A DNA stretch of 64,000 nt. Source: Dethiosulfovibrio faecalis (GTDB lineage Bacteria > Synergistota > Synergistia > Synergistales > Dethiosulfovibrionaceae). The position numbers were made by a program, and so were the translations under genes. The DNA is taken from assembly GCF_021568795.1 (NCBI RefSeq), contig NZ_JAKGUE010000006.1, forward strand, positions 1-64,000. Direction: 5' to 3'. Under the pieces are notes generated by a model, which was not told the origin of the DNA, did not search any database, and worked only from the letters and a program-made list of their open reading frames with translations. This document shows positions 1 to 64,000 of this stretch, piece after piece; position 1 is the first letter of the stretch; the number at the start of each line of letters is the position of its first letter.

Positions 1-193
1 TTATGGGGTTTTAATCCCGGTTTCCCGGGGCTATCCCCCTCTGATGGACAGGTCCTCACGCATTACTCACCCGTCCGCGACTCAGTATATATATCGTCCG
101 ACCGAAGCCTTCAAATATATACCTTCGTCCCACTTGCATGTGTTAAGCACGCCGCCAGCGTTCGTCCTGAGCCAGGATCAAACTCTCCATAAA
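1..193 (-). rRNA. rrs: 16S ribosomal RNA, 5' end only (partial)
   Basis: Read on the minus strand, positions 185 to about 140 give the universal 16S start (the 27F primer region, then the helix with GCTGGCGGCGTGC), followed by the conserved GACGGGTGAGTAA segment near 80-60. Counting back from the conserved GAGTTTG (185-179) places the mature 5' end near 193. The gene runs off the left edge, so only about 190 nt are present. The segment ending with paired CCCCGGG/CCGGGGT-like sequence is compatible with Synergistota, but I did not compare it with a database. Confidence 0.95.
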
Positions 194-299
194 ATTCACT
201 TGGCTTCGCTTTTCTGTTTCCCCATTTTCGGCTGTCAAGGTTCGCGCTCACTACGTTACGGCTGCCTTACTAGGCGGCCGGCTCAGCGGCGCAGAAGGA
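194..299 (-). other. Transcribed leader of the rRNA operon
   Basis: This is the spacer between the promoter and the mature 16S 5' end. It holds no plausible coding sequence. It is GC-rich near 270-290 and could pair with sequence downstream of 16S to form the usual processing stem, but the partner lies outside the window. I could not recognise a boxA antitermination element. Confidence 0.5.
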
Positions 300-328
300 A
301 TAATACATCAAGAGACCTAGGTCGTCAA
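300..328 (-). promoter_or_regulatory. rRNA operon promoter
   Basis: On the minus strand a -35 box TTGACG (328-323) is separated by exactly 17 nt from a -10 box TATTAT (305-300). This is a near-consensus sigma-70 promoter about 110 nt upstream of the mature 16S end, as expected for an rrn P1 promoter. It begins only 11 nt beyond the phoU stop, so read-through from the phosphate operon would enter the rRNA operon; I see no terminator between them. Confidence 0.85.
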
Positions 329-338
329 CTACCAAATG

Positions 339-1130
339 TTATTTTTTATCGGTTAAATCCATCAGGTTTTTAGTGAGCAATTCCTCCCTGGCCGTTTCCG
401 GCACCTTTCCTAAGACGACTTCTTTCAGCCTCTCGCCTCTTACCATGAAAAAAACCCTTTCCGACACGTTGCTGGCGTGGTCTCCCACCCTCTCAAGATG
501 TCTCGCTGTGAGCAGAAGTTCGGTTGCTACGGTTATTCCGTCTTTATCTCCCTTTTCCATTTCCGCCATCATCTCTATCAGTTCTTCCGAGAGGTCCACG
601 GCGATTCTGTCCAGCTGTTTATCTTCCCTGAACACGTGAACGGCCAAATCCGTATCTCTATCGAAGAAGGACCTCAGGGCCTTTTTTACCATATTTATGG
701 ATATCTCGGTCATCTTGGAAATATCGACAAGAGGCTTCAACATCGGATACTTAGATACGGTGAGAGCCCTCTCCGCTACGTTGACCGCCTGATCTCCTAT
801 GCGTTCAAGGTCTGTGGCTATCTTCAAGACCGCAAACACAAAACGGAGATCCTCCCTCACTGGTTTTCTTATTGCGATCGATGCGAGGCATTCCCTGTTT
901 ACGTCGGTCTCCATTCCGTCGATCAGGTCGTCTCTATCTATTACTTTTCGAGCAAGCTCGACGTTACCCTCTTTAAGGGATATCACTGAATCCGATAGAG
1001 CGATGCAGACCTCATCTCCCATCAAACGGACCAATGAAAGTATCCTCTCTCTGTCGTCTCCGTAGGAGACATCTCGCCTGCCCCCATCACTGAGACTTTT
1101 GTTCATCATACTCGCGAACCATTTCAACAT
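339..1130 (-). CDS. phoU: PhoU family phosphate regulatory protein
   Basis: A 263-residue all-helical protein of the PhoU family, which represses phosphate uptake and signalling through PhoR/Pst or, as here, possibly through a Na/Pi cotransporter. Two PhoU repeats are visible, each with the metal-binding signature: DLERIGD with a following N near residues 107-115 and HLERVGD with a following N near 211-219. An upstream in-frame start exists at 1145, but the ATG at 1130 has a strong GGGAGGGG sequence 5 nt before it and is preferred. The gene overlaps the end of the Na/Pi cotransporter gene by 44 nt, so the two are translationally coupled. The cotransporter already carries its own PhoU-like tail, so the cell has two PhoU modules in one operon. 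Confidence 0.9.
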   Translation of the reverse strand: MLKWFASMMNKSLSDGGRRDVSYGDDRERILSLVRLMGDEVCIALSDSVISLKEGNVELARKVIDRDDLIDGMETDVNRECLASIAIRKPVREDLRFVFAVLKIATDLERIGDQAVNVAERALTVSKYPMLKPLVDISKMTEISINMVKKALRSFFDRDTDLAVHVFREDKQLDRIAVDLSEELIEMMAEMEKGDKDGITVATELLLTARHLERVGDHASNVSERVFFMVRGERLKEVVLGKVPETAREELLTKNLMDLTDKK

Positions 1131-2733
1131 TGGGACCCCTCCCATCGCTTACGCGCCCCATCTCAAAAGCCATCTTCTCTCCTCTGGTCATCTCCATACA
1201 GGCTTTAGCAAGCTGGGTTCCTCGTGCAAGAAGCTCCAGTCCCCCCTTTCTTCCGTAGTCCCCTCTACGAAATATGTCCCTACGTATAAGCTCGTCTATT
1301 TCCTTCAATCTCTCGTACCAACGATCGACGTCTTTAGCCAACCCGAGATCCCCCAAGGCGAAAGATCCCATAGCAGACCTTAGCAACTCGAAAAGAACGC
1401 TTTCGTATTCATAGCCCATATCGGCCGACACGGAGGGAAATCGCTTTTTTTTGCCCTCCGTGACGATCAAAGGATAAAGCCAGTCGTTTATGGACTCTTT
1501 AATTCCCTTGATGGCCCCCAGTGCGTAGGCCACTCTCGCATAGGCTTCGTTTTTACCGTCCTTAGGAGATATCTCCATGGACTCGAAATAATCGGCAACG
1601 ACGTCCCAGAGCTCGTCGGTCCCCTCCCTCAGCTTCCCTATATCCTCCAGGGTTCCTCCGGGGAAGAGAAGCAACTTGGTCTCCACTTCCAAAAAACCCG
1701 CCAACCTGGTCAACTCTTTGTCCAAAAGAGGCAAGGCCAATGCGGGAAACTCCACCAGTTTGTTGTCCAGGTAGGCCGGTTCCTCTATTGGCTGACTGTC
1801 GGATACGAAACAAGCCCGCAAAAGCCTGTCTAAGATGGGAGTAAAGGGAAGAACGACCAAAGCGTTGTACCAGACCACGGCAAATTGAAGCACTACGCAA
1901 CGGAGCTCCGGGGAGAGGAAGGACAGCTTTGAAAGAAACCCGGGCACGAGAGGCGAAAAGGGAAGAACCAAAGCGATGCCTATTACCTTGTACAAGGCCG
2001 ACCCTATCCCCAGCAAACGAGCGTTCCTTTTACCTGACAGGCTGGCCATCAAGACCATAGCCGACGATCCGACGTGAGATCCCAAAACGATGGGATATAC
2101 AGCCTCAAGAGGCAACGAACCGGCCCCCACCAAGGCTATTGCCAATGCCATAACGGCGGCGCTGCTTTGCAGCACCGCCGCCGCCGTTACGGCCACGAAC
2201 CCCATTATCAACGGTCGGGCGCTCAAAGCCAACAATATTTCGGCAAAGCCGGGATCCTCCATGAGAGGAGAGACCCCGGTTTTTATGACGAACATACCCG
2301 TCAACACCAAGGAAATCCCTCTGATTACCAGAGCCCCGTTCCGTCCCTTCCCCTTAAGGAGATCGACGGAAAAATGGGATATAGCCAAAACTCCCGGCGC
2401 TAACTGCACGACGGGCAGACCAAGAAGCAACGTTACGAACGTTCCTCCTACGCTTGCTCCGATCATAACGACCAACGAACCTGACAGGGAAAGCATTCCC
2501 ACGTCGACCAAGCCAACCGCGAAAGACGTTGCTACGGAGCTGCTCTGGGTGACGGCTGAGAGGATAAGACCAAAGACGAAAGCCATCGGTTTTTTATCCG
2601 TGACCTCTGCCATTCTCTGCCTGGCGGAACGCCCCATAAAGCGACGAAAGCCATCGGAGGTCGCGGTGACACCCATCAGGAAGAGAGCGAGCCCTCCTGC
2701 TATCTGAGCCCATGAGAAAAAAGGGGAAGCCAC
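1087..2733 (-). CDS. Na+/phosphate cotransporter (NptA type) with C-terminal PhoU-like domain
   Basis: Integral membrane protein of 548 residues. The first ~310 residues hold the two inverted Na/Pi-cotransporter repeats, each with the glutamine-serine signature (TQSSSVATS near residue 62 and LQSSAAVMA near 188). The remainder is a soluble helical PhoU-like domain. Such proteins take up phosphate with sodium. The start is a GTG with AAGGAGG upstream. It lies 23 nt after tctA and overlaps phoU, so phosphate and tricarboxylate transport genes may share a transcript. No dedicated promoter was recognised in the 23-nt gap. Confidence 0.9.
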   Translation of the reverse strand: MASPFFSWAQIAGGLALFLMGVTATSDGFRRFMGRSARQRMAEVTDKKPMAFVFGLILSAVTQSSSVATSFAVGLVDVGMLSLSGSLVVMIGASVGGTFVTLLLGLPVVQLAPGVLAISHFSVDLLKGKGRNGALVIRGISLVLTGMFVIKTGVSPLMEDPGFAEILLALSARPLIMGFVAVTAAAVLQSSAAVMALAIALVGAGSLPLEAVYPIVLGSHVGSSAMVLMASLSGKRNARLLGIGSALYKVIGIALVLPFSPLVPGFLSKLSFLSPELRCVVLQFAVVWYNALVVLPFTPILDRLLRACFVSDSQPIEEPAYLDNKLVEFPALALPLLDKELTRLAGFLEVETKLLLFPGGTLEDIGKLREGTDELWDVVADYFESMEISPKDGKNEAYARVAYALGAIKGIKESINDWLYPLIVTEGKKKRFPSVSADMGYEYESVLFELLRSAMGSFALGDLGLAKDVDRWYERLKEIDELIRRDIFRRGDYGRKGGLELLARGTQLAKACMEMTRGEKMAFEMGRVSDGRGPNVEMVREYDEQKSQ

Positions 2734-2756
2734 CGAGAAAACACCTCCTTGAATAT

Positions 2757-4232
2757 TTACACAGGAACATCCTTCTTTTTCTTCTTAAAAGCGGGAAGAA
2801 GCAAAAGCAAGATCAAGCCCCATAGAACCAGACAGATAGGCCTTTCGAAAAAAATCATCGGTGAACCGTGGGATATTATCAGAGATTGCCCGAATCCCAG
2901 CTCGGCGATCGGCCCCAGGATCAGGCCTAACACCACTGCTCCCAGGGAAAACCCTGCTCTGTGAAGAAAATACCCTCCGATTCCAAACCCCAACATCAAC
3001 CACACGTCGAATATACTGTTATTTATAGCGTAACTTCCGATAACAGACAGTATCGTGATAGACGGAATGAGGATGGAGTTCGGCACCGTCGCTACCCTTG
3101 CGAAGAAGGGCGCAAAATAAAGCCCCAAGACGAGAAAACAGATATTGGCAAGGAAAAGAGACAGTATAAACGCGTAGGTCACAGTGCCAAAGCGGGTGAA
3201 GAGCTCCGGGCCAGGGATAAGCCCCTGTATCATCAGCCCCCCCATCAAGGCAGCTGCAACGGAGTTTCCGGGAATCCCCAAGGTAAGCAAGGGAACGAGA
3301 GAACCTCCAACACAACCGTTGTTGGCGCTTTCCGCAGCGGCCACCCCTTCGGGATTTCCCTTCCCGAAGGAACCGGGATTTTTAGATACCTGCTTGGCGA
3401 AGTTATAGGAGATGAAGGACGCTATAGTGGCTCCAGCTCCAGGGAGAATTCCGACCACCGTGCCGATAAAGCCTCCTCTGGCGATGGTACTAGCCAACCC
3501 CTTAGGGATGGAGGATCTCTTCAAGGACTCCGGATCGGCACCGAGCTCCTGGACTATATGGCTCTCCGCGGTCAACTCCAGCACCTGGCTAACGGAAAAC
3601 AACCCTATCAGAGCGGGCATAAAGGAAACTCCCTCGAAGAGGTCTACGATGCCTCCGGTGAAACGTATAAATCCATCTATCGGGTCCATTCCGATGGAGG
3701 CTATTATCAAGCCTATGACACCAGATATCAGCCCTTTGAGTAGATTCCCCGAGGTCAGTGTAACTATGCTGGCCAAGCCCAAAAGGGATAGAAGAAAGTA
3801 TTCGGGAGGACCGAACCTCAGAGCAAAATTGGCCAAAACAGGAGCAAGCGACAACAGAGCGAAGGTAGAGATGATTCCACCCCAGAAGCTTCCTATCGTT
3901 GCGACCGCGATAGCGACTCCTCCCTTACCCTGTCTGGTCATGGGATAACCGTCGAAAGCCGTCGCTGCCGCAGCGGGAGTGCCAGGGGTGGATAAAAGGA
4001 TCGACGATATGGCCCCTCCGTACATCCCTCCGCTGTATACGCCACCCATCATGGCAAGCCCCACCACCGGGTCCATGCCGAACGTGACCGGGATCAGGAG
4101 AGCCACCGCCATGGTCGCGGTCAGGCCAGGTATGGCACCTATAACCATTCCACCGGCTGTTCCTCCCAATACAGAGAGAAGCACCTCGGGACGAGCTAAA
4201 GAGGAAGCCGCTGACAAAAGCATATCGATCAT
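2757..4232 (-). CDS. tctA: Tripartite tricarboxylate transporter, large membrane subunit TctA
   Basis: 491-residue, roughly twelve-helix protein of the TctA family. It shows the conserved glycine-rich N-terminal repeat (GAIPGLTATMAVALLIP near 32-48) and the related GILPGAGATIASFISY in the second half, typical of the duplicated substrate site. With TctB and TctC it forms a binding-protein-dependent, ion-driven importer for carboxylic acids such as citrate. The substrate cannot be read from the sequence. The gap to tctB is 3 nt, so one transcript is likely. Confidence 0.93.
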   Translation of the reverse strand: MIDMLLSAASSLARPEVLLSVLGGTAGGMVIGAIPGLTATMAVALLIPVTFGMDPVVGLAMMGGVYSGGMYGGAISSILLSTPGTPAAAATAFDGYPMTRQGKGGVAIAVATIGSFWGGIISTFALLSLAPVLANFALRFGPPEYFLLSLLGLASIVTLTSGNLLKGLISGVIGLIIASIGMDPIDGFIRFTGGIVDLFEGVSFMPALIGLFSVSQVLELTAESHIVQELGADPESLKRSSIPKGLASTIARGGFIGTVVGILPGAGATIASFISYNFAKQVSKNPGSFGKGNPEGVAAAESANNGCVGGSLVPLLTLGIPGNSVAAALMGGLMIQGLIPGPELFTRFGTVTYAFILSLFLANICFLVLGLYFAPFFARVATVPNSILIPSITILSVIGSYAINNSIFDVWLMLGFGIGGYFLHRAGFSLGAVVLGLILGPIAELGFGQSLIISHGSPMIFFERPICLVLWGLILLLLLPAFKKKKKDVPV

Positions 4233-4235
4233 GGA

Positions 4236-4682
4236 TCAAGCCCCCCAGAATCCAGATGGAACAGGCACAGCCAGGAATCGGACGAAAACGATGTAGACGA
4301 ATCCAAGTAATCCCAACGTGCCGATCAAAAGCCACGTCTTATCTCTAAATCCCAAGATCCACCCTAGAACGAACATATAAAATCCACTGGCCGGGAAAAA
4401 GCCGACTAAATTCAGCAGGAGGACGAACAGTACGGATGCCACGACAGTAAAGAGAAAGGTCCTTCTGTTCACCACCCACCGTATCGTCTCTCCATCGCTG
4501 TCCTTAAACGCAAACTGAGCCATCAGCGCCAGGGAAAGACAGGCCAGTAGGCCGGAGAGAAAAACGACATATCTCGTGGCTGCCTCCGCCCTGTCCGGGA
4601 AAGTACCGGCAGAAAAAAACATGGCTGCCGCCAGGACTAACCCGGCGGCGGCACAGAGAATATTTAAGAATTTTCTATTCAT
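4236..4682 (-). CDS. tctB: Tripartite tricarboxylate transporter, small membrane subunit TctB
   Basis: 148-residue protein with four predicted membrane helices (near residues 5-25, 38-58, 74-108 in two closely spaced segments, and 116-138), the size and topology of TctB. It is recognised mainly by context, lying between tctC and tctA with very short gaps. TctB sequences are poorly conserved, so position carries much of the evidence. Confidence 0.85.
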   Translation of the reverse strand: MNRKFLNILCAAAGLVLAAAMFFSAGTFPDRAEAATRYVVFLSGLLACLSLALMAQFAFKDSDGETIRWVVNRRTFLFTVVASVLFVLLLNLVGFFPASGFYMFVLGWILGFRDKTWLLIGTLGLLGFVYIVFVRFLAVPVPSGFWGA

Positions 4683-4698
4683 GTCCTAACCCAAGGCC

Positions 4699-5643
4699 CT
4701 ACCAGGGAGCCACCTTGAAAGCTTCGTCGGTGGTGTTCTGGAGGCTCTTGAGATATATCGTATATTCGTCTGCGTTCAATATGTCCAGCAAAAGCTGACC
4801 TTGAGATGCAGAGATGAACTCAGGGTCGTTGAGCACCTTGTCGAAAACCTCCATGAGTTTAGCCATGACATCCTCGGGAACGCCCGCCGGAGCGGCGAAC
4901 CCCCTGGAGGAATCGGAGTACACCTCGTAGCCCATCTCTTTAAACGTCGGTAATTCGGGAAGATAAGAGCGTCTTTTCACCGTCATTATCCCAAGCAATC
5001 GAAGCTCTCCGGAATCGACCTGGGCTTCGACCTGAGAGGCGTTCATGAAAGCCAGATCGACATGTCCGCCCATAACCGCAGCCTTCTGACCGGAAGAGCC
5101 CTTAGAGGGGACGGCGTTTATGGATATTCCGGCGGCCTTCTCCAACTGTCGAAGGGCAAAGTCATCGTCGCCTCCAGGGCCCGAGGTGGAACCGTTGAGT
5201 TTTCCCGGATTCTCCTTGGCGAAAGCTATTAACTCCTCCACCGTATTGAAGGGACTGTCGGCCTTGACCACCAAGACTCCGGGATCGGTAACCACGTTGG
5301 CTATGGGAGCAAAGCTATCGAGAGTATATTTAGCCCTACCGGCCGATACGTGAGCAGCCACGTGAGGCGTGTATATACAACCTATTGTGTAACCATCCTT
5401 CTTGGCCCTTGCGATGGACTCGAATCCTATCTGGCCTCCGGCACCGGGTTTATTGACTATGACCATAGGCTGTCCAAGGTATTTTTCAGCAAATTTGGCA
5501 ACCAGCCTGGCCATAGTGTCCGTTCCCCCTCCGGCGTTGGAAGGGACTATAACAGTCACCGGTTTCTCCGGATAGGCTGCCCAAGCCGTCCCTACCAGAC
5601 ACAGAATCCCCACTAAAACCCCTAAAGCTATACCGCGTTTCAC
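4699..5643 (-). CDS. tctC: Tripartite tricarboxylate transporter, periplasmic binding protein TctC
   Basis: 314-residue secreted binding protein with an N-terminal signal peptide (basic MKRG, hydrophobic stretch, cleavage near TAWA). It has the Bug/TctC hallmarks: YPEKPVTVIVPSNAGGGTDTMAR at the start of the mature domain and a VNKPGAGGQIG motif near 62-72. It delivers the substrate to TctAB. The start is GTG at 5643, preceded by GGGAGTGG. It is the first gene of the cluster. A weak inverted repeat (GTAAC, 6 nt, GTTAC) lies just upstream near 5675-5690 and could be an operator, but this is uncertain. Confidence 0.92.
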   Translation of the reverse strand: MKRGIALGVLVGILCLVGTAWAAYPEKPVTVIVPSNAGGGTDTMARLVAKFAEKYLGQPMVIVNKPGAGGQIGFESIARAKKDGYTIGCIYTPHVAAHVSAGRAKYTLDSFAPIANVVTDPGVLVVKADSPFNTVEELIAFAKENPGKLNGSTSGPGGDDDFALRQLEKAAGISINAVPSKGSSGQKAAVMGGHVDLAFMNASQVEAQVDSGELRLLGIMTVKRRSYLPELPTFKEMGYEVYSDSSRGFAAPAGVPEDVMAKLMEVFDKVLNDPEFISASQGQLLLDILNADEYTIYLKSLQNTTDEAFKVAPW

Positions 5644-5699
5644 GTTACACCACTCCCATCTGAGATATGAAAAGTAACGACCATGTTACAACCCTCATA

Positions 5700-6635
5700 T
5701 TACACGAAAAGATCTCCGTCGAAAAGCGTGTTCAGAAAGCCATGACGTAACCCTAAGGAAGAGACCAACATTTCCTTGACCTCCAGAATACAGAAGATAG
5801 ATCGCACTATACATGCTCCTGCCAGTATTATCGGAGCTCTGTCGGAATCCATACCCGGGATGAGTCGTCGTTCCTGGAGAGAGATGGAACCGTAGAGATC
5901 TATCTGCCTATCTAGCTCGGATAAAGAGAGCCTGACTGTTTTCGAAGATGACAATCTCTCAGGAGCTAGACTAACGGCAGCCATGGTGATCACGTTCCCT
6001 CCGGATCCGACCAAAAAGCTCCCCCCTTTTTCGGAGGGAAGACCACCCTCCTCTAGGGATCCCTCTATCCATTGGAGAGCCGTTTCGACGCACTCTCCAC
6101 AGCTATCCTGAGAAAGCATGAATTTTTCCGTAACGGAGACAGCCCCGACCTCTAGGCTAAAGGCACGGATAACTCTTCCATTCTCGAAGCAAACGAACTC
6201 GGTGCTTCCTCCTCCTGTATCGAAATACCATCCGTCGCTTCCTCCTGGCAGAAGAGGAGCTATACCGTAAAAGGAGTATATGGCTTCCTCCTCACCGGAT
6301 AAGACCCTCAAGGACAACCCTGTTTCCGCCTTCAGACGATCCACGAATATCTTGGAGTTCGACGCTCTCCTAAGAGCCATAGTCGCCACTGCCGAAACAT
6401 CTCGAATCCCGAGAGCATCTGCCTTGGCGATAAATCGTCGAACACAGTCTAGGGTCCTGTCCATCGGGGTCTTCCCCAGTCGACCTGATCCAGCCAGCCC
6501 CTCTCCTATTCTGGTTATCTTGTTGCTATCCTCTATGTAGGTCGGCTTGCCGAGATGCCCATCTTTCTCGGCGATCAGGAATTTGACCGAGTTGGTGCCT
6601 ATCTCGATCAACGCCTTTCTGCAAACAGAGCTCAC
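5700..6635 (-). CDS. Ppx/GppA-family phosphatase (exopolyphosphatase or pppGpp phosphatase)
   Basis: 311-residue member of the actin-fold Ppx/GppA family. Visible motifs are the first phosphate loop (IEIGTNSVKFLI near 10-21), the second (FDTGGGSTEFV near 137-147, with the catalytic Glu of the SGEEEA segment near 115) and the C-terminal GSGGNV. It lacks the C-terminal HD and extra domains of E. coli Ppx, so it is the short form. It starts with GTG overlapping the helicase stop codon (GTGA), so the two genes are coupled. Substrate (polyphosphate or pppGpp) is not decided by the sequence; the nearby Na/Pi and PhoU genes are compatible with polyphosphate. Confidence 0.88.
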   Translation of the reverse strand: MSSVCRKALIEIGTNSVKFLIAEKDGHLGKPTYIEDSNKITRIGEGLAGSGRLGKTPMDRTLDCVRRFIAKADALGIRDVSAVATMALRRASNSKIFVDRLKAETGLSLRVLSGEEEAIYSFYGIAPLLPGGSDGWYFDTGGGSTEFVCFENGRVIRAFSLEVGAVSVTEKFMLSQDSCGECVETALQWIEGSLEEGGLPSEKGGSFLVGSGGNVITMAAVSLAPERLSSSKTVRLSLSELDRQIDLYGSISLQERRLIPGMDSDRAPIILAGACIVRSIFCILEVKEMLVSSLGLRHGFLNTLFDGDLFV

Positions 6636-8377
6636 CGTCTTCGCCCTCTTTTTCCGAAGTCCCTCCTGCGTCGTCTCCCGCTGCGTTTTTTCCCCTCTTT
6701 CGATCTATCGGTAACCCTGTGTTTAAGGGCCGGAAGTTCCACCTTGGTCGTATCCATCTCGTAAATCTTTTCCTCGAATCCGAAGACCGTAGGGTCTATC
6801 TCCATTACGGCCTCGTCGACCTCGTCCATTCGGGAGAGCTTGTAATCTTCCGGCAGAGAGTTGTTAAACCTCTTCACCTTAAGCAACGATTGCAGTTCGT
6901 TCCTTTCGTGTTTAAGAAGCAGCTCCGCCGCGGTCAATCCATCGGGATGAACGTAGTCATCTTTGCCTATTCCCCAAAAGAAGAGTTCCGCCATGTCCAA
7001 ATTCTGCTCCACTTCCATCTCGCCATACCATACGTCGGCCAGAATGGCTCTGAACCTGGTCTTCTCGTCCGGAACGATTTTATCGAGGCTTCCGTCTATT
7101 ATTTCCATGGCCTGTCGTATATCGGCCAACACCCTCCTGTAGCTGAGCTCGGGCAAAGAACCGGACGCCACTATATCCGCCTCGTTCTCGACCGAACTTC
7201 GGCCTTTCAGGATAGCTCCGAAATCAGGACGAAGCTCGACCCGGGCCTCCTCGGAGGGAGCGGAGACGAGAGAGCGGAATACCTCCTCGGTTCTAACCCC
7301 GAAAGCCTCCGCCGGAGATTTATCGATCCACGTTACATAGCCCTTTTCGAACAGCCCTTTTCTGCCCGCTCTTCCCGACATCTGAAGGAAAGCGTTCTTG
7401 GAGATGGGACAACGATCGTGAAACTTCACCAGCTGGGCGAACACCGCCCGCTCGGCCGGTAGGTTGACTCCAAGGGCGAGAGCATCTGTACCGACGACCA
7501 CATCGATGATCCTTTCCCTGTAGGCCCTCTCGACCAGAAGCTTTTCCTTCGGGAGCAGGCTCCCATGGTAGATCCCTACTCCCTTGAACATACACCGTCT
7601 GATACCGGAGACCTCCAAAATCCAGGCAAGATCCTCAAGTCTGCGCTTCCTGCTGTCGTCGAACCGAAGCCTCTCGTCGGCGATCATATCGGCGACCTGC
7701 TGAGCTCCTTTCTGTGAGAACACGAAGATCAATGCATCCCTGATCTCCCTGGGTGTAACCGGTTCGTCACAAAAGACCAGATCCGTTACCCTTTCGGACG
7801 ACTCGAACAAGACGAAGGGACGGTCTGTGATTCTCTCGAGATAGGCCTGAACCTTGGAGGCCCCTCCGAAAGTAGCCGACATCACCAACATAGGCACATC
7901 GGGAGAGGTTTTTCTTATCCCGTCTATGTAGGCCCTGCTTCTGTCGTTTTCGCCGAAGATATAGTGGAACTCGTCTATTACGAGCTTGATCCCCGACCGT
8001 CCAGCGTATTTAAGAGCGTAGATCTCCTGAGTACAGCATATAACCGAGGCCTGGGGATTTTTCTTGAAATCACCGGTCTCTATACCGACATCGAACCCCA
8101 TGGAGATCAGGTCCATGTATCTTTCGTTGCTCAACGCCTTTATGGGAGCGGTAAAAATCACCCTCTCCCCCGACGGAATGTCAAGCTTTCCGCCCTCCAG
8201 GTCGTAGAGGCCTGCCCATATGTAGGCAACCCACGTCTTACCGGATCCCGTAGGGGCGGAGAGAACGGCACTATCGCCTCCTATGCGATCTATAGCCTTT
8301 CTCTGCCAAGAATAGAGGGAATCTCCCATTATGGATTCGTCTCTTCCTACCGTAACGTCGTTTATCTCGTTATCCAA
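6632..8377 (-). CDS. Ski2-like DEAD/DEAH-box helicase
   Basis: 581-residue superfamily 2 helicase. Motif I is APTGSGKT (41-48), motif II is DEFH (135-138, in place of DExH/DEAD), motif III is SAT (167-169) and motif VI is QMSGRAGRKG (332-341), the latter typical of Ski2-like enzymes. The C-terminus is a very basic tail rich in Arg/Lys (last ~20 residues) that should bind nucleic acid. It starts with TTG at 8377 behind a GGGAGG sequence. Substrate (RNA or DNA) is unknown. Coupling with a Ppx/GppA phosphatase is unusual to me. Confidence 0.85.
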   Translation of the reverse strand: MDNEINDVTVGRDESIMGDSLYSWQRKAIDRIGGDSAVLSAPTGSGKTWVAYIWAGLYDLEGGKLDIPSGERVIFTAPIKALSNERYMDLISMGFDVGIETGDFKKNPQASVICCTQEIYALKYAGRSGIKLVIDEFHYIFGENDRSRAYIDGIRKTSPDVPMLVMSATFGGASKVQAYLERITDRPFVLFESSERVTDLVFCDEPVTPREIRDALIFVFSQKGAQQVADMIADERLRFDDSRKRRLEDLAWILEVSGIRRCMFKGVGIYHGSLLPKEKLLVERAYRERIIDVVVGTDALALGVNLPAERAVFAQLVKFHDRCPISKNAFLQMSGRAGRKGLFEKGYVTWIDKSPAEAFGVRTEEVFRSLVSAPSEEARVELRPDFGAILKGRSSVENEADIVASGSLPELSYRRVLADIRQAMEIIDGSLDKIVPDEKTRFRAILADVWYGEMEVEQNLDMAELFFWGIGKDDYVHPDGLTAAELLLKHERNELQSLLKVKRFNNSLPEDYKLSRMDEVDEAVMEIDPTVFGFEEKIYEMDTTKVELPALKHRVTDRSKEGKKRSGRRRRRDFGKRGRRR

Positions 8378-8424
8378 GGTATGATCCTCCCAGCGATATA
8401 TCGTATGTTCTAGGACATCTGATT

Positions 8425-8438
8425 TACATTATAATGTA
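8425..8438. promoter_or_regulatory. 14-bp perfect palindrome containing TATAAT on both strands
   Basis: TACATTATAATGTA is a perfect palindrome located between the divergent helicase (minus) and decarboxylase (plus) genes. Because TATAAT can be read on either strand, it may provide the -10 element for both. No convincing -35 box is present on either side, so an operator or activator site is also possible. Confidence 0.4.
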
Positions 8439-8530
8439 GTTTGAAGGATGCTATCGTATCGAGGAGAAATAAGGTACAATACCTCGGCCACGGTGAACAG
8501 CCGCGAATTCGCAAAAAAGAGGGTGATCCG

Positions 8531-9718
8531 ATGTTAGGCGTACCAGCCAGTTACAGTTTCGACATGGAGAGATTCGTCACAAAGGAAAGGTTCGAGGGAA
8601 TAAAGGACTTTCTAAAGGACAAGGAGACGCCCTGCCTCCTGCTGGACCTCAAGAACGTGGAACGGAACTTCGACGATCTCACCAGGACCATGCCCTACGC
8701 CAAGATACACTATGCGGTTAAGGCCAATCCCCACGAGGCTATACTGAGAATGTTGATCCGCAAGGGGTGCAATTTCGACTTCGCCTCTATGAACGAACTC
8801 GACACCATGCTGGCCCTAGATGCATCACCGGATAGGCTCAGTTACGGACACACGATCAAAAAATCCGAGCATATAGCCTACGCCTACGAAAAGGGAGTTC
8901 GTCTTTTCGCCACGGATTCGGAGGACGACCTTAGACGAATAGCCAAGAACGCCCCCGGCTCGCGAGTCTTCTTCAGACTTTTCATGGAATGCAGCGGAGC
9001 GGACTGGTCATTGTCTCGAAAGTTCGGCGCTCATCCCGATACTATATTCAAACTGATTCGACTATCAAAAGAGCTCGACGTCATACCCTGGGGACTGTCG
9101 TTCCACGTAGGATCCCAGCAACGAGACATCGGGCAGTGGGGAAACGCCATCGCCAGTTGCCGGTATCTATTCGACTCGGCAAAGGAACTGGGGATCCAGC
9201 TGAAGCTTATCAACCTGGGGGGCGGTTTCCCCGCCAAGTACATACAGCCGACGGTCCCTCTGGAGATATATGCAAAGGAGGTAACCCGTTTTCTCACCGA
9301 GGACTTTCCCGAGGGCATACCGGATATAATCATCGAACCGGGCCGTTCTTTGGTCGGAGATTGCGGAATCTTGACCACCCAGGTGGTGCTGAAGTCGAAG
9401 AAGGAAAGCTATAACCCTTACAGCTGGCTTTACATAGACGCCGGTAAATTCGGAGGTCTCTACGAGACCATAGACGAATCGATCAAATACCCCATATACT
9501 CGGAAAAGCAGGGCCCTGTGGAGGAATACATCATCGCCGGACCGACCTGCGACAGCCTTGACGTCCTTTACGAGAGGGATAAATATATGCTGCCGAAGAA
9601 TCTGGAAGAAGGGGACAGGCTCTACTTTTTCTCCACCGGAGCTTACGTCAATTCCTGCTCTCTGGAGAGCTTCAACGGCTTCAAACCTCCCAAGGTCTAC
9701 ATATACGACAAAGATTAA
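8531..9718 (+). CDS. PLP-dependent ornithine/lysine decarboxylase (fold type III)
   Basis: 395-residue alanine-racemase-fold decarboxylase related to eukaryotic ornithine decarboxylase and the dual-specificity lysine/ornithine enzyme of Selenomonas. The PLP lysine is K64 in YAVKAN, the phosphate-binding glycine loop is GGGFPAKY near 229, EPGRSLV lies near 272, and CDSLD near 345 carries the catalytic cysteine. It makes putrescine and/or cadaverine. An upstream in-frame start exists at 8441, but the ATG at 8531 has GAGGGTG 6 nt before it and matches the family's N-terminus. It is a single-gene transcript ending in a strong hairpin. Confidence 0.9.
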   Translation: MLGVPASYSFDMERFVTKERFEGIKDFLKDKETPCLLLDLKNVERNFDDLTRTMPYAKIHYAVKANPHEAILRMLIRKGCNFDFASMNELDTMLALDASPDRLSYGHTIKKSEHIAYAYEKGVRLFATDSEDDLRRIAKNAPGSRVFFRLFMECSGADWSLSRKFGAHPDTIFKLIRLSKELDVIPWGLSFHVGSQQRDIGQWGNAIASCRYLFDSAKELGIQLKLINLGGGFPAKYIQPTVPLEIYAKEVTRFLTEDFPEGIPDIIIEPGRSLVGDCGILTTQVVLKSKKESYNPYSWLYIDAGKFGGLYETIDESIKYPIYSEKQGPVEEYIIAGPTCDSLDVLYERDKYMLPKNLEEGDRLYFFSTGAYVNSCSLESFNGFKPPKVYIYDKD

Positions 9719-9725
9719 GAAAAGA

Positions 9726-9754
9726 GGAGACCTTAGTCTAAGGTCTCCTTTTTT
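9726..9754 (+). terminator. Intrinsic terminator after the decarboxylase gene
   Basis: A perfect 10-bp stem (9726-9735 with 9739-9748), a 3-nt loop and six T residues follow the decarboxylase stop by 8 nt. An A-run on the other side is short, so it mainly serves the plus strand, although it lies between converging genes. Confidence 0.9.
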
Positions 9755-9766
9755 ACGTCTAGGACG

Positions 9767-11623
9767 CTAGCAGGTCTCTATTTTTAACGATCTAATACCT
9801 CTGATACTCCATACCGCTAGAATTATCGCTGCCCCCAAAGACCTTACGGCAACACTGGGGTAAAAAGCCACAAGGCCAGACACAAAGAAAATTGCCCTCG
9901 TACAAGTTCCTATATGGCCTATGGCCCACCCCTGGATCGCCGAGGCCATGCTCAGCACCCCTAAAAAAGCCGTTACGAATGCCAGCAAAAAATCCACTGC
10001 CTCTCCTCTCAACAGAAACACAGGATCGTAAACGAAAGCAAAGGGAAGTATATAGGCCACGATTCCAATTGAGGTGGCGGTTAATCCCGTCTTGAGCGGG
10101 TCGGATTTAGCAATCCCAGCAGCAGTAAAGGATGCAAGACACACTGGGGGAGTTATATCCGCCATTATCCCAAAATAGAAGACGAACATATGGGCAGCTA
10201 ATGGGAGCACCCCCAGTTTCATCAACGCCGGAGCTATCACCGTGCTGGTAACTATGTAGTTGGCCGTGGTCGGGAGCCCCATTCCCATGACCAGACAGGC
10301 CGCCATCGCCACCATCAGAGTGAGGAACAAACTGCCACCAGCCAGTTCCATTATGTTAACCGATACTGTCATACCTAGAGCCGTCAAGGTAGCCACACCG
10401 ACGACTATGCCCACAACTCCACAGGCAATAGCCACCGAAAGAGCATTGTAAGCCCCATCGGCCATGGCGTCGAGAATATGCCCCAGAGACATCCTGGTGT
10501 GAGACCTGAGAGATGCGGAGAGAACCACCGTCACAGTTCCCCAAAAGGCAGCTGCCAAAGGGGTATAGTTTTTCAACAACATCGCTATTATGACCACTAT
10601 AGGTATCAATAAGTGACCGTCTCGCAAGAACACGTCTTTTAACTTTGGAATCTCCTCGCTACTGACCCCGGCAAGGTCTTTCTTCTTGGCCCTCAAGTGT
10701 ACGTTCGATAGAACGGCTCCATAGTAAAGGAGTGCGGGGAAGATCGCCGCTTTGGCGATCTCCAAATAAGGGATACCGAGAAACTGGGTCATCACAAAGG
10801 CTCCGGCCCCCATTATAGGAGGCATGAGCTGTCCACCGGTTGACGCACAGGCCTCCACCGCCCCGGCAAAGCGCCCCTCATAGCCGACCCTCTTCATCAT
10901 AGGGATAGTCATGGCCCCTGTCGTGGCGACGTTGCCCACAGAGGATCCGCTTATAGTGCCCAAAAGGGCCGACGCCAGCACAGCCACCTTAGCAGGTCCC
11001 CCTGGAGCGGATCCGGCCAAGGCCATAGAAAGATCGTTGAAAAGCCTTATACCTCCTCCTGCAGCGAGAAAAGAACCGAACAATATGAATACGAATACAT
11101 AGGTAGCCGACACCCCGATGGCTACTCCGTATATGCCCTCGGTGGTGAGATACATCTGCTGAATAACTCTACTTAAGGAGAATCCTCTATGCATAAAAAT
11201 CCCGGGAGCATACCTACCCCAAAGAGCATAGACTAGAAATAATATTCCCAGACAGGGTAACACCCTACCTGCAACCCTCCTGCCAGCCTCAAGCACGACT
11301 ACTATCATGACCAATCCTAATATTATCTCATAGGACTGAACCATAGCTCCTCTTTGAGCGATAACATCGTGAAAGAGGGCGATATAGCCTGATACCGATC
11401 CAGCCACAAAGGCCATAGGCCAGTCTATCCAGCTTGGACGACCGCTAAAGGGAAAAGCTATATAAACCGCCACCAGGGCAAAGGTCAGATGAATAGCGTG
11501 GTGTATCTCAGTGGGCAGAAGTCCAAATCCGGCAGAGTAAAGATGATAGGTTGACATGGATACCAACAGCAAGAAAAGAAAGCGTCCCCTAAAAGGGCCA
11601 TACTTATCCAACAAGGACTTCAA
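9767..11623 (-). CDS. TRAP transporter fused permease (DctQM fusion, TAXI system)
   Basis: 618-residue membrane protein joining a small four-helix DctQ-like part (about residues 1-130) to a twelve-helix DctM part. The DctM region shows the typical SGSSVGNVATTGAMTIPMMK near residue 225 and the related GMGLPTTANYIV in the second half. With the TAXI binding protein upstream it forms a sodium-driven importer, usually for dicarboxylates or glutamate-like compounds; the substrate here is unknown. The start is TTG at 11623 after GGGGGA. A hairpin between the binding-protein gene and this gene should keep the permease level below that of the binding protein. Confidence 0.92.
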   Translation of the reverse strand: MKSLLDKYGPFRGRFLFLLLVSMSTYHLYSAGFGLLPTEIHHAIHLTFALVAVYIAFPFSGRPSWIDWPMAFVAGSVSGYIALFHDVIAQRGAMVQSYEIILGLVMIVVVLEAGRRVAGRVLPCLGILFLVYALWGRYAPGIFMHRGFSLSRVIQQMYLTTEGIYGVAIGVSATYVFVFILFGSFLAAGGGIRLFNDLSMALAGSAPGGPAKVAVLASALLGTISGSSVGNVATTGAMTIPMMKRVGYEGRFAGAVEACASTGGQLMPPIMGAGAFVMTQFLGIPYLEIAKAAIFPALLYYGAVLSNVHLRAKKKDLAGVSSEEIPKLKDVFLRDGHLLIPIVVIIAMLLKNYTPLAAAFWGTVTVVLSASLRSHTRMSLGHILDAMADGAYNALSVAIACGVVGIVVGVATLTALGMTVSVNIMELAGGSLFLTLMVAMAACLVMGMGLPTTANYIVTSTVIAPALMKLGVLPLAAHMFVFYFGIMADITPPVCLASFTAAGIAKSDPLKTGLTATSIGIVAYILPFAFVYDPVFLLRGEAVDFLLAFVTAFLGVLSMASAIQGWAIGHIGTCTRAIFFVSGLVAFYPSVAVRSLGAAIILAVWSIRGIRSLKIETC

Positions 11624-11651
11624 CTAAATATCCCCCTATAAAGATAGAATA

Positions 11652-11674
11652 AAAAAGAGAGCCCGAAAGCTCCC
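11652..11674 (-). terminator. Hairpin with U-run between TAXI binding protein and permease genes
   Basis: On the minus strand GGGAGC pairs with GCTCTC (one G-U) around a 6-nt loop and is followed by six T residues. It lies 21 nt after the binding-protein stop and before the permease start, so it is probably a partial terminator that sets the ratio between the two. Confidence 0.65.
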
Positions 11675-11694
11675 TTTTATATGGCTCTTACCGC

Positions 11695-12648
11695 CTATTT
11701 CGAGGCTTCTATCTCGTCGTAATATCTCTTTGCCCCAGGATGAAGGGGAAGGACAACCTGATCCAGGTTTTTGGGGTCCATGAGCTTCATCTTCTCCGCC
11801 ACCATAACCAGATCGTCCTTATTATCGTAGAGAAGTTTGGTCATCTCGTAGACGAGATCATCGGGTACATCGTCCCTCACTGTCAACATGTTCCAGCTGG
11901 CGTACCCTTGAACAGGCTCGTTCTGATTGGGATAGGTATCAGAGGGAATCTGGAAGGCAGTCCATGCCGGGAGGTCTGCCAAAACTTTTTTAAGATGTTC
12001 CTCTGGCACGTCTATGAACCTGACCAACCCCAAGGTCGTCATCTCCACCACCCCTGGGACACCCAAGGATCCCACGAAAACCGCACCGTCGATCCGTTTA
12101 TCCGCAAAGGCCTTGGCTGTATCGGCTATGCTAAGTCTTTCTGGGGAGATATCCTTGTCGGGATCGATACCGGCGACGGACAAAAGCTGTCTGGCCATAA
12201 CCTCCGTGCCGCTGGCGACAGCTCCTATAGATATCTTCTTCCCTCTGAAATCTTCAAGAGAGTTTATGCCGCTGTCTTTAGCTACTATCAGCTGAACTAC
12301 CTCAGGAAAGAGTGGAACCATGGCGCGGATGAACTTCTTGGGGGTTCCCTCGTAGCTACCGGTCCCCATAAAAGCGGGATATGAGACCCCGTCCATAAAG
12401 GCCACGTCAGCCTCTTTGCTCTCCATAAGCTGAATATTGTGGACCGTGCCACCGGAGGTCTGAACTCCCGCTTTGAAATCCGATATATTGTCGTTCCATA
12501 TCTTCGCCATCGCTACACCAACAGGATAGTAGGTTCCCTTCGTGCTGGCCGTGGTGATATTGACGAACTGGACCGCAAAAGCGGATCCAGCTATGACAAA
12601 AACAGCTGATAGAGACGCTAAAATCGATAGAACAGCTTTACGAGACAT
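11695..12648 (-). CDS. TRAP transporter TAXI-family solute-binding protein
   Basis: 317-residue secreted protein. A signal peptide (MSRKAVLSILA..., cleavage near GSAFA) is followed by a TAXI-type domain with VNITTASTKGTYYPVGVAMAK, where the conserved GTYYP binds substrate. It captures the ligand for the downstream fused permease. A longer reading back to 12849 exists, but the ATG at 12648 with GGAGGG 7 nt before it and a signal peptide is preferred; the extra region also carries the promoter. Confidence 0.92.
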   Translation of the reverse strand: MSRKAVLSILASLSAVFVIAGSAFAVQFVNITTASTKGTYYPVGVAMAKIWNDNISDFKAGVQTSGGTVHNIQLMESKEADVAFMDGVSYPAFMGTGSYEGTPKKFIRAMVPLFPEVVQLIVAKDSGINSLEDFRGKKISIGAVASGTEVMARQLLSVAGIDPDKDISPERLSIADTAKAFADKRIDGAVFVGSLGVPGVVEMTTLGLVRFIDVPEEHLKKVLADLPAWTAFQIPSDTYPNQNEPVQGYASWNMLTVRDDVPDDLVYEMTKLLYDNKDDLVMVAEKMKLMDPKNLDQVVLPLHPGAKRYYDEIEASK

Positions 12649-12687
12649 CTTAAAACCCTCCAAGGAATTATTTTTATAACGAAAAGG

Positions 12688-12716
12688 ATCATACTTCAGA
12701 AGAACGCTTTTGTCTA
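12688..12716 (-). promoter_or_regulatory. Promoter of the TAXI TRAP operon
   Basis: Minus-strand -35 TAGACA (12716-12711) and -10 TATGAT (12693-12688) with a 17-nt spacer, 40 nt upstream of the start codon. Between it and the next terminator (12717-12810) I see no further recognisable element. Confidence 0.75.
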
Positions 12717-12810
12717 CTTGAAGTCCTAAAAGCCTTATATAAAGTGGATCAGTCGATAAGTTACCGATAACGTACGATGGCAACTTTAGAGCCCCTCCAA
12801 AAAGACGCAA

Positions 12811-12852
12811 AAAAAAAGGAATGGGACTCCTTCTAAGACGGAGTCCCATTCC
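12811..12852 (-). terminator. Strong intrinsic terminator after the HTH/coiled-coil gene
   Basis: A perfect 13-bp stem (12818-12830 with 12840-12852) with a 9-nt loop; on the minus strand it is followed directly by a run of nine T. It isolates the proS-side genes from the TRAP operon. Confidence 0.92.
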
Positions 12853-12858
12853 AAGGGT

Positions 12859-13311
12859 TTAAAAATCCAGAATATCCTCTACAAATAAAACAATATGTTC
12901 TAAAAATTCACGAAAACCCCAACTAGACTTCTCTACGCGACATAATTTCTTCTCCAGATAGTCTACTTTCCTTTTAAGCGAGGATGATTCCTGTCTCAAC
13001 AGTTTCAACTGTCTCCGAAGGGCAATAACCTCTGAATCAAGCCTATTTAGGACCTCATCCAATTCATGGGAATTACCACAATCCCTGCCCCTGAGAAGTT
13101 CCTCCAAAATTTCCCGATCTTTCTTCCCCTGTTTTTCAAGCTCGTTCGCCCTGGACAGCACCGATGCGGCAGCCTCGGCATAACGACGACTCCGTCCCTC
13201 CCCTACAGAAGGGACGGCTTTCAAGTATCGCTCCCTCAGGGTTCTGGCCCTGGACTCGCCTAAACCCGCTCTGGCAGCTACCTCCTTGAAAGACAACAGT
13301 TTTTCCACCAC
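12859..13311 (-). CDS. Small MerR-like HTH protein with C-terminal coiled coil, function unknown
   Basis: About 150 residues. The N-terminal ~50 residues (LLSFKEVAARAGLGESRARTL...) resemble the helix-turn-helix of MerR-type proteins, with an arginine- and tyrosine-containing wing (RSRRY). The middle and C-terminal part (residues ~85-130) is charged, heptad-like and probably a coiled coil. The GTG at 13311 has GGGAGGG 7 nt upstream; a weaker TTG start lies at 13350. It follows proS by about 50 nt. Function is unknown; a small DNA-binding regulator or structural protein are both possible. Confidence 0.6.
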   Translation of the reverse strand: MVEKLLSFKEVAARAGLGESRARTLRERYLKAVPSVGEGRSRRYAEAAASVLSRANELEKQGKKDREILEELLRGRDCGNSHELDEVLNRLDSEVIALRRQLKLLRQESSSLKRKVDYLEKKLCRVEKSSWGFREFLEHIVLFVEDILDF

Positions 13312-13338
13312 GGAGAATCCCTCCCCATTTAAGCGAAG

Positions 13339-13359
13339 AGCCGCCCTCAAGGCGGCCCT
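13339..13359 (-). other. GC-rich hairpin between proS and the HTH gene
   Basis: GCCGCC, 5-nt loop, GGCGGC, directly after the proS stop. There is no T-run, so it is not a classical terminator; it may stabilise the proS 3' end or slow the ribosome-binding region of the next gene. Confidence 0.4.
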
Positions 13360-13362
13360 TTA

Positions 13363-14805
13363 TCAGTAGGACTTGGCGAATATGGCCATTCGAGCGCCGT
13401 CTTTTCCGGTGAAGAAACACTTTCCCCTAGCGTCTTTATCTTCCAGGGGGAAGCAGCGGACGGTTGCCCCGGTGGCCTCCTTTATTGCCTTCTCGTCCTC
13501 CTCGGTTCCAGCGAAGTAAGCTTTTATGAACCCGCCTTTTTCCTCCAGGGCGTTCTTTAAACCATCGAAATCGGAGACCTCGTGGGTATTCGTCTCCCGA
13601 AAGGATCTGGCCTTATTCAAGAGATCCTCCTGTATGTTCTCCAAAAGCTCGTGCACCTTGGTCTCTATTCCGTCCCAAGGCAGGTCTATCTTCTCTCCCG
13701 TGTCTCTTCTGACGGCTCTGACCGTTCCTTTCTCGAATTCCTTCTCGCCCAGCTCCAGTCTCAGAGGGACTCCTTTTTGAAGATGATAGAAAAACCTGTC
13801 TCCCGGCCTCATGTGAAACTGGTCATCGACCGCGATCGTCCTGGCCCCTATTATCGACTCAATTTTGCCGGCGAGCTCTCTGGCCTTCGAAAGGAGAGGA
13901 CCGGTAGCCATGGTTTCGTCCTTGCTTATGGGCAGCAACGCCACCTTGGTAGGAGCGATGCGGGGAGGAAGTATCAAGCCGTCGTCGTCGGAATGGGTCA
14001 TTATCACCGCACCGATAAGCCTGGTAGAGACGCCCCAGCTGGTCGTCCATGCGTACTCCATGGCCTCTTCCTTGTTCTGAAATTGTATATTGAAGGCCTT
14101 CGAGAAGTTCTGGCCGAGGAAATGGCTGGTCCCGGCCTGAAGGGCCTTCATGTCGCTCATCATGGTCTCGGTGGTGTAGGTCTCCTCCGCTCCGGGGAAA
14201 CGCTCGCCCTCGGACTTCACCCCGGGGACGACAGGAAGAGCCAGATAATCCGTCATGATACGACGATAGACTTCCAACATCCTCTCGGTCTCCCCGATCG
14301 CCTCTTCCTTGGTGGCATGGGCCGTATGCCCCTCCTGCCAGAGAAACTCGGAGGTCCTTAGAAACAACCTGGGGCGCTTCTCCCATCTCATAACGTTGGC
14401 CCACTGGTTTATCAGGAGAGGAAGGTCCCTCCAAGACTGAATCCATTTACTGTACATATGGCCTATAACTGTCTCGGAGGTGGGACGAACAACCAGAGGT
14501 TCCTCCAGTTCCTCTCCTCCGGCGTGGGTCACCACGGCACATTCGGGGGAAAATCCCTCTACGTGTTTCGCCTCCTTCTCCAGAAAGGAGTTGGGAATGA
14601 GAACCGGAAAGTATGCGTTGACGTGACCGGTTTCCTTGAAAGCCCTGTCGAAAACCTGCTGTATTTCCTCCCAGACGGAATATCCGGTGGGCCTTATGAC
14701 CATACACCCTCTTACAGGAGCGTAATCGGCCAACTCGGCGACCTTGATCACGTCCAGATACCACTGAGAATAATCCTGCTGCCGTGACGTTATATTTCTA
14801 GCCAT
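13363..14805 (-). CDS. proS: Prolyl-tRNA synthetase, archaeal/eukaryal type (ProRS type 3)
   Basis: 480-residue class II aminoacyl-tRNA synthetase that charges tRNA-Pro in the cytoplasm. Motif 2 (MRWEKRPRLFLRTSEFLWQEGHTAH near 138-162) and motif 3-like sequence are visible, and the size and C-terminal end (terminal Tyr, zinc-binding-like cysteines in CFPLEDKDARGKCFF) match the eukaryote/archaea-like group rather than the E. coli type with the inserted editing domain. Such enzymes occur in a minority of bacteria. Start ATG at 14805 follows GGAGG. Confidence 0.93.
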   Translation of the reverse strand: MARNITSRQQDYSQWYLDVIKVAELADYAPVRGCMVIRPTGYSVWEEIQQVFDRAFKETGHVNAYFPVLIPNSFLEKEAKHVEGFSPECAVVTHAGGEELEEPLVVRPTSETVIGHMYSKWIQSWRDLPLLINQWANVMRWEKRPRLFLRTSEFLWQEGHTAHATKEEAIGETERMLEVYRRIMTDYLALPVVPGVKSEGERFPGAEETYTTETMMSDMKALQAGTSHFLGQNFSKAFNIQFQNKEEAMEYAWTTSWGVSTRLIGAVIMTHSDDDGLILPPRIAPTKVALLPISKDETMATGPLLSKARELAGKIESIIGARTIAVDDQFHMRPGDRFFYHLQKGVPLRLELGEKEFEKGTVRAVRRDTGEKIDLPWDGIETKVHELLENIQEDLLNKARSFRETNTHEVSDFDGLKNALEEKGGFIKAYFAGTEEDEKAIKEATGATVRCFPLEDKDARGKCFFTGKDGARMAIFAKSY

Positions 14806-14857
14806 ATCTCATGCCTCCAACCGCTGAAAAAAGTATCCCGCTTAAAAGGATCGACTA

Positions 14858-14863
14858 ATTCTA
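14858..14863 (-). promoter_or_regulatory. Extended -10 element upstream of proS
   Basis: TGCTAGAAT on the minus strand is an extended -10 (TGnTAGAAT) about 52 nt before the proS start. The -35 region, overlapping the end of the patatin gene, is poor. Confidence 0.4.
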
Positions 14864-14882
14864 GCATATCCGGTCCTTTCCA

Positions 14883-16964
14883 TCAGGGGAAGGGGTACCG
14901 AAGAGTCCACATGGGGTCACCGATGGAGAATCCGAAAGTCCAATCGTTATCGTCATCGTAAATGGCTAAAAATCGGGCTTTCAGAAGTCTGGAAGGAACG
15001 GTTAAAGCGATGCCGACCTCCCATGGTTCGTCAAACAGATCTCCTCCGTTATCCCATACGTATCCCTGACCTCCAAAAAACTCGCCCTCCCACGGGGAGT
15101 CTCCGCTCTCACCCAATCGTCGTCGGAACCCCAGTCGCCACCAGGCGAACCTCTCACCTAATACAGGTCGGTCAGCCAGGCTGTAAAGCTCTTCACGAGC
15201 GCCGAGATAAGCGCCTTGGCCGACATAACGTCCGTCGCTGTTTCCCTCCATCAAGCCGGCTTTGAGATATCCTCTCCAACGAGAGGATAGCGGTTTATCC
15301 ACACCTCCCTCGACGCGAAACAGCATCTCCTCCCCTTCGCTTGGATACCAGGCACCAAACGAAAGATAGGACTCGTCCTCGGGCTCATCCTGCCCCTTTA
15401 TGCCCGATGAATACCATTTCACGATAGGCCCCCAGGCTTCAACGGTCTGTCCCAATCCCTCCACTCGGCTGCCTAAGGCACCTATGGTGAGACTGGATCC
15501 ATCCGTATCGAAGGTCCTACCAAGGGAGAAGGTAAGCATGTCCCATTTTCCATACGGCTTCATCGAGACCTTGCCGGCCTTTAGCCCCATCTCATAAGAG
15601 CCTTTATCCACGACAAAATGATAATCCACTTTAGCCGCCCAGTCTTCCCCTAAGAGAGCGTCCACATTTAGGTAGTCCCCATCGTAGGCGAGATCCATCA
15701 TCCTGCTTCTTATTCCTATCCAGCTTCCTCCTGAAAGGTTGGTGGCATAGCCATCGAGGGCAAACCGATAGGCCGGTTGTCGCTGGATTTTAAGCAATAC
15801 GTCCACCCCGTCTGCCTTCTCGATAAGCTGGTAGTCCACGGTTTTTACGTCCTCTCTGGAACGAATCCACTCGGCGGCGGATACGATATCCTCCGGATGA
15901 ACCGGGCGATCGATCCAGTTGGAGAATTTATCCTTTATGTTATCGGCAAAATCCTCCGGAACCCCTTCGACGGAAATGCGTCGAACCAGCCGCAAAATGG
16001 TCGGCCTATACTCCGGTGCCGATGGAGCCCGAGCCGCAAGCCTTCGGATTTCCACCATTTTTTCTTCCGCGGCTATGACTCCTAGTCGTACCATATCTCC
16101 TATTTCCACATTGCCCAAAGTAGCTAGATTGCCCACCTTGGGTTTTATGATGACATCCGCCTTCGACTCCTCCCGATCCACGTTCTGGCTGGTCAGTATG
16201 GTTATCGTCTGATCGATCACGTCGACCATCGTCTTCATCTCGTCCGACATTCTGAGCTCGCTACAGACGTTCACCGCTACGACGGGATAATCGGGGAACA
16301 TATCCTTGGCGGTGGAAACAGGCATATTGGACACCAAACCACCGTCAACGAGCAACCTGCCCTCAACAGGCCAGGGCTCGAACAATCCGGGGATCGACAT
16401 GGAGGCCCTCATAGCCGAGGCCAAGGAACCATGTCTCAATACTACCTTTTCGCCTGTCTCCAGGTCTGTAGCTACAGCTGCGAAGGGTATGGGCAACTCG
16501 TCGAACTGGACCACAGAAACCCTGGAGGCAAGCTTCTGAAAGAGGTTTAACGCGCTTGCTCCTGAAAGAGGTCCCTTGGGCCCCACTACCTGTCCCAATG
16601 CGTTCAGCTCCAATTTTGGCATGAGAGGAGAGATCTCCCTGTTTCCGGGCTCGGAACTCCTGCCATCTCCGTTTCCTAGAATTATTCCTCCGATGTCGAC
16701 CTTTTCCAGAACATCCTCGAGCTCCTGAGGAGAGTACCCCGCCGCCGAAAGGCCCCCTATTATCGCCCCCATGCTTGTGCCAACTATTCCGGCTACGGGA
16801 ATGCCCTCCGCCTTGAGGGCTTTCAAAACCCCGATATGGGCCAATCCCTTGGTTCCCCCTCCGGAAAGAGCCAACACTATCGCTCCGGTTTTAGCCATGG
16901 AGGACGAGGACATCGAAAGACAGAAACATATCGCTAAAAATAAAGCCAACCCTTTTTTCTTCAT
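14883..16964 (-). CDS. Patatin-like phospholipase with POTRA and outer-membrane beta-barrel
   Basis: 693-residue exported protein. After a signal peptide (MKKKGLALFLAIC...) comes a patatin domain with the oxyanion loop SGGGTKG (34-40), nucleophile serine S64 in GTSMG, and the dyad aspartate in VDGG near 205. A POTRA-like segment (ISVEGVPEDF..., about 330-400) and a C-terminal ~290-residue region of alternating beta strands follow, ending in an aromatic-rich strand with terminal P-F-P region. This is the architecture of PlpD-type autotransporters that put a lipase across the outer membrane. The ATG at 16964 has GGGAGGT upstream. It proves an outer membrane. Confidence 0.88.
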   Translation of the reverse strand: MKKKGLALFLAICFCLSMSSSSMAKTGAIVLALSGGGTKGLAHIGVLKALKAEGIPVAGIVGTSMGAIIGGLSAAGYSPQELEDVLEKVDIGGIILGNGDGRSSEPGNREISPLMPKLELNALGQVVGPKGPLSGASALNLFQKLASRVSVVQFDELPIPFAAVATDLETGEKVVLRHGSLASAMRASMSIPGLFEPWPVEGRLLVDGGLVSNMPVSTAKDMFPDYPVVAVNVCSELRMSDEMKTMVDVIDQTITILTSQNVDREESKADVIIKPKVGNLATLGNVEIGDMVRLGVIAAEEKMVEIRRLAARAPSAPEYRPTILRLVRRISVEGVPEDFADNIKDKFSNWIDRPVHPEDIVSAAEWIRSREDVKTVDYQLIEKADGVDVLLKIQRQPAYRFALDGYATNLSGGSWIGIRSRMMDLAYDGDYLNVDALLGEDWAAKVDYHFVVDKGSYEMGLKAGKVSMKPYGKWDMLTFSLGRTFDTDGSSLTIGALGSRVEGLGQTVEAWGPIVKWYSSGIKGQDEPEDESYLSFGAWYPSEGEEMLFRVEGGVDKPLSSRWRGYLKAGLMEGNSDGRYVGQGAYLGAREELYSLADRPVLGERFAWWRLGFRRRLGESGDSPWEGEFFGGQGYVWDNGGDLFDEPWEVGIALTVPSRLLKARFLAIYDDDNDWTFGFSIGDPMWTLRYPFP

Positions 16965-17012
16965 CGTAGACCTCCCCGCGCCAGTCACAGTAGCCACTTA
17001 AACCTGAGGTTC

Positions 17013-17018
17013 ATTATA
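17013..17018 (-). promoter_or_regulatory. Consensus -10 (TATAAT) for the patatin gene
   Basis: Perfect TATAAT on the minus strand about 50 nt before the patatin start. A possible -35 (TATTGT) lies 17 nt upstream but is a poor match. The same divergent gap (16965-17127) must also hold the promoter of the plus-strand symporter; TTGAGT 17 nt TATCAA near 17075-17103 is a weak candidate. Confidence 0.45.
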
Positions 17019-17127
17019 CTAAAGATACAGCCTATACAATAGCCCATAGAGAAACTCATGGGGTATACTGTTATTGAGTGGCGAAAGATTCCACCATATC
17101 AAATATCTTTCTAAGGAGGATTGTCTC

Positions 17128-18333
17128 ATGAGTCAGACCAAGAAGAAAATACCGTTGATATGGAAGATAACCATCGGCTTCGTATTAGGTATCGTGGCAG
17201 GGGCGATGATAGGCCCCAAGGTTGCCGTCGTCGAACCGATAGGCAAGATCTTCATCACATTGTTGAAAATGTTGATAGTTCCTCTGGTCTTCTCCAGTTT
17301 GGTAGTGGGAGTCTCCTCGATAGGAGATCCGAAAACCCTGGGCAGAATAGGAATAAAGACCATTCTACTCTATCTGGGGACGACTGCGATCGCCATAGTG
17401 ATCGGTCTGTCCATGGGACACTTCTTTCAACCCGGGGCGGGAATGAACATCGAAAACGTGGCTGAGGCAAGCGGCAAGGCCGCCCCTACACTGGCCCAGG
17501 TCATCATCGGGATGTTCCCGAGCAACCCCGTCCAGGCTCTAGCTCAGGGACACATGCTTCAGATAATCGTTTTTTCCCTATTCTTCGGTATAGCGGCGAT
17601 TTTAGCCGGAGAAAAGGGGAAACCTATCCTATCCGTCATGGACTCCATAGCTGAAACCATGTACAAGGTCACAGAGGTGGTCATGTCATTGGCACCATAC
17701 GGGGTATTCGCACTGATCGCCGTGACCGTATCCAAATACGGCATTTCCGTGTTGGCTCCTTTCGCAAAGGTCATAGGAGCTGTCTATCTGGGGTGTCTCC
17801 TCCACGCAATAATTGTATACTCCGGATTGGTAAGTATAATTACCAAAAAATCGCCGATGTGGTTTTTCAGCGGGATAAAAGAGGCCAGCTTAACTGCCTT
17901 CGTTACAAGGTCTAGCTCGGCCACCCTTCCGGTAACCATGACCTGCACTCAGGAAAACATGGGGGTATCGGAAAAGATATCGTCCTTCGTACTTCCTCTG
18001 GGAGCGACCATCAACATGGACGGAACGGCACTTTATCAGGGCGTATGTGCCCTGTTCATAGCCCAGGCCTTCGGGATAGACCTCTCCTTGGGAGCTCAGG
18101 TAGGGATAATAGTTACGGCCACCCTAGCATCGATCGGAACGGCGGGAGTTCCCGGAGCGGGGCTTATAATGTTGACCCTAGTGGTCACCCAGGCGGGACT
18201 TCCGATGGAAGGAGTCGCAATGGTAGCGGGAATAGACGCGGTACTAGACATGGCTCGTACATCCCTAAACGTAACGGGAGATGCCTGTGTAACGACGGTA
18301 GTAGCGAAGACGGAGGGAGAATTATCCCTTTAA
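17128..18333 (+). CDS. Dicarboxylate/amino acid:cation symporter (GltP/DctA family)
   Basis: 401-residue DAACS-family transporter, elevator fold. The family signatures are all visible: serine-rich RSSSATLPVT near 271, NMDGTALYQG near 310, and the second hairpin ASIGTAGVPGAGLI near 347, with the final NVTGDACVTTVVAK. It imports glutamate, aspartate, C4-dicarboxylates or serine/threonine with Na+ or H+; the exact substrate is not decided. The ATG at 17128 has AAGGAGGA 7 nt upstream; an in-frame upstream start at 17074 has none. It is transcribed alone. Confidence 0.92.
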   Translation: MSQTKKKIPLIWKITIGFVLGIVAGAMIGPKVAVVEPIGKIFITLLKMLIVPLVFSSLVVGVSSIGDPKTLGRIGIKTILLYLGTTAIAIVIGLSMGHFFQPGAGMNIENVAEASGKAAPTLAQVIIGMFPSNPVQALAQGHMLQIIVFSLFFGIAAILAGEKGKPILSVMDSIAETMYKVTEVVMSLAPYGVFALIAVTVSKYGISVLAPFAKVIGAVYLGCLLHAIIVYSGLVSIITKKSPMWFFSGIKEASLTAFVTRSSSATLPVTMTCTQENMGVSEKISSFVLPLGATINMDGTALYQGVCALFIAQAFGIDLSLGAQVGIIVTATLASIGTAGVPGAGLIMLTLVVTQAGLPMEGVAMVAGIDAVLDMARTSLNVTGDACVTTVVAKTEGELSL

Positions 18334-18337
18334 GTTG

Positions 18338-18379
18338 AAGAAGGGTCGAAGCTCAAAAAGCTTCGACCCTTCTTTATAT
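18338..18379 (+). terminator. Strong intrinsic terminator after the symporter gene
   Basis: A perfect 16-bp stem (18338-18353 with 18359-18374) with a 5-nt loop, followed by TATATC. It sits between converging genes and may also stop transcription from the ClC gene, though the T-run on that side is absent. Confidence 0.85.
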
Positions 18380-19810
18380 CTACTTTCTGAGAAAGTCTTT
18401 CCGGGAAGGTTTTCTGAAACGACAAGGAGCCTTTATACCGAAGGATCGTTGCATGGACATGGCAACCCTTTTTATAAGAGGAGAGAATAGAGAATCCTCG
18501 GGCTTGGGAAGACTCCTGGCCAAGTCGACCCTGCTCGGCTTGGCGCTTATCAGTATCAAGGGAGATTTGGACCTGGCCAAAATCTGACTTGGATATACGC
18601 TTCTATGCCCGACAAGCAGAAAAGACGTGATACAGGCTATGGCGGCAAAGGAGGCTACGGAAGATCCGAAAAGCTCCACCGCCATGATGCTCGCGGATAT
18701 AGGGGCATTGGCGCAGCCAGCAAGAACCGCGACGAAACCGATAGGGCCAAAAAGAGCTCCGTTAAGCCCGAAAAGCGAGGCAAAGGTGATACCTGCGGTA
18801 GCCCCTATGAAAAAGATAGGAGTCACGACCCCTCCGCTGCCTCCGCAACTCAAGGTTATAGCGGTGAAGACGGACTTCCAGAGAAAAGCCAGTCCCGGCA
18901 GCTTTTCCCCGTGTAAAGCCCTGTCTATCACGTCGGTACCGAGGCCGAAATACTCCCCTCCTACGGCTTGAGCCAAAAAAAGTATCAACACGGCTCCTAA
19001 GATAGCCTTTACGACTAGACCACCTCTCACCTTAGAAAAGGCCCTCTCGAAAAAGGACATGATCTCGATGTGAAGAAAAGAGACAAAACCAAAAAAAGCC
19101 CCTGCAACGACCATCCACAAAAAAAGCCCTCCTGACATGGCCGGAATATCGCAGAGAGGATAATACCCGTAGGACATTCCCAAAGAGGTCGCTACGAGAT
19201 GGGATACGACCCCGCTGATAAACGATGGGAACAGCACATCGTAAAAGACCTGCCCTATATAAAGGACCTCCAAACCGAAGATGGCCCCTGCCACGGGGGT
19301 TCCGAAAACGGCAGCAAAACCAGCAGAGATACCACATATAACGAGTTTCTTTCTGTCCAGATCGCTGAATCTCAACAGACTCGCCAAGGACGAGGTAAGA
19401 CCGGCACCGATCTGAGCGGCAGGCCCCTCCTTACCGGCCGATCCTCCTGCGGCCACCGTTATAACCGTAGTTATGAGCTTTATGGGAATCACCTTAACGG
19501 ATATCTTTCCGGAACGTTCGTGAATGGCCTCTATTACCTTTTCCGTACCGTGTCCTCGAGCGTCGGGTGCAAAACATCTGATTATAATGGTACTGGCCAC
19601 GATACCGAGAGGCAACAAATACCACAAGAAGGTCGGAGGTAATTTGGCGGTCCACGATATAGCCCATTCGAGAGAATTGACGAAAAAAGTAGTTACCGAT
19701 CCGACCACGGCACCGGCAAGAACAGCCAATAAAAACCACTTTGCCAGAGCATAGACGAGTATGGATTCTTCCCATACAACCCGAAATCCGCGACTCTTCA
19801 CCCAAACCAC
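18380..19810 (-). CDS. ClC-family chloride channel / Cl-/H+ antiporter
   Basis: 476-residue membrane protein of the ClC family. The anion-path motif GKEGPAAQIG (near 119-128, carrying the gating glutamate), GTPVAGAIFGLE near 167-178 and GGSGGVVTPIFFIGA near 318-332 are clear. There is no CBS domain, as in E. coli ClcA. Start is uncertain: GTG at 19810 or GTG at 19801, the latter better spaced from GGAG. Role in acid or anion homeostasis is inferred from the family. Confidence 0.9.
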   Translation of the reverse strand: MVWVKSRGFRVVWEESILVYALAKWFLLAVLAGAVVGSVTTFFVNSLEWAISWTAKLPPTFLWYLLPLGIVASTIIIRCFAPDARGHGTEKVIEAIHERSGKISVKVIPIKLITTVITVAAGGSAGKEGPAAQIGAGLTSSLASLLRFSDLDRKKLVICGISAGFAAVFGTPVAGAIFGLEVLYIGQVFYDVLFPSFISGVVSHLVATSLGMSYGYYPLCDIPAMSGGLFLWMVVAGAFFGFVSFLHIEIMSFFERAFSKVRGGLVVKAILGAVLILFLAQAVGGEYFGLGTDVIDRALHGEKLPGLAFLWKSVFTAITLSCGGSGGVVTPIFFIGATAGITFASLFGLNGALFGPIGFVAVLAGCANAPISASIMAVELFGSSVASFAAIACITSFLLVGHRSVYPSQILARSKSPLILISAKPSRVDLARSLPKPEDSLFSPLIKRVAMSMQRSFGIKAPCRFRKPSRKDFLRK

Positions 19811-19841
19811 TCCAAATCAATGATAAAGTTTAAACATACGA

Positions 19842-19878
19842 AAAAAGAGGCTGCTCTATCCTGAGATACGAGCAGCCT
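19842..19878 (-). terminator. Intrinsic terminator after the cheX-like gene
   Basis: Minus strand AGGCTGCTC pairs with GAGCAGCCT (19878-19870 with 19856-19848), with a further short inner stem, then CTTTTTT. It ends the acyltransferase/RNase H-fold/CheX operon, 35 nt after the cheX stop. Confidence 0.88.
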
Positions 19879-19913
19879 AACTCACGCTACGCTGACTTAC
19901 TACACCGAACAGA

Positions 19914-20402
19914 CTATATGCTGTTGAAAGATAAAACCAGATAGGCCCATCCTCCTCCTACTACAGAGAAAGGAAGGGTAAAACTTATTATATCGGACGA
20001 CTGAGACGGCACGGTCTTTATGCTCGCTCCCGTGATGAGCTGCGGCGGAGTAACATCCACCCCTGGTAGAGATGCCTGGGTCAAAGCCCTTCCGCTTACC
20101 ATGTTCGAAAGCTCTCCTACGACACTCATGGCTATGGAGTCCTCCAGGTTAGGTTGAATCATACCTCCGGACATGGCTGTTACGGTGGAGGCGAATCCTC
20201 CTTCATCCAGCATTATCACTATGGTGCCCTGAATACCGTCCCCGACTATCCCTATGAGAGAGGCACAGCAGGCATTTTCGACCTTGACCCCTCTGGATAT
20301 CTGGGATTTAAGAAGCTCTACGGACACACCAACCTCTCCCGCCACCGATATCAGCGACGATCCGAAGGTATTTACCAGGGTAGTAAGTTTCTGGTTGGAC
20401 AT
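19914..20402 (-). CDS. CheX/CheC-like chemotaxis phosphatase
   Basis: 162-residue protein with the CheC/CheX/FliY fold. The catalytic signature E-x-x-N is present in SVVGELSNMVSGRA near 91-104, in the position expected for CheX, which dephosphorylates CheY-P. The rest (alternating strands with glycine and small residues) fits the family. No chemotaxis genes are nearby; it is coupled (overlapping ATGA-type junction) to the RNase H-fold gene upstream. Confidence 0.8.
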   Translation of the reverse strand: MSNQKLTTLVNTFGSSLISVAGEVGVSVELLKSQISRGVKVENACCASLIGIVGDGIQGTIVIMLDEGGFASTVTAMSGGMIQPNLEDSIAMSVVGELSNMVSGRALTQASLPGVDVTPPQLITGASIKTVPSQSSDIISFTLPFSVVGGGWAYLVLSFNSI

Positions 20403-20863
20403 TATCTGATCTCCTTATCGTAAAACTCTCTTATCCCTCTCATGGCGATACAATAAGCTGCCAAATCGTCGACCGATCTAGGTGGAGTCTGAAGCGACAA
20501 AGGCAAAAAACGCCTCCACCCCGTGGGAGGGTGAAAAGTCCAATATATCTCCCTGGCTTCCAAGGTCGAATTACTTTCATCTATCAAATGACACCAAGGG
20601 AAAAAACGTTCTACCTCTTCGATAAATAGCTCCCTTCCGGTCCCGTTTCCTATGAAAACTCCGTCTATCTCGCATCTCAAGTTTGTCTCAAGTTTACCCT
20701 CTAACGGAATCTCGTCAAGGGAAAGAGGGAGCTTTTTTTTCAGCTTCGACAGAAAACTCTCCAACAAGGGAAGGCCTGTGATGCCTGAACAGAGAAATCG
20801 TCCGTTCTCCTCGACCAAGGCCCAACCGAACTTGGACCGTCCCGGATCGATGGCGAGAAACAA
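20402..20863 (-). CDS. RNase H-fold protein related to YqgF/RuvX-type resolvases
   Basis: About 153 residues. The start FLAIDPGRSKFGWALV carries the first catalytic Asp of the RuvC/YqgF fold (IDPG...G-A), a GNGTG turn lies mid-protein, IDESNSTLEAREIYW resembles the second acidic motif, and SVDDLAAYCIA holds a final Asp. It is therefore a likely RNase H-like nuclease or resolvase. The best start is the TTG at 20863, 2 nt after the upstream stop, with GGGGGAGAGG before it; a longer reading to 20950 would overlap the acyltransferase by 85 nt. It is more divergent than true RuvX, so the function is open. Confidence 0.65.
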   Translation of the reverse strand: MFLAIDPGRSKFGWALVEENGRFLCSGITGLPLLESFLSKLKKKLPLSLDEIPLEGKLETNLRCEIDGVFIGNGTGRELFIEEVERFFPWCHLIDESNSTLEAREIYWTFHPPTGWRRFLPLSLQTPPRSVDDLAAYCIAMRGIREFYDKEIR

Positions 20864-20865
20864 GT

Positions 20866-21744
20866 TTACCTCTCCCCCAAAGTACTTGCCCAACGGGGAT
20901 ACAACCACATCCACTGTTCCGGATTTTTCGATATTCCCTGACTGAGACAATCGTTACACCTAGTAACGGCTTCCAAAAAAGACTCTTCCGATGCTCCGGA
21001 TTCAGGCATCTCTATGTGAGGCAATATCCTCAGGTCGAACAAAGAGGACTTACCTTTTCGAATCGAGAAGACGGGCACCACCGAGGCACCAAGCTTAGAG
21101 GCGATCTTGACCGGACCGTAGGGAGTGCTAGCAGGAGCTCCCAGAAAAGGAACGACGACCCCTTTGTCTTTCGCGTCCTGATCTAACAAGATACAGAGAA
21201 CCTCGCCTTTTTTAAGACAAGACAAAGCCGATTTCAGGCTGAATCCCTTGCCTATTCCCTTTATTCCACACTTGGCCCTGGTGGACACTATCAAATCGGT
21301 CACCCTGGGATCCCTTTGCTCCGCTCCTATGGCGTTCATAGGAAATCCTCTCCGAGCAAGTAAGGCAGCGGCAACCTCCCAGTTCCCGAGATGAGCTGAA
21401 AGGAGGATAACACCCTTGCCCCTTGAGAAAGCTCTCTCGAGGTTCTCCATACCGCTTACGGTGATCAACTTCTCTAAGTCGTGCCCCAGAGACGGCAATC
21501 TCACGAACTCTGCTACACATCTACCGTGATTCATATAGGATTCCCGGACTATGCGCCTAGCGTCGGTCGGTCCAACACCTATAGCCCTGACACAACGGGC
21601 TTCCGCCCTGTCCACCCTCGATTTACTGAAAAGCCACAACAGCCAGCCCAGAGAGGCTCCTAGACAAAGTGCCATTCCATGGGGCAACCACTTAAAGATC
21701 CTACTCAGAAATCCTATCGCCATCCACTGTCTGTCCCTGTCCAT
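20866..21744 (-). CDS. Lipid A biosynthesis acyltransferase family protein (LpxL/HtrB-like)
   Basis: 292-residue inner-membrane enzyme of the LpxL/LpxM family. A hydrophobic N-terminal segment (near 12-40) is followed by the acyltransferase motif SAHLGNWE (the H-x4-E catalytic pair, near 115-122) and DQDAKDKGVVVPFLG near 185. These enzymes transfer acyl chains to lipid A precursors, fitting a diderm cell. Start ATG at 21744 with GGGAGTG upstream. It heads the three-gene operon with the RNase H-fold protein and CheX. Confidence 0.88.
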   Translation of the reverse strand: MDRDRQWMAIGFLSRIFKWLPHGMALCLGASLGWLLWLFSKSRVDRAEARCVRAIGVGPTDARRIVRESYMNHGRCVAEFVRLPSLGHDLEKLITVSGMENLERAFSRGKGVILLSAHLGNWEVAAALLARRGFPMNAIGAEQRDPRVTDLIVSTRAKCGIKGIGKGFSLKSALSCLKKGEVLCILLDQDAKDKGVVVPFLGAPASTPYGPVKIASKLGASVVPVFSIRKGKSSLFDLRILPHIEMPESGASEESFLEAVTRCNDCLSQGISKNPEQWMWLYPRWASTLGER

Positions 21745-21848
21745 TGCAAAACACTCCCGTCGTTCGTCAGATCCAAGATGGACAAGACGCATTATTTCGA
21801 TATTATGGAAATAGATACCCCAGCCTAAAGACGGAAGGAGCGATCTTC

Positions 21849-22655
21849 ATGTTCAGAAAGATACTGTACCCCTCCGACCTATCGGAAAGATCCGAAAGGG
21901 ATTTAAAGTGGGTGGCGACACATCTCACAGAGAGGTCGGAAGAGATCATAGCGGTACACGCCGTAAGCACGTCGATAGGCGTCGATACCCCGTCTGTCGT
22001 CTCCGGAGCTCAGGAAATACTGAAGGAAATGTGCGAGAGATCCATCCCGAACGGCATTCCCTTTCGCTTCTACGTGGAGGCAGGGGAGAAAGACGAGATA
22101 TTTTCTACGATAGCTCAGAAAGAGGCTTGTTCCGTCGCGGTGATAACCGTGTCCCCTGACACCACCGTAGTTCCTCTCGTTCAATCTCTGGGCTTGCCTC
22201 AATTGATACTCCGGTGGAGCACCCCTCCGACGATACCTGGAGATATACTGAAAAACGTCGTAGTGGCTACCGATCTGGAGGTAAACAGAACGCAAAACAT
22301 CCTGGATGGTCTGAAAAGGGTTCTTGGCCGACGACAGAAAAAGACAAAGATAACCCTGTTACACGGAGTTCCCATGGAGGATGCCTCCATGGCCCACGGC
22401 CTTTTCAACCAGGCGTCCAAAGCGATTGAAGCCGCAAAAGAGGAGGTCGGAAAGTGGAACGATCTAGTCGAGACCAAACTGGTAGGAGGTCAGACGGAGG
22501 AGGAGCTACCCAAGGCGATAGTCGACCTAGGAACATCCCTCCTGGTCCTTGGGTTACCTCTTAAAACGGATATATGGCAGCTGATCCTCGGGAACACCGC
22601 GGAAGCCCTCGTGGAAAGGACCAGATGCCCTATACTCATAATACCTACGGAGTAG
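21849..22655 (+). CDS. Universal stress protein, two Usp domains
   Basis: 268-residue cytoplasmic protein with two tandem Usp repeats. The first starts MFRKILYPSDLSERS and lacks a clean ATP-binding glycine motif. The second starts NVVVATDLEVNR near 137 and ends with GLPLKTDIWQLILGNTAEALVERTRCPILIIP, close to the G-x2-G-x9-G-S/T motif. The ATG at 21849 has GGAAGGAG upstream. It is transcribed divergently from the acyltransferase operon. Stress or adenosine-nucleotide sensing role is by family. Confidence 0.85.
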   Translation: MFRKILYPSDLSERSERDLKWVATHLTERSEEIIAVHAVSTSIGVDTPSVVSGAQEILKEMCERSIPNGIPFRFYVEAGEKDEIFSTIAQKEACSVAVITVSPDTTVVPLVQSLGLPQLILRWSTPPTIPGDILKNVVVATDLEVNRTQNILDGLKRVLGRRQKKTKITLLHGVPMEDASMAHGLFNQASKAIEAAKEEVGKWNDLVETKLVGGQTEEELPKAIVDLGTSLLVLGLPLKTDIWQLILGNTAEALVERTRCPILIIPTE

Positions 22656-22680
22656 ACTGCAAGTCACCTGTAGCAGGTTA

Positions 22681-23301
22681 TTAAAGACCGTCGGCCTCAA
22701 CCCTTTCCCTGAAAAGACGGGCCATATTCCTGTAGTGCTCCCAAATGACCTCGTACGCTCCGGGAACATCGTCATATTCGTTCCTTACCATCATATCGTA
22801 GTCCATGCCGCCTCGTTTCAGATTACGTGACATCAGATCAGTTCCGATCCTGACATTTATGACCGGTTTACAGAGGACCCTCCTGGACTGAACCCTAGGA
22901 TGGTCCTCCGTGATCCATCTCCTGTGTTTCTCCCAATCTAGAGCCATCAGCCCATAGGCTCCTCCCTCCGCCAAGACCCAAGAGAGCCCGGATCTTTGGA
23001 TCATGACAGAAGCCAGGATAAAGGGATCCACCCCGTATTTTACGGAAGAGCGAGACACTTAGATGGAATACAGTCTCTGTCTTTTAGGTGACATACTATC
23101 GTCGATAACGTCAAAGTAATCTCGAAGGACTTGCTGCACCACCGGAGCCTTGTCTTCATCGAAGCAGTGTATCTGGACGAAGCTACCCTCTCGGACAAGA
23201 TCGGAAGGATACCTGGGATCTCCGTAGGCGGCAGTCAGGAAAAGACACAGGGAACAGAGGACCAAAAGGATTGAAGCGCCCTTTCCGAGATGGAGTCTCA
23301 T
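22681..23301 (-). pseudogene. Lytic transglycosylase-like gene split by an in-frame TAA
   Basis: One reading frame runs from ATG 23301 to the stop at 22681 but is broken by TAA at 23059-23061. The first part (80 residues) starts with a signal peptide (hydrophobic core LLVLCSLCLFLTAAYG) and ends ...RQRLYSI. The second part (125 residues) continues in the same frame with VSRSSVKYGVDPFILASV, which is the opening helix of an SLT-type lysozyme-like domain, so the stop lies where the family has a continuous helix. The usual catalytic Glu of the ESGF motif is replaced (IQRSGL), so even the intact protein may not cleave peptidoglycan. A GTG directly after the TAA could restart translation. Interpretations: pseudogene by point mutation, read-through, or two separate peptides. 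The second half follows gpmA and the first half closely, so the gene was probably co-transcribed with gpmA. Confidence 0.65.
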
Positions 23302-23306
23302 GGTCT

Positions 23307-24053
23307 CTATTTCGCTTTCCCCTGATTAGCCACAGCCTGTTGGGCCTTGAGGACAGAATCCGCATCCCCCAGATAGTAATGGTTCTGAGGTTTAAGCTCA
23401 TCGTCCAAATCGTAAACCAGAGGAATCCCCGTCGGAATGTTCAGCCCCGGGATCTCATCGTCGGGAATACGATCCAGATATTTGACGAGGGCCCTAAGGC
23501 TGTTGCCATGTGCGACGATGAGAACCTTCTCTCCCGATCTTATAGCCGGAGCGATCACGTCGTTCCAGTAGGGGAGAAAGCGGTCGACCGTATCTTTAAG
23601 ACACTCGGAACGAGGGATATCGTCCTTGGACAGTTTGGCGTATTTCGGATCGTTACCGGGATATCTAGGATCGTCATCCTGAAGAGGAGGTGGTGGAACA
23701 TCGTAACTCCTTCGCCACAGCTTAACCTGGGCTTCGCCTCTCTCCGCCGCCATCTCCGCTTTGTTATATCCCTGAAGCGCTCCATAGTGCCTCTCGTTTA
23801 GTCTCCACGACCGACAGACGGGAAGCCACATCAAATCCATCTCTTCCATGACTATCCACAGGGTCTTTATGGCCCTTTTCAACGTCGACGTATAGGCCGA
23901 ATCGAAGGAATACCCCTCTCCGGCCAAAAGCCTTCCGGCACGATGAGCTTCCTTAACTCCATCCTCCGACAGAGGGACGTCGGTCCAACCGGTAAAGCGA
24001 TTTTCCTTGTTCCATACGCTCTCGCCGTGGCGAAGCAAAACCAACTTATGCAC
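23307..24053 (-). CDS. gpmA: 2,3-bisphosphoglycerate-dependent phosphoglycerate mutase
   Basis: 248-residue dPGM interconverting 3- and 2-phosphoglycerate in glycolysis. The phosphohistidine motif [10 protein letters not shown] lies at 6-15, ERHYGALQG near 88-96 and the second histidine in [14 protein letters not shown] near 183-196. Length and the C-terminal tail match GpmA. The start is GTG at 24053 with GGGGAG before it. A -10-like TATAAT is at 24107-24102 upstream, without a good -35. Confidence 0.95.
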
Positions 24054-24110
24054 CAGCGATCTCCCCTTTCCTCGTTCTAAAACAACTTATACCTCGTCGA
24101 TATTATACAC

Positions 24111-24926
24111 CTAAGGCCATGTACGACCGGTACTGTAGCCTTCGAGATCCACCATGATTCTACTAAATCCTAGGCCCCTGAGACCTTCAACTATCGGCTC
24201 CCTGAAGGCTACCACCGTCTCGTCTCTATATGGAGATAACTCCAGACATATGGAGTCACCCCAAACCCTCACCCGAACCGTGAGTCCAAGCTCCTTTAGA
24301 CACTCCTCCGCGTCGTATGCCCGCTTGGCTTCATCAGCTCTTAAGGTAGTGCCGAGAGGAAACCTGGTCGCCATACAGGCAGTGGCCGTTTCGTTCCACC
24401 ATGGGATGTCCAGCACCTTCGCCAACTCCCGGACTCTCCGTTTGGAAAGCCCCGCCTCGGCAAGAGGACTGAATACGGGATATCTATTCAGGACGGAGTT
24501 TCCCAATCTCGTAGGATCCTGAAGGTCATCGTGGTTCGTTCCGTCCACTATCGTATCTATCCCCATCTCCTCCCTCAACCGGAGGATCTCGCGTATTCGA
24601 AGCTCCTTGCAGAAAGCACAACGTCCCTCGAGATTTCCCATAACACGATCGTCCGACAGCTCGGGCCCCGGGATTATCCTAAGATCGACCCCCAGGTCTC
24701 GACACATGGAGACGGCTCTTCCTCTCTCCCTCTCGGGATGCAAAAAGGAATCGAAAAGAACGGAGTGAACCGTTCCATCGGGCATGATGCCAGCCAGCAA
24801 AGCCACTATGGCCGAGCTATCGACCCCTCCGGAAAAGGAGACTAAAACGGAGGACAGTTTTAAAAGCCTGTCGGCTACCTCGGAGGGGAAGAACTCCCTA
24901 AGTAAGGACTCGTCTCCTCGTCTCAT
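24111..24926 (-). CDS. larE: LarE-type sulfur insertase for nickel-pincer nucleotide cofactor
   Basis: 271-residue PP-loop ATPase. The ATP loop SGGVDS is at 32-37. LarE adenylates the LarB product and adds sulfur in making the nickel-pincer cofactor of lactate racemase-type (LarA) enzymes. Three cysteines are notable: C103 and C106 in GRCAFCKELR, and C184 in ATACMATRFP. The single-cysteine L. plantarum enzyme sacrifices its sulfur, whereas a three-cysteine arrangement is known from the [4Fe-4S] type of Thermotoga maritima, so this one is probably cluster-dependent. The ATG at 24926 overlaps the larB stop (ATGA). Confidence 0.88.
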   Translation of the reverse strand: MRRGDESLLREFFPSEVADRLLKLSSVLVSFSGGVDSSAIVALLAGIMPDGTVHSVLFDSFLHPERERGRAVSMCRDLGVDLRIIPGPELSDDRVMGNLEGRCAFCKELRIREILRLREEMGIDTIVDGTNHDDLQDPTRLGNSVLNRYPVFSPLAEAGLSKRRVRELAKVLDIPWWNETATACMATRFPLGTTLRADEAKRAYDAEECLKELGLTVRVRVWGDSICLELSPYRDETVVAFREPIVEGLRGLGFSRIMVDLEGYSTGRTWP

Positions 24927-25678
24927 CTGGACTGCCTGGCTATGGTGCCTGCGGTGTACCCCGCCCCCAAGCCGTTGTCTATATTCACGACAGTGACCCC
25001 TGTAGCACAGGTGTTTATCATTGTAAGGAGAGCGGAAAGCCCCCCGAAGTTGGCACCGTACCCGACGCTGGTGGGAACCGCTATTACCGGGCATCCCACC
25101 AAACCGGCGACCACCCCGGGAAGAGCCCCCTCCATCCCAGCTACCGCGACTACGACCTTGGACGACATAAGTACCTCCGCGTAGGAGAGCAGACGATGTA
25201 TTCCCGCGACTCCGACATCGAAAATACGACGCACCTCGCAGCCGAGATATTCGGCGGTAACCGCCGCTTCCTCCGCTACCGGAACATCGCTGCTACCGGC
25301 AGCCACCACTGTGACGCCCGGGTAAAGCCCTCTCTCTTCATCTCCATCGACTATCGCGACGATCCTGGCCTTCTCGTGGTGGACTACGTCAGGAAAAATC
25401 GATCTCATTATATCGACCTGGCAGGGATTTATTCGGGAAAAGAGGAATGTCCCTCTTCTCCCTATCAAAGCCATCGCTATGGCTCTCAGCTGTTCGTCGC
25501 TCTTGCCGGGACAGTATATTATCTCCGGGACCCCTCTTCTGAGTGCCCTGTGATGATCCAACTTAATCTCGCCCAGATCCTGAAAAGGCTCCAACTTTAC
25601 CTGTTTCACGAAACTCTCCGGGGTCATATCGCCGGATTTCACAGCCCTGAGGGCCTTTAAAAGCTCTCTCTCCGTCAT
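24923..25678 (-). CDS. larB: LarB, pyridinium carboxylase for nickel-pincer nucleotide cofactor
   Basis: About 251 residues, related to PurE (AIR carboxylase). The C-terminal PurE-like core is clear: VAAGSSDVPVAEEA near 128, DVGVAGIHRLL near 158, VAVAGMEGALPGVVAGL near 179 and PTSVGYGANFGG near 204. LarB carboxylates and hydrolyses nicotinic acid adenine dinucleotide, the first step of the cofactor path. ATG at 25678 has GGGAGGAG upstream and is 1 nt after the previous stop. LarC and LarA are not in the window. Confidence 0.88.
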   Translation of the reverse strand: MTERELLKALRAVKSGDMTPESFVKQVKLEPFQDLGEIKLDHHRALRRGVPEIIYCPGKSDEQLRAIAMALIGRRGTFLFSRINPCQVDIMRSIFPDVVHHEKARIVAIVDGDEERGLYPGVTVVAAGSSDVPVAEEAAVTAEYLGCEVRRIFDVGVAGIHRLLSYAEVLMSSKVVVAVAGMEGALPGVVAGLVGCPVIAVPTSVGYGANFGGLSALLTMINTCATGVTVVNIDNGLGAGYTAGTIARQSR

Positions 25679-25679
25679 T

Positions 25680-26774
25680 TTATCTCCTCCCACAAACGGC
25701 ATTGCGAAGAAGAACCAAAAAATCCTGGACGTTAGCCACTATGGTAGTGGCCTCCAAGGTCCCTCGGTCTCTGAGTTTGTTGACGGCAAATTCGGACACG
25801 TCGACATTGTAGAGATACACCGGCCGGACCCTCCCCTCCTTTACGGTATAAGAGGGAGTCATGTTCCCCGTCGCGATGGTATGCAGTTGGGTGGCCAGAC
25901 AGATAACCGTCGTAGCATTAGCGATAACGCCCCTCATAGTGTCCTGGGCCTCGTAGACATCCGAGTAGACAGGAGGAAGAGGTCCATCGTCCCTTATGGA
26001 GCCGGCAAGGATAAGGGGGATTCCGGCCGATATACAGGCGTGTACCACGCCATCTTGAATACCTCGATCCTCTATGAAGGACTCTAGGGAACCGGATCGC
26101 CTGACATCGTTTATGATGTCCAGATGATTATAATGACCTAAAGGACGAGGTTTCTGAGTGTAGATATCCTGCCCCAATGCGGTTCCTATCAAGCTTCCCT
26201 CCAGATCATGGGTGGCCATGGCGTTTCCTGCCATAACCGTATGTCCGTACCCTAGGGATATCAGTTGAGCCAAAGCGTGCTTCGAATCGTAATCGAACAC
26301 CACCGCCGGTCCCAATACCCACACGATACGACCGTGGTCCCTCTCGTGGCGTAGGAGCTCGTACAGCTTGTCGTAGTCAGAGGAGTAGGCGGTTTCCCTA
26401 GAACGTCCCGTTCGAAATGCGAAGACATCATCGGATTCATCCTCCGTAATAAAACCGTCGGGATGAACGAAAATCCCTTCCGAACCATCCTCCGATCTGC
26501 CCAGTACGACCCTATCCCCCGCCACGAGATTCCTGAACTCCACGATATCGAGAGCTCCGTCATCTCTAAGAACCGGCACGGCGTCCATCCTTGAGGGACA
26601 GGCCAGTATCCATCGTCCATGGATCTTGAAATATTCCGGATATATAGACGTAACGTGAAAACCCTCCGGAGCCACTCCAGAGACTGTTACCTCGGCAAAA
26701 GCCGCATTCGGAGCGGCTAAAAAACGGTCTCCGTCGAAATCTGGAGACCGATATACAGGAAGCGAAAAGGACAT
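25680..26774 (-). CDS. TIGR00300/LOR-SDH-like protein, possible NAD-dependent ornithine cyclodeaminase
   Basis: 364-residue protein. The sequence (for example VWVLGPAVVFDYDSKHALAQLI near 154 and GYGHTVMAGNAMATHDLEGS near 179, then LAGSIRDDGPLPPVYSDVY near 255) matches what I recall of the TIGR00300 family, whose archaeal member and the C-terminal domain of cyanobacterial AgrE/ArgZ convert ornithine to proline. It is slightly short at the N-terminus. The start is ATG at 26774 behind GGGAGGG. It is the first gene of a tight operon with larB and larE (1-nt and overlapping junctions), an unexplained link. Confidence 0.7.
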   Translation of the reverse strand: MSFSLPVYRSPDFDGDRFLAAPNAAFAEVTVSGVAPEGFHVTSIYPEYFKIHGRWILACPSRMDAVPVLRDDGALDIVEFRNLVAGDRVVLGRSEDGSEGIFVHPDGFITEDESDDVFAFRTGRSRETAYSSDYDKLYELLRHERDHGRIVWVLGPAVVFDYDSKHALAQLISLGYGHTVMAGNAMATHDLEGSLIGTALGQDIYTQKPRPLGHYNHLDIINDVRRSGSLESFIEDRGIQDGVVHACISAGIPLILAGSIRDDGPLPPVYSDVYEAQDTMRGVIANATTVICLATQLHTIATGNMTPSYTVKEGRVRPVYLYNVDVSEFAVNKLRDRGTLEATTIVANVQDFLVLLRNAVCGRR

Positions 26775-26840
26775 CAGCAAAACCCTCCCGGATAGAAAAT
26801 CTCGACTCTGCTATAAATCCACCGTCCGTAAAAGCTTACG

Positions 26841-26870
26841 AAAAAAGCCCGTCCTTCTGGACGGGCTTTT
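26841..26870 (-). terminator. Intrinsic terminator after rpsD
   Basis: A 12-bp perfect stem (26843-26854 with 26859-26870) with a TTCT/AGAA tetraloop, followed on the minus strand by TTTTTT. It separates rpsD from the TIGR00300-larB-larE operon, whose promoter must lie in 26775-26842 but was not recognised. Confidence 0.92.
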
Positions 26871-26884
26871 ACCGTACGAAAAGA

Positions 26885-27502
26885 CTACCTGGAGTAGTAC
26901 TCGACGACGATCTGCTCGTCGGCGATGGTAGGTATCTCCTGACGCTCGGGCAGACGCTCCACCTTACCGGACATCCCGTCGAGAGACAACCAGCCTGGCT
27001 TGGAAACGGCGGAAGCGACCTCGGCGTTCTCCCGAAGTACCTTCATCTCCCTGCTCTTCTCGGCCACGGCGATGACATCGCCGGGTTTGACCAGCGCACT
27101 GGGAATGTCGACCTTCCTGTCGTTGAGGGTGAAGTGACCGTGACGGACAAGCTGTCTGGCCTGAGGCCTGGTAGAGCAGAGCCCCAAACGGTAGACCACG
27201 TTATCGAGACGGGACTCGAGAAGTATCAACATATTGTGACCAGCGACACCGCCCTGATTCTTGGCCTTGGCGTAGGCCGCACGGAGCTGCTTCTCGCTGA
27301 CGCCATATGCGAAACGGATCTTCTGCTTCTCAAGCAACTGCTGACCGTAGATCGACTGCTTGGCCGGACGTCTATTCTTGTTGTTCGCACTGCTCTTCTT
27401 GGCCAAAAGTCTGTCGTACTTGGTGTTACCGAAAACGTTGACTCCGAAACGGCGTACCATCTTGCCCTTAGGGGCGGTCTTTCTGTTCGTGTTCTTTGAC
27501 AT
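26885..27502 (-). CDS. rpsD: 30S ribosomal protein S4
   Basis: 205-residue primary 16S rRNA-binding protein. The S4 domain LESRLDNVVYRLG...ARQLVRHGHFTLNDRKVDIPS near 90-140 is textbook. The N-terminal zinc-type cysteines are absent (Cys-minus form). It stands alone, outside the usual rps/rpl/rpoA cluster. It has its own promoter and terminator. Confidence 0.97.
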   Translation of the reverse strand: MSKNTNRKTAPKGKMVRRFGVNVFGNTKYDRLLAKKSSANNKNRRPAKQSIYGQQLLEKQKIRFAYGVSEKQLRAAYAKAKNQGGVAGHNMLILLESRLDNVVYRLGLCSTRPQARQLVRHGHFTLNDRKVDIPSALVKPGDVIAVAEKSREMKVLRENAEVASAVSKPGWLSLDGMSGKVERLPERQEIPTIADEQIVVEYYSR

Positions 27503-27566
27503 ACCGAGCTCTCCTTATAGATGGATTGCGTGACGGCATTGTCCAGCAGCCTGATGCATCCTGCAC

Positions 27567-27595
27567 AAGTTACGGGATTTTTGCCCTTTTGTCAA
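27567..27595 (-). promoter_or_regulatory. rpsD promoter
   Basis: Minus strand -35 TTGACA (27595-27590) and -10 TAACTT (27572-27567) with a 17-nt spacer. The resulting leader would be about 60 nt and contains some hairpin-forming sequence that could be an S4 autoregulation site, not demonstrated. Confidence 0.75.
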
Positions 27596-27598
27596 GCA

Positions 27599-28267
27599 TC
27601 AAAACTCAAGGTAAAAATCGGCTCCCTCCCCCTCCGACCAGATCAACATGGCTTTTATGGGAGGTCTTATCTGACTTGACCTGGTGACGGGAACCAAACT
27701 CTCCTCGACTTTCCTCAGGACGAAAAACTGGGTTACAACCGGATCGGCCTCGTCGAATCGTTTTTTTATCTCCGAAAGGACCAGAGGCAATGGTTCGACG
27801 GACCTCAACATCGGAGCCCAAAGAGACCGGTCCTCCTCTTTAAGCATGTCCATAGGATCTACATCGATCCGATCGTCCTCTTCAGGGATCTCATCGGACT
27901 CCCCACTATCGCAAGCAAGCCATAAGGAGGGATCCGTAACGGTCAAAACCCCGTCCTCTAAGGACAATACGTTCCGATCGGTCAGAGCCTCGACCGAGGA
28001 GAGGATCGAATCCCTATCGTCGGAGCGGAACATCCCGGCCAACAGCTCCACGGAGGGTTTTGTGCCCTTAGAATTTAAAAGCGCACATCTCGCCGCCACA
28101 GCCCACTCGCTTGAGGTCAGCGGCTCGGAAGGACATGATTCAAGCAAAGATCCTGCCATCTCCTCCGATAAAGAATCTATATAAGGAGGGGCATCGAGGA
28201 TATCGAGATCTCTGGCATCGTCGCCTTCGGTGAGATAGTTACGCAGGCTAGGTCGTTTTCTGCCCAT
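27599..28267 (-). CDS. Hypothetical acidic protein paired with a ParA ATPase
   Basis: 222-residue soluble acidic protein, not recognised. The N-terminus is MGRKRPSLRNYLTE, then there is a helical, winged-helix-like middle (SSEWAVAARCALLNSKGTKPS, ...SVEALTDRNVLSLEDGVLTV near 87-110) and a very acidic linker near 120-140. ATG at 28267 has AGGAG upstream and the gene overlaps the parA end by 20 nt. The position is that of a ParB, an adaptor or cargo protein for the ATPase, but no ParB domain is seen. Confidence 0.55.
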   Translation of the reverse strand: MGRKRPSLRNYLTEGDDARDLDILDAPPYIDSLSEEMAGSLLESCPSEPLTSSEWAVAARCALLNSKGTKPSVELLAGMFRSDDRDSILSSVEALTDRNVLSLEDGVLTVTDPSLWLACDSGESDEIPEEDDRIDVDPMDMLKEEDRSLWAPMLRSVEPLPLVLSEIKKRFDEADPVVTQFFVLRKVEESLVPVTRSSQIRPPIKAMLIWSEGEGADFYLEF

Positions 28268-29027
28268 TGTTCTCCTGCCTCTCCATAAATTCCTTCGCCA
28301 GAAGACGGTAATCCCTGGCACCGTTACAGCCAGCATCATAGCTTAGGACTGACATACCCGCTCCGCTGGCCTCGACCACGCTGATATTCTGCCTTATATA
28401 TCTACGGTAAAGCGAATCTCCGAAGTAAGAGGAGACCTCTCTCTGAACCTCCCTGTTCATTATCACCTTGGGGTTGTGCCTGGTAAGGACCACTCCGCCC
28501 ACTGAGAGATCTCGATTAAGTCGCTTCTTAAACAACTTAACCGTGGAGTCGAGCAGACGGACCCCCGCCAGACTATAGAACTCGCTCTCCAGGGGAACCA
28601 TTATCTCGTCCGCAGCAGCCAAAACGTTTCTGGTAAATAGACCTAACTGCGGAGGGCTATCACAGAATATATAGTCGTACTCCCGCACCTCATCGCTGTC
28701 CAAAGCGGACTTCAAAAGAGTATCTCTGCCGGGCTCCCGCTCCAGCTGCAACTCCGCAACGGCAAGATCCAGGCTACTGGGGACGACATCGACGCCCTCT
28801 CTTCGAACCGCCAGATCAGAGATAGACGCCTCACCTATAAGATAATCGTATACGTAAGAAGCTCCCTCCTCAACCACAATCCCCCAACCTGCGGATAGAT
28901 TGCTCTGAGGGTCCAGATCTATCGCCGCAACTCTATAGCCCATAGAGGACACGGCTACAGCCAGGTTCTGACACAACGTCGTCTTGCCGACACCGCCCTT
29001 GAGGTTGCAAAAACCGATAATCTTCAC
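28248..29027 (-). CDS. ParA/MinD-family ATPase (Soj-like)
   Basis: About 259 residues. The deviant Walker A KGGVGKTT (10-17) with signature lysine, IDLDPQSNLS near 38 and FCDSPPQLGLFTRNVL near 113 define a ParA-type ATPase that positions DNA or protein cargo by dynamic binding. The GTG at 29027 gives the usual MKIIGFCNLKGG start; a TTG at 29033 is an alternative with better Shine-Dalgarno distance. No ParB gene is adjacent, so it need not be the main chromosome-segregation ParA. Confidence 0.85.
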   Translation of the reverse strand: MKIIGFCNLKGGVGKTTLCQNLAVAVSSMGYRVAAIDLDPQSNLSAGWGIVVEEGASYVYDYLIGEASISDLAVRREGVDVVPSSLDLAVAELQLEREPGRDTLLKSALDSDEVREYDYIFCDSPPQLGLFTRNVLAAADEIMVPLESEFYSLAGVRLLDSTVKLFKKRLNRDLSVGGVVLTRHNPKVIMNREVQREVSSYFGDSLYRRYIRQNISVVEASGAGMSVLSYDAGCNGARDYRLLAKEFMERQENNGQKTT

Positions 29028-29034
29028 GTCCAAG

Positions 29035-29820
29035 TTACCTCGCTTTGTAGGATAGAGAAATCCCATCGAATGGAGCAGGAAGGACTCTGGTGGCGAGACG
29101 CATTCGCCCCTTCTTCAGATCCAGGCTCTTCAGATGGACGGGGAAGACGAAGTCCTCCATATCCACTATAGGCTGGGCATCTCTCAGGGCCTTTTCCACC
29201 AAAGACGACTGATCATCGTTGTTTATCTTGAACACATAGCGGTCTATCCAGATCTCCCGCCCTTCCTTCAACGTCAACTCGCCCTGAAGGTCGACCTTGA
29301 TTCTCACAGATACCGGGTCCTCTACTCTGTAATAGCCTTTAGCCGATATCCCCGACGGAGAGAACATGACGGAGAGCTCTTCCCATCTCCCAGAACCGTC
29401 CTCCACGACGAGTCCCTTGAGAAAATCGTTGACGTCCGAGTCGGTGATGACAGCGTCAAAATACCCCATAACGATCTCATCTACATCGGCTGGCCCTCCG
29501 TCACCCCATAACTCTAAGGGCCCGAAGTCGTTGAACACCGTCTCCACCTTGATCGACGCTACTTTAAAGCCATCCAGGGACGGCCCAACCGCCTCGAAGT
29601 AGAGATGACGCACCTTGCCGTCTTTATCAACAGGGCCATCCAAGACCATCAAAGCACTCTCGGGAGCTACCCTGTCAACGAGCCAACGGAAAAGTCGAAC
29701 CTCGGGATCGTTCCCCTCTATACCGCCAACAAAGGATCTTATCTCGGCATATGCAGTAGAAAAGGAGAGAAGAACCGCCATCAAAAGAACTATACTCGCT
29801 ATCGACAACCTAGATTTCAA
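29035..29820 (-). CDS. Secreted protein resembling LmeA/DUF2993 lipid-binding proteins
   Basis: 261-residue protein with a signal peptide (MKSRLSIASIVLLMAVLLSF, cleavage near AYA). The mature part is rich in beta strands with repeated phrases such as VRHLYFEAVGPSLDGFKVASIKVE and AVITDSDVNDFLKG, which fit the tubular lipid-binding fold of DUF2993/LmeA, but similarity is loose. Start TTG at 29820 has GGAGG 8 nt upstream. It precedes parA by a 7-nt gap to the preferred start and is probably co-transcribed with it. Confidence 0.55.
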   Translation of the reverse strand: MKSRLSIASIVLLMAVLLSFSTAYAEIRSFVGGIEGNDPEVRLFRWLVDRVAPESALMVLDGPVDKDGKVRHLYFEAVGPSLDGFKVASIKVETVFNDFGPLELWGDGGPADVDEIVMGYFDAVITDSDVNDFLKGLVVEDGSGRWEELSVMFSPSGISAKGYYRVEDPVSVRIKVDLQGELTLKEGREIWIDRYVFKINNDDQSSLVEKALRDAQPIVDMEDFVFPVHLKSLDLKKGRMRLATRVLPAPFDGISLSYKAR

Positions 29821-29892
29821 GGGAGCGACCTCCTTTTTTCGTTCTGTCTTCGAACATTCTACTACGAAAGAACTGAAGATAAAAACACGGTA

Positions 29893-29917
29893 TAAAAAAG
29901 GGGGCCCAAAGGCCCCC
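29893..29917 (-). terminator. Intrinsic terminator of the ABC importer operon
   Basis: GGGGGCC / GGCCCCC stem (29917-29911 with 29906-29900) with a 4-nt loop, then TTTTTT on the minus strand, directly after the last small gene of the operon. Confidence 0.9.
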
Positions 29918-29923
29918 TAAAAG

Positions 29924-30313
29924 TTATTTGAGCGGATAGCTCCACCCTGGAAGCTTTCCGTTAACCAAAGGAACTACATTCACTACCTTGCCCCTCATTT
30001 CCTTGTTTTTAAATGATACCTTATGAGATTTTTCCACGTTATCGTCTATATCCAATTCCTCGACCAGGATAACGTGTTTTTTCCCGGAGATTGTAGCAGC
30101 ACCTCTGTCTCCTTCTACCAGGTAGAGCGGTTCTCCTTCTCCGTCCACCGTAACCAAGATGGCCTCGTACGCCTCATAGGTAGTACCTTCGTGGGAAAAA
30201 GCCGCATTGTCTATCAATATATCGTAGGCTTTTCCCTCGTTGTAACAATACATACCGAGTCCTACGAAAGCAGCCAAAAGCAGTATGTTGACCACTATCT
30301 GTCTAGGCTTCAT
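29924..30313 (-). CDS. Small membrane-anchored protein of an ABC importer operon, function unknown
   Basis: 129 residues with one N-terminal membrane helix (VNILLLAAFVGLGMYCY near 8-24) and an external beta-rich domain. I do not recognise the domain with confidence. It begins 14 nt after the last permease gene with GGAGGTGA before the ATG, so it belongs to the importer operon and may be an accessory or assembly factor for it. Confidence 0.65.
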   Translation of the reverse strand: MKPRQIVVNILLLAAFVGLGMYCYNEGKAYDILIDNAAFSHEGTTYEAYEAILVTVDGEGEPLYLVEGDRGAATISGKKHVILVEELDIDDNVEKSHKVSFKNKEMRGKVVNVVPLVNGKLPGWSYPLK

Positions 30314-30327
30314 CTCTTCACCTCCAT

Positions 30328-31428
30328 CTATTCCGCTACGGTTCCACGGAGGCCTCTACGGGATCTGTCCTTCTCCTTCTGACGTCGCCAGGCATGAAGC
30401 ACCAGAGCGAGGGAGATTATGCCATAGGAGACGAAGACCCGGAAGTACTCGCCCAACTGAGCCTGTCCGATCAGGTATTTCCCGGCCATAGGAGACACGA
30501 CGAACATCAGATGGAACAGGACTACCCCTAAGAACACGTTGAAGATGGACGCCTTGCTCACGCTGGCCCCTCCGACCAACAGAGCGGCTATGGCGAACAT
30601 GCCTGCCTGTTCGTGACTGTTGTAGGTGTTCATGGTCCCTATGTTCTGAAGAAATATTATCTGACCGTAACAGGCTAAGACCGTTGAGATTACTATGGAG
30701 AGGAGCCTGGTCCTCTCCACCGGTATCCCGGCGGCTCTGGCGACGTCCATATCCTGGCCCACCGCTCTCATATCCTGCCCCAGCTTGGTCCTACGGAACC
30801 AGACCACGAAGGTGCAGAACAACGCTATTACGATAAAGGTCGCCAAAGGGATCTCTATCCCCTGGATAGAGATAGGAAGGAGGTTATCCAGACACTTTCT
30901 TATCCCCTCCAGGTTGGTTACGTTTCTGATCCCATATCCCCTAGAAAGTACTAGTTTAGGGCTGGTAACAGGCACAATGCCGCCGAACCCGTAAAGAACT
31001 ATTAACTGGTAGACACCATTCATGAAAAACCCCAAGATAAAGGAAGTAACCATCTCTCTGCCTTTGGCCTTGTTCAAGACGACTCCACAGAGCCACCCCA
31101 GGAACATGGCCAGGGGGGTCGAGATTATGGCTGCCAGGAGCATTCCCGGGACGCCCACCACGTTCCAGTCGCTGATGAAAATCAGCCCTATCTGACCTGC
31201 CATGGCTCCCAGGACCATACCGAAGTTCAGGCCCATTCCGGCCATTATTGGAATGAGCAGGGACAGGACCAGGAAAGAGTTACGGGAAAGACGGATCAGC
31301 ATCTCCTGAATAAGATAGGATCCGGAAAACTGGGAAATAGGTATGGCGAAAGCGCTAACCACCAAGAAAACTATCGGAACCGCGTTTTGAACGAGAATAT
31401 GCTTCAGATTATCGGTTTTCTTATTCAT
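30328..31428 (-). CDS. ABC importer permease 2 (BPD_transp_2, sugar/nucleoside type)
   Basis: 366-residue permease with about nine to ten membrane helices, of the RbsC/BmpC-like class. The conserved LNFGMVLGAMAGQIGLIF near 67-84 and the coupling-helix region GQDMDVARAAGIPVERTRLLSIVIST near 226-251 are characteristic. It overlaps the preceding permease gene by 4 nt (ATGA). Confidence 0.9.
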   Translation of the reverse strand: MNKKTDNLKHILVQNAVPIVFLVVSAFAIPISQFSGSYLIQEMLIRLSRNSFLVLSLLIPIMAGMGLNFGMVLGAMAGQIGLIFISDWNVVGVPGMLLAAIISTPLAMFLGWLCGVVLNKAKGREMVTSFILGFFMNGVYQLIVLYGFGGIVPVTSPKLVLSRGYGIRNVTNLEGIRKCLDNLLPISIQGIEIPLATFIVIALFCTFVVWFRRTKLGQDMRAVGQDMDVARAAGIPVERTRLLSIVISTVLACYGQIIFLQNIGTMNTYNSHEQAGMFAIAALLVGGASVSKASIFNVFLGVVLFHLMFVVSPMAGKYLIGQAQLGEYFRVFVSYGIISLALVLHAWRRQKEKDRSRRGLRGTVAE

Positions 31429-32468
31429 GACTTCACCTTCACTACTCGGGTCAGAGCGTATAGGATCATACCGTTGGAGACTATTATACGGATGACCTCG
31501 GACATATCGGTCTGTATCATGCTGTTTATGACCGACGGGGTCATCGTGAGTATCCCCTGAAACAATATGGTTCCTACTATGACGTTCATTATGGTCGCCT
31601 TATGTACCGAGGCTCCCCCTATGAGGATTGCAGAGACCGCGGGAAAGGCCATGTAGAACGGTCCCATGTAGAGCTGAATAAAGCCGAAACTCTGCTCGTA
31701 CACGATGATTCCGATCGCTCCGAGGACCGTGGACAAAATTACGGAGACTATCCTCATCCTGTCTATATTGACCCCGGAGGCCCTGGCGTATTCCGGGTTG
31801 GACCCCACGGTCGTCATGGCAGTGCCGGTCCTGGTCCTCATGAATACCCACATGAAGAAACAAAGAAGGGCGAAAAAGAGAAATATTCCGGTGGGAATGT
31901 AGAAAAACTCTCCTATACGGAAGGAGGCTATGTCGCTTATGGCCTGATGCCAGAAGCCCTCTACCGATATGGTCGTACGCAATCCCTTTCCGGCGTAACC
32001 CCAAACCATGTTGGAACTCCTGTAGGGAAGCACCAGCCACATTATGCACATGAAGGCGACCGAGGAGAAGCCCACGTAGGTGGCGATCATCATCTCGCTG
32101 CCCTTCACCTTGTTAAGCAACAGTCCGTAGGCAGCACCGAGAACGGTAGCCACGGGGATGGCTACCGCCATGGCTACCAAAGCACCGAGAAGCCCATACA
32201 CTCCCATCTCTATGCTGGTTACGGCTCCTAGGAGACCGGCTATTATGCCGAGAGGAAGGCCGAAGTTCAGACCACAACCGGCCTGTATCATAGGAACCAT
32301 AGCCAGGACCATGACTCCGTTCATCCCGAAACGGACCAAAGTATCGCTGATCGAGGCATCCAGCCGAACTCCCACGAAAGGAGCCAGGACAAAGAGAGAG
32401 AGCAGAAAAAGACCTATTATTATCCTGGGCCATCCGGCGTGCTCGATAAACTCGTTGACCTTATTCAC
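31425..32468 (-). CDS. ABC importer permease 1 (BPD_transp_2, sugar/nucleoside type)
   Basis: 347-residue permease related to its neighbour, with LNFGLPLGIIAGLLGAV near 67-83 and the coupling region GSNPEYARASGVNIDRMRIVSVILST near 219-244. The pair forms the heterodimeric channel. It starts with GTG whose G is the last base of the ATPase stop (TAGTG). Confidence 0.9.
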   Translation of the reverse strand: MNKVNEFIEHAGWPRIIIGLFLLSLFVLAPFVGVRLDASISDTLVRFGMNGVMVLAMVPMIQAGCGLNFGLPLGIIAGLLGAVTSIEMGVYGLLGALVAMAVAIPVATVLGAAYGLLLNKVKGSEMMIATYVGFSSVAFMCIMWLVLPYRSSNMVWGYAGKGLRTTISVEGFWHQAISDIASFRIGEFFYIPTGIFLFFALLCFFMWVFMRTRTGTAMTTVGSNPEYARASGVNIDRMRIVSVILSTVLGAIGIIVYEQSFGFIQLYMGPFYMAFPAVSAILIGGASVHKATIMNVIVGTILFQGILTMTPSVINSMIQTDMSEVIRIIVSNGMILYALTRVVKVKS

Positions 32469-34072
32469 TACGAACCCACCTTCTCTTTTTCTTTAGCCAC
32501 GCCCAGCATCAGGACCCCGAACTCGGTGGACGGCGTGGTAGCCGGGAGGGTACCGACGATACGCCCAGAATCGACTATGGCGATCCTATCGCAGATCGAC
32601 CTAAGTTCCTCCAACTCCGAGGAAACCATGACGACGGTGGTCCCGTATTTCTTGTTGTAGAGCTTAAGTGTATCTAGAACCACCTTTTTAGCCCCTACGT
32701 CGATGCCTCTGGTGGGCTCGGCCACGAAAAGCAGTTTAGGTTTGGTCTCGAAGGCCTTGGCAAGACAGACCTTCTGCTGGTTGCCTCCGGAGAGCTCCTG
32801 AACCCTCTGCCTCTCGTTCACGCATCTTATCTCCAGGGATTTTACGTATTCTCTGGCACATTCAGCTATGGCCTCCTCGTCCCTGATCTTGGTGATACCT
32901 CCAAGAAGTGGCTTGAGGAATCTACCCTGCATCTGAAGGGCGGTAAAGATTATGTTCCAGGAGATCGGCTCCTCCAACAGCAGCCCCACTCCGCGGCGAT
33001 CCTCGTAGACAGCGGACATTCCCGCCTCCAGAGCGCTAGTGGGATCGTTTAGAACGATAGGCTTCCCCTGAAAGACGACCTTCCCGCCAGCGGGGAACAT
33101 ACCCATGATGCCATTGGCTATGCCTAGTTTGCCCTGTCCGGCTAGACCACCTATTCCAAAGATCTCGCCCTCTTTGATCTCCATGGAAACGTCTCGAACC
33201 GTCTCCCCCGGCATATCCACCCAAAGGTGCTCTACAGAGAGGAGGGTTTCGCCGAAATTACGCTCCTCCTCATCTCGGGCGAATGCGGTAGCTACGTCTC
33301 TGCCCACCATATGGGAAGCTATGGACATGACGTCGGTCTGATCAGGAGCCGTATCGTAGACGACCTCGCCATCCCTCAGGATGACGATCTTGTCGCAGAC
33401 GTCGAGGACCTCCTGAAGCCTGTGGGATATGAATATTATAGAGATACCCAAAGACGCCAATCTCTTCATGGAAGCCAACAGTATATCCGCCTCGGACTCG
33501 GTCAACACGGCGGTGGGCTCGTCCAGGACCAACAGTCTGGTATTTTCCTTGTCTATCTCACGGGCTATCTCGGTAAACTGTTTATAGCCTACGGGGAGCT
33601 CCGACACCAGTGTATCGGGATCCAGGGAGACGTTCAGCTTATCGATGGCCTTCCGGCCTCGTTGAACCATCGTCACCCTATCTAAAGTCCTGAGTCTATC
33701 GCCGAAAGCCTCCACCAGAGGGTTATACTTGGTGGTCTCACGGTTCAAGACCACGTTCTCGGAGACGGAAAAACCGGGTATCAGGGAAAACTCCTGATGG
33801 ACCATTCCTATTCCAGCCCTGAGGGCATCCAAAGGAGAGTTGAAATCGATCCTCTCTCCGTCTATGAATATATCTCCCTCGTATCCTCCGGTCTCATGTA
33901 TCACTGTCATGCCAAAAAGGATGTTCATCAACGTGGACTTGCCTGCTCCGTTCTCGCCTACAAGCCCTAGAATTTGGCCTTTTTCCAGGGTAAAATTGAC
34001 GTTCTTCAAAACCCTGTTGCTGAAGTAGGCCTTGCCGACTCCCTCCATTTTCAAGAGCGGTTCTGATGCCAT
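32468..34072 (-). CDS. ABC importer ATPase with two nucleotide-binding domains (RbsA/XylG type)
   Basis: 534-residue tandem ATPase. Domain 1 has Walker A GENGAGKST near 39-47 and Walker B LLVLDEPTA near 173-181. Domain 2 carries the degenerate Walker A region (GLAGQGKLG near 307), a good signature LSGGNQQKVCLAKAF near 426-440 and Walker B LFVAEPTRG near 448. This one-good/one-poor pattern is normal for sugar- and nucleoside-type importers. The ATG at 34072 has GAGGTGAG upstream. Confidence 0.92.
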   Translation of the reverse strand: MASEPLLKMEGVGKAYFSNRVLKNVNFTLEKGQILGLVGENGAGKSTLMNILFGMTVIHETGGYEGDIFIDGERIDFNSPLDALRAGIGMVHQEFSLIPGFSVSENVVLNRETTKYNPLVEAFGDRLRTLDRVTMVQRGRKAIDKLNVSLDPDTLVSELPVGYKQFTEIAREIDKENTRLLVLDEPTAVLTESEADILLASMKRLASLGISIIFISHRLQEVLDVCDKIVILRDGEVVYDTAPDQTDVMSIASHMVGRDVATAFARDEEERNFGETLLSVEHLWVDMPGETVRDVSMEIKEGEIFGIGGLAGQGKLGIANGIMGMFPAGGKVVFQGKPIVLNDPTSALEAGMSAVYEDRRGVGLLLEEPISWNIIFTALQMQGRFLKPLLGGITKIRDEEAIAECAREYVKSLEIRCVNERQRVQELSGGNQQKVCLAKAFETKPKLLFVAEPTRGIDVGAKKVVLDTLKLYNKKYGTTVVMVSSELEELRSICDRIAIVDSGRIVGTLPATTPSTEFGVLMLGVAKEKEKVGS

Positions 34073-34187
34073 ATAACTCACCTCGTCAATCGGGCACATA
34101 CCATCTGTCAGCCAGCCATCTGCCCGAAAAAATAACAAAAAAATAAATCCAAGTAGATAAAATTCGGGAACAACGGGAAAGGACCTT

Positions 34188-34226
34188 AAAAACCGGGAGG
34201 GGCGAATATCCGCTCCCCTCCCGTTA
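34188..34226 (-). terminator. Attenuating terminator between binding protein and ABC genes
   Basis: CGGGAGGGG / CCCCTCCCG stem (34223-34215 with 34202-34194) followed on the minus strand by GTTTTT. It lies between the binding-protein stop (34241) and the ATPase start (34072), so it probably gives more binding protein than transporter. The 34073-34187 gap shows no clear second promoter. Confidence 0.75.
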
Positions 34227-34240
34227 TATCGCAATAGCGG

Positions 34241-35449
34241 TTATTTAACGGAGAAATACTTCTCGGGAACCTCCACGCTGGTCATGTCGAGGTATCCTCT
34301 GCCGAACATATAGGTGTCCTGATACATGAGGACGTGGTTCTTCTTCTGGACTCCGGTCTGGATATCGGTGTAGAAGTTACCGTTCCACTGAGATCCGGGA
34401 GTAGCCTCGGAGTAAGCGGCGGAAAGGTCGGCCAGCTTGAACTTCCTGCGGAAGTGCTTATGGTCGATTCCGTTATCCGCACACTGACGACCGAACTCCG
34501 CCAGGGCCACCGAGTTGGTGTAGCCGTAGGAATAGGCCCAGGTTCCCATACGCCCCTTGCCTCCCTGATCGACAACGGCTTCCTCTACCCTCTTGAGGAT
34601 AGCGGGAAAGTCGCCCTTGACGTCGGCAAGCTCGACTCCCAAGGCTCCGGGATAACCCATGAGAGGAGAGGGAAGATCCGCCTCGATGAAGAAACCGCCG
34701 CCCTCGGCAACCCTCTTAAGGAGAGGTTCGGTGTGGGCGTCGTTGGTGCAGAAGAAAGCGGTCTTGGTGCCGTACTTATCTAGCCAGGCAGGAACCTTCT
34801 CGAGGATGAACTGCTGGGCTCCGGCCACGCCCACGTCGCTGGTGGGGTCAGGAGCGGTCTCGAAGTGAAACTTGATCCCCAGATCGTTACAGGCGGCCTC
34901 CATGATGTTACGACGACGGGAGAGCAACTCAATACTCATATGGCGGGGGAAGGAAATGTGGACAAAGTCGGTAGCTCCCAGCTTCTTAGCCGAGGCAATG
35001 ATGAGGTAACCACGGGCGATATTGTCAGCATTAATAACAAGGTCCGCCACGGACTCGATGACGCCGGGATCCTCGTGAGCCTCACCGGCGAAGAGGAGGA
35101 TGTCGTCCCTCTTCTCTCTTATGCGACGGAAGGCTTCGGTAGTCCCCGGTATAGCCTGATTGACCACTACGACCTTCATCAGAGGATCGTCGGCAAAGGA
35201 AGCTATCTGGGAAATCGTCGTCTCCATTTCCTGCATAAAGTTATCCGGATAGGTGATATGCTTGATCATTCCACCGTCGGCTACGTCGCCGTATTTGGCG
35301 ATCATGGCCTCGGCTCCTCTGAGATCGTCCTCGGACTGAGACACCGTTCCGGTACAGATACCGATATGGAAAGCGGCATCTGCGAGAGCGGTCGAAGCTA
35401 AGACCGCAACCATAAAGACGCTGAGCAATAAACTGATGTACCTCTTCAT
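34241..35449 (-). CDS. Periplasmic binding protein of an ABC importer (DUF3798-type)
   Basis: 402-residue secreted protein with signal peptide (MKRYISLLLSVFMVAVLAS, cleavage near ALADA). The rest is a two-lobed, type-1 periplasmic-binding-like fold with FHIGICTGTVSQSEDDLRGAE at the start of lobe 1. It resembles the DUF3798 family as I remember it. The ligand is unknown; the companion ATPase and permeases are of the class that carries sugars, nucleosides or autoinducers. It is the first, probably most abundant product of the operon. Confidence 0.8.
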   Translation of the reverse strand: MKRYISLLLSVFMVAVLASTALADAAFHIGICTGTVSQSEDDLRGAEAMIAKYGDVADGGMIKHITYPDNFMQEMETTISQIASFADDPLMKVVVVNQAIPGTTEAFRRIREKRDDILLFAGEAHEDPGVIESVADLVINADNIARGYLIIASAKKLGATDFVHISFPRHMSIELLSRRRNIMEAACNDLGIKFHFETAPDPTSDVGVAGAQQFILEKVPAWLDKYGTKTAFFCTNDAHTEPLLKRVAEGGGFFIEADLPSPLMGYPGALGVELADVKGDFPAILKRVEEAVVDQGGKGRMGTWAYSYGYTNSVALAEFGRQCADNGIDHKHFRRKFKLADLSAAYSEATPGSQWNGNFYTDIQTGVQKKNHVLMYQDTYMFGRGYLDMTSVEVPEKYFSVK

Positions 35450-35496
35450 AAACTTGCCCCCTTAATGATAGTTTGGCACTAAGCACCGTATTCACC

Positions 35497-35523
35497 TTAT
35501 TACACTGCGCACAAGGTTGTCAA
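35497..35523 (-). promoter_or_regulatory. Candidate promoter of the DUF3798 ABC operon
   Basis: Perfect -35 TTGACA (35523-35518) with TAATAA (35502-35497) after a short 15-nt spacer, about 50 nt before the start codon. The short spacer makes it tentative, possibly activator-dependent. I see nothing else in 35524-35607. Confidence 0.5.
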
Positions 35524-35603
35524 ATCTCACACTCACCAGAAAGACGACAAGATAGACATTTTTTCGTTAATATCACATACGAAGACTTATGTCACGTTTT
35601 GAA

Positions 35604-35644
35604 CTAAAAAAATAAACCGGATCGCTCTTTTTGAGCGATCCGGT
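35604..35644 (-). terminator. Intrinsic terminator after bioY
   Basis: A 12-bp perfect stem (35616-35627 with 35633-35644), 5-nt loop, followed on the minus strand by TTTATTTTTTT. It ends the bioY transcript. Confidence 0.92.
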
Positions 35645-35656
35645 GAACCCCAACAC

Positions 35657-36199
35657 CTACCCTTTAGCTATTAAAGGAACTATCCTACTGGACAACCAAG
35701 AGACCAAGGCTATCTTAACCAGATCTCCGGGAATAAAAACCAGACACCCCATCTTAACGGCCTCCATAAACGTTATATCCATCCCGGATACTTTGGTCAA
35801 TATAACGTAAAGCCACGGCACCCCTATAGCGTAAACCACCGTGGATCCCACTAAGGAGGCAAGGAAAAATCCAAACACCGACGGCTTTTTGCCATCCATC
35901 AATCTCCCTATTATCCAGGCACAAAAAATGAAACCCAGCAAGAAACCGAAGGTCGGGTTAAGCAGATAGGACGGACCACCTCCGGAGGTGAAGACAGGGA
36001 CCCCTATCAATCCCAGAGAGACGTACAGCCCCTGAGAGGCCGCTCCGAGCCTGGCTCCTAAGAGACAGCCAGACATCACCGTAAAAAAATTCTGCATCGA
36101 GATGGGGGCGGGACCTATGGGAATTCTCAGGAATGCACCTACCGCGGTAAGCCCTGCGAAAAGAGCAACCAGAACCATATCCCTCGTTTTGATCTTCAT
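35657..36199 (-). CDS. bioY: Biotin transporter BioY
   Basis: 180-residue, six-helix substrate-binding (S) component of an ECF-type vitamin importer. The biotin motif region LRIPIGPAPISMQNFFTVMSGCLLGARLG near 23-51 is characteristic. It captures biotin, alone or with a shared ECF energising module found elsewhere. The ATG at 36199 is preceded by GAGAGGA, which lies inside the right arm of a perfect 13-bp inverted repeat that also covers the -10 box, so expression should be tightly controlled. Confidence 0.93.
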   Translation of the reverse strand: MKIKTRDMVLVALFAGLTAVGAFLRIPIGPAPISMQNFFTVMSGCLLGARLGAASQGLYVSLGLIGVPVFTSGGGPSYLLNPTFGFLLGFIFCAWIIGRLMDGKKPSVFGFFLASLVGSTVVYAIGVPWLYVILTKVSGMDITFMEAVKMGCLVFIPGDLVKIALVSWLSSRIVPLIAKG

Positions 36200-36205
36200 A
36201 AAAAA

Positions 36206-36244
36206 ATCCTCTCGTCGTAGTTTTATTTACCACGACGAGAGGAT
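36206..36244 (-). promoter_or_regulatory. 13-bp perfect inverted repeat covering the bioY -10 box and ribosome-binding site
   Basis: Arms 36206-36218 and 36232-36244 are exact reverse complements, separated by 13 nt. One arm overlaps the -10 box and start point, the other contains the GAGAGGA ribosome-binding sequence, and on the minus strand seven T follow immediately. For bioY initiated inside the left arm it would act as a DNA operator; for a transcript coming from proVW it is a good intrinsic terminator. Confidence 0.75.
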
Positions 36245-36268
36245 ACACGGCTACGCCAGGAATGTCAA
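36240..36268 (-). promoter_or_regulatory. bioY: bioY promoter
   Basis: -35 TTGACA (36268-36263), 17-nt spacer, -10 TATCCT (36245-36240) on the minus strand. The start point would fall near 36233, giving a leader of only about 33 nt. A second imperfect inverted repeat (GTCAACC ... GTTGAC, 36264-36290) overlaps the -35 and has the spacing style of BirA biotin operators. Confidence 0.75.
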
Positions 36269-36291
36269 CTTAAAAAAATAAAAGGTTGACG

Positions 36292-37146
36292 CTATTGTCT
36301 TTTCTTGGGCTCCCATCTCTTGCCCAACCCCTGGGTAATCCTATCTATGACTATCGCCATTATGACGATGCTTATCCCTGACTCGAACCCTCTGCCGATA
36401 TCGATCCTGTTTATAGATAACAGAACCTCCTGCCCGAGCCCCCTAGCGCCAATCATCGCACACACCACGACCATGGCCAACGCCATCATGGTGGTCTGAT
36501 TGATACCAGCCATTATCCCAGGCATGGCCAAAGGAAGACGGACCTCCTTGAGCAATTGCCATCTGGTGGCACCATAGGCGATAGCGGCTTCCTGTGCAGG
36601 CTTGGGAACCTGTCGAAGTCCCAGTGTGGTCAGTCGTATGACAGGAGGCATCGAGTATATCAGCGTGGCGAAAACCGCGGGGACTTTTCCCAGTCCAAAG
36701 AACATCATGGCCGGTATGAGATAGACGAAACTGGGCATGGTCTGCATTCCATCGAGAAGAGGCTTCATAAAGGCGGTTCCTCTGGGGAACTCGGCTGTCA
36801 TTACTCCGAGGGGGATACCCAACAAAAGGGAGATCAGAACGGACGTGATTATTATCGAGAGGGTCTCGAGAGCCAACCCCCAAAGGCCGAAAAGACCGAT
36901 ACAGAAAGTCAAAGAAGCCAGTATCACAGCAGATTTCTTCTTGCCAGTTGCCAACCATACACCCAAGGCTACCGCAACGACATAGGCCCACCAAGGCACC
37001 ATCTCCAGAGAACTCTGTATTCCCGAAAGCACGGAGGAAATGAACACGGAGATACTGTCGAAAGCCGGGGCAAAGCGAACCAGAAGCCAATCGACTCCGT
37101 CGTTTACGTATTGAGCTACGTGAAATTCCCATGCATCAGGAAACAT
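36292..37146 (-). CDS. proW: Glycine betaine/proline-type ABC permease ProW
   Basis: 284-residue permease (OpuAB/ProW family). An N-terminal amphipathic segment (AWEFHVAQYVNDGVDWLL) is followed by about seven membrane helices and the coupling region QEAAIAYGATRWQLLKEVRLPLAMPGIMAG near 189-218. It imports osmoprotectants such as glycine betaine with ProV. The ATG at 37146 has AGGAGGT upstream and overlaps proV by 11 nt. No binding-protein gene follows; bioY does. Confidence 0.9.
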   Translation of the reverse strand: MFPDAWEFHVAQYVNDGVDWLLVRFAPAFDSISVFISSVLSGIQSSLEMVPWWAYVVAVALGVWLATGKKKSAVILASLTFCIGLFGLWGLALETLSIIITSVLISLLLGIPLGVMTAEFPRGTAFMKPLLDGMQTMPSFVYLIPAMMFFGLGKVPAVFATLIYSMPPVIRLTTLGLRQVPKPAQEAAIAYGATRWQLLKEVRLPLAMPGIMAGINQTTMMALAMVVVCAMIGARGLGQEVLLSINRIDIGRGFESGISIVIMAIVIDRITQGLGKRWEPKKRQ

Positions 37147-38008
37147 CGGAGACCACCTCCTCGGAAACCGGGCAATTCTTGGTGGCATCGGCCATCCTGA
37201 GCTGTTCTCTCTTGTCGTGGACGAAGCGAGCCACGTATTCATCGGCAGGGTTGGCCAAAATCTCCGAAGGATGCCCCAGTTGAACTATATCGCCGTTTTT
37301 CATAACGGCCATTCGATCTCCGAGACGCATAGCCTCGTCCAAATCGTGTGTGACGAAGAATATAGTCTTGTGCATCTCCTCTTGCAAACGGATGAGTTCG
37401 TCCTGCATCTCTCTGCGAATGAGAGGATCCAATCCACTGAAAGGCTCGTCCATCAGGAGAATCGGAGAATCCATCACCACCGCTCTGGCAATACCGACCC
37501 TCTGTCTCATCCCGCCGCTCAAAGAAGAAGGATAGTAATTTTCCCACCCTTTAAGCCCGACTCGCTCTAGAGCGATCATGGCTCTGTCGATTCTCTCCTT
37601 TTGAGGAATTCCCTTTAATTTGAGACCAAAAGCAACGTTTTGAAGGACTGTTCGATGGGGAAGCAGGCCGTAATGCTGGAACACCATAGCCACGTGATCA
37701 CGCCTGAACTGGACCAATCCATCACGGTCAAGTTGGGTAACGTCTTCTCCATCGACCACTATGGAACCCGAGGTGGGGTCTATAAGACGCAGAATGCTCC
37801 TTATAAGAGTGGATTTTCCACTGCCAGAAAGCCCCATAACCACGAAAACCTCTCCTCGTTGGACCTCGAAGGAAATGCCCCTTATGGCGACCACCGTATC
37901 CTCCGATTCGTCAAATTCGGTTATGAGATCCTCGTCCTCGACGTCGACGTCGATAGCATCCTTGCCGTAGACCTTCCAAAGGTCTTTCACCTCTATAATC
38001 GCTGTCAA
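37136..38008 (-). CDS. proV: Glycine betaine/proline-type ABC ATPase ProV (no CBS domains)
   Basis: 290-residue ATPase with Walker A GLSGSGKST near 58-66, signature LSGGMRQRVGIARA near 163-176 and Walker B ILLMDEPFSG near 183-192. It ends soon after the ATPase core, without the two C-terminal CBS domains that sense ionic strength in OpuA/ProV, so osmotic gating must differ. The start is TTG at 38008; the best Shine-Dalgarno (GGAG) serves a 3-codon mini-ORF ATG-GAA-AGT-TGA whose stop overlaps the TTG, suggesting coupled reinitiation. An extended -10 (TGCTATAAT, 38088-38083) lies upstream. Confidence 0.88.
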   Translation of the reverse strand: MTAIIEVKDLWKVYGKDAIDVDVEDEDLITEFDESEDTVVAIRGISFEVQRGEVFVVMGLSGSGKSTLIRSILRLIDPTSGSIVVDGEDVTQLDRDGLVQFRRDHVAMVFQHYGLLPHRTVLQNVAFGLKLKGIPQKERIDRAMIALERVGLKGWENYYPSSLSGGMRQRVGIARAVVMDSPILLMDEPFSGLDPLIRREMQDELIRLQEEMHKTIFFVTHDLDEAMRLGDRMAVMKNGDIVQLGHPSEILANPADEYVARFVHDKREQLRMADATKNCPVSEEVVSDVS

Positions 38009-38115
38009 CTTTCCATCACTCTCCTTGATTTTTAATTTATATCATCTCCAAAAGAAGATCACCGTCTCAGTTCTATCTTATTATTATAGCACACATTATA
38101 CGAAACACATTCCAA

Positions 38116-39639
38116 TCACGAATAAGGGCTCTCTTTTATCTGATTATTGTCAGCATCTCTGAAAAACGTAACGAAGCGCAACTCCTCCCGAACGGCTTTT
38201 CTGACGTTATATATGACTACCTCTACACCGGGATACACCTTTTGTCTTACCGAGACCGTAGGGAAAGCACCCGACATCTGAGCCATCTGACGCCTTATAA
38301 CCATCTCACGACCTTTCCAGCCCTGAATCGCCTCGGTCAAGGCCTCCTTTTTATCCTGGACTATCTTCAACCTTTCCTTCATGGAGGAAGGAACCGGATG
38401 TCCCTCCTTGAATCTGGGCAATATGGCCTTCACCACTTGGTATATCTTGTTCAGCACATCCTGCCCCTTATCTATCCTGGACTCGAGATCCGCAAGTTCT
38501 GCCTTTAGATGGGCCATCACCCCCACCTCCAAGACGGTGGCCGTTCCCATCGGGGCACCTGCCACCGTCGTCTCTATTTTATCGAGAGCGACGAGATGTC
38601 CTCCGATTATCCCCTTACGTCCTTTAACGACGATCGAGCCTCCGGCCTGTAGATAGGAGTGAAGCACATAGGATCCCACCACGACATCCTCTCCTACCTT
38701 GACTTCACCGCCTTGGATAAAGCGCGCTTCAAGACTTCCCTTAACGTCTATCTTGGAGTTTTCACCTATTATGGAGTTGATCTTAGCGTTACCAACGACC
38801 GATATAGACGCCGACTCTGCCGTACCTCGAATTTCAAGATCACCTCCACATACGATGGAAAACCCTTCCGCAACATTTCCATGAACCACGACAGATCCGG
38901 CGAAATCCACGTTCCCGGTGGATAAATTCACGTCTCCGGAGACGATATAAACCTCTCTTACCGATATTTCCTGGCCTCTTAATACCGGTTGCCCTTGAAC
39001 GGTAGCTTTAAAGACCCTTCCGTCGACGCATTCGACCCCCTTGCCAGCGGATAGAAAAAGACGTTCCGGAGGGGTTACGGGAATCTGCCTGCCATAGACA
39101 TCCTTCCCGGGTTCCCCCTCTTCCGGCGGATCCACATAGGCCAGTTCCTCCCCGACATCGACAAACAATATGGTTCCTCTATCCTTGTAGTCCACTTTCT
39201 TTTCTTCGTCTATCGTCTCCGAACCGTTTTCTCGAAAGGGAATGTTATATCTTATAGACCCGTTTTTGGAAGGCTTAGGAGGAATTCCTTGAGCTGCCAC
39301 CACCCTCTGCAAGGTCTTCCTCTCTCTGTTGCACTCGGATACGGCGAAGATGACGTTTTCCTCCAGAATTTCGTCTATACCATGCTCCCTCAGGGCCTGG
39401 AATATAGACAACGACTCCAGAGGCTCCCCGCCTTCCGTCGGAGGGAAAAGATCCAAAAAAACCGTTAATCTATCTACCGACACCCTATAGGAGAAGGACC
39501 CGTGCAAGACCTCGTTGTCGGGAAGCTCACCTTCCTCTACGAGCTTTCCCAGATCGACCAGAAGCTTATCCAAAGACGATTCGGCCATCGCAACGCCGAG
39601 CTCGATCCGTCTCTCCTCCAGATCGTCATGAGATGTCAT
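38116..39639 (-). CDS. FapA/DUF342 family polymer-associated protein
   Basis: 507-residue cytoplasmic protein of the FapA (DUF342) family. An N-terminal alpha/beta region (to about 170) is followed by a right-handed beta-helix made of short repeats such as VSGDVNLSTGNVDFAGSVVVHGNV and GGDLEIRG near 230-340, and a C-terminal helical hairpin (about 375-440). FapA proteins are tied to flagellar assembly or cell-surface regulation, function unclear. ATG at 39639 with GGGAGGTG; it overlaps the upstream regulator gene by 14 nt. Confidence 0.85.
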   Translation of the reverse strand: MTSHDDLEERRIELGVAMAESSLDKLLVDLGKLVEEGELPDNEVLHGSFSYRVSVDRLTVFLDLFPPTEGGEPLESLSIFQALREHGIDEILEENVIFAVSECNRERKTLQRVVAAQGIPPKPSKNGSIRYNIPFRENGSETIDEEKKVDYKDRGTILFVDVGEELAYVDPPEEGEPGKDVYGRQIPVTPPERLFLSAGKGVECVDGRVFKATVQGQPVLRGQEISVREVYIVSGDVNLSTGNVDFAGSVVVHGNVAEGFSIVCGGDLEIRGTAESASISVVGNAKINSIIGENSKIDVKGSLEARFIQGGEVKVGEDVVVGSYVLHSYLQAGGSIVVKGRKGIIGGHLVALDKIETTVAGAPMGTATVLEVGVMAHLKAELADLESRIDKGQDVLNKIYQVVKAILPRFKEGHPVPSSMKERLKIVQDKKEALTEAIQGWKGREMVIRRQMAQMSGAFPTVSVRQKVYPGVEVVIYNVRKAVREELRFVTFFRDADNNQIKESPYS

Positions 39640-41131
39640 TGCAGCACCTCCCGGAAACGGGGAATAAAATCATCGCACCTGACACTATCCCCCTGTTCAA
39701 AGTCGGCCGAACCTCCACCGAGAACTCCTCCAACCGCATCTTCTCCGCCACCCCGGATTCCAAGACCCTGGCGGATACGGGAGAGAGCCCTCTCGCGATA
39801 TCGGAAGGAATCCTGTCCAGAGACAGGGACAAAACCTCTTCCCTCCCCATCTCCAACAATTCCTCCATAGATCCGTTAAGGTGGACTATCCGTCCATCTC
39901 TATCCAGACATAGAACCGGCACGTTGAAAGAATCCAGAACATCCTGGAGAATCCCTACCCGCCCTCGCAGCTCTCTCTCTACCATGCTATCCTCTACCAG
40001 ATGGGAAATCACCTGCACTAATGACTCGAAAAGGTCGACCTCTTTTCTCGAGAAAGGCCCCTCGAATAGATCCTGCCTTTCCTTCGAGTAACCCCACTCC
40101 ACGGAACCTATCTTTCGCCGTCCTCTGAACAGAGGACGGGAGAAAATCCACCTCATGCCCTGAAATCCAGAATTTCTGACTTCCTTGTCCTCCCAGACGA
40201 TTCTGACGGACATACTTTCCGGCTCGCTCACGGCCTTGGCCATGAAATCGGCGATATAGGATATCCTCTGAGCTACCGAAAGATCGCTTTCCAAGGCCAC
40301 GTCCAGAGAGGCCCTGAGAGCCTCCAGATGTTCTATGCTGTACATCATGTCGCTGGCTCTCAGTTTCAGGGTCTCCTCCAGCCGCTTTCTCTCCGTCACG
40401 TCCTGGAAGACGAAAGTAACCTCGTCCTTAGAGGATCTGTATACGAAATATTCTCTCCATCCCAGAATCGAATCGTCCCTTATGGAAGTCAACGTGTAGG
40501 GCTCCGATACGCCGGTCTTCCATACCCGATAGACCGTCTCTATCAGACCGAAACAACCGCTTCCCTCCAGATCGTAACAGACGGACCTCATCAGATAGGC
40601 GGAGAGAGGCCTTCCCACCATGACCTCCTCGACTCCGTCCATCTTCATCGCCGCCGGGTTTACCGACTCTACGATCAGATCGTGAGCGCTCTCGTCGTAC
40701 CTCAAGACCATAACCCCGTTCGGTATGTTATGGAAAAGTTTGCGCAGCTGCCCCTCGGTGTGGTGTTTGTGCATCGCCATGGAGATGGCCACCTGAAGCT
40801 CTCTATCCTTTACCGGTTTTATGAGATAACCGTATGGATCTGTACGGCCAGCTCTATCCAAGGTCAGACTATCGGAATGGGCCGTTACGAAGATAACAGG
40901 GATATCCAGATCCCTCCTTATCTCGCCGGCAAGAGAGATACCGTCCATTCCCTCTCCCAATCGGATATCCATCAAAACCACGTCCGGATCGTGAGAAGCG
41001 ACGGATCCGAGAGAGATATCCAGGACATCGCTCAACTCGACGGCCTCGTATCCCATTCGCTCCAACCTAGCCCTGAGATCCATCGCGATGATGATCTCGT
41101 CCTCGACTATCAAGATCTTCGTTTTGGACAT
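39626..41131 (-). CDS. Response regulator with PAS, GAF and PAS domains, no recognised output domain
   Basis: 501 residues. A receiver domain (KILIVEDE at 5-12, phospho-acceptor Asp in VVLMDIRL near 54, Lys in YLIKPVKD near 104) is followed by a PAS domain (about 135-250, ending TFVFQDVTERKRLEE), a GAF-like region (about 280-395) and a second PAS-like region with a predicted helix-strand core near 405-495. No histidine kinase, GGDEF or DNA-binding domain is present. It may relay to the co-expressed FapA protein. ATG at 41131 has GGAGG upstream. Confidence 0.8.
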   Translation of the reverse strand: MSKTKILIVEDEIIIAMDLRARLERMGYEAVELSDVLDISLGSVASHDPDVVLMDIRLGEGMDGISLAGEIRRDLDIPVIFVTAHSDSLTLDRAGRTDPYGYLIKPVKDRELQVAISMAMHKHHTEGQLRKLFHNIPNGVMVLRYDESAHDLIVESVNPAAMKMDGVEEVMVGRPLSAYLMRSVCYDLEGSGCFGLIETVYRVWKTGVSEPYTLTSIRDDSILGWREYFVYRSSKDEVTFVFQDVTERKRLEETLKLRASDMMYSIEHLEALRASLDVALESDLSVAQRISYIADFMAKAVSEPESMSVRIVWEDKEVRNSGFQGMRWIFSRPLFRGRRKIGSVEWGYSKERQDLFEGPFSRKEVDLFESLVQVISHLVEDSMVERELRGRVGILQDVLDSFNVPVLCLDRDGRIVHLNGSMEELLEMGREEVLSLSLDRIPSDIARGLSPVSARVLESGVAEKMRLEEFSVEVRPTLNRGIVSGAMILFPVSGRCCNDIS

Positions 41132-41155
41132 TGTCAGCCTCCGTCTTCTATCGTC

Positions 41156-41186
41156 CTCTGCCAGATGAACGGCAGAGCGTTTTTTT
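41156..41186 (+). terminator. Plus-strand hairpin with T-run antisense to the regulator leader
   Basis: CTCTGCC, 8-nt loop, GGCAGAG, then CG and seven T. There is no plus-strand gene upstream that needs it, so it may stop antisense transcription into the next operon, or act as a leader hairpin of the minus-strand regulator mRNA. Confidence 0.5.
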
Positions 41187-41290
41187 AATTGTAACACCCT
41201 TATCAACTCAGCCCTACACTCCCCATCTAATGGCCTTTGGCGTATAGTAAATACAGAGCTCCAAAATTCATCCAAGAGGAGGTCCTGTAC

Positions 41291-42610
41291 ATGTGGCGAT
41301 GGGGATGTCTTACCCCTCATCCACCCATAATAGTGGATAACATCGGTGAAGGCAGACAGATGGAGGCTATCGACACGATTGAAGCGATGGAAGGTCTGGC
41401 GAAAAAGCTCTCGAATAACTTGCCGGATGCGATCTTGATCCTATCGCCCCACTCGTTCTCGTTCAGGGGATTGACCATATCGACCGGATCTACCTATGAA
41501 GGAGACATGGGAGGATTCGGCCATCCTGAGATCTCGATGAACCTGGACGGAAATCTAGAGGCCGTCGAAGAACTGGTCTCGTTCCTAGACGGGAAGATAC
41601 CCATACGTACGTACCACAACAAAATTACCCCTCTCGACCACGGAGCATTCGTCCCCTTATGGTTTTTCAGAAAGAGATGGACCAGTATGCCCTCTGTGGT
41701 TCTGGCAAATCCTATAGGACTGACTCGGGAAGAGGCCTACGAGATGGGAAAAGCTCTTTCGACTATGACGGGAAAAAGAAGCTGGGGATTGGTAGCAAGC
41801 GGCGACCTCTCTCACCGTCTGACGCCGGACGCTCCTGCGGGTTACTCCCCGGACGGCAGAATACTGGACGAACGTATCGTCGAATCCCTTATAAAGGGAA
41901 AAACCGATCCCGTAGATCGGTTGGACCCAGAGACCATATCGCGAGCGGGGGAATGCGGCCTCCGTTCCGCCATGGCCCTCATAGGACTTATAGGAGCCCC
42001 TATGGACGTTATCTCATACGAAGGTCCCTACGGCGTCGGCTACTGCATCGCATTGGGAACGGTCGATAAACCGAAATCCGGTACGACGAAAACTCACCCT
42101 GCGGTAAAATTGGCAAGATCCGTCCTCGAGAACTTTCTCGACGGGAAAAACAGGAAAACAAACGAAACGACGAACAAGGAACTATCGCGACCAAGGGCTT
42201 GTTTTGTGTCGCTCAAAAAGAGAGGACAGTTGAGAGGATGTATCGGAACCCTCTCTCCCGTGAGAGCTTCCCTGGCGGAGGAAATAGAGTCCAACGCCAT
42301 AGCCGCCGCCACATCGGACCCGAGGTTTCCCCCGGTCACCTCGAAAGAACTCAAAGAGATAACCATATCGGTGGACATACTCTCCGAACCCGAAAGTGTC
42401 GCGGATAAAGAGCAGCTGGACCCGAGAATCTACGGCGTCATAGTCTCCAAGGGTTCCAGACGGGGGGTTCTGCTTCCGGACCTCGAAGGAGTGGACTCAA
42501 TCGAAGATCAACTATCCATAGCCGCGGCCAAGGCCGGATTGGCATACACCGACGACCTGGATATAAAGAGGTTTACCGTCGAGAGGCACGGGGAATCCGA
42601 TGAAGACTGA
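41291..42610 (+). CDS. MEMO-like (AmmeMemoRadiSam B) fused to AMMECR1 (A) domain
   Basis: 439-residue fusion. The first half (about 1-270) is a MEMO/LigB-type extradiol-dioxygenase-fold domain with conserved histidines in LTPHPPIIV (8-16), LSPHSFSF near 51, DHGAFVPLWFF near 119 and ASGDLSHRL near 172. The second half (about 285-435) is AMMECR1: CFVSLKKRGQLRGCIGTLSP near 310 and AIAAATSDPRFPPVTSKEL near 345. The same three proteins (MEMO, AMMECR1, radical SAM) recur together in archaea and bacteria; their reaction is not established. ATG at 41291 has GAGGAGGT upstream. The next gene overlaps by 11 nt. Confidence 0.88.
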   Translation: MWRWGCLTPHPPIIVDNIGEGRQMEAIDTIEAMEGLAKKLSNNLPDAILILSPHSFSFRGLTISTGSTYEGDMGGFGHPEISMNLDGNLEAVEELVSFLDGKIPIRTYHNKITPLDHGAFVPLWFFRKRWTSMPSVVLANPIGLTREEAYEMGKALSTMTGKRSWGLVASGDLSHRLTPDAPAGYSPDGRILDERIVESLIKGKTDPVDRLDPETISRAGECGLRSAMALIGLIGAPMDVISYEGPYGVGYCIALGTVDKPKSGTTKTHPAVKLARSVLENFLDGKNRKTNETTNKELSRPRACFVSLKKRGQLRGCIGTLSPVRASLAEEIESNAIAAATSDPRFPPVTSKELKEITISVDILSEPESVADKEQLDPRIYGVIVSKGSRRGVLLPDLEGVDSIEDQLSIAAAKAGLAYTDDLDIKRFTVERHGESDED

Positions 42611-43589
42611 GGCTCTATGGTGGCATCCAGAGGGGGATGGCATCATATGCGATCTATGTCCTCACAGCTGTTTCCTGAAACCCGGCGACAGCGGGTTCTG
42701 CTCCGTCAGAAAAAATGAGGGGGGGGTACTGATGACGCTGAACTACGGAGAGACCTCCTCCGTAGCGATCGATCCAGTGGAGAAAAAACCCCTGTTCCAC
42801 TGGCACCCGGGAGAACCTATACTCTCTCTGGGAAGCGTGGGGTGCTCCATGAACTGCCCGTTCTGTCAGAACTGGCGACTCACTAGGTTTGACGGTGCCC
42901 CCCTTACGACCGATATGTCTCCCTCCGACATATCGAACCTGACGGACCGAAGCGGGACCGACCTGGTGGCCTTCACCTACAACGAACCGCTTGTCTCTTA
43001 CGAGTTCCTCATCGACGTCCTGCCCATGCTTAGGGAAAAGGGCAAGAAAACGGTCCTGGTCACCAACGGACAGATCGCCCCAGCCCCCTTGGAACCCCTC
43101 CTGCCATCGATCGACTGCGCCAACGTGGACCTTAAGGCCTTCGACAAGAGCACGTACACCAAGATGGGGGGAAGTCTCGATGCGACGAAATCCACTATAG
43201 AAACCATCCACGGAAGGGGAATACACCTGGAGATCTCCTGGCTGGTGGTTCCCGGTATTTCCGACGATCTGGAAGAATTCGAGAGAATGCTTCTATGGTT
43301 GAACCACCTTGACCCGGCCATTCCCCTTCATATAAACCGGTACTACCCAGCTCACAGATGGGACGCCCTTCCTACAGACGAAAGGCTGATGGACCGGATG
43401 GCAGACCTGGCCTCCTCGGAACTCATGAGGGTCTATCAGGGAAACAGGGGCCTTGGCTCCATCACCAGATGCCTGAGCTGCGGAGCGCCTCTGGTCACGA
43501 GGGCGGGCTATCGGGTCGACGCGATGGGGCTACTTGAGGACGGACGATGTTCCGAATGCGGTGCCCAGTCGGACATAATCGTTCACTAG
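42600..43589 (+). CDS. AmmeMemoRadiSam radical SAM enzyme
   Basis: 329 residues. N-terminal CDLCPHSCFLKPGDSGFC (17-34) is followed by the radical SAM cluster motif CSMNCPFCQNW near 82-92 (C-x3-C-x2-C) and a C-terminal zinc-ribbon-like C-x2-C ... C-x2-C (CLSCG near 295, CSECG near 321). It belongs to the AmrS group related to pyruvate-formate-lyase activases. Tight coupling to the MEMO-AMMECR1 fusion indicates one functional unit. Confidence 0.88.
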   Translation: MKTEALWWHPEGDGIICDLCPHSCFLKPGDSGFCSVRKNEGGVLMTLNYGETSSVAIDPVEKKPLFHWHPGEPILSLGSVGCSMNCPFCQNWRLTRFDGAPLTTDMSPSDISNLTDRSGTDLVAFTYNEPLVSYEFLIDVLPMLREKGKKTVLVTNGQIAPAPLEPLLPSIDCANVDLKAFDKSTYTKMGGSLDATKSTIETIHGRGIHLEISWLVVPGISDDLEEFERMLLWLNHLDPAIPLHINRYYPAHRWDALPTDERLMDRMADLASSELMRVYQGNRGLGSITRCLSCGAPLVTRAGYRVDAMGLLEDGRCSECGAQSDIIVH

Positions 43590-43591
43590 GC

Positions 43592-43622
43592 TTGACCTTA
43601 CCCTTAGGGGAAGGTCTAACAT
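43592..43622 (+). promoter_or_regulatory. MerR-type promoter of the regulator gene
   Basis: -35 TTGACC (43592-43597), a 19-nt spacer and -10 TAACAT (43617-43622). The spacer contains an inverted repeat, ACCTTaCCC-TTA-GGGgAAGGT. A 19-nt spacer with the dyad between the boxes is the classical arrangement for MerR regulators, so the gene likely controls itself. Confidence 0.8.
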
Positions 43623-43646
43623 TCTGTATAAATGGGAGGGCGCTGT

Positions 43647-44471
43647 ATGAGCTACAAAATGACCATAGGAGAGTTTTCCAGGTTGAGCCGGCTGTCGAAA
43701 AAAGCCCTCAGGATATATGACGAGCAAGGATTGCTTAACCCCGTCTCGGTGGATCCCATGACCGGATACCGATATTACGCTCCTATACAGGTAGTCGAAT
43801 CGGAGCGAATAAGGGTCCTGAGACTTCTCGACATGCCGCTGGACGAGATCCGGGGATTTCTGGCCGAGAGAAACCCCGAGGTTCTAGCCGAAAGACTCGA
43901 CAACTACCGGGGAAGACTTGAAAGAAAGGTATCCTCCATGAGGAGGACGCTGGACATGCTGGACCAACTTACCATGAAAAAGGAGGAGATTTTCGTGGAC
44001 TACAAGGTTATAGTCAGGGAAATGGAGGAAATGATCGTGATATCCAAGAGACTCATGACGGCTCTTCCAAGAATAGGGGAGGATATGATGGCCGCTTATG
44101 GGGAAGTGTGCTCCTATATGGACTCCCTCGGGTTACCGACCGAAGGCGTAGGAGTGGCTCTCTACCACTGCAAGGAATTCGACCCGGAACACATGGACGT
44201 GGAGGTGGCCATGACGACGGACCGGATCGTGGAGACCGCCCAGCCCTTCAAGTGCAGAAAACTAGAGGGGTGCACCGCGGCGAGCGTCCTTCACTGCGGA
44301 CCCTACGAGGGAATTCAGACGGCCTACGGAGCACTGTACGACTGGATAGGAGAGAACGGCTACGAGAAGACGGGGCCGGATCGGGAGATATACCTGAATT
44401 GCCCCGATACGGTGCCGTCTCCTGCGGATCTCCGAACGGAAATAGCCGTTCCTGTGATAAAAAAAGCCTAA
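43647..44471 (+). CDS. MerR-family transcription regulator with GyrI-like effector domain
   Basis: 274 residues. The N-terminal winged HTH (TIGEFSRLSRLSKKALRIYDEQGLLNPVSVDPMTGYRYY at about 6-44) and a coiled-coil linker (about 75-115) are typical MerR. The C-terminal ~160 residues form a GyrI/BmrR-like small-molecule-binding domain (VGVALYHCKEFDPEHMDVEVAM, ...VLHCGPYEGIQTAYGALYDWI). Target genes other than itself are unknown; a multidrug-type ligand is plausible. ATG at 43647 has GGGAGGG upstream. It converges with lysK with a 4-nt overlap. Confidence 0.88.
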   Translation: MSYKMTIGEFSRLSRLSKKALRIYDEQGLLNPVSVDPMTGYRYYAPIQVVESERIRVLRLLDMPLDEIRGFLAERNPEVLAERLDNYRGRLERKVSSMRRTLDMLDQLTMKKEEIFVDYKVIVREMEEMIVISKRLMTALPRIGEDMMAAYGEVCSYMDSLGLPTEGVGVALYHCKEFDPEHMDVEVAMTTDRIVETAQPFKCRKLEGCTAASVLHCGPYEGIQTAYGALYDWIGENGYEKTGPDREIYLNCPDTVPSPADLRTEIAVPVIKKA

Positions 44472-45529
44472 CCACCGAGAAGCATACAGGCCCTCGGCAG
44501 CGCCCTCTCCAACACCCTTATCGCCGTCTTCAGCTCGCCGATCGAAAGCCTCTCGTCCGGACCGTGATCCAGTCCTGAATCTCCCGGACCGTAGGCCGCC
44601 ATCGGAACTCCCCACGGGGCCACCACGTTGAAGTCGGCGGTTCCCCCCTTGGCAAGTAGCCTGGGAGATAATCCCTCCTCCCTGACGGAGGTGGATAAGG
44701 CCCTTACCACGGGATCCCTCCTGTCGGACATATGGGCCGACACCGATTGTCGTACCGACATATCCACCGCTCTGGCAGAGCAGATCTCTTGAAAACTCCG
44801 AGCAAGCGACGATGGATCGGCTCCCAATGGAAGACGAACGTCAAGGTCTATAGAGGCACACCTTTCACCTTTCTCCACCCCATACATGGAGGCCACGGCG
44901 GCTGAATATCTTCGAATGATCGGACCATCCTCGTCCATCGACTCGACCATCCTGAGGATCTCCGACGCCGACGAAAGGGTCTCGGTGAGAGGACCGGAGC
45001 CTCCGCTCCTATGGGCTCCTCCGTCGAAGGCCTCCAGGCTGAGGAAGAGGCAACCCCGGTAGGCCAACGTAACGCCGTCCCCTCCGGAGGGCTCTCCTAT
45101 GATGCAGCCCATAGGAGCTTTTCTGCTATCCATTACGTATCTGGCACCTCTGGAGTCCCTTTCCTCTCCGACCGCGGCGATCAACGTGTACCGCCAACCG
45201 TCTGGAACGATGGCCCGACCTCCTGCCAAGGAGAACGACGCCAGAGGCCCCTTGGCATCGACCGACCCCCTCCCCCACAGGACATCCCCTTCTACCTCGG
45301 TTTTCGGACCTCCAGGCACTGTGTCTATATGCCCCATCATCAACAGCTCCCTGGGACCGGCCCCTCTGGACGCTACGACGTTGCCTACCTCGTCCCGTAC
45401 CACCGACTCCCAGCCCAATGCAGGAAGTCGAGAGGAGAGAAGGACACAGCAACTCTCTTCATCTCCGCTCTCGCTTCTGCACTCGACCAACTCCCTGAGA
45501 AAGCCTCCGTCACCTTCGATCCAACTCAC
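44468..45529 (-). CDS. lysK: LysK-type [LysW]-lysine/ornithine hydrolase
   Basis: About 353-residue M20-family metallopeptidase. The metal and catalytic motifs are MMGHIDTVPGG near 65, GRGSVDAKGPLA near 87 and AVGEERDSRGA near 121. It releases the finished amino acid from LysW. The ATG at 45550 would be internal to lysJ; the GTG at 45529 has GGAGGAGG at ideal distance and overlaps lysJ by 20 nt. Product, lysine or ornithine, depends on the other enzymes. Confidence 0.88.
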   Translation of the reverse strand: MSWIEGDGGFLRELVECRSESGDEESCCVLLSSRLPALGWESVVRDEVGNVVASRGAGPRELLMMGHIDTVPGGPKTEVEGDVLWGRGSVDAKGPLASFSLAGGRAIVPDGWRYTLIAAVGEERDSRGARYVMDSRKAPMGCIIGEPSGGDGVTLAYRGCLFLSLEAFDGGAHRSGGSGPLTETLSSASEILRMVESMDEDGPIIRRYSAAVASMYGVEKGERCASIDLDVRLPLGADPSSLARSFQEICSARAVDMSVRQSVSAHMSDRRDPVVRALSTSVREEGLSPRLLAKGGTADFNVVAPWGVPMAAYGPGDSGLDHGPDERLSIGELKTAIRVLERALPRACMLLGG

Positions 45530-46634
45530 GGCAGACCTCCTCCAAAGCATGGACGACTTCGTCGAAATGGCTCCTCTCCGCCACGAACGGAGGCAGAAAG
45601 CGGAGCACCTTGGGACCGGCGGGAAGCGCCAGGACCCCTCGGTCCTGAAGCATTCTGACAAACTCGGTGGAACGCCTGGCCGTCTCGACCCCCACTAAAA
45701 GCCCCAGTCCCCGAACATCTCTGAGTTGAGGGGAATCTATGCCCTTGAGAGCCTCCATAAAACCGACTCCCTTGGTCTCGGCCTGAAGGGGATATTTTCG
45801 TTCCTCCAGAAGATTCCAGGCGGCCAATCCGACCGCCGAGATGAAGGGATTGCCACCGTATGTCGTGCCATGTCCCCCGGAGGGGAAATCCCCGACCGAT
45901 CCCTTCCATATTGTCGCCCCGGCGGGAAGACCTCCCGCCAACCCCTTAGCGAGACACACGACGTCCGGATCTAGCCCCACCAAGGTAGAGGCCAAGACGG
46001 AACCGCAACGCCCCCATCCGGACTGAATCTCGTCCGCCACGAGCAGAACCCCGTTTTCCTTGCATAGATCGCTCAGAGCCCTGCCGTAATCGGGGTCCAT
46101 CGGGTAGACTCCTCCTTCACCCTGGACCGGCTCGACGAAGACCGCCGCCGTCCTTTGATCGACGGAGTCCAGAAGCTCCTCGGCGGAAAGATGCTCCACC
46201 GGAAGCAGTGATGACATCCAGGGTTTTCTGTACTTGGGGTTGAAGGTCAGTCCCAGGGCCCCCAACGTCCTACCGTGGAAACCCATCTTCAAGGCCAATA
46301 TCCTGGGCCTGTCCGAATGGGCCAGCACCAGCTTCAAGGCCGCCTCGACTGCCTCGGTTCCGCTGTTGCACATAAAAACCCGTCCATCGGGGAGCAGGGA
46401 CCTCAGAACCGACAGAAAACGGTCCCTGGAATGGGAGTCGATCCCGAGCCCTATCGACCAGGGACTTCGAGAGGCACTTTCAACCGCGGCGATCAAATCT
46501 GGATGACAGTGCCCGAAAAGAGACGATCCGTGACCGGCCATGAAATCCACATACCTCTTGCCCCCATCGTCGAAGAGTTCCGCCCCCTTGCCGGAGGCCA
46601 TCCTCAACCCTCTTCCGCCGTACAGGCCCGACAT
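45510..46634 (-). CDS. lysJ: LysJ-type [LysW]-aminoadipate/glutamate semialdehyde aminotransferase
   Basis: 374-residue class III PLP aminotransferase of the ArgD/LysJ group. CNSGTEAVEAALKL near 90-103, VADEIQSGWGR near 199 and the PLP lysine in CLAKGLAGG near 227 are clear. It converts the LysW-bound semialdehyde to the amine. The gene overlaps lysZ by about 30 nt; the order matches the pathway. Confidence 0.9.
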   Translation of the reverse strand: MSGLYGGRGLRMASGKGAELFDDGGKRYVDFMAGHGSSLFGHCHPDLIAAVESASRSPWSIGLGIDSHSRDRFLSVLRSLLPDGRVFMCNSGTEAVEAALKLVLAHSDRPRILALKMGFHGRTLGALGLTFNPKYRKPWMSSLLPVEHLSAEELLDSVDQRTAAVFVEPVQGEGGVYPMDPDYGRALSDLCKENGVLLVADEIQSGWGRCGSVLASTLVGLDPDVVCLAKGLAGGLPAGATIWKGSVGDFPSGGHGTTYGGNPFISAVGLAAWNLLEERKYPLQAETKGVGFMEALKGIDSPQLRDVRGLGLLVGVETARRSTEFVRMLQDRGVLALPAGPKVLRFLPPFVAERSHFDEVVHALEEVCRELDRR

Positions 46635-47431
46635 ACGGTCGTCCCCCTTCCCTCCAAAGCTCCGGACAAAGGAGATTCTACCCGGCTGTCCGATAGGATT
46701 ACCTTGTCCACTCCGCCCTCCAGAGCCTCCTGGACTGCGACCATTTTTCTCTTCATGTTGCCCTTCGACAGGGACATCAACTCCTCCAAGGTTCCCGAGC
46801 GCATCAAAGACGAGGGGTCTTCGACGTCCTTGAGAACCCCCGGAACGTTGCTCAGTATCACGAGAACGGAAGCTCCCAAAGACGCAGCGGCAAGAGCGGC
46901 TAAACGATCGCCATCCACGTTCAGCAGACCTCCGTCATCCTCGTCCACCGCCAAAGGGGGCATCACCGGTATCGCCTGGGCTCTCCAGGCGGCCTCAACG
47001 GCATCGCCGAAGAACCGTCTTACCGAACCGCTCCTGTTCCCCCTCAACACCATTACTCGACCGTCCTCCACGCTTCTCAAGGCGTCCTTCGCCTTTGCAG
47101 TGGCACCGAAACCATCGCTGGGCCACACGGGACAAGCGGGGGTTCCCATGGACCAGAGGGACGAGATCAAATCAATGGAGACGGAAGAACAGGCTCCCTC
47201 GAAAAGCGCCATCTCCCTCTTACCGGTGAAACGGCTCCTGAATCCGCTTGGGCTGTACACGTACTTGGGTTCTATGCCCGACGACAGACACAGTTCCTCC
47301 ATCTTTCCGCTACCTCCGTGAACGAGCAACCATTTTTCTCCCAAGGCCGCCCGTTCGGAAAGCTCCCGCAGAAGCGGCGTAGGGTCGTTCCCCCTGGCAC
47401 CACCGATCTTGACAACTCCTTTGAAGTTCAA
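46604..47431 (-). CDS. lysZ: LysZ-type [LysW]-aminoadipate/glutamate kinase
   Basis: About 275-residue amino-acid kinase related to ArgB. VVKIGGA near 6-12, LLVHGGSGKMEEL near 34-46 and VLILSNVPGVL near 185-195 mark the nucleotide-binding core. It phosphorylates the LysW-bound carboxylate. Two starts compete: ATG at 47437 is only 2 nt after GGAGG, whereas TTG at 47431 has 8-nt spacing, so TTG is preferred. Confidence 0.88.
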   Translation of the reverse strand: MNFKGVVKIGGARGNDPTPLLRELSERAALGEKWLLVHGGSGKMEELCLSSGIEPKYVYSPSGFRSRFTGKREMALFEGACSSVSIDLISSLWSMGTPACPVWPSDGFGATAKAKDALRSVEDGRVMVLRGNRSGSVRRFFGDAVEAAWRAQAIPVMPPLAVDEDDGGLLNVDGDRLAALAAASLGASVLVILSNVPGVLKDVEDPSSLMRSGTLEELMSLSKGNMKRKMVAVQEALEGGVDKVILSDSRVESPLSGALEGRGTTVCRACTAEEG

Positions 47432-47443
47432 CCGCATCGCCTC

Positions 47444-48484
47444 CTAGGCGGGATAGAGGGGCGATGTAAGCAACCCCGTCGTCTCGTCGAGCCCCAACAT
47501 CAGGTTGGCCGCCTGAACCGCCGTTCCGGAGGCTCCCTTCATCAGGTTGTCCAGAGCGGACACGATCAGGAGCCTCCGGCCGTCCTCGTGGAGAACGAAT
47601 CCCACCGAAGCGGAGTTGCTGCCCAACACGAATCTGGGATCGGGAAGACGAAGATGGCTGGGTCTGGCGGGACAAAGGGACCAAAAGGGATGTCCTTCGA
47701 CCGCCTTTCTGTAGGCCTTCCACAAAACCGCTTCCTTGATCGGTTCGGTCAGAGAAACCTGAGCCAACATCTGGACTCCTCTTACCATCTCGACGGCGGT
47801 CATGGTCATGGAAAGCCTTTCCTCCGGCAATCCGGTCTCCTGGATAACCTCCGCCAGGTGTCTGTGCCTGAAGGGCTCGAACACTCTCATGGTCCTGGTC
47901 CTATAGGGATGATGAGAACCCTTGCTGGGAGATGCCCCGGCCTCGGAGGAACCGACCCTCATCTCCATTCGAACCGACTCGACGAGACCTGTGGAGGCCA
48001 GAGGGGCCAGGCCGAGAATTGCACATGACGCATTGCATCCTACGCCGCTGGCCAGGGACGCCCCGACCAAATCCTCTCTATGCAACTCGGGAAGACCGTA
48101 CACGGCTTCCTGAAGGTACTCGGGAGCCCCGTGCTCCAACCCATACCACCGAAAGTAATCCGCAGGATCCTTGAGCCTGAAATCTCCGGACAGATCGACG
48201 ACAGGTATACCCTTCTCGCGATAGTCGACCGCAATTCTCCAGGCCCCTCCGTGAGGCAGTGCAAGAAAAACCAAGTCGCTCTTAAGCTTCAGCGCCTCCT
48301 CCGGAGACGAGTAGACCATGTCGGGATAGCAGCCTCTAAGATGAGGATGGTCGTGCCAGACCGTCTTTCCAGGAGACCTTCTGGACACGGCAGCGACCAC
48401 AGTAATCCCGTCGTGACCGGAGAGAATCCTCAAAAGCTCTCCTCCGGCCATTCCGCTGGCCCCCCATACGATCACCTCGAACAT
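47444..48484 (-). CDS. lysY: LysY-type [LysW]-aminoadipate/glutamate 6-phosphate reductase
   Basis: 346-residue reductase related to ArgC. The NAD(P) loop VIVWGASGMAGGELLRIL is at 4-21, the catalytic cysteine lies in GVGCNASCAILGLAPLAS near 145-162, and the HRHLAEVIQETG segment is present near 212. It reduces the LysW-bound acyl phosphate to the semialdehyde. ATG at 48484 has AAGGAG upstream, 1 nt after lysX. Confidence 0.9.
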   Translation of the reverse strand: MFEVIVWGASGMAGGELLRILSGHDGITVVAAVSRRSPGKTVWHDHPHLRGCYPDMVYSSPEEALKLKSDLVFLALPHGGAWRIAVDYREKGIPVVDLSGDFRLKDPADYFRWYGLEHGAPEYLQEAVYGLPELHREDLVGASLASGVGCNASCAILGLAPLASTGLVESVRMEMRVGSSEAGASPSKGSHHPYRTRTMRVFEPFRHRHLAEVIQETGLPEERLSMTMTAVEMVRGVQMLAQVSLTEPIKEAVLWKAYRKAVEGHPFWSLCPARPSHLRLPDPRFVLGSNSASVGFVLHEDGRRLLIVSALDNLMKGASGTAVQAANLMLGLDETTGLLTSPLYPA

Positions 48485-48485
48485 A

Positions 48486-49331
48486 TCAGAGGCTCCTTTC
48501 CATAAGTGAGATGCAGTGATCCACCAACATCCCGGCGACGTCCACCTCGGTACCCTCGACCGACCCATGAAACTCGGCCTGCCCGTTGACCTCGTTTACC
48601 GACCATCCCTGATCGTCGTGAAACAGATCCACGGCCAAAAGATCACCTTTGAACACGTCGTGGACCTTTTTCAGCACATCCGCCATGGTTTGATCGATCT
48701 CCATTCCCTCTACGTCTCCGCCTCTTGCGGTGTTCGTTATCCAGTGAGGGCTCTTTCGCTTAATAGCCGTTATAGGCTTTCCTCCCAACACCAGAGCCCT
48801 GACATCGTATCCATCCTTTTCTACGTATTCCTGAATGAAGAAAGTCTGATGCTGAGGACCCATGAAGGACTTATGTTCCACTACAGTCTCAGCCGAATCC
48901 ACGTCGTTGACCTTGGAAAGAAGCCTGCCCCAGCTGCCGACGGGAGGCTTGAAAACTACGGGAAACCCCATGGATTCCGATGTCTTCACCGCTTCCTCCG
49001 GAGAGAAAGCCACTGAATAGCGAGGTTGTCTTAAACCGGCCATATCGAGAAGTCCGGCGGTAAAGATCTTATCGCCACAGGCCTCAATGACCGAAGAACG
49101 GTTGACCGTACGGATACCTCGAGATTCTAGAAGGCGTGCGATCGCGAGGTTGTGGGCCTGAGAGACGCAACGGCAGAGGACGACGTCGTTCTCACCGACC
49201 TTAAGTCCATGCGGCCAGGAGACTCCTCTCAAATCCACAAAATTGCACCGCACTCCCGTTTTATCCGCCGCCTTTTTGAGAAGTTTCTCCTCCGTTCTCA
49301 GACGGCTGTACAGAATCCAAAGCTCGTGCAT
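48486..49331 (-). CDS. lysX: LysX-type ligase attaching an amino acid to LysW
   Basis: 281-residue ATP-grasp ligase of the LysX/RimK group. VVFKPPVGSWGRLLSKV near 124-140, ITNTARGG near 198-205 and the metal-binding VDLFHDDQGWSVNEVNGQAEFHG near 233-255 are visible. It links the alpha-amino group of aminoadipate or glutamate to the C-terminal Glu of LysW. I cannot decide between the lysine and arginine type by sight. Confidence 0.9.
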   Translation of the reverse strand: MHELWILYSRLRTEEKLLKKAADKTGVRCNFVDLRGVSWPHGLKVGENDVVLCRCVSQAHNLAIARLLESRGIRTVNRSSVIEACGDKIFTAGLLDMAGLRQPRYSVAFSPEEAVKTSESMGFPVVFKPPVGSWGRLLSKVNDVDSAETVVEHKSFMGPQHQTFFIQEYVEKDGYDVRALVLGGKPITAIKRKSPHWITNTARGGDVEGMEIDQTMADVLKKVHDVFKGDLLAVDLFHDDQGWSVNEVNGQAEFHGSVEGTEVDVAGMLVDHCISLMERSL

Positions 49332-49334
49332 AGG

Positions 49335-49502
49335 CTATTCGCCCCAGTCCTCCTGGATCTCAGGAGCCTCCTCCACCTTGAGAGGATCCAGACTCACCAG
49401 TTCGAGCTCCGTTCCACAGTCGTCGCATATAAGCAATTCACCTATCATGGCATCGTCGGGAAGAGCCACGCTGCCTTCGCACACTACGCAAGATACCTTC
49501 AT
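49335..49502 (-). CDS. lysW: LysW amino-group carrier protein
   Basis: 55-residue protein. Read on the minus strand from ATG at 49502, it has two zinc-binding pairs (CVVC near 5-8 and CDDC near 26-29) and ends in EDWGE, the invariant C-terminal tail of LysW whose final glutamate carries the substrate. A strong AAGGAGG lies 8 nt upstream. It is the first gene of a lysW-X-Y-Z-J-K operon and follows a near-perfect promoter. Such a short gene is easily missed in automatic annotation. Confidence 0.93.
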   Translation of the reverse strand: MKVSCVVCEGSVALPDDAMIGELLICDDCGTELELVSLDPLKVEEAPEIQEDWGE

Positions 49503-49552
49503 CCTAGTTTCCTCCTTCTGAGAAATATAAAATATTGTTTAGCATGGCAGGT

Positions 49553-49581
49553 ATGATACACTCCAGGCAATGCACTGTCAA
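49553..49581 (-). promoter_or_regulatory. Promoter of the lysWXYZJK operon
   Basis: -35 TTGACA (49581-49576), 17-nt spacer, -10 TATCAT (49558-49553) on the minus strand, 51 nt before lysW. A 7-bp inverted repeat AAGAAAC-TTAT-GTTTCTT (49599-49616) lies just upstream of the -35 and could be a regulator site. Confidence 0.85.
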
Positions 49582-49637
49582 GCACTAAGACCTAATAAAA
49601 GAAACTTATGTTTCTTGAATCGACACCCACGAGGTAG

Positions 49638-49680
49638 ACAAAAGGCCCCCATCCGCCCATTGAAAGAGCGAATGGAGGCC
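49638..49680 (-). terminator. Probable terminator after rsgA
   Basis: An imperfect GC-rich stem (49644-49657 with 49667-49680; GGCC ends) is followed on the minus strand by TTTTG. It lies 30 nt after the rsgA stop and before the lysW promoter. Confidence 0.65.
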
Positions 49681-49709
49681 CAATTCAATCCGCACCGACA
49701 AGCGGATCA

Positions 49710-50789
49710 TCAACCTCTAGATTTATTTTTGGATTTAGCTAACTTTCGAGCGTTCTTTATCCCTCCGACCTCTTTGTACATGGAGGCGTTTTTCTCCGCC
49801 TCTATCTGTTTGGAATTCAAACCTTCATATCTTGCCTCTCTCTTCAGCTTCATGTAACTGGCAAGTCGATCGGGAGAAAGAGAACCTTCGTCCATGGCCC
49901 TACGAACGGCACATCCCGGCTCTCCGTTATGACTACAGTCTCTAAATCTACACTTTACGGCCAGATCCTCCACGTCCTCGAAAGCCCTTGAAAGATCTAG
50001 ACCCTCTATGCCAAGCTCCCTCATCCCAGGGGTATCTATCACGATACCTCCACCGGGCAAGACCACCAAATCCCGTCTGGTCGTAGTATGTCTGCCCTTA
50101 TGGTCTCCTCTTAAACCCCGAGTCCGGAGGAGTTCGCTACCGGCCAACCCGTTTATCAAGGTGGACTTCCCCACTCCCGACGATCCTATCAAGGCTACGG
50201 TCTTGCCTGGTGCCATATATCCCTTCACCGATTCGAGGCCCTCCTCGGTCAATCCGGACGAGACCAAAACATCGCAGCCGCATACGATCGATCTCAAATC
50301 GGAAAGCCTGCCTGATAGATCTTCACAGAGATCCGCCTTGGTCAACACGACCACTGGAATCGCTCCGCTATCCCAGGCGACGCCCAGATAGCGCTCAAGG
50401 CGTCTCAGGTTATAGTCGTTGTTCAGGGACATACACACGAATACGATATCGATATTCGAGGCCACTACCTGCTCCTGATTGGACGTTCCGGCAGCTCTTC
50501 TTATGAAGACGCTCTTTCTTGTCAATACGGCGTGGATAATTCCGTTTCCGGCGTCGTCGTTATCACGATCGACCATGACGAAATCCCCCACCGCCGGGTA
50601 ATCTCTCTGAGATCTAACCTCGAAGCGGAACTTCCCGGAGACTTCTCCCTTGATATCTCCTCTTTTCATGACTACTCTGTAAAGATCCCTGTATTGCGAT
50701 GTCACTCTACCTACGAAAAGCCCCGGGTAATTCGACGCTTCCTCTATCAGGCTCGAGGTGAGCCCCAATTCTTTCATATCTATTTTCAT
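49710..50789 (-). CDS. rsgA: Ribosome small-subunit GTPase RsgA
   Basis: 359-residue circularly permuted GTPase that checks the decoding centre of maturing 30S subunits. An OB-fold N-terminus is followed by the permuted motifs VVLTKADL (G4, about 146), GSSGVGKST (G1, about 202-210) and DTPGM (G3, about 253), then a zinc-type C...H...C region (CRFRDCSHNGEPGC near 281-294). The C-terminal tail is basic. ATG at 50789 has GAGGAGGT 7 nt upstream. It is preceded by an unusual leader (see 50797-50892). Confidence 0.95.
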   Translation of the reverse strand: MKIDMKELGLTSSLIEEASNYPGLFVGRVTSQYRDLYRVVMKRGDIKGEVSGKFRFEVRSQRDYPAVGDFVMVDRDNDDAGNGIIHAVLTRKSVFIRRAAGTSNQEQVVASNIDIVFVCMSLNNDYNLRRLERYLGVAWDSGAIPVVVLTKADLCEDLSGRLSDLRSIVCGCDVLVSSGLTEEGLESVKGYMAPGKTVALIGSSGVGKSTLINGLAGSELLRTRGLRGDHKGRHTTTRRDLVVLPGGGIVIDTPGMRELGIEGLDLSRAFEDVEDLAVKCRFRDCSHNGEPGCAVRRAMDEGSLSPDRLASYMKLKREARYEGLNSKQIEAEKNASMYKEVGGIKNARKLAKSKNKSRG

Positions 50790-50796
50790 ATTTGCT

Positions 50797-50892
50797 ACCT
50801 CCTCGGATTCAATCTGAAAGGAGGCGAATAGGTTTCTATATTTTATTCACCTCCTTAGACAGAACAATCTCCATGGTTTTATTGTCAAACAT
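50797..50892 (-). promoter_or_regulatory. rsgA leader with alternative hairpins and an anti-Shine-Dalgarno segment
   Basis: On the minus strand, AAGGAGGTGAATA (50856-50844, a perfect extended Shine-Dalgarno) pairs over 13 bp, with one G-U, with TATTCGCCTCCTT (50830-50818). The CCTCCT of this second arm (50824-50819) can instead pair over 6 bp with AGGAGG of the rsgA ribosome-binding site (50803-50798). The G-U pair exists only in the minus-strand RNA, which fits a role in the rsgA message. An extended -10 (TGCTATGAT, 50977-50972) could start this transcript. Confidence 0.6.
50836..50892 (-). CDS. Possible 18-codon leader peptide upstream of rsgA
   Basis: ATG at 50892, stop TAG at 50838-50836, 18 residues (MFDNKTMEIVL then SKEVNKI). 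AAGGAG lies 11 nt upstream, slightly far. Codons for S-K-E-V-N contain the perfect internal Shine-Dalgarno of the leader hairpin, so ribosomes reading it would cover that arm. It could be fortuitous; conservation has not been checked. Confidence 0.35.
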   Translation of the reverse strand: MFDNKTMEIVLSKEVNKI

Positions 50893-51104
50893 AAAGACAA
50901 CCTCTCCTTGTTTTTAGTTTTAGCCTGTCCCTGTACACAGCAGAAGCATATCAATAGGCCAGACAAAAAACATCATAGCATATCAAGGGGCCTCACAGAC
51001 AAAGAAAAGGAGAAACTCGAGGATAAACTCGAGCCCCTCCTGAAAGAGCGCATGACTTTCAACCAATCACAGAGAATCTCTAAAGGGCATCTCTAAAAAC
51101 GCTA
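50893..51104. other. Intergenic region without a convincing gene
   Basis: A 62-codon plus-strand frame (50908-51096) ends in a charged helical stretch (LTDKEKEKLEDKLEPLL) but lacks a ribosome-binding site and a family; it may be a gene remnant. The region also holds CTCGAG-GATAAA-CTCGAG and flanking AGGGGC/GCCCCT inverted repeats near 50983-51035, and the candidate rsgA promoter on the minus strand. Confidence 0.4.
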
Positions 51105-51305
51105 CTCCTCGGAGAGGTCGCTCCGACGGAGCCCGTTCGAGCCCATATTTCCGACCTGCCGTCGTGTAGTACCAATGGGGCGATAGGACGTCGCCCCAAG
51201 CCGAGGGGCACAGGACGTGCCCTCCGAGGCGGTCCGTACAAAACAGGCCGGTCGGAAATATGTTTGGGCGAGACAGGGCGAAGTCGGAACGATCTCTCCG
51301 AGGAG
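51105..51305. repeat. Large symmetric structured element (candidate ncRNA or miniature element)
   Basis: Nested inverted repeats span 201 nt. Outer stem: 51105-51120 with 51290-51305 (16 bp, one G-T), then after one mismatch 51122-51127 with 51283-51288 (6 bp), 51131-51134 with 51276-51279 (4 bp), and 51144-51156 with 51250-51262 (13 bp, perfect). Inside are two hairpins, 51177-51183/51191-51197 (loop TAGGACG) and 51206-51211/51217-51222 (loop AGGAC). The loops share AGGAC, and GGAC can pair with GTCC at 51232-51235. T-runs and A-runs (TAAAAAC 51094-51100, GTTTTTA 51318-51324) flank it symmetrically. No protein is encoded. Which strand is expressed is unclear; wobble positions slightly favour plus. 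Confidence 0.7.
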
Positions 51306-51332
51306 ACTCGGATGTGGGTTTTTAAAGGTACC

Positions 51333-52238
51333 CTACAGTATTCCCCTATTGTCTCCGTATCTGTTCAGGCTTTCCTCTGGCAAGAAATCGTCTTCGATCT
51401 CCCTTATACGGTCAAGCCTTACCACGTCGGCGAACTCGGCAAAGTCCATGGACAGGGACACCTTGGAGTCGGACAACCCGTTCTTTCTCACATCGGACAT
51501 GACGTCCAGCATGGCCTTAGCCCCTGCGAAAAGGGGGGTAACAGGATACATTAGATACTTGAACCCCATCTGCTCGGCCATGGAAGGACTTACGAGAGGT
51601 GTTCGGCCTCCCTCCACCAGGTTCAGCATCAGGGGAACAGGGACCTCCTCTACCGCCCTCTCCATCTGATCCAACGATTCCAAGGCCTCAACGAAGACCA
51701 TGTCCACACCGAGATCGGCCGCCCTTTTGGCACGACTAAGCGCATCCTCGAGGCCATTGACCGCCACGGCATCGGTCCTGTAGACGATCAGAGTAGATCT
51801 ATCCTCCTGGTCTCGGGCCGACATAGCCGCCCGAAGCTTGCCCATCATCTCATCCTCCAAGATGACCGCCTTTCCGGACATATGCCCGCATCGCTTCGGT
51901 ATAACCTGATCCTCCACGAACAGCCCGGCCGCTCCGGCCCAGATGTACTCTCTAACGGTCCTGTCCACGTTTACGGCGTTGCCGAAACCGTTGTCTCCGT
52001 CTCCTATTACCGGTATATCGACCGCATGGACCATCCTATAAAGCTGATCCCTCATCTCACCGAAACTGAGGAGTCCGACGTCCGGTTTGGCAAGGAGAGA
52101 GGCCGCAGTTCCATAGCCGGTATGCTGTAAGACCTCGAAACCGGCTATCTCGCAGATACGGGCGCTCAATGCATCGAACACCCCGGGGGCTACTATGATA
52201 CCGGGACGTTCCAGCCTCTCTCTGAGCCTTTTTCCCAT
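51333..52238 (-). CDS. Isocitrate lyase/PEP mutase family lyase (PrpB-like)
   Basis: About 301 residues, TIM-barrel of the ICL/PEPM superfamily. The catalytic loop KRCGH (115-119) marks a C-C lyase rather than a mutase; GDGDNGFGN near 79-87 binds metal, and VEGGRTPLVS lies near 210. Members cleave 2-methylisocitrate, 2,3-dimethylmalate or hydrolyse oxaloacetate. It is the last gene of the GntR-TRAP operon. Start ATG at 52238 or TTG at 52244. Confidence 0.85.
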   Translation of the reverse strand: MGKRLRERLERPGIIVAPGVFDALSARICEIAGFEVLQHTGYGTAASLLAKPDVGLLSFGEMRDQLYRMVHAVDIPVIGDGDNGFGNAVNVDRTVREYIWAGAAGLFVEDQVIPKRCGHMSGKAVILEDEMMGKLRAAMSARDQEDRSTLIVYRTDAVAVNGLEDALSRAKRAADLGVDMVFVEALESLDQMERAVEEVPVPLMLNLVEGGRTPLVSPSMAEQMGFKYLMYPVTPLFAGAKAMLDVMSDVRKNGLSDSKVSLSMDFAEFADVVRLDRIREIEDDFLPEESLNRYGDNRGIL

Positions 52239-52251
52239 CCCCAAGACTCTC

Positions 52252-53178
52252 TCACCTCTCGCAGGAAAGGCTGCTGCACCCGGCCCTGTAGGAGGACATG
52301 TGGCTGTTCACCGGAAGCCCCATGGTCTTCATTCTATCGGCTACGGCAAGGACTCTTTCCAGATCCACTCCACTGGCGATACCTACACGGTCGAAGAAAT
52401 TTACCATGTCCTCGGTGGCAGAATTTCCCGCCGCGCCCGGTGCGAAGGGACATCCTCCGAGACCGCCGGTAGCCGAGTCGAAACGGTAAAACCCCATCTC
52501 CATAGCGGCCATAGTGTTGACCATGGCCATGCCGTGGGTATCGTGGAGGTGAAGAAAGAAGGGATAGTCACCGAAGACCTTTTTTATCTGCGACAGAGTC
52601 GAACTCAGATAGACCGGATCACAGGTGCCTATAGTATCGGCAAGGGTGACAGACCCCACTCCGATCTCCATAGCCTTCTCGACTATATCCACTACGGCAT
52701 CAGGAGAGATAGCCCCCTCGAAGGGACACTGAAAGGAGGTAGCCACCGAAAGTCCGAGCTCCACATCTCCGCAGAGGGACTTGACCTCTTTCAACTCGGC
52801 CAACGACTCCTCTATGGTCCTCCTGGTGTTTGCCCTGTTGTGAGAGGCGCTGGCGGAGAGCACGAAGTTCAGCGAGTCAGGAGAGACCTTAAGTGCGTTC
52901 TCGGCTCCTCTCACGTTGGGAACTAAAACGACGGACTTTACCTTTCCACTCCATCTCTCGTTGAAATGGGTCATGACCTCCGAGGCATCTGACATCTGAG
53001 GTATGGCCTTGGGACTCACGAAGGAGGTGACCTCCATAACGGATAGGCCGGTCTCGGCCATAGCGTCGATCAAGGAGATCTTGTCCTCCGTGGCTATCCT
53101 GTCCTTCAGGCTTTGGAAGCCGTCTCTCGGACAGACCTCCCTTATCTCCACCCTGCACGGTAGGCTTCCTCTGGTCAT
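52252..53178 (-). CDS. HMG-CoA lyase-like enzyme
   Basis: 308-residue TIM-barrel of the HMGL family. VCPRDGFQ near 15-22, HLHDTHGM near 209-216 and the catalytic cysteine in GGLGGCPFAPGA near 243-254 are all conserved. It would cleave a 3-hydroxy-acyl-CoA (HMG-CoA, citramalyl-CoA or similar) to acetyl-CoA and a keto acid. The ATG overlaps the CoA-transferase stop. Confidence 0.88.
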   Translation of the reverse strand: MTRGSLPCRVEIREVCPRDGFQSLKDRIATEDKISLIDAMAETGLSVMEVTSFVSPKAIPQMSDASEVMTHFNERWSGKVKSVVLVPNVRGAENALKVSPDSLNFVLSASASHNRANTRRTIEESLAELKEVKSLCGDVELGLSVATSFQCPFEGAISPDAVVDIVEKAMEIGVGSVTLADTIGTCDPVYLSSTLSQIKKVFGDYPFFLHLHDTHGMAMVNTMAAMEMGFYRFDSATGGLGGCPFAPGAAGNSATEDMVNFFDRVGIASGVDLERVLAVADRMKTMGLPVNSHMSSYRAGCSSLSCER

Positions 53179-54380
53179 CACATAACCCCCTCGGAACGGA
53201 GCAACTGGAGATCCGTATCGCCTATTCCAAGCATTTCGCCAAACACCTCCCGATTGTGTTCTCCGAGGGTCGGGGATGCGGTCCTTATACCGGCGGGCGT
53301 CCCTGAAAGCTTTATGTGATTGCCTGTCAGGGTAGTCTTTCCAGCAACCGGATGCTCTACAGGCACGAACATCTCCCTATCTCCCGCAATGTGAGGATCG
53401 CTGGTCACCTGGTCGATGGACATTATCGGAGCACAGGGTATCCCCGCCTGATCGATCAGCCGACAGGCGTCCTCCACCGTGTGTTTTTTGGTCCACTCCT
53501 CGACTACTGGTTTTATCTCCTCATGACGCGCCACCCTGTCCCGAACCCTCAAATATCTGGAATCCTCCGCCAGATCGGGGCGTTCCATGACCTCGCACAG
53601 ACTATGCCACAGCTTGTCGTTAGCGGCTCCTATTACCAAACCTCCGTCCATAGCCTTGAAGGAATCGTAGGGATAGGTCGATTCGTAGCGGTTTCCGATC
53701 CTCTGGGGAACCCTTCCCTCAACGAGATAAATCATGTTTATTATCTCCAGGCTGGCAACTGCAGAGTCTACCAGGGCGACATCCACCTTCTGTCCCATAC
53801 CGGTCATCTCCCTGGAGTTTACCGCCGCCAGAATCCCTATGGCGCAGGAAAGCCCAGCCAGTACGTCTCCCATGGCGGTTCCGGTTCTCGTGGGCTCCCC
53901 TCCGGGCCATCCGGTAGTGCTCATGAGACCGCTCATGGCCTGAGCTATTATGTCGTAGCCCGGTTTCATCTTATAGGGACCGGTGTGACCGAATCCGGAG
54001 ACCGCGGCATATATTATTCTGTCGTTGACCTTCCTTAGCTCGTCGTATCCAAGGCCTAGTTTCTCCATGGTTCCGGGACGATAATTTTCGACCACGAGAT
54101 CGGCTTTCTTCACCATATTCAGGAATATCTTCTTGCCTTTCTCGGACTTAAGATTTAGGGTGACACCCCGTTTGTTGCGGTTCAGGTTCATGTAGTAGGC
54201 GCTTTCGCCGTTTACGAACGGCCCCATCTGTCTGGTATCGTCCCCCGTATCGGGACGCTCTATCTTGACGACGTCGGCCCCCATATCGGCCAGCAACATG
54301 GTACAGAAAGGACCAGCCAAGACCCTGGTAAGATCTAGAACCACCAAATTGGACAAGGCTCCTTTATTCAAAACCGTCAC
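53178..54380 (-). CDS. CaiB/BaiF (type III) CoA-transferase
   Basis: 400-residue family III CoA-transferase. VLDLTRVLAGPFCTMLLADMGADV near 14-37 and the catalytic aspartate D172 in GTAMGDVLAG are in the expected places. It activates an organic acid by taking CoA from an acyl-CoA donor; with the lyase next door it forms a two-step activation and cleavage path. It follows the TRAP permease by 63 nt. Confidence 0.9.
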   Translation of the reverse strand: MTVLNKGALSNLVVLDLTRVLAGPFCTMLLADMGADVVKIERPDTGDDTRQMGPFVNGESAYYMNLNRNKRGVTLNLKSEKGKKIFLNMVKKADLVVENYRPGTMEKLGLGYDELRKVNDRIIYAAVSGFGHTGPYKMKPGYDIIAQAMSGLMSTTGWPGGEPTRTGTAMGDVLAGLSCAIGILAAVNSREMTGMGQKVDVALVDSAVASLEIINMIYLVEGRVPQRIGNRYESTYPYDSFKAMDGGLVIGAANDKLWHSLCEVMERPDLAEDSRYLRVRDRVARHEEIKPVVEEWTKKHTVEDACRLIDQAGIPCAPIMSIDQVTSDPHIAGDREMFVPVEHPVAGKTTLTGNHIKLSGTPAGIRTASPTLGEHNREVFGEMLGIGDTDLQLLRSEGVM

Positions 54381-54443
54381 ATCTCCTTTTCAGCGAACAA
54401 CTTTATATCGGCAGCGGACTTTCTCCCCACTCGCAAAGGGGGG

Positions 54444-55724
54444 TCAGTGCATCACGGAAGGCAACCAGGTACTTAAAGACGGGAAAGCCATTACCACGAC
54501 GAGCATAAAGACCAGAAGCAGCATGAAGGGCAGCACGCCGGAGATGATCTCTCCCATCGTTATATCCTTTCGCAACCCGTTTATTACGTAGAGGTTCATC
54601 CCTACCGGCGGGGTTATCAGGGCCATGGTCATGTTCACCGTCAATATGATGGCATACCATATGGGATCTATATGAAGAGCCATCAGAATAGGTGTGACCA
54701 GAGGCATGGTCAACAGGACGATGGACACAGTCTCCAGCACCATGCCCAGAATTATCATCAGGAAGTTCATCGCGATGATGAACATCATCGGAGAAAGGTT
54801 GTTCTCTATGATCAGCTCAGTAAGCTTTTGGGGGATCATAAGCAAGGTCATAACCCTGCCGAACAATATGGCTCCGGCTATAACCATGGCTATCATGCAG
54901 GATGTTCCAAGGGCCTTCATGCAGATAGAGGGAATATCCTTGAACTTGATGGTCCTGTATATAACCAGCGTTATGAAGAGACTGTAGACCAGACCTACCG
55001 CAGCGGCCTCGGTCGGGGTAAATGCTCCGGAATAAATTCCGCCTACCACCAATATGGGCAATATGATGCCCCATATGTTTCTGGCCGTTATGGAAAGACG
55101 TTCTTTCCAGGAAGCCTTAGGCATAGGTGTAAAACCGCCGTTTTTGCTTTTTATCACCGAATAGACCACGAATATTGCCGTCAGTATCAACCCCGGGATT
55201 ATTCCGGCGATAAACAACTTGCCTACCGACTCCTCCGTGATGGCACCATAGAGTATGAGAGGTATGCTGGGAGGAATGAGGATACCAAGGGTTCCCCCAG
55301 CCGCCAACAAACCGAGGGTGAATTTTTTATCGTAGCCCCTGTCCAGCATGGCCGGGTAGGCAACCATCCCTATGGTAGCCGCTGTGGCGGCGCTGGATCC
55401 GGTTATTGCGGCGAAGAAGGCACAGGCGAGTATGGTCGCGATGGCCAATCCTCCAGGAAGATGTCTAACCCAGGCGTTCATAACCTCGAAGAGGTCGTCC
55501 CCTATCCGCCCGTCCAAAAGGACCTGACTCATGAGCACGAAGAGAGGAATCGACAAAAGCACGAACCCCTCCAGAGAGGTGAATATCGACTGAGACAGGA
55601 TCTTCATGGGAAGATCGTATATCAAGGTCAGCAACACCGATGTAGCTCCCAGGGAAAAGGCTACCGGCATCCCCATGAAAAGTACCACCAATAAAAGCAG
55701 GATCACGAACATGAAGGAACCCAT
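54444..55724 (-). CDS. TRAP transporter large permease DctM
   Basis: 426-residue, twelve-helix subunit. The family motifs ITGSSAATAATIGMVAYPAML near 115 and AGGTLGILIPPSIPLILYG near 145 are clear, and a second copy of the proline-rich hairpin (NMTMALITPPVGMNLYV) lies near 378. It is the ion-coupled translocation subunit. The ATG overlaps the dctQ stop (TGATG). Confidence 0.93.
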   Translation of the reverse strand: MGSFMFVILLLLVVLFMGMPVAFSLGATSVLLTLIYDLPMKILSQSIFTSLEGFVLLSIPLFVLMSQVLLDGRIGDDLFEVMNAWVRHLPGGLAIATILACAFFAAITGSSAATAATIGMVAYPAMLDRGYDKKFTLGLLAAGGTLGILIPPSIPLILYGAITEESVGKLFIAGIIPGLILTAIFVVYSVIKSKNGGFTPMPKASWKERLSITARNIWGIILPILVVGGIYSGAFTPTEAAAVGLVYSLFITLVIYRTIKFKDIPSICMKALGTSCMIAMVIAGAILFGRVMTLLMIPQKLTELIIENNLSPMMFIIAMNFLMIILGMVLETVSIVLLTMPLVTPILMALHIDPIWYAIILTVNMTMALITPPVGMNLYVINGLRKDITMGEIISGVLPFMLLLVFMLVVVMAFPSLSTWLPSVMH

Positions 55725-56248
55725 CAGTGATTTACCTCCTGAACCGAATCTCTCTCGCCGCTCCTTATGAAAGCGATCTCCTCTATTATCAGGACGACGA
55801 ACTGAAGAGCGAGCAAGGTGAACCCGAGAAACAGCGCGGATTGAGGAATCCAGAGGGGTACGTGCAGAGGCGTGGGAGAGTGTTTCTGGTACTTGACCGC
55901 ACTCTCTATCATGTTCCATCCCTGGACGGCTATCTCCGAACAGAACAGAGCTCCGAAAAAGCTTGTGATAACTTTAAGCTTGCTCTGAGCCTTGGGAGAA
56001 AGCTTGACGGTGAGAAGATCGATGTTGACGTGTTTGCCCCTCTGAAGGGCGTAGGAAGCTCCGCCGAACATGCACCACATGAAGATATAGACCGAGACTT
56101 CCTGGGTCCATATGGTCGGAGAGTTGAAGAAATATCTCCGCACGACCTCGTAGAATAGGATCAAGCCCATAACCAAAGTCCCTATTCCGCAAAGCCAACC
56201 CATCGCGGCACTGAGACCGTTGATCGTCTTTTTATATAATGTGATCAT
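55724..56248 (-). CDS. TRAP transporter small permease DctQ
   Basis: About 174 residues, four membrane helices (near 10-32, 42-62, 82-102, 125-146), with WTQEVSVYIFMWCMFGGASYALQRGKHVNIDLL near 46-78, the most conserved DctQ stretch. ATG at 56248 has GGAGG 8 nt upstream; a TTG reading at 56263 is less likely. Confidence 0.9.
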   Translation of the reverse strand: MITLYKKTINGLSAAMGWLCGIGTLVMGLILFYEVVRRYFFNSPTIWTQEVSVYIFMWCMFGGASYALQRGKHVNIDLLTVKLSPKAQSKLKVITSFFGALFCSEIAVQGWNMIESAVKYQKHSPTPLHVPLWIPQSALFLGFTLLALQFVVLIIEEIAFIRSGERDSVQEVNH

Positions 56249-56278
56249 CACAAATCCCTCCAAAGGATACTTCGAAAT

Positions 56279-56304
56279 AAGGCGGGAAGAGAGCTTCCCG
56301 CCTT
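56279..56304 (-). terminator. Hairpin between dctP and dctQ
   Basis: Perfect 11-bp stem (56279-56289 with 56294-56304), 4-nt loop, followed only by ATTTC on the minus strand. It probably protects the dctP message or causes partial termination, giving more binding protein than permease. Confidence 0.65.
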
Positions 56305-56320
56305 ACCTCCAAACAACCAC

Positions 56321-57313
56321 CTAATTCGATCCCAAGGCGATCTCGACGAGCTTTTTACAGAGAGGGGTCTTTTTCATGAATCCGGATCTTACCGGCTCGG
56401 TAGCCTCTATAAAGGCATCTCTCTGGTCGGCGTTTAATACGGTAATCTCCAGTCCAGCATCGGCTATGACCTTCTGAGCGTCTTTCTCCGACTGGGCTAT
56501 CTGTCCGCGAAGCCATTCCTCTGCCTCGACGCCGGCCTTTTTGAGCATCTCCTTTTCCTCGTCGCCGAGCTTGTCCCACCATTCCAGGTTACACTGGACT
56601 ACGAACTGAGCCGTCGTGTAGTTACACACGGTGAGGTAGTTCTGGACCTCGAAGATCTTTCTGGAAACCGCCGCGGGCATGCCGGTAGTAGCTCCGTCCA
56701 CCGTCTTACGCTGGAGGGCCATATACATCTCGGAAGAGCTCATAACAACCGGAGTTCCTCCTAGGGCGGAGACAGTCTCGGCCGTTCCGTTGCTGAAGGT
56801 CCTTATCTTGAGTCCCTCGAAATCGGCGGGAGCCATAAGGGGCCGTTTGCTGTTGAAAAACTGTACGAAGCCATAATCGGCCCAGAATAGATCGGTAACG
56901 CCTTTTTTATTGAACTCCTCGTTCAGCAGTTCTCCAGCTCCTGCCTCTATGAATTTTTTTATAGAGTCGAGCTCCTTGAATACGAAGGGCATCTCGAAAA
57001 CGTCGGTAGCGGGGATCATGCCGGACCATTTATTTACCGGAACTAGGGCTATAGGTACCAGGTTCTCCTGAAGAGCTTCGACAACCTCGGTATCCTTGAA
57101 GAGCTGGGCCGAATGGAAAACCTTTACCGTCGTCTTGCCTCCGGAATATTCCTCTACCTTATCGGCAAAGAAATCCAATGCCTTTGATATGTGATGTGAA
57201 GGCGGCAGCTGGTTGGACAGTTTTATCTCATCCGCGACCGCGGACGATACGGGCATAGCTAGAATAACCGCGGTGACTGCGAGACACAGGGTCGTACGTA
57301 TCCGTGCATTCAT
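56321..57313 (-). CDS. TRAP transporter solute-binding protein DctP
   Basis: 330-residue secreted protein. Signal peptide (LCLAVTAVILAMPVSSAVA) then the DctP fold with KLSNQLPPSHHISKALDFFADKVEEYSGG near 31-59 and the substrate-carboxylate-binding region GLKIRTFSNGTAETVSALGGTPVVM near 165-189, where the conserved Arg binds the acid group. The ligand is inferred to be a C4-C6 carboxylate from operon partners. Confidence 0.92.
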   Translation of the reverse strand: MNARIRTTLCLAVTAVILAMPVSSAVADEIKLSNQLPPSHHISKALDFFADKVEEYSGGKTTVKVFHSAQLFKDTEVVEALQENLVPIALVPVNKWSGMIPATDVFEMPFVFKELDSIKKFIEAGAGELLNEEFNKKGVTDLFWADYGFVQFFNSKRPLMAPADFEGLKIRTFSNGTAETVSALGGTPVVMSSSEMYMALQRKTVDGATTGMPAAVSRKIFEVQNYLTVCNYTTAQFVVQCNLEWWDKLGDEEKEMLKKAGVEAEEWLRGQIAQSEKDAQKVIADAGLEITVLNADQRDAFIEATEPVRSGFMKKTPLCKKLVEIALGSN

Positions 57314-57370
57314 AGTATTACCTCCGTCGAAATAACGTCCACAAAACCTCAGACCTAGGGCGCAATTTGT

Positions 57371-58060
57371 TTATCCTTTCACCCCCTTTTTTTTGCTAAG
57401 AACCGTATTTCTACGGGAGAAATAACTGTATCTGCGGTCGACGGTCAGTTTTTCCAGATCTCCAGCTGCGAGGTTTTCCACTATGGAATAATGGAGTCTA
57501 ACCAGATCCGCTAAAGTCTCCGCTTCCTCCAATTCTCTGAGGAGGGCCAGATGAAGTTGACAGTAAAGGGTCTCGAGAACCTTGGCGGTCCATACCCTTC
57601 CGGAAAGCTCTGCGAGAGACCTGTGAAAATCGAGGTCCTTATCGCAGAAGGCCTTTATCTTTTCCTCTCGACCTCCATCTCCTTCGCAGATCTCCAACAG
57701 CTTTTCCAGTTTCCCCTCGAAAGACTCTTTCACCTCCGAGGTGAAAAGGTCCTTATCGATTATGTCCCTGAAGACCAGCTCCTCCAGCACCACCCTCATC
57801 TCGTAGAGTTCATCCAGCTCTTCCTTTGAGAAGAGCCTGACCTTGACGCCCTTTCTGGGCATGGAGACTACCAACCCCATCATCTCCATCTGCTTCAAGG
57901 CCTCTCTGACCGGGGCTCTGCTAACCCCTAGACGTTCGGCGATCTCCGCCTCTCTTATAAAGACCTCGTCTTTAAATTCGTCCGAGACGACGACCTCTCT
58001 CCTGAGATAATCGAACATCTGACTGCTCAAGGTCACGTATTTCAAAGATTCCGCTACCAT
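57371..58060 (-). CDS. GntR-family regulator (FadR/FCD subgroup)
   Basis: 229 residues. N-terminal winged HTH (IREAEIAERLGVSRAPVREALKQMEMMGLV near 35-64) and an all-helical FCD ligand domain with conserved D and H residues (DLDFHRSLAELSG near 142-154; HYSIVENLAAGD near 189-200). It precedes dctP by 57 nt on the same strand and likely controls the TRAP/CoA-transferase operon with a carboxylate as inducer. Confidence 0.9.
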   Translation of the reverse strand: MVAESLKYVTLSSQMFDYLRREVVVSDEFKDEVFIREAEIAERLGVSRAPVREALKQMEMMGLVVSMPRKGVKVRLFSKEELDELYEMRVVLEELVFRDIIDKDLFTSEVKESFEGKLEKLLEICEGDGGREEKIKAFCDKDLDFHRSLAELSGRVWTAKVLETLYCQLHLALLRELEEAETLADLVRLHYSIVENLAAGDLEKLTVDRRYSYFSRRNTVLSKKKGVKG

Positions 58061-58104
58061 ATCGAGCCTCCTAGTATTCCGTATCCCGTCGACCAGATGA
58101 TTAA

Positions 58105-58132
58105 AGTATATTCACATCCATCGATCTGTCAA
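58105..58132 (-). promoter_or_regulatory. Promoter of the GntR-TRAP operon
   Basis: -35 TTGACA (58132-58127), 16-nt spacer, -10 TATACT (58110-58105) on the minus strand. Just downstream, GGTCGAC around 58089-58096 is partly palindromic and could be the GntR operator, at low confidence. Confidence 0.78.
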
Positions 58133-58161
58133 GCCCCAAAAACCGACATCTATTAATTATC

Positions 58162-58203
58162 AAAAAAGAGGACGAGTCCAGCCGGACCCGTCCTCTTTTT
58201 TTC
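58162..58203. terminator. Bidirectional terminator after the CBS-domain gene
   Basis: A long stem (58162-58179 with 58184-58201; one mismatch) with A/T-rich ends gives T-runs on both strands. It lies 12 nt after the CBS gene stop. Confidence 0.9.
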
Positions 58204-58214
58204 CTTATGCACCG

Positions 58215-58694
58215 TCATTTCCGTGGATCGTCCTCTAAGGCATCCTCGATCTCCTCTGGATGGAGCAGAAGATGTCTCACCAGATGGGATCTGCTCACTA
58301 TGCCGACAAGCTGGCCGTCCCGTAAAACCGGAGCTATCTTTATGTTTTCCTTTATGACTCTGTTTGCCACGTAAAAATCGCTGTCGTCTTCGTTGAACGT
58401 TATCACGTTCTCCTTCATGTACTTACTCACCGGATCGTCGGCTATATCCCTCAGGCGGGAACTGAACTGACCGTAATCGGGAAGGAAGGAGGAATCGTGA
58501 AGCATATGGACATAGCCCGGAAGAGCGGCCTTTATTATGTCCTTTTCGCTTATGAAACCTATCACCCTGTTCTCCTCATCCAAAACGGGAAGCCCCGAGG
58601 CATTGTGATGATAGAGGACCTCTATTGCCTCCGAAACGGGACAATCCTCCGACAGGGCGGTCAGGTCCCTGTCCACCAGCTCTCCTACCTTCAT
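58215..58694 (-). CDS. Protein with two CBS domains
   Basis: 159 residues consisting of a CBS pair: LTALSEDCPVSEAIEVLYHHNASGLPVLDEENRVIGFISEKDII (about 11-54) and VITFNEDDSDFYVANRVIKENIKIAPVLRDGQLVGIVSRSHLV (about 96-138). CBS pairs bind adenosine nucleotides and usually regulate a partner. It follows the ArsB/NhaD-type transporter by about 60 nt on the same strand and may regulate it. Confidence 0.9.
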   Translation of the reverse strand: MKVGELVDRDLTALSEDCPVSEAIEVLYHHNASGLPVLDEENRVIGFISEKDIIKAALPGYVHMLHDSSFLPDYGQFSSRLRDIADDPVSKYMKENVITFNEDDSDFYVANRVIKENIKIAPVLRDGQLVGIVSRSHLVRHLLLHPEEIEDALEDDPRK

Positions 58695-58757
58695 GGTACC
58701 CCCTCCTACTAGGAGCGAAAGCCCCTTTTATAAATATACTCTCCCTCAGGCCCTTTC

Positions 58758-60047
58758 TCAATAAGTGACCACGTTTCTATACGTTATGAAGAGGAATAAG
58801 CTGGCCACGACGAGGGAGATGAGGACCGTCTTTATCCCTACCACAAAAAAAGAACCGAAGGAAATGTGAAATCCGCTTCTGCTGGCGAAATCGGCCATAA
58901 CCGCGTTTGCGGCAGCACCTAGATAACTGCCGTTGCCTCCTAGACAAGAGCCCAGCGCCAAGGACCAAAAAAGTGGATCCGGAGGCATTCCGGCACTCTT
59001 GGCCATCTCGCTCACTACGTGTACGAACATGGCGGAAAAGGCCACGTTGTTTATGAAGACACAGGACAAGCCCGAGATCCAGAGTATACCCAGTATCATA
59101 GCCATAGGGCTGTAGCTCAACAGGTCGGTCAATATCTCCGCCAAAGACAGGATAACCCCGTTTTCCTGGAGTCCTCCGACGAGTATGAAAAGAGACACGA
59201 AGTAAACTATTGTAGGCCACTCCACCTCCTGATGAACTATCTCGCCATCGTCCAGATGGGACGTGGCAAGGAGAACCCCTGCCGCGAACAGAGCCACGAC
59301 CGAGGCGTTGAGTCCCAGATGATGATGGAACAGAAAACCCAAGAGGACCATGAACATGACGAATCCAGATCGTACCATCAGTTTTTTGTCCTTTATGAGC
59401 TTGGACTCATCGACCTCCTTCAGACGATTCGTAGCTGCGGGATCGGGGCTCAGATCCTTTCTGTAGTGAAAACAGAGAAAGACCATCGAGATCAACCATA
59501 CGACTGTGACCACAGGACTCAGATGGAGCAGAAAATCGTTGAAGGAAAACCCTGCATATGATCCTACTATCATGTTCGGAGGATCACCTATCAGGGTAGC
59601 AGTGCCTCCGATATTGGACGCTATGACCTCGCTCATCAAAAGAGGCAGAGGGTTCATTTTTATCAGATCCGCCAAGGAAACCACCACGGGGCTGACCAGA
59701 AGGACCGTCGTGACGTTGTCGAGAAATGCGGACAAGACCGCCGTTATGAGGGAGATGGACAGCAATATCAAGATTCCGTTTCCCTTGGTGATCTTGATGG
59801 CTTTGACGGCTATATACTGAAAGAGCCCGGTCTTGGACAGTATACCGACCACTATCATCATACCGACCAAGAGGCCCACGGTGTTGGAATCTATATACTG
59901 ACTGGCAGCCGAACCGGGGACCAGACGAAACAACATCATGGCCGAGGCACCTAGAAGAGTGGCAGTGCTGGCTTTCATCCATCCTCGAGCTATCGACAGG
60001 ATCGTAACGGCAAACAGAACCACCGCTATCCAAGCCTTTAACTCCAT
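58758..60047 (-). CDS. ArsB/NhaD/SLC13-type ion transporter
   Basis: 429-residue, about eleven-helix protein of the ion transporter superfamily. ITAVLSAFLDNVTTVLLVSPVVVS near 101-124 and ASNIGGTATLIGDPPNMIVGSYAG near 142-165 are the conserved hairpins; FINNVAFSAMFVHV near 335 repeats the N-N/T motif. It could export arsenite, exchange Na+/H+ or carry an anion. No ars genes are nearby, so NhaD-like or citrate-type roles are equally possible. ATG at 60047 has GGGGGAG upstream. Confidence 0.85.
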   Translation of the reverse strand: MELKAWIAVVLFAVTILSIARGWMKASTATLLGASAMMLFRLVPGSAASQYIDSNTVGLLVGMMIVVGILSKTGLFQYIAVKAIKITKGNGILILLSISLITAVLSAFLDNVTTVLLVSPVVVSLADLIKMNPLPLLMSEVIASNIGGTATLIGDPPNMIVGSYAGFSFNDFLLHLSPVVTVVWLISMVFLCFHYRKDLSPDPAATNRLKEVDESKLIKDKKLMVRSGFVMFMVLLGFLFHHHLGLNASVVALFAAGVLLATSHLDDGEIVHQEVEWPTIVYFVSLFILVGGLQENGVILSLAEILTDLLSYSPMAMILGILWISGLSCVFINNVAFSAMFVHVVSEMAKSAGMPPDPLFWSLALGSCLGGNGSYLGAAANAVMADFASRSGFHISFGSFFVVGIKTVLISLVVASLFLFITYRNVVTY

Positions 60048-60235
60048 AGATAACTCCCCCTTTTTCACGATAGGAACGATTTGAAAGTATACGCCCCAAA
60101 TGAAAAACCTTCAAGGAAAAGCAAGAAACACGAACGATGGGAGTTTTAAAGGACAAAAACCTCGAAAATCATGGAGATAAAGCCTAAAGATGGTAACATG
60201 AGGACCAACCTACAGAACAAGGAGTGACAGAAGGT

Positions 60236-61090
60236 TTGAAAAGACACGGAACGATCGCGGCAACGATCGGGATCATGGCTCTTCTTTTCCTAGCCGGACC
60301 ATCTTGGGGCCTTACGATAGCGACATTCAACATGGAGTATTTTTCAATCTCCGGCCCCAGAGGTTATTCCCGACCGGAACGGTCACTGCTGGCCCAAAAA
60401 ATAGAGACATCCGGAGCGGATATAGTGGCACTCCAGGAGATAGAGAGAGACGAGACGATGAAGACCTTCGTCTCCGAGGATCTGCCGGGGTGGGACTACG
60501 AAGGCAACGATACGCGAGGCAGGCAGGATCTGTATTTCATATGGAGATCGGACAAAATAAGATCGATAAAACCGCCCCTACCACGCATGGTCGAAGAGAG
60601 GATAAACTGGAGGGGAAGCATCCATAAACTGTTCCAAAGACCTCCTCTAGAGGGGGCCTTCGAGGAGATATCCACCGGGACTACCTTCTCCGTCTTAAAT
60701 GTCCACCTCCAGGGGCTCAGTACCAGGGGGAACGGAAACAGACTCGAAGCGGTAGCTGCGAACAACGGCATACGCCAGGCCCAGATACTCGGTCTGGGGG
60801 TACTATCGGAGGAACACGACGACCCCCTCTTCATATTGGGAGATTTCAACACGACCGAACCGACCCTGGCGCCGTTTCCCACGTTAAAACTCGAGGAAGG
60901 CTACAGCTATGACGACCTGCAATGCACCATAGACCACATAGGCTATGTAAATATTTCACCGAAATCGGACTGGGTGCTAAGGGAGCTGGAGACCTCCATT
61001 CCAGAGAGATCGATAAATGGGCGTCAACACCCGGACCACGACATGGTGATCCTGTCCATGCCTAGCTTTCCCGATCGATCGGACCTCTGA
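60236..61090 (+). CDS. Secreted endonuclease/exonuclease/phosphatase-fold hydrolase
   Basis: About 284 residues. Signal peptide (KRHGTIAATIGIMALLFLAG, cleavage near SWG) and the EEP fold: TIATFNMEYF, ALQEIERDE (metal Glu), LNVHLQG, LGDFNTTEP and HPDHDMV (catalytic Asp-His). It may cleave DNA, phospholipid or phosphate esters in the periplasm. Start is uncertain: TTG at 60236 gives a standard signal peptide, GTG at 60224 is possible. It overlaps the converging phosphatase gene by 29 nt. Confidence 0.82.
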   Translation: MKRHGTIAATIGIMALLFLAGPSWGLTIATFNMEYFSISGPRGYSRPERSLLAQKIETSGADIVALQEIERDETMKTFVSEDLPGWDYEGNDTRGRQDLYFIWRSDKIRSIKPPLPRMVEERINWRGSIHKLFQRPPLEGAFEEISTGTTFSVLNVHLQGLSTRGNGNRLEAVAANNGIRQAQILGLGVLSEEHDDPLFILGDFNTTEPTLAPFPTLKLEEGYSYDDLQCTIDHIGYVNISPKSDWVLRELETSIPERSINGRQHPDHDMVILSMPSFPDRSDL

Positions 61091-62993
61091 AACGGAAGGC
61101 CAGCAAGGTTATGTCGTCCGACTGCTCTGCTCCATCGACGAACGACGCTACTTTCTCTCTCAACCCCAGGACCATTTCCTTGCTGGACATGCCTTCCATC
61201 TCCTCCAACCATAGGATAGACTTCTCCTCCCCCAGAAGCCTACCGTATCCGTCCATCGCCTCGGTAAGACCGTCTGTATACAAAAAGAGCGTCTCTCCCG
61301 CCTCGATCTTGGCCTTGCCTTCCTGGAAGGTCATTCCAGCCATCGGTCCCACGAGAGGTCCCTTGACCTTAGGCAGGAAGCCCACAGTCCCCTTGCCCAG
61401 AAGAAACGGAGGATTATGACCGCCGGAGGCGTATAGGAACTCCCCGTTTTCCAGGTCTATAACCGCACAGAAGACCGTGACGAACATACAGGACTCGTTG
61501 TCAGCCGATATCTCGTCGTTTAATCTCGATAAAATGGCTTCGGGGCCCAGCCCCTCCTTGGCGAAGGCCCTTATGAAGGTCCTCGTCACCGCCATAAACA
61601 GAGCGGCCGGAACGCCTTTCCCGGAAACATCTCCTACCGTTACCAATATACGTCCGGGATCGACCATGAAGAAATCGTAAAAATCCCCTCCGACCTCCTT
61701 GGCGGGGTCCAAAAGGGCATAAAGGTCGAACTCTTCCATCTCCGGGAAAGGCGGGAAGGTCCTGGGAACGAGGCTCAACTGGATCGAATGGGCGATGTTC
61801 AGCTCGCTCTCCATCTTTTCCCTGGCGGCGGTGGTCTCTTGGAGCTCCTCCACATAGACAAGAAGATCCTCTCTCATGGAGGCGAAGGACCGGGCCAGCT
61901 GAGCCACCTCGTCGTCACCGGGAACGTAGGGCAGAGACGACTCGAGATCACCCGACGCAGTAAGCTTCGTGGCGGCGCTCAGGCTCTTTATAGGACCGGT
62001 TATCGACCTAGCGATTACGGAGGACACCACGAACAGTAGAGCCAAGCCGACGAGTCCCAGCAAAAGCTGAGATCGACTAAGATCGTGAAGAGGTTCGACG
62101 AGAGCCCTGCGGGGAAAGACTATACCGATGGACCACCCCATATCTCCGACCGGGCGATAGGCAATCCAGCTGGGATCTCCGGTTGTAAAATCCACAAATT
62201 CGACAAGTCCATCCTCGCCCTTTCTCATTCCATCTCCGATATTCCACAGTCGACCATCATCTTCGGCATCGGCGATGCTGAAGATGGTCTCGTTCATAAT
62301 GAGGACCCTGTCGGGATGGGATACCACCGTTCCGGCGGAGGTAATCAGAAAAGCGTATCCGTCGTCATAGGACCTAAGTCCGATCATCGTATCCGTGAGC
62401 CAGTCTAGGGAGACATCGCAGGCAAGAGAGGCCATAAAGGAACCGTCGGAATCGTAAAGGGGAATGCAGTAGGATATCAGCAGCATCTCGCTGCCGCCGA
62501 CACCGAAATAGGGCTCGGTCCATACCGGACGCCCAAGTTCTTTAGGCAGTTGGTACCAGTCCCAGATCTCCCTGTCGTAACCGCCCTCACCCAGGTTTTT
62601 CCTGTGGATTCCACCGTCGTCCCTGTAGGCAAATGGAGCCCAATTTCTCAAACGAGAGTCCTTCAGCTGAGGGGAAAAGGCAAGACACACTCCTGAGACC
62701 TCGGGGTGCACCCTCAAGGTCCCCTCCAATATCGAGAAGACGTCGTCTTCAGACAGATCGGAAAGAGAAAGACCTACGGCCAGATCCCGCCCCACCGTTT
62801 CGACAACCAGGGGGATCCGTCCCACTTTAAATGAGGTTCCCTCGGCAAGTCCCTCTACCTTGGAGACCATCTCCTGTTTCAATGTAGACCTGGCATGGAC
62901 GAAACCATAGCCGACTATCGCCAACAGCACGCATCCCGCCCCTATAAGGGTCGAAAGGATCAGTCTAGAGGCGATACTCCCCTTAATCTTCAT
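61062..62993 (-). CDS. Membrane sensor with Cache and HAMP domains and SpoIIE-type PP2C phosphatase
   Basis: 643 residues. A membrane helix near 11-33, an extracytoplasmic double-Cache-like sensor (about 35-305; motifs NWAPFAYRDDGGIHRKNL, WDWYQLPKELGRPVWTEPYFG), a second helix near 310-335, a HAMP domain (about 330-385), a coiled coil and a PP2C/SpoIIE phosphatase (about 410-640; KEVGGDFYDFFMVDPGRILVTVGDVSGKGVPAALFM, SGGHNPPFLL, LYTDGLTEAMD, QSDDITLLA). It would dephosphorylate an anti-anti-sigma-type partner in response to a small molecule. ATG at 62993 overlaps the upstream binding-protein gene by 11 nt. Confidence 0.9.
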   Translation of the reverse strand: MKIKGSIASRLILSTLIGAGCVLLAIVGYGFVHARSTLKQEMVSKVEGLAEGTSFKVGRIPLVVETVGRDLAVGLSLSDLSEDDVFSILEGTLRVHPEVSGVCLAFSPQLKDSRLRNWAPFAYRDDGGIHRKNLGEGGYDREIWDWYQLPKELGRPVWTEPYFGVGGSEMLLISYCIPLYDSDGSFMASLACDVSLDWLTDTMIGLRSYDDGYAFLITSAGTVVSHPDRVLIMNETIFSIADAEDDGRLWNIGDGMRKGEDGLVEFVDFTTGDPSWIAYRPVGDMGWSIGIVFPRRALVEPLHDLSRSQLLLGLVGLALLFVVSSVIARSITGPIKSLSAATKLTASGDLESSLPYVPGDDEVAQLARSFASMREDLLVYVEELQETTAAREKMESELNIAHSIQLSLVPRTFPPFPEMEEFDLYALLDPAKEVGGDFYDFFMVDPGRILVTVGDVSGKGVPAALFMAVTRTFIRAFAKEGLGPEAILSRLNDEISADNESCMFVTVFCAVIDLENGEFLYASGGHNPPFLLGKGTVGFLPKVKGPLVGPMAGMTFQEGKAKIEAGETLFLYTDGLTEAMDGYGRLLGEEKSILWLEEMEGMSSKEMVLGLREKVASFVDGAEQSDDITLLAFRFRGPIDRES

Positions 62994-63969
62994 CTTCGAA
63001 CACCGTTTTCACGAAATCGTCGAAAGGGACCACCTTTCCGATAAGGCCTCTCTCCTCCATCATGAAGGCGGTGTCGAGGTAATCGGACATGGACAGTCGC
63101 CCGAAGGACCAAAGATCGGACGAATCAGGCACTATAGACGGCAGGATCGTCTCCAGCATCCGCTTCATATGAACTCTGTTGGCCGGCACATTGGCTCTTT
63201 TAGCATATTTCATCACTATATCTACCGCTTCCTCCGGATGTTCCGCCGTGTATCTCCACCCCTCCAAAGAGGCCCTTACAAAATCGCGACAGACAGTCGG
63301 ATGATCCTTCAAGGTTGACTCGAGACAGTATATGCCGTCCTCGGGAAATCCAAAGCCCTCGTCTTTCAAGGATATGACTGTCAGATCCTCCTGGCGATAT
63401 CCGGCCTGAAGGATCCTGTTGTATTCGTTGTAACTCATGGCGGAACAGGCGACGACCCCTCCCCGGAGGAACAAGTCTATCGAATAGAACTGAGGCACTA
63501 TCTCGGGAGAGATACAGTGAGCGGTGAAAAACCCCCTGTAGGCGCCGGAAAAGTGATCTCCCCACATGCTTATCCTCTTTCCATCCAGATCGAAGATCTC
63601 GGATATGCCGTCTTTCTTTTGGGCCACTAGCAGAAGGTTGCCCTCGTTGACCACCTGTGCCAAATTGACGAGAGGAAGCCCTCTTTCCCTATAGACCATG
63701 GCGCCGGTGAGAAAGGCTGTCACAAAATCGGCCTCTCTGCGCCTCAACGCCTCCATGGGATCTCTGTCCGGACCTCCTCTATAGACGAAGACGTTCAGCC
63801 CTCTTCTGAGGTACATACCCTTCTCGTAGGCCACGTAATATCCCGCAAACTGGGACTGAGGATACCATTGAAGATCAAGCCTTACCCCGGTCATGAAGAA
63901 TTCGCTGCCCCAACATAGCGAGGGCAGAAGGATCAGACAGAAAAAGGACGAAAGGACACGCGGTATCAT
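62983..63969 (-). CDS. NMT1/THI5-like periplasmic binding protein
   Basis: 328 residues with a signal peptide (LSSFFCLILLPSLCWG) and the NMT1/THI5 fold: RLDLQWYPQSQFAGYYVAYEKGMYLRRGLNV near 30-60, the classical start of this group that binds thiamine precursors, sulfonates or nitrate-like ligands. No ABC transporter gene is adjacent; instead it is coupled to a Cache-PP2C sensor, so it may present its ligand to that sensor. The ATG at 63969 has a weak AAAGAG before it. Confidence 0.85.
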   Translation of the reverse strand: MIPRVLSSFFCLILLPSLCWGSEFFMTGVRLDLQWYPQSQFAGYYVAYEKGMYLRRGLNVFVYRGGPDRDPMEALRRREADFVTAFLTGAMVYRERGLPLVNLAQVVNEGNLLLVAQKKDGISEIFDLDGKRISMWGDHFSGAYRGFFTAHCISPEIVPQFYSIDLFLRGGVVACSAMSYNEYNRILQAGYRQEDLTVISLKDEGFGFPEDGIYCLESTLKDHPTVCRDFVRASLEGWRYTAEHPEEAVDIVMKYAKRANVPANRVHMKRMLETILPSIVPDSSDLWSFGRLSMSDYLDTAFMMEERGLIGKVVPFDDFVKTVFEDED

Positions 63970-64000
63970 CTCTTTTTCACTACCAATCTGAGTCGGTTGA

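Follow-up and report, generated by a model that had tools for sequence, protein, structure and literature searches.

An IS5-type MITE of Dethiosulfovibrio as probable carrier of a TwoAYGGAY-class RNA with putative CsrA-binding loops

Introduction

What is the structured DNA that separates an RsgA-like gene from a PrpB-like gene, both on the − strand, in Dethiosulfovibrio faecalis? The window analysed here is a stretch of 64,000 nt (contig NZ_JAKGUE010000006.1, positions 1 to 64,000 of the forward strand), and a first-pass annotation of its sequence had described at this locus a 201-nt element of unknown class, open to three readings: a structured non-coding RNA, a miniature transposable element (MITE), or an operon-specific 3′ end. 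The first two readings hold at once, the element being best described as a MITE with structured-RNA cargo. The label 'unknown class', which the annotation had tied to the lack of any Rfam or IS/MITE match, falls, with matches found on both counts (RF01731 and an IS5-type MITE).

Results

Fold of the element

RNA folding of positions 51085–51325 gives a minimum free energy of −132.9 kcal/mol for the + strand (z = −8.1; 0 of 200 shuffles as stable) and −126.3 kcal/mol for the − strand (z = −9.8). The nested rod ending in two same-loop hairpins is present where it had been placed, with a stability that beats shuffles on both strands. In particular, AGGAC forms the loop of both hairpins, at 51185–51189 and 51212–51216. 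The suggested pairing of these loops with GTCC at 51232–51235 finds no support, the bases in question belonging to the rod and reading GTTC in most copies. The absence of coding potential stands: the ORF list shows just short overlapping frames, none filling the element. The hairpins and the neighbouring genes are as follows.

49710–50789, − strand: RsgA-like GTPase gene, named from its translation
51177–51197, + strand: hairpin 1, AGGAC loop, with a U-G closing pair in the window copy
51205–51223, + strand: hairpin 2, AGGAC loop inside CAGGACG
51333–52244, − strand: PrpB-like (methylisocitrate/isocitrate lyase-like) gene, named from its translation; its TAG stop (51333–51335) takes the element's last base

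Elsewhere in the window, a terminator-like 14-bp inverted repeat with a T-rich tail lies just left of the element, before the RsgA-like gene (51008–51041, − strand), and the start of a 16S rRNA gene lies at the window edge (1–193, − strand).

A dispersed repeat with transposon ends

A search of the same genome with positions 51085–51325 returned the window copy, about ten long copies at 84–90% identity, and many fragments. The repeat is present in all seven Dethiosulfovibrio genomes searched, with at least 40 near-complete copies in each of two of them (G003 and G004) and with copies at ~70–80% identity in a third (G006). The many dispersed copies found in the same-genome and Synergistota searches, which the first-pass annotation had proposed, are as for a mobile element. 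Genomes of other genera yielded just short, weak matches to the element, none of them strong outside Dethiosulfovibrio; phages, plasmids and viral contigs yielded no match. A lone pattern hit in Streptomyces was taken as chance.

End-to-end alignment of copies spans 249 bp, so the element occupies 51085–51333; the original extent (51105–51305) was too short, leaving the transposon ends outside its limits. The element is bounded by terminal inverted repeats, GGGCAYCTCTAAAAA; in G003, counts of such ends are 112 and 109, versus 11 and 12 for a reversed-pattern control, and an excess is seen in several genomes. Exact 4-bp target duplications flank 34 of the 74 complete copies, versus 6.2 expected from re-paired left and right flanks of these copies, and 58 of 74 show at most one mismatch; the commonest duplications are TAAA and TTAA. 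The features of the window copy are as follows.

51085–51333, + strand (the GGA-loop strand): complete MITE, 249 bp, from end-to-end alignment of copies; 4-bp duplications abut its limits
51085–51099, + strand: left terminal inverted repeat, GGGCATCTCTAAAAA, from pattern search and sibling copies; identical to one end of an IS5-family IS in G001
51319–51333, − strand: right terminal inverted repeat, reading GGGTACCTTTAAAAA on that strand, from pattern search
51081–51084: left target-site copy, TAAA, by the family-wide 4-bp duplication
51334–51337: right target-site copy, TACA, with one mismatch versus the left copy
51072–51084, + strand: probable left-end remnant of an older element, GAGAATCTCTAAA, and insertion target of the window copy; the extra TIR-like stretch occurs in G005 too, not in G001
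51106–51304, + strand: structured core (element positions 22–220), conserved, paired and covarying

Several copies are rearranged. Six loci (L008, L022, L024, L145, L229 and L233) have the ~200-nt core flipped with respect to the transposon ends, which recombination or template switching at the palindrome base would be expected to cause. Ends-only derivatives of 50–60 bp (L020:1501–1550; L176 near 2440–2520) resemble core deletions between CTCGGA direct repeats, and the L020 derivative seems to have a full-length orthologue in G001 (L126). Nested insertions, of the element into TAAA within an older copy's end, are seen at 51072–51084 and in the left flank of L003/L058. One MITE copy lies about 0.8 kb from a guanidine-I riboswitch of the same genome (83 bits; L002:632–727, + strand).

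An IS5-family insertion sequence sharing the MITE's ends

A 1298-bp insertion sequence in G001 has the same ends as the MITE (15 bp shared), with eight near-identical copies and a 4-bp target duplication in seven of the eight. This IS encodes a 348-aa DDE transposase of the IS5 family (NF033581, 281 bits; PF01609). Besides the G001 copies, there is one intact copy in G003, and there are remnants in G006; a search of the window's own genome for the IS or its transposase returned no match. The element itself has no transposase, is multi-copy and dispersed, has ends in common with this transposase-bearing IS, and generates duplications of the same length (4 bp). Because an IS matching it in ends and in duplication length (4 bp) occurs in G001 and G003 but not in the window's own genome, the element is, on these sequence features, a non-autonomous IS5-type MITE. 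Loss of the partner is common among MITEs. From the shared ends and duplication length, we infer that the 1298-bp IS mobilised the MITE. A search of the IS (L085) for RF01731, the RNA family described below, gave no match.

The core matches TwoAYGGAY RNA

A permissive Rfam scan matched the window core to RF01731 over the full length of the model (1–168) on the + strand, with an E-value of 0.005–0.008.

51124–51276, + strand: full-length match to RF01731 (TwoAYGGAY), 30 bits versus a threshold of 43 bits

The window copy thus falls below the threshold, and the element family reaches it: each of the 20 near-complete sibling loci examined from genomes other than G006 scores 43.5–60 bits. The earlier statement that the element matches no RNA class was therefore wrong. 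Copies from G006, a diverged species, are below threshold, with GGA often missing from loop 1. Among the 139 copies overall, 135 carry GGA in both loops, and CAGGACG is present in each loop in 132; AGGA is 99.6% conserved, versus 89% for other unpaired core sites and 80% for outer sites.

RF01731 was found in 2010 and described from human gut, gammaproteobacteria and Clostridiales (PMC2864571). In 2014, TwoAYGGAY was proposed, pending validation, as a CsrA-binding sRNA and one of the first such RNAs beyond Gammaproteobacteria (PMC4333381). The repeat of the CsrA-sequestering RNA CsrB is CAGGA(U/A/C)G (PMC7652899), a motif to which the loop sequence CAGGACG conforms.

Copies cluster at gene 3′ ends

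The median distance from a sense stop codon to the copy downstream of it is 15 nt, with 49 of 84 copies within 20 nt and with 46 sites between convergent genes. This clustering, together with the TTTTTA that comes after the rod on each strand, would fit a mobile terminator or mRNA 3′-end stabiliser to which CsrA is irrelevant, and the window copy contains a terminator-like site.

51297–51312, + strand: terminator-like hairpin with a U-rich tail, mutually exclusive with the rod base; consensus match only

Termination has no need, however, of two conserved AGGA loops or of the + strand bias described below, and the TA-rich target accounts for insertion close to stop codons. We therefore regard this explanation as unlikely, if the most serious competitor, while an additional terminator role for the element is plausible. 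The earlier reading as an operon 3′ end was right as to position, since the element extends into the prpB-like gene's TAG stop, and this position probably reflects the TA-rich 4-bp target.

At 51297–51312, TCCGAG on the + strand can pair either with the left-arm CTCGGA, as in the rod, or with a downstream CTCGGA, as in the terminator-like hairpin with its U tail. This alternative pairing constitutes an attenuator-like arrangement in copies of the window's own genome, G001 and G005, and is weaker in copies of G003 and G004.

The orientation of copies relative to genes shows a trend that is not significant (36 tandem sense versus 24 antisense, p = 0.16). Antisense-only copies may have more broken pairs (1.85 versus 0.85; p = 0.04 by permutation, p = 0.10 by rank test), in a comparison that includes one copy with 15 breaks.

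The core is under + strand-specific pairing constraint

Covariation, a check that had been proposed from the outset, supports the pairs of the element by compensatory change: 17 of 52 pairs are altered on both sides and 98.7% of cells are paired, a level reached by 0 of 500 shuffles, and sliding the partners lowers pairing to 35–48% of cells.

Compensatory change alone could also arise at the DNA level. A purely DNA-level MITE, its palindrome kept by template switching (quasipalindrome correction) and copy conversion without RNA function, would be consistent with good folds from both strands and with template-switch or slippage events that seem real, the core being deleted between CTCGGA repeats or inverted in some copies. 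Arm correction is, however, strand-blind. RNA from the + strand tolerates G-U and RNA from the − strand tolerates changes that appear as A-C, and mutation or arm correction should yield both equally. Among core pairs predicted from both strands, G-U outnumbers A-C by 213 to 103 (40:14 pairs, p = 5e-4), whereas in the transposon ends the counts are 84 and 98 (6:7 pairs); core substitutions show no strand asymmetry (G>A 138, C>T 133). Moreover, the AGGA loop bases, which have no partner to be corrected against, are among the most conserved, and the core fits an RNA family whose members were drawn from other phyla. We consider a purely DNA-level origin of the palindrome improbable.

Paired core sites have undergone 3.9 changes per site, versus 13.6 per site in the ends. 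When orthologous insertions are compared, pooled differences are 1.9% for paired core, 2.0% for unpaired core, 10.8% for outer sites and 8.6% for 60-bp flanks; upon removal of one pair with misaligned flanks and of the rearranged comparisons of one copy, outer and flank values are ~7.3% and ~5.5%. These tests use related copies and a parsimony-based tree analysis, and gene conversion among copies is a possible factor. The core is under a pairing constraint that is specific to the + strand, as for RNA-level selection, and that continues after insertion, since the core differs less than ends and flanks between orthologous insertions.

History and setting of the window copy

The orthologous locus in G001 and G005 contains short palindromes of the ends, with the core absent, so that neither genome shows an empty site there. 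Deletion between the two CTCGGA repeats that bracket the palindrome appears to account for the short forms of G005 and of C18:33543 in the window's own genome; the G001 short form has a different junction. An extra left TIR-like stretch is common to the window locus and G005 and is absent in G001, and is best read as the trace of an older copy that served as insertion target.

The strong fold at one locus could suggest an ncRNA gene present once in the chromosome or a 3′ element peculiar to this operon; both are refuted by dozens of dispersed copies, in this genome and six others of the genus, and by the orthologous loci in G001 and G005 that have ends without the core.

Four core pairs are broken in the window copy. 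Both flanking genes would transcribe its − strand, which lacks the GGA loops, and two weak promoter-like sites upstream on the + strand are consensus matches only. Given its low score and the lack of + strand transcription from either flanking gene, the window copy may be decaying.

Co-occurrence with csrA and a second MITE

All seven Dethiosulfovibrio genomes encode csrA. In a survey of 188 Synergistota genomes, RF01731 is present in 11, all 11 of which have csrA, versus 119 of 188 overall (raw counts, kinship ignored). In a second Synergistota genus (g20), the three RNA-bearing genomes have csrA, and two others (G055 and G056) have neither detected csrA nor detected RNA.

The RF01731 copies of g20 are 164–166 bp repeats with CCTAAATCCGCAG/CTGCGGATTTAGG as their ends; of eight examined, six are flanked by exact 5-bp duplications. 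The g20 loci L253, L261 and L264 and the related L255 pass the RF01731 threshold. With ends and duplication length that differ from those of the Dethiosulfovibrio element, the g20 repeat is, as judged from these features, an independent MITE. A further genus (g8; G018 and G035) has repeated matches to the hairpin part of RF01731 only. In G018 (L256 and L263), these belong to a separate 151-bp dispersed repeat, and a 118-bp tandem spacing is found nearby in L256.

A literature search returned no report of TwoAYGGAY as mobile DNA, and searches combining MITE with CsrA, IS5 MITE with noncoding RNA, and Dethiosulfovibrio with CsrA returned nothing on point.

Discussion

We conclude, with a probability of roughly 0.7, that the element is an IS5-type MITE with a TwoAYGGAY-class RNA as cargo, the copies of which constitute a putative dispersed reservoir of CsrA sites and local 3′-end hairpins. 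An IS5-family transposase acting in trans would have spread copies to TA-rich 4-bp targets, often stop codons. The RNA would be made when transcription enters on the + strand, many copies lying just past a sense stop codon. The + strand transcripts would fold into a rod presenting two AGGA loops, an arrangement that would match the pair of RNA-binding faces on the CsrA dimer, and binding of the dimer by the two GGA loops could allow copies to sequester CsrA or to mark 3′ ends for it. Expression of the core RNA and its binding by CsrA are predictions from sequence.

A broader proposal, which we put forward tentatively and at somewhat less than even odds, is that TwoAYGGAY is a mobile class: putative CsrA-binding modules captured at least twice by unrelated MITEs (IS5-type with 4-bp duplications in Dethiosulfovibrio; CCTAAATCCGCAG-ended with 5-bp duplications in the other Synergistota genus), yielding dozens of sites per genome. 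If so, transposition itself would rewire or titrate the global regulator CsrA. The RNA family and the MITE type were each already known; mobile spread of TwoAYGGAY RNA appears to be new, and suggests that regulator-binding RNAs can travel through genomes as transposon cargo. TwoAYGGAY as transposon cargo under selection, always alongside csrA, would tie a global post-transcriptional regulator to mobile DNA, and cultured hosts carry dozens of natural variants for direct tests of binding and function.

The element resembles IS5-family insertion sequences (NF033581) and their MITEs in its 15-bp ends and 4-bp duplications, which are those of the 1298-bp IS of G001, and differs from such insertion sequences in having no transposase and in having a structured core unrelated to the IS. 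The bacterial palindromic repeats (Correia/NEMIS, RUP and REP/BIME) are likewise small, dispersed, hairpin-forming and mobilised in trans; their ends and hosts differ from those of the element, and we know of none with a CsrA-type RNA.

The element has the same rod and the same two adjacent GGA-loop hairpins, on the same strand, as TwoAYGGAY RNA (RF01731, clan CL00106), and sibling copies pass over the full model. TwoAYGGAY has been described neither as a repeat nor as transposon cargo, whereas the element is multi-copy in Synergistota MITEs, with AGGAC loops and with a window copy that is sub-threshold. The sequestering sRNAs CsrB/CsrC and RsmX/Y/Z share with the element GGA in hairpin loops, the CAGGAXG motif and a host CsrA. 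The best CsrA ligands have six-base ANGGAN loops, whereas the element has five-base AGGAC loops on long hairpin stems; and whereas CsrB/CsrC and RsmX/Y/Z are sRNAs that each come from one dedicated locus and offer many GGA sites, the element has two putative sites per copy and many mobile copies.
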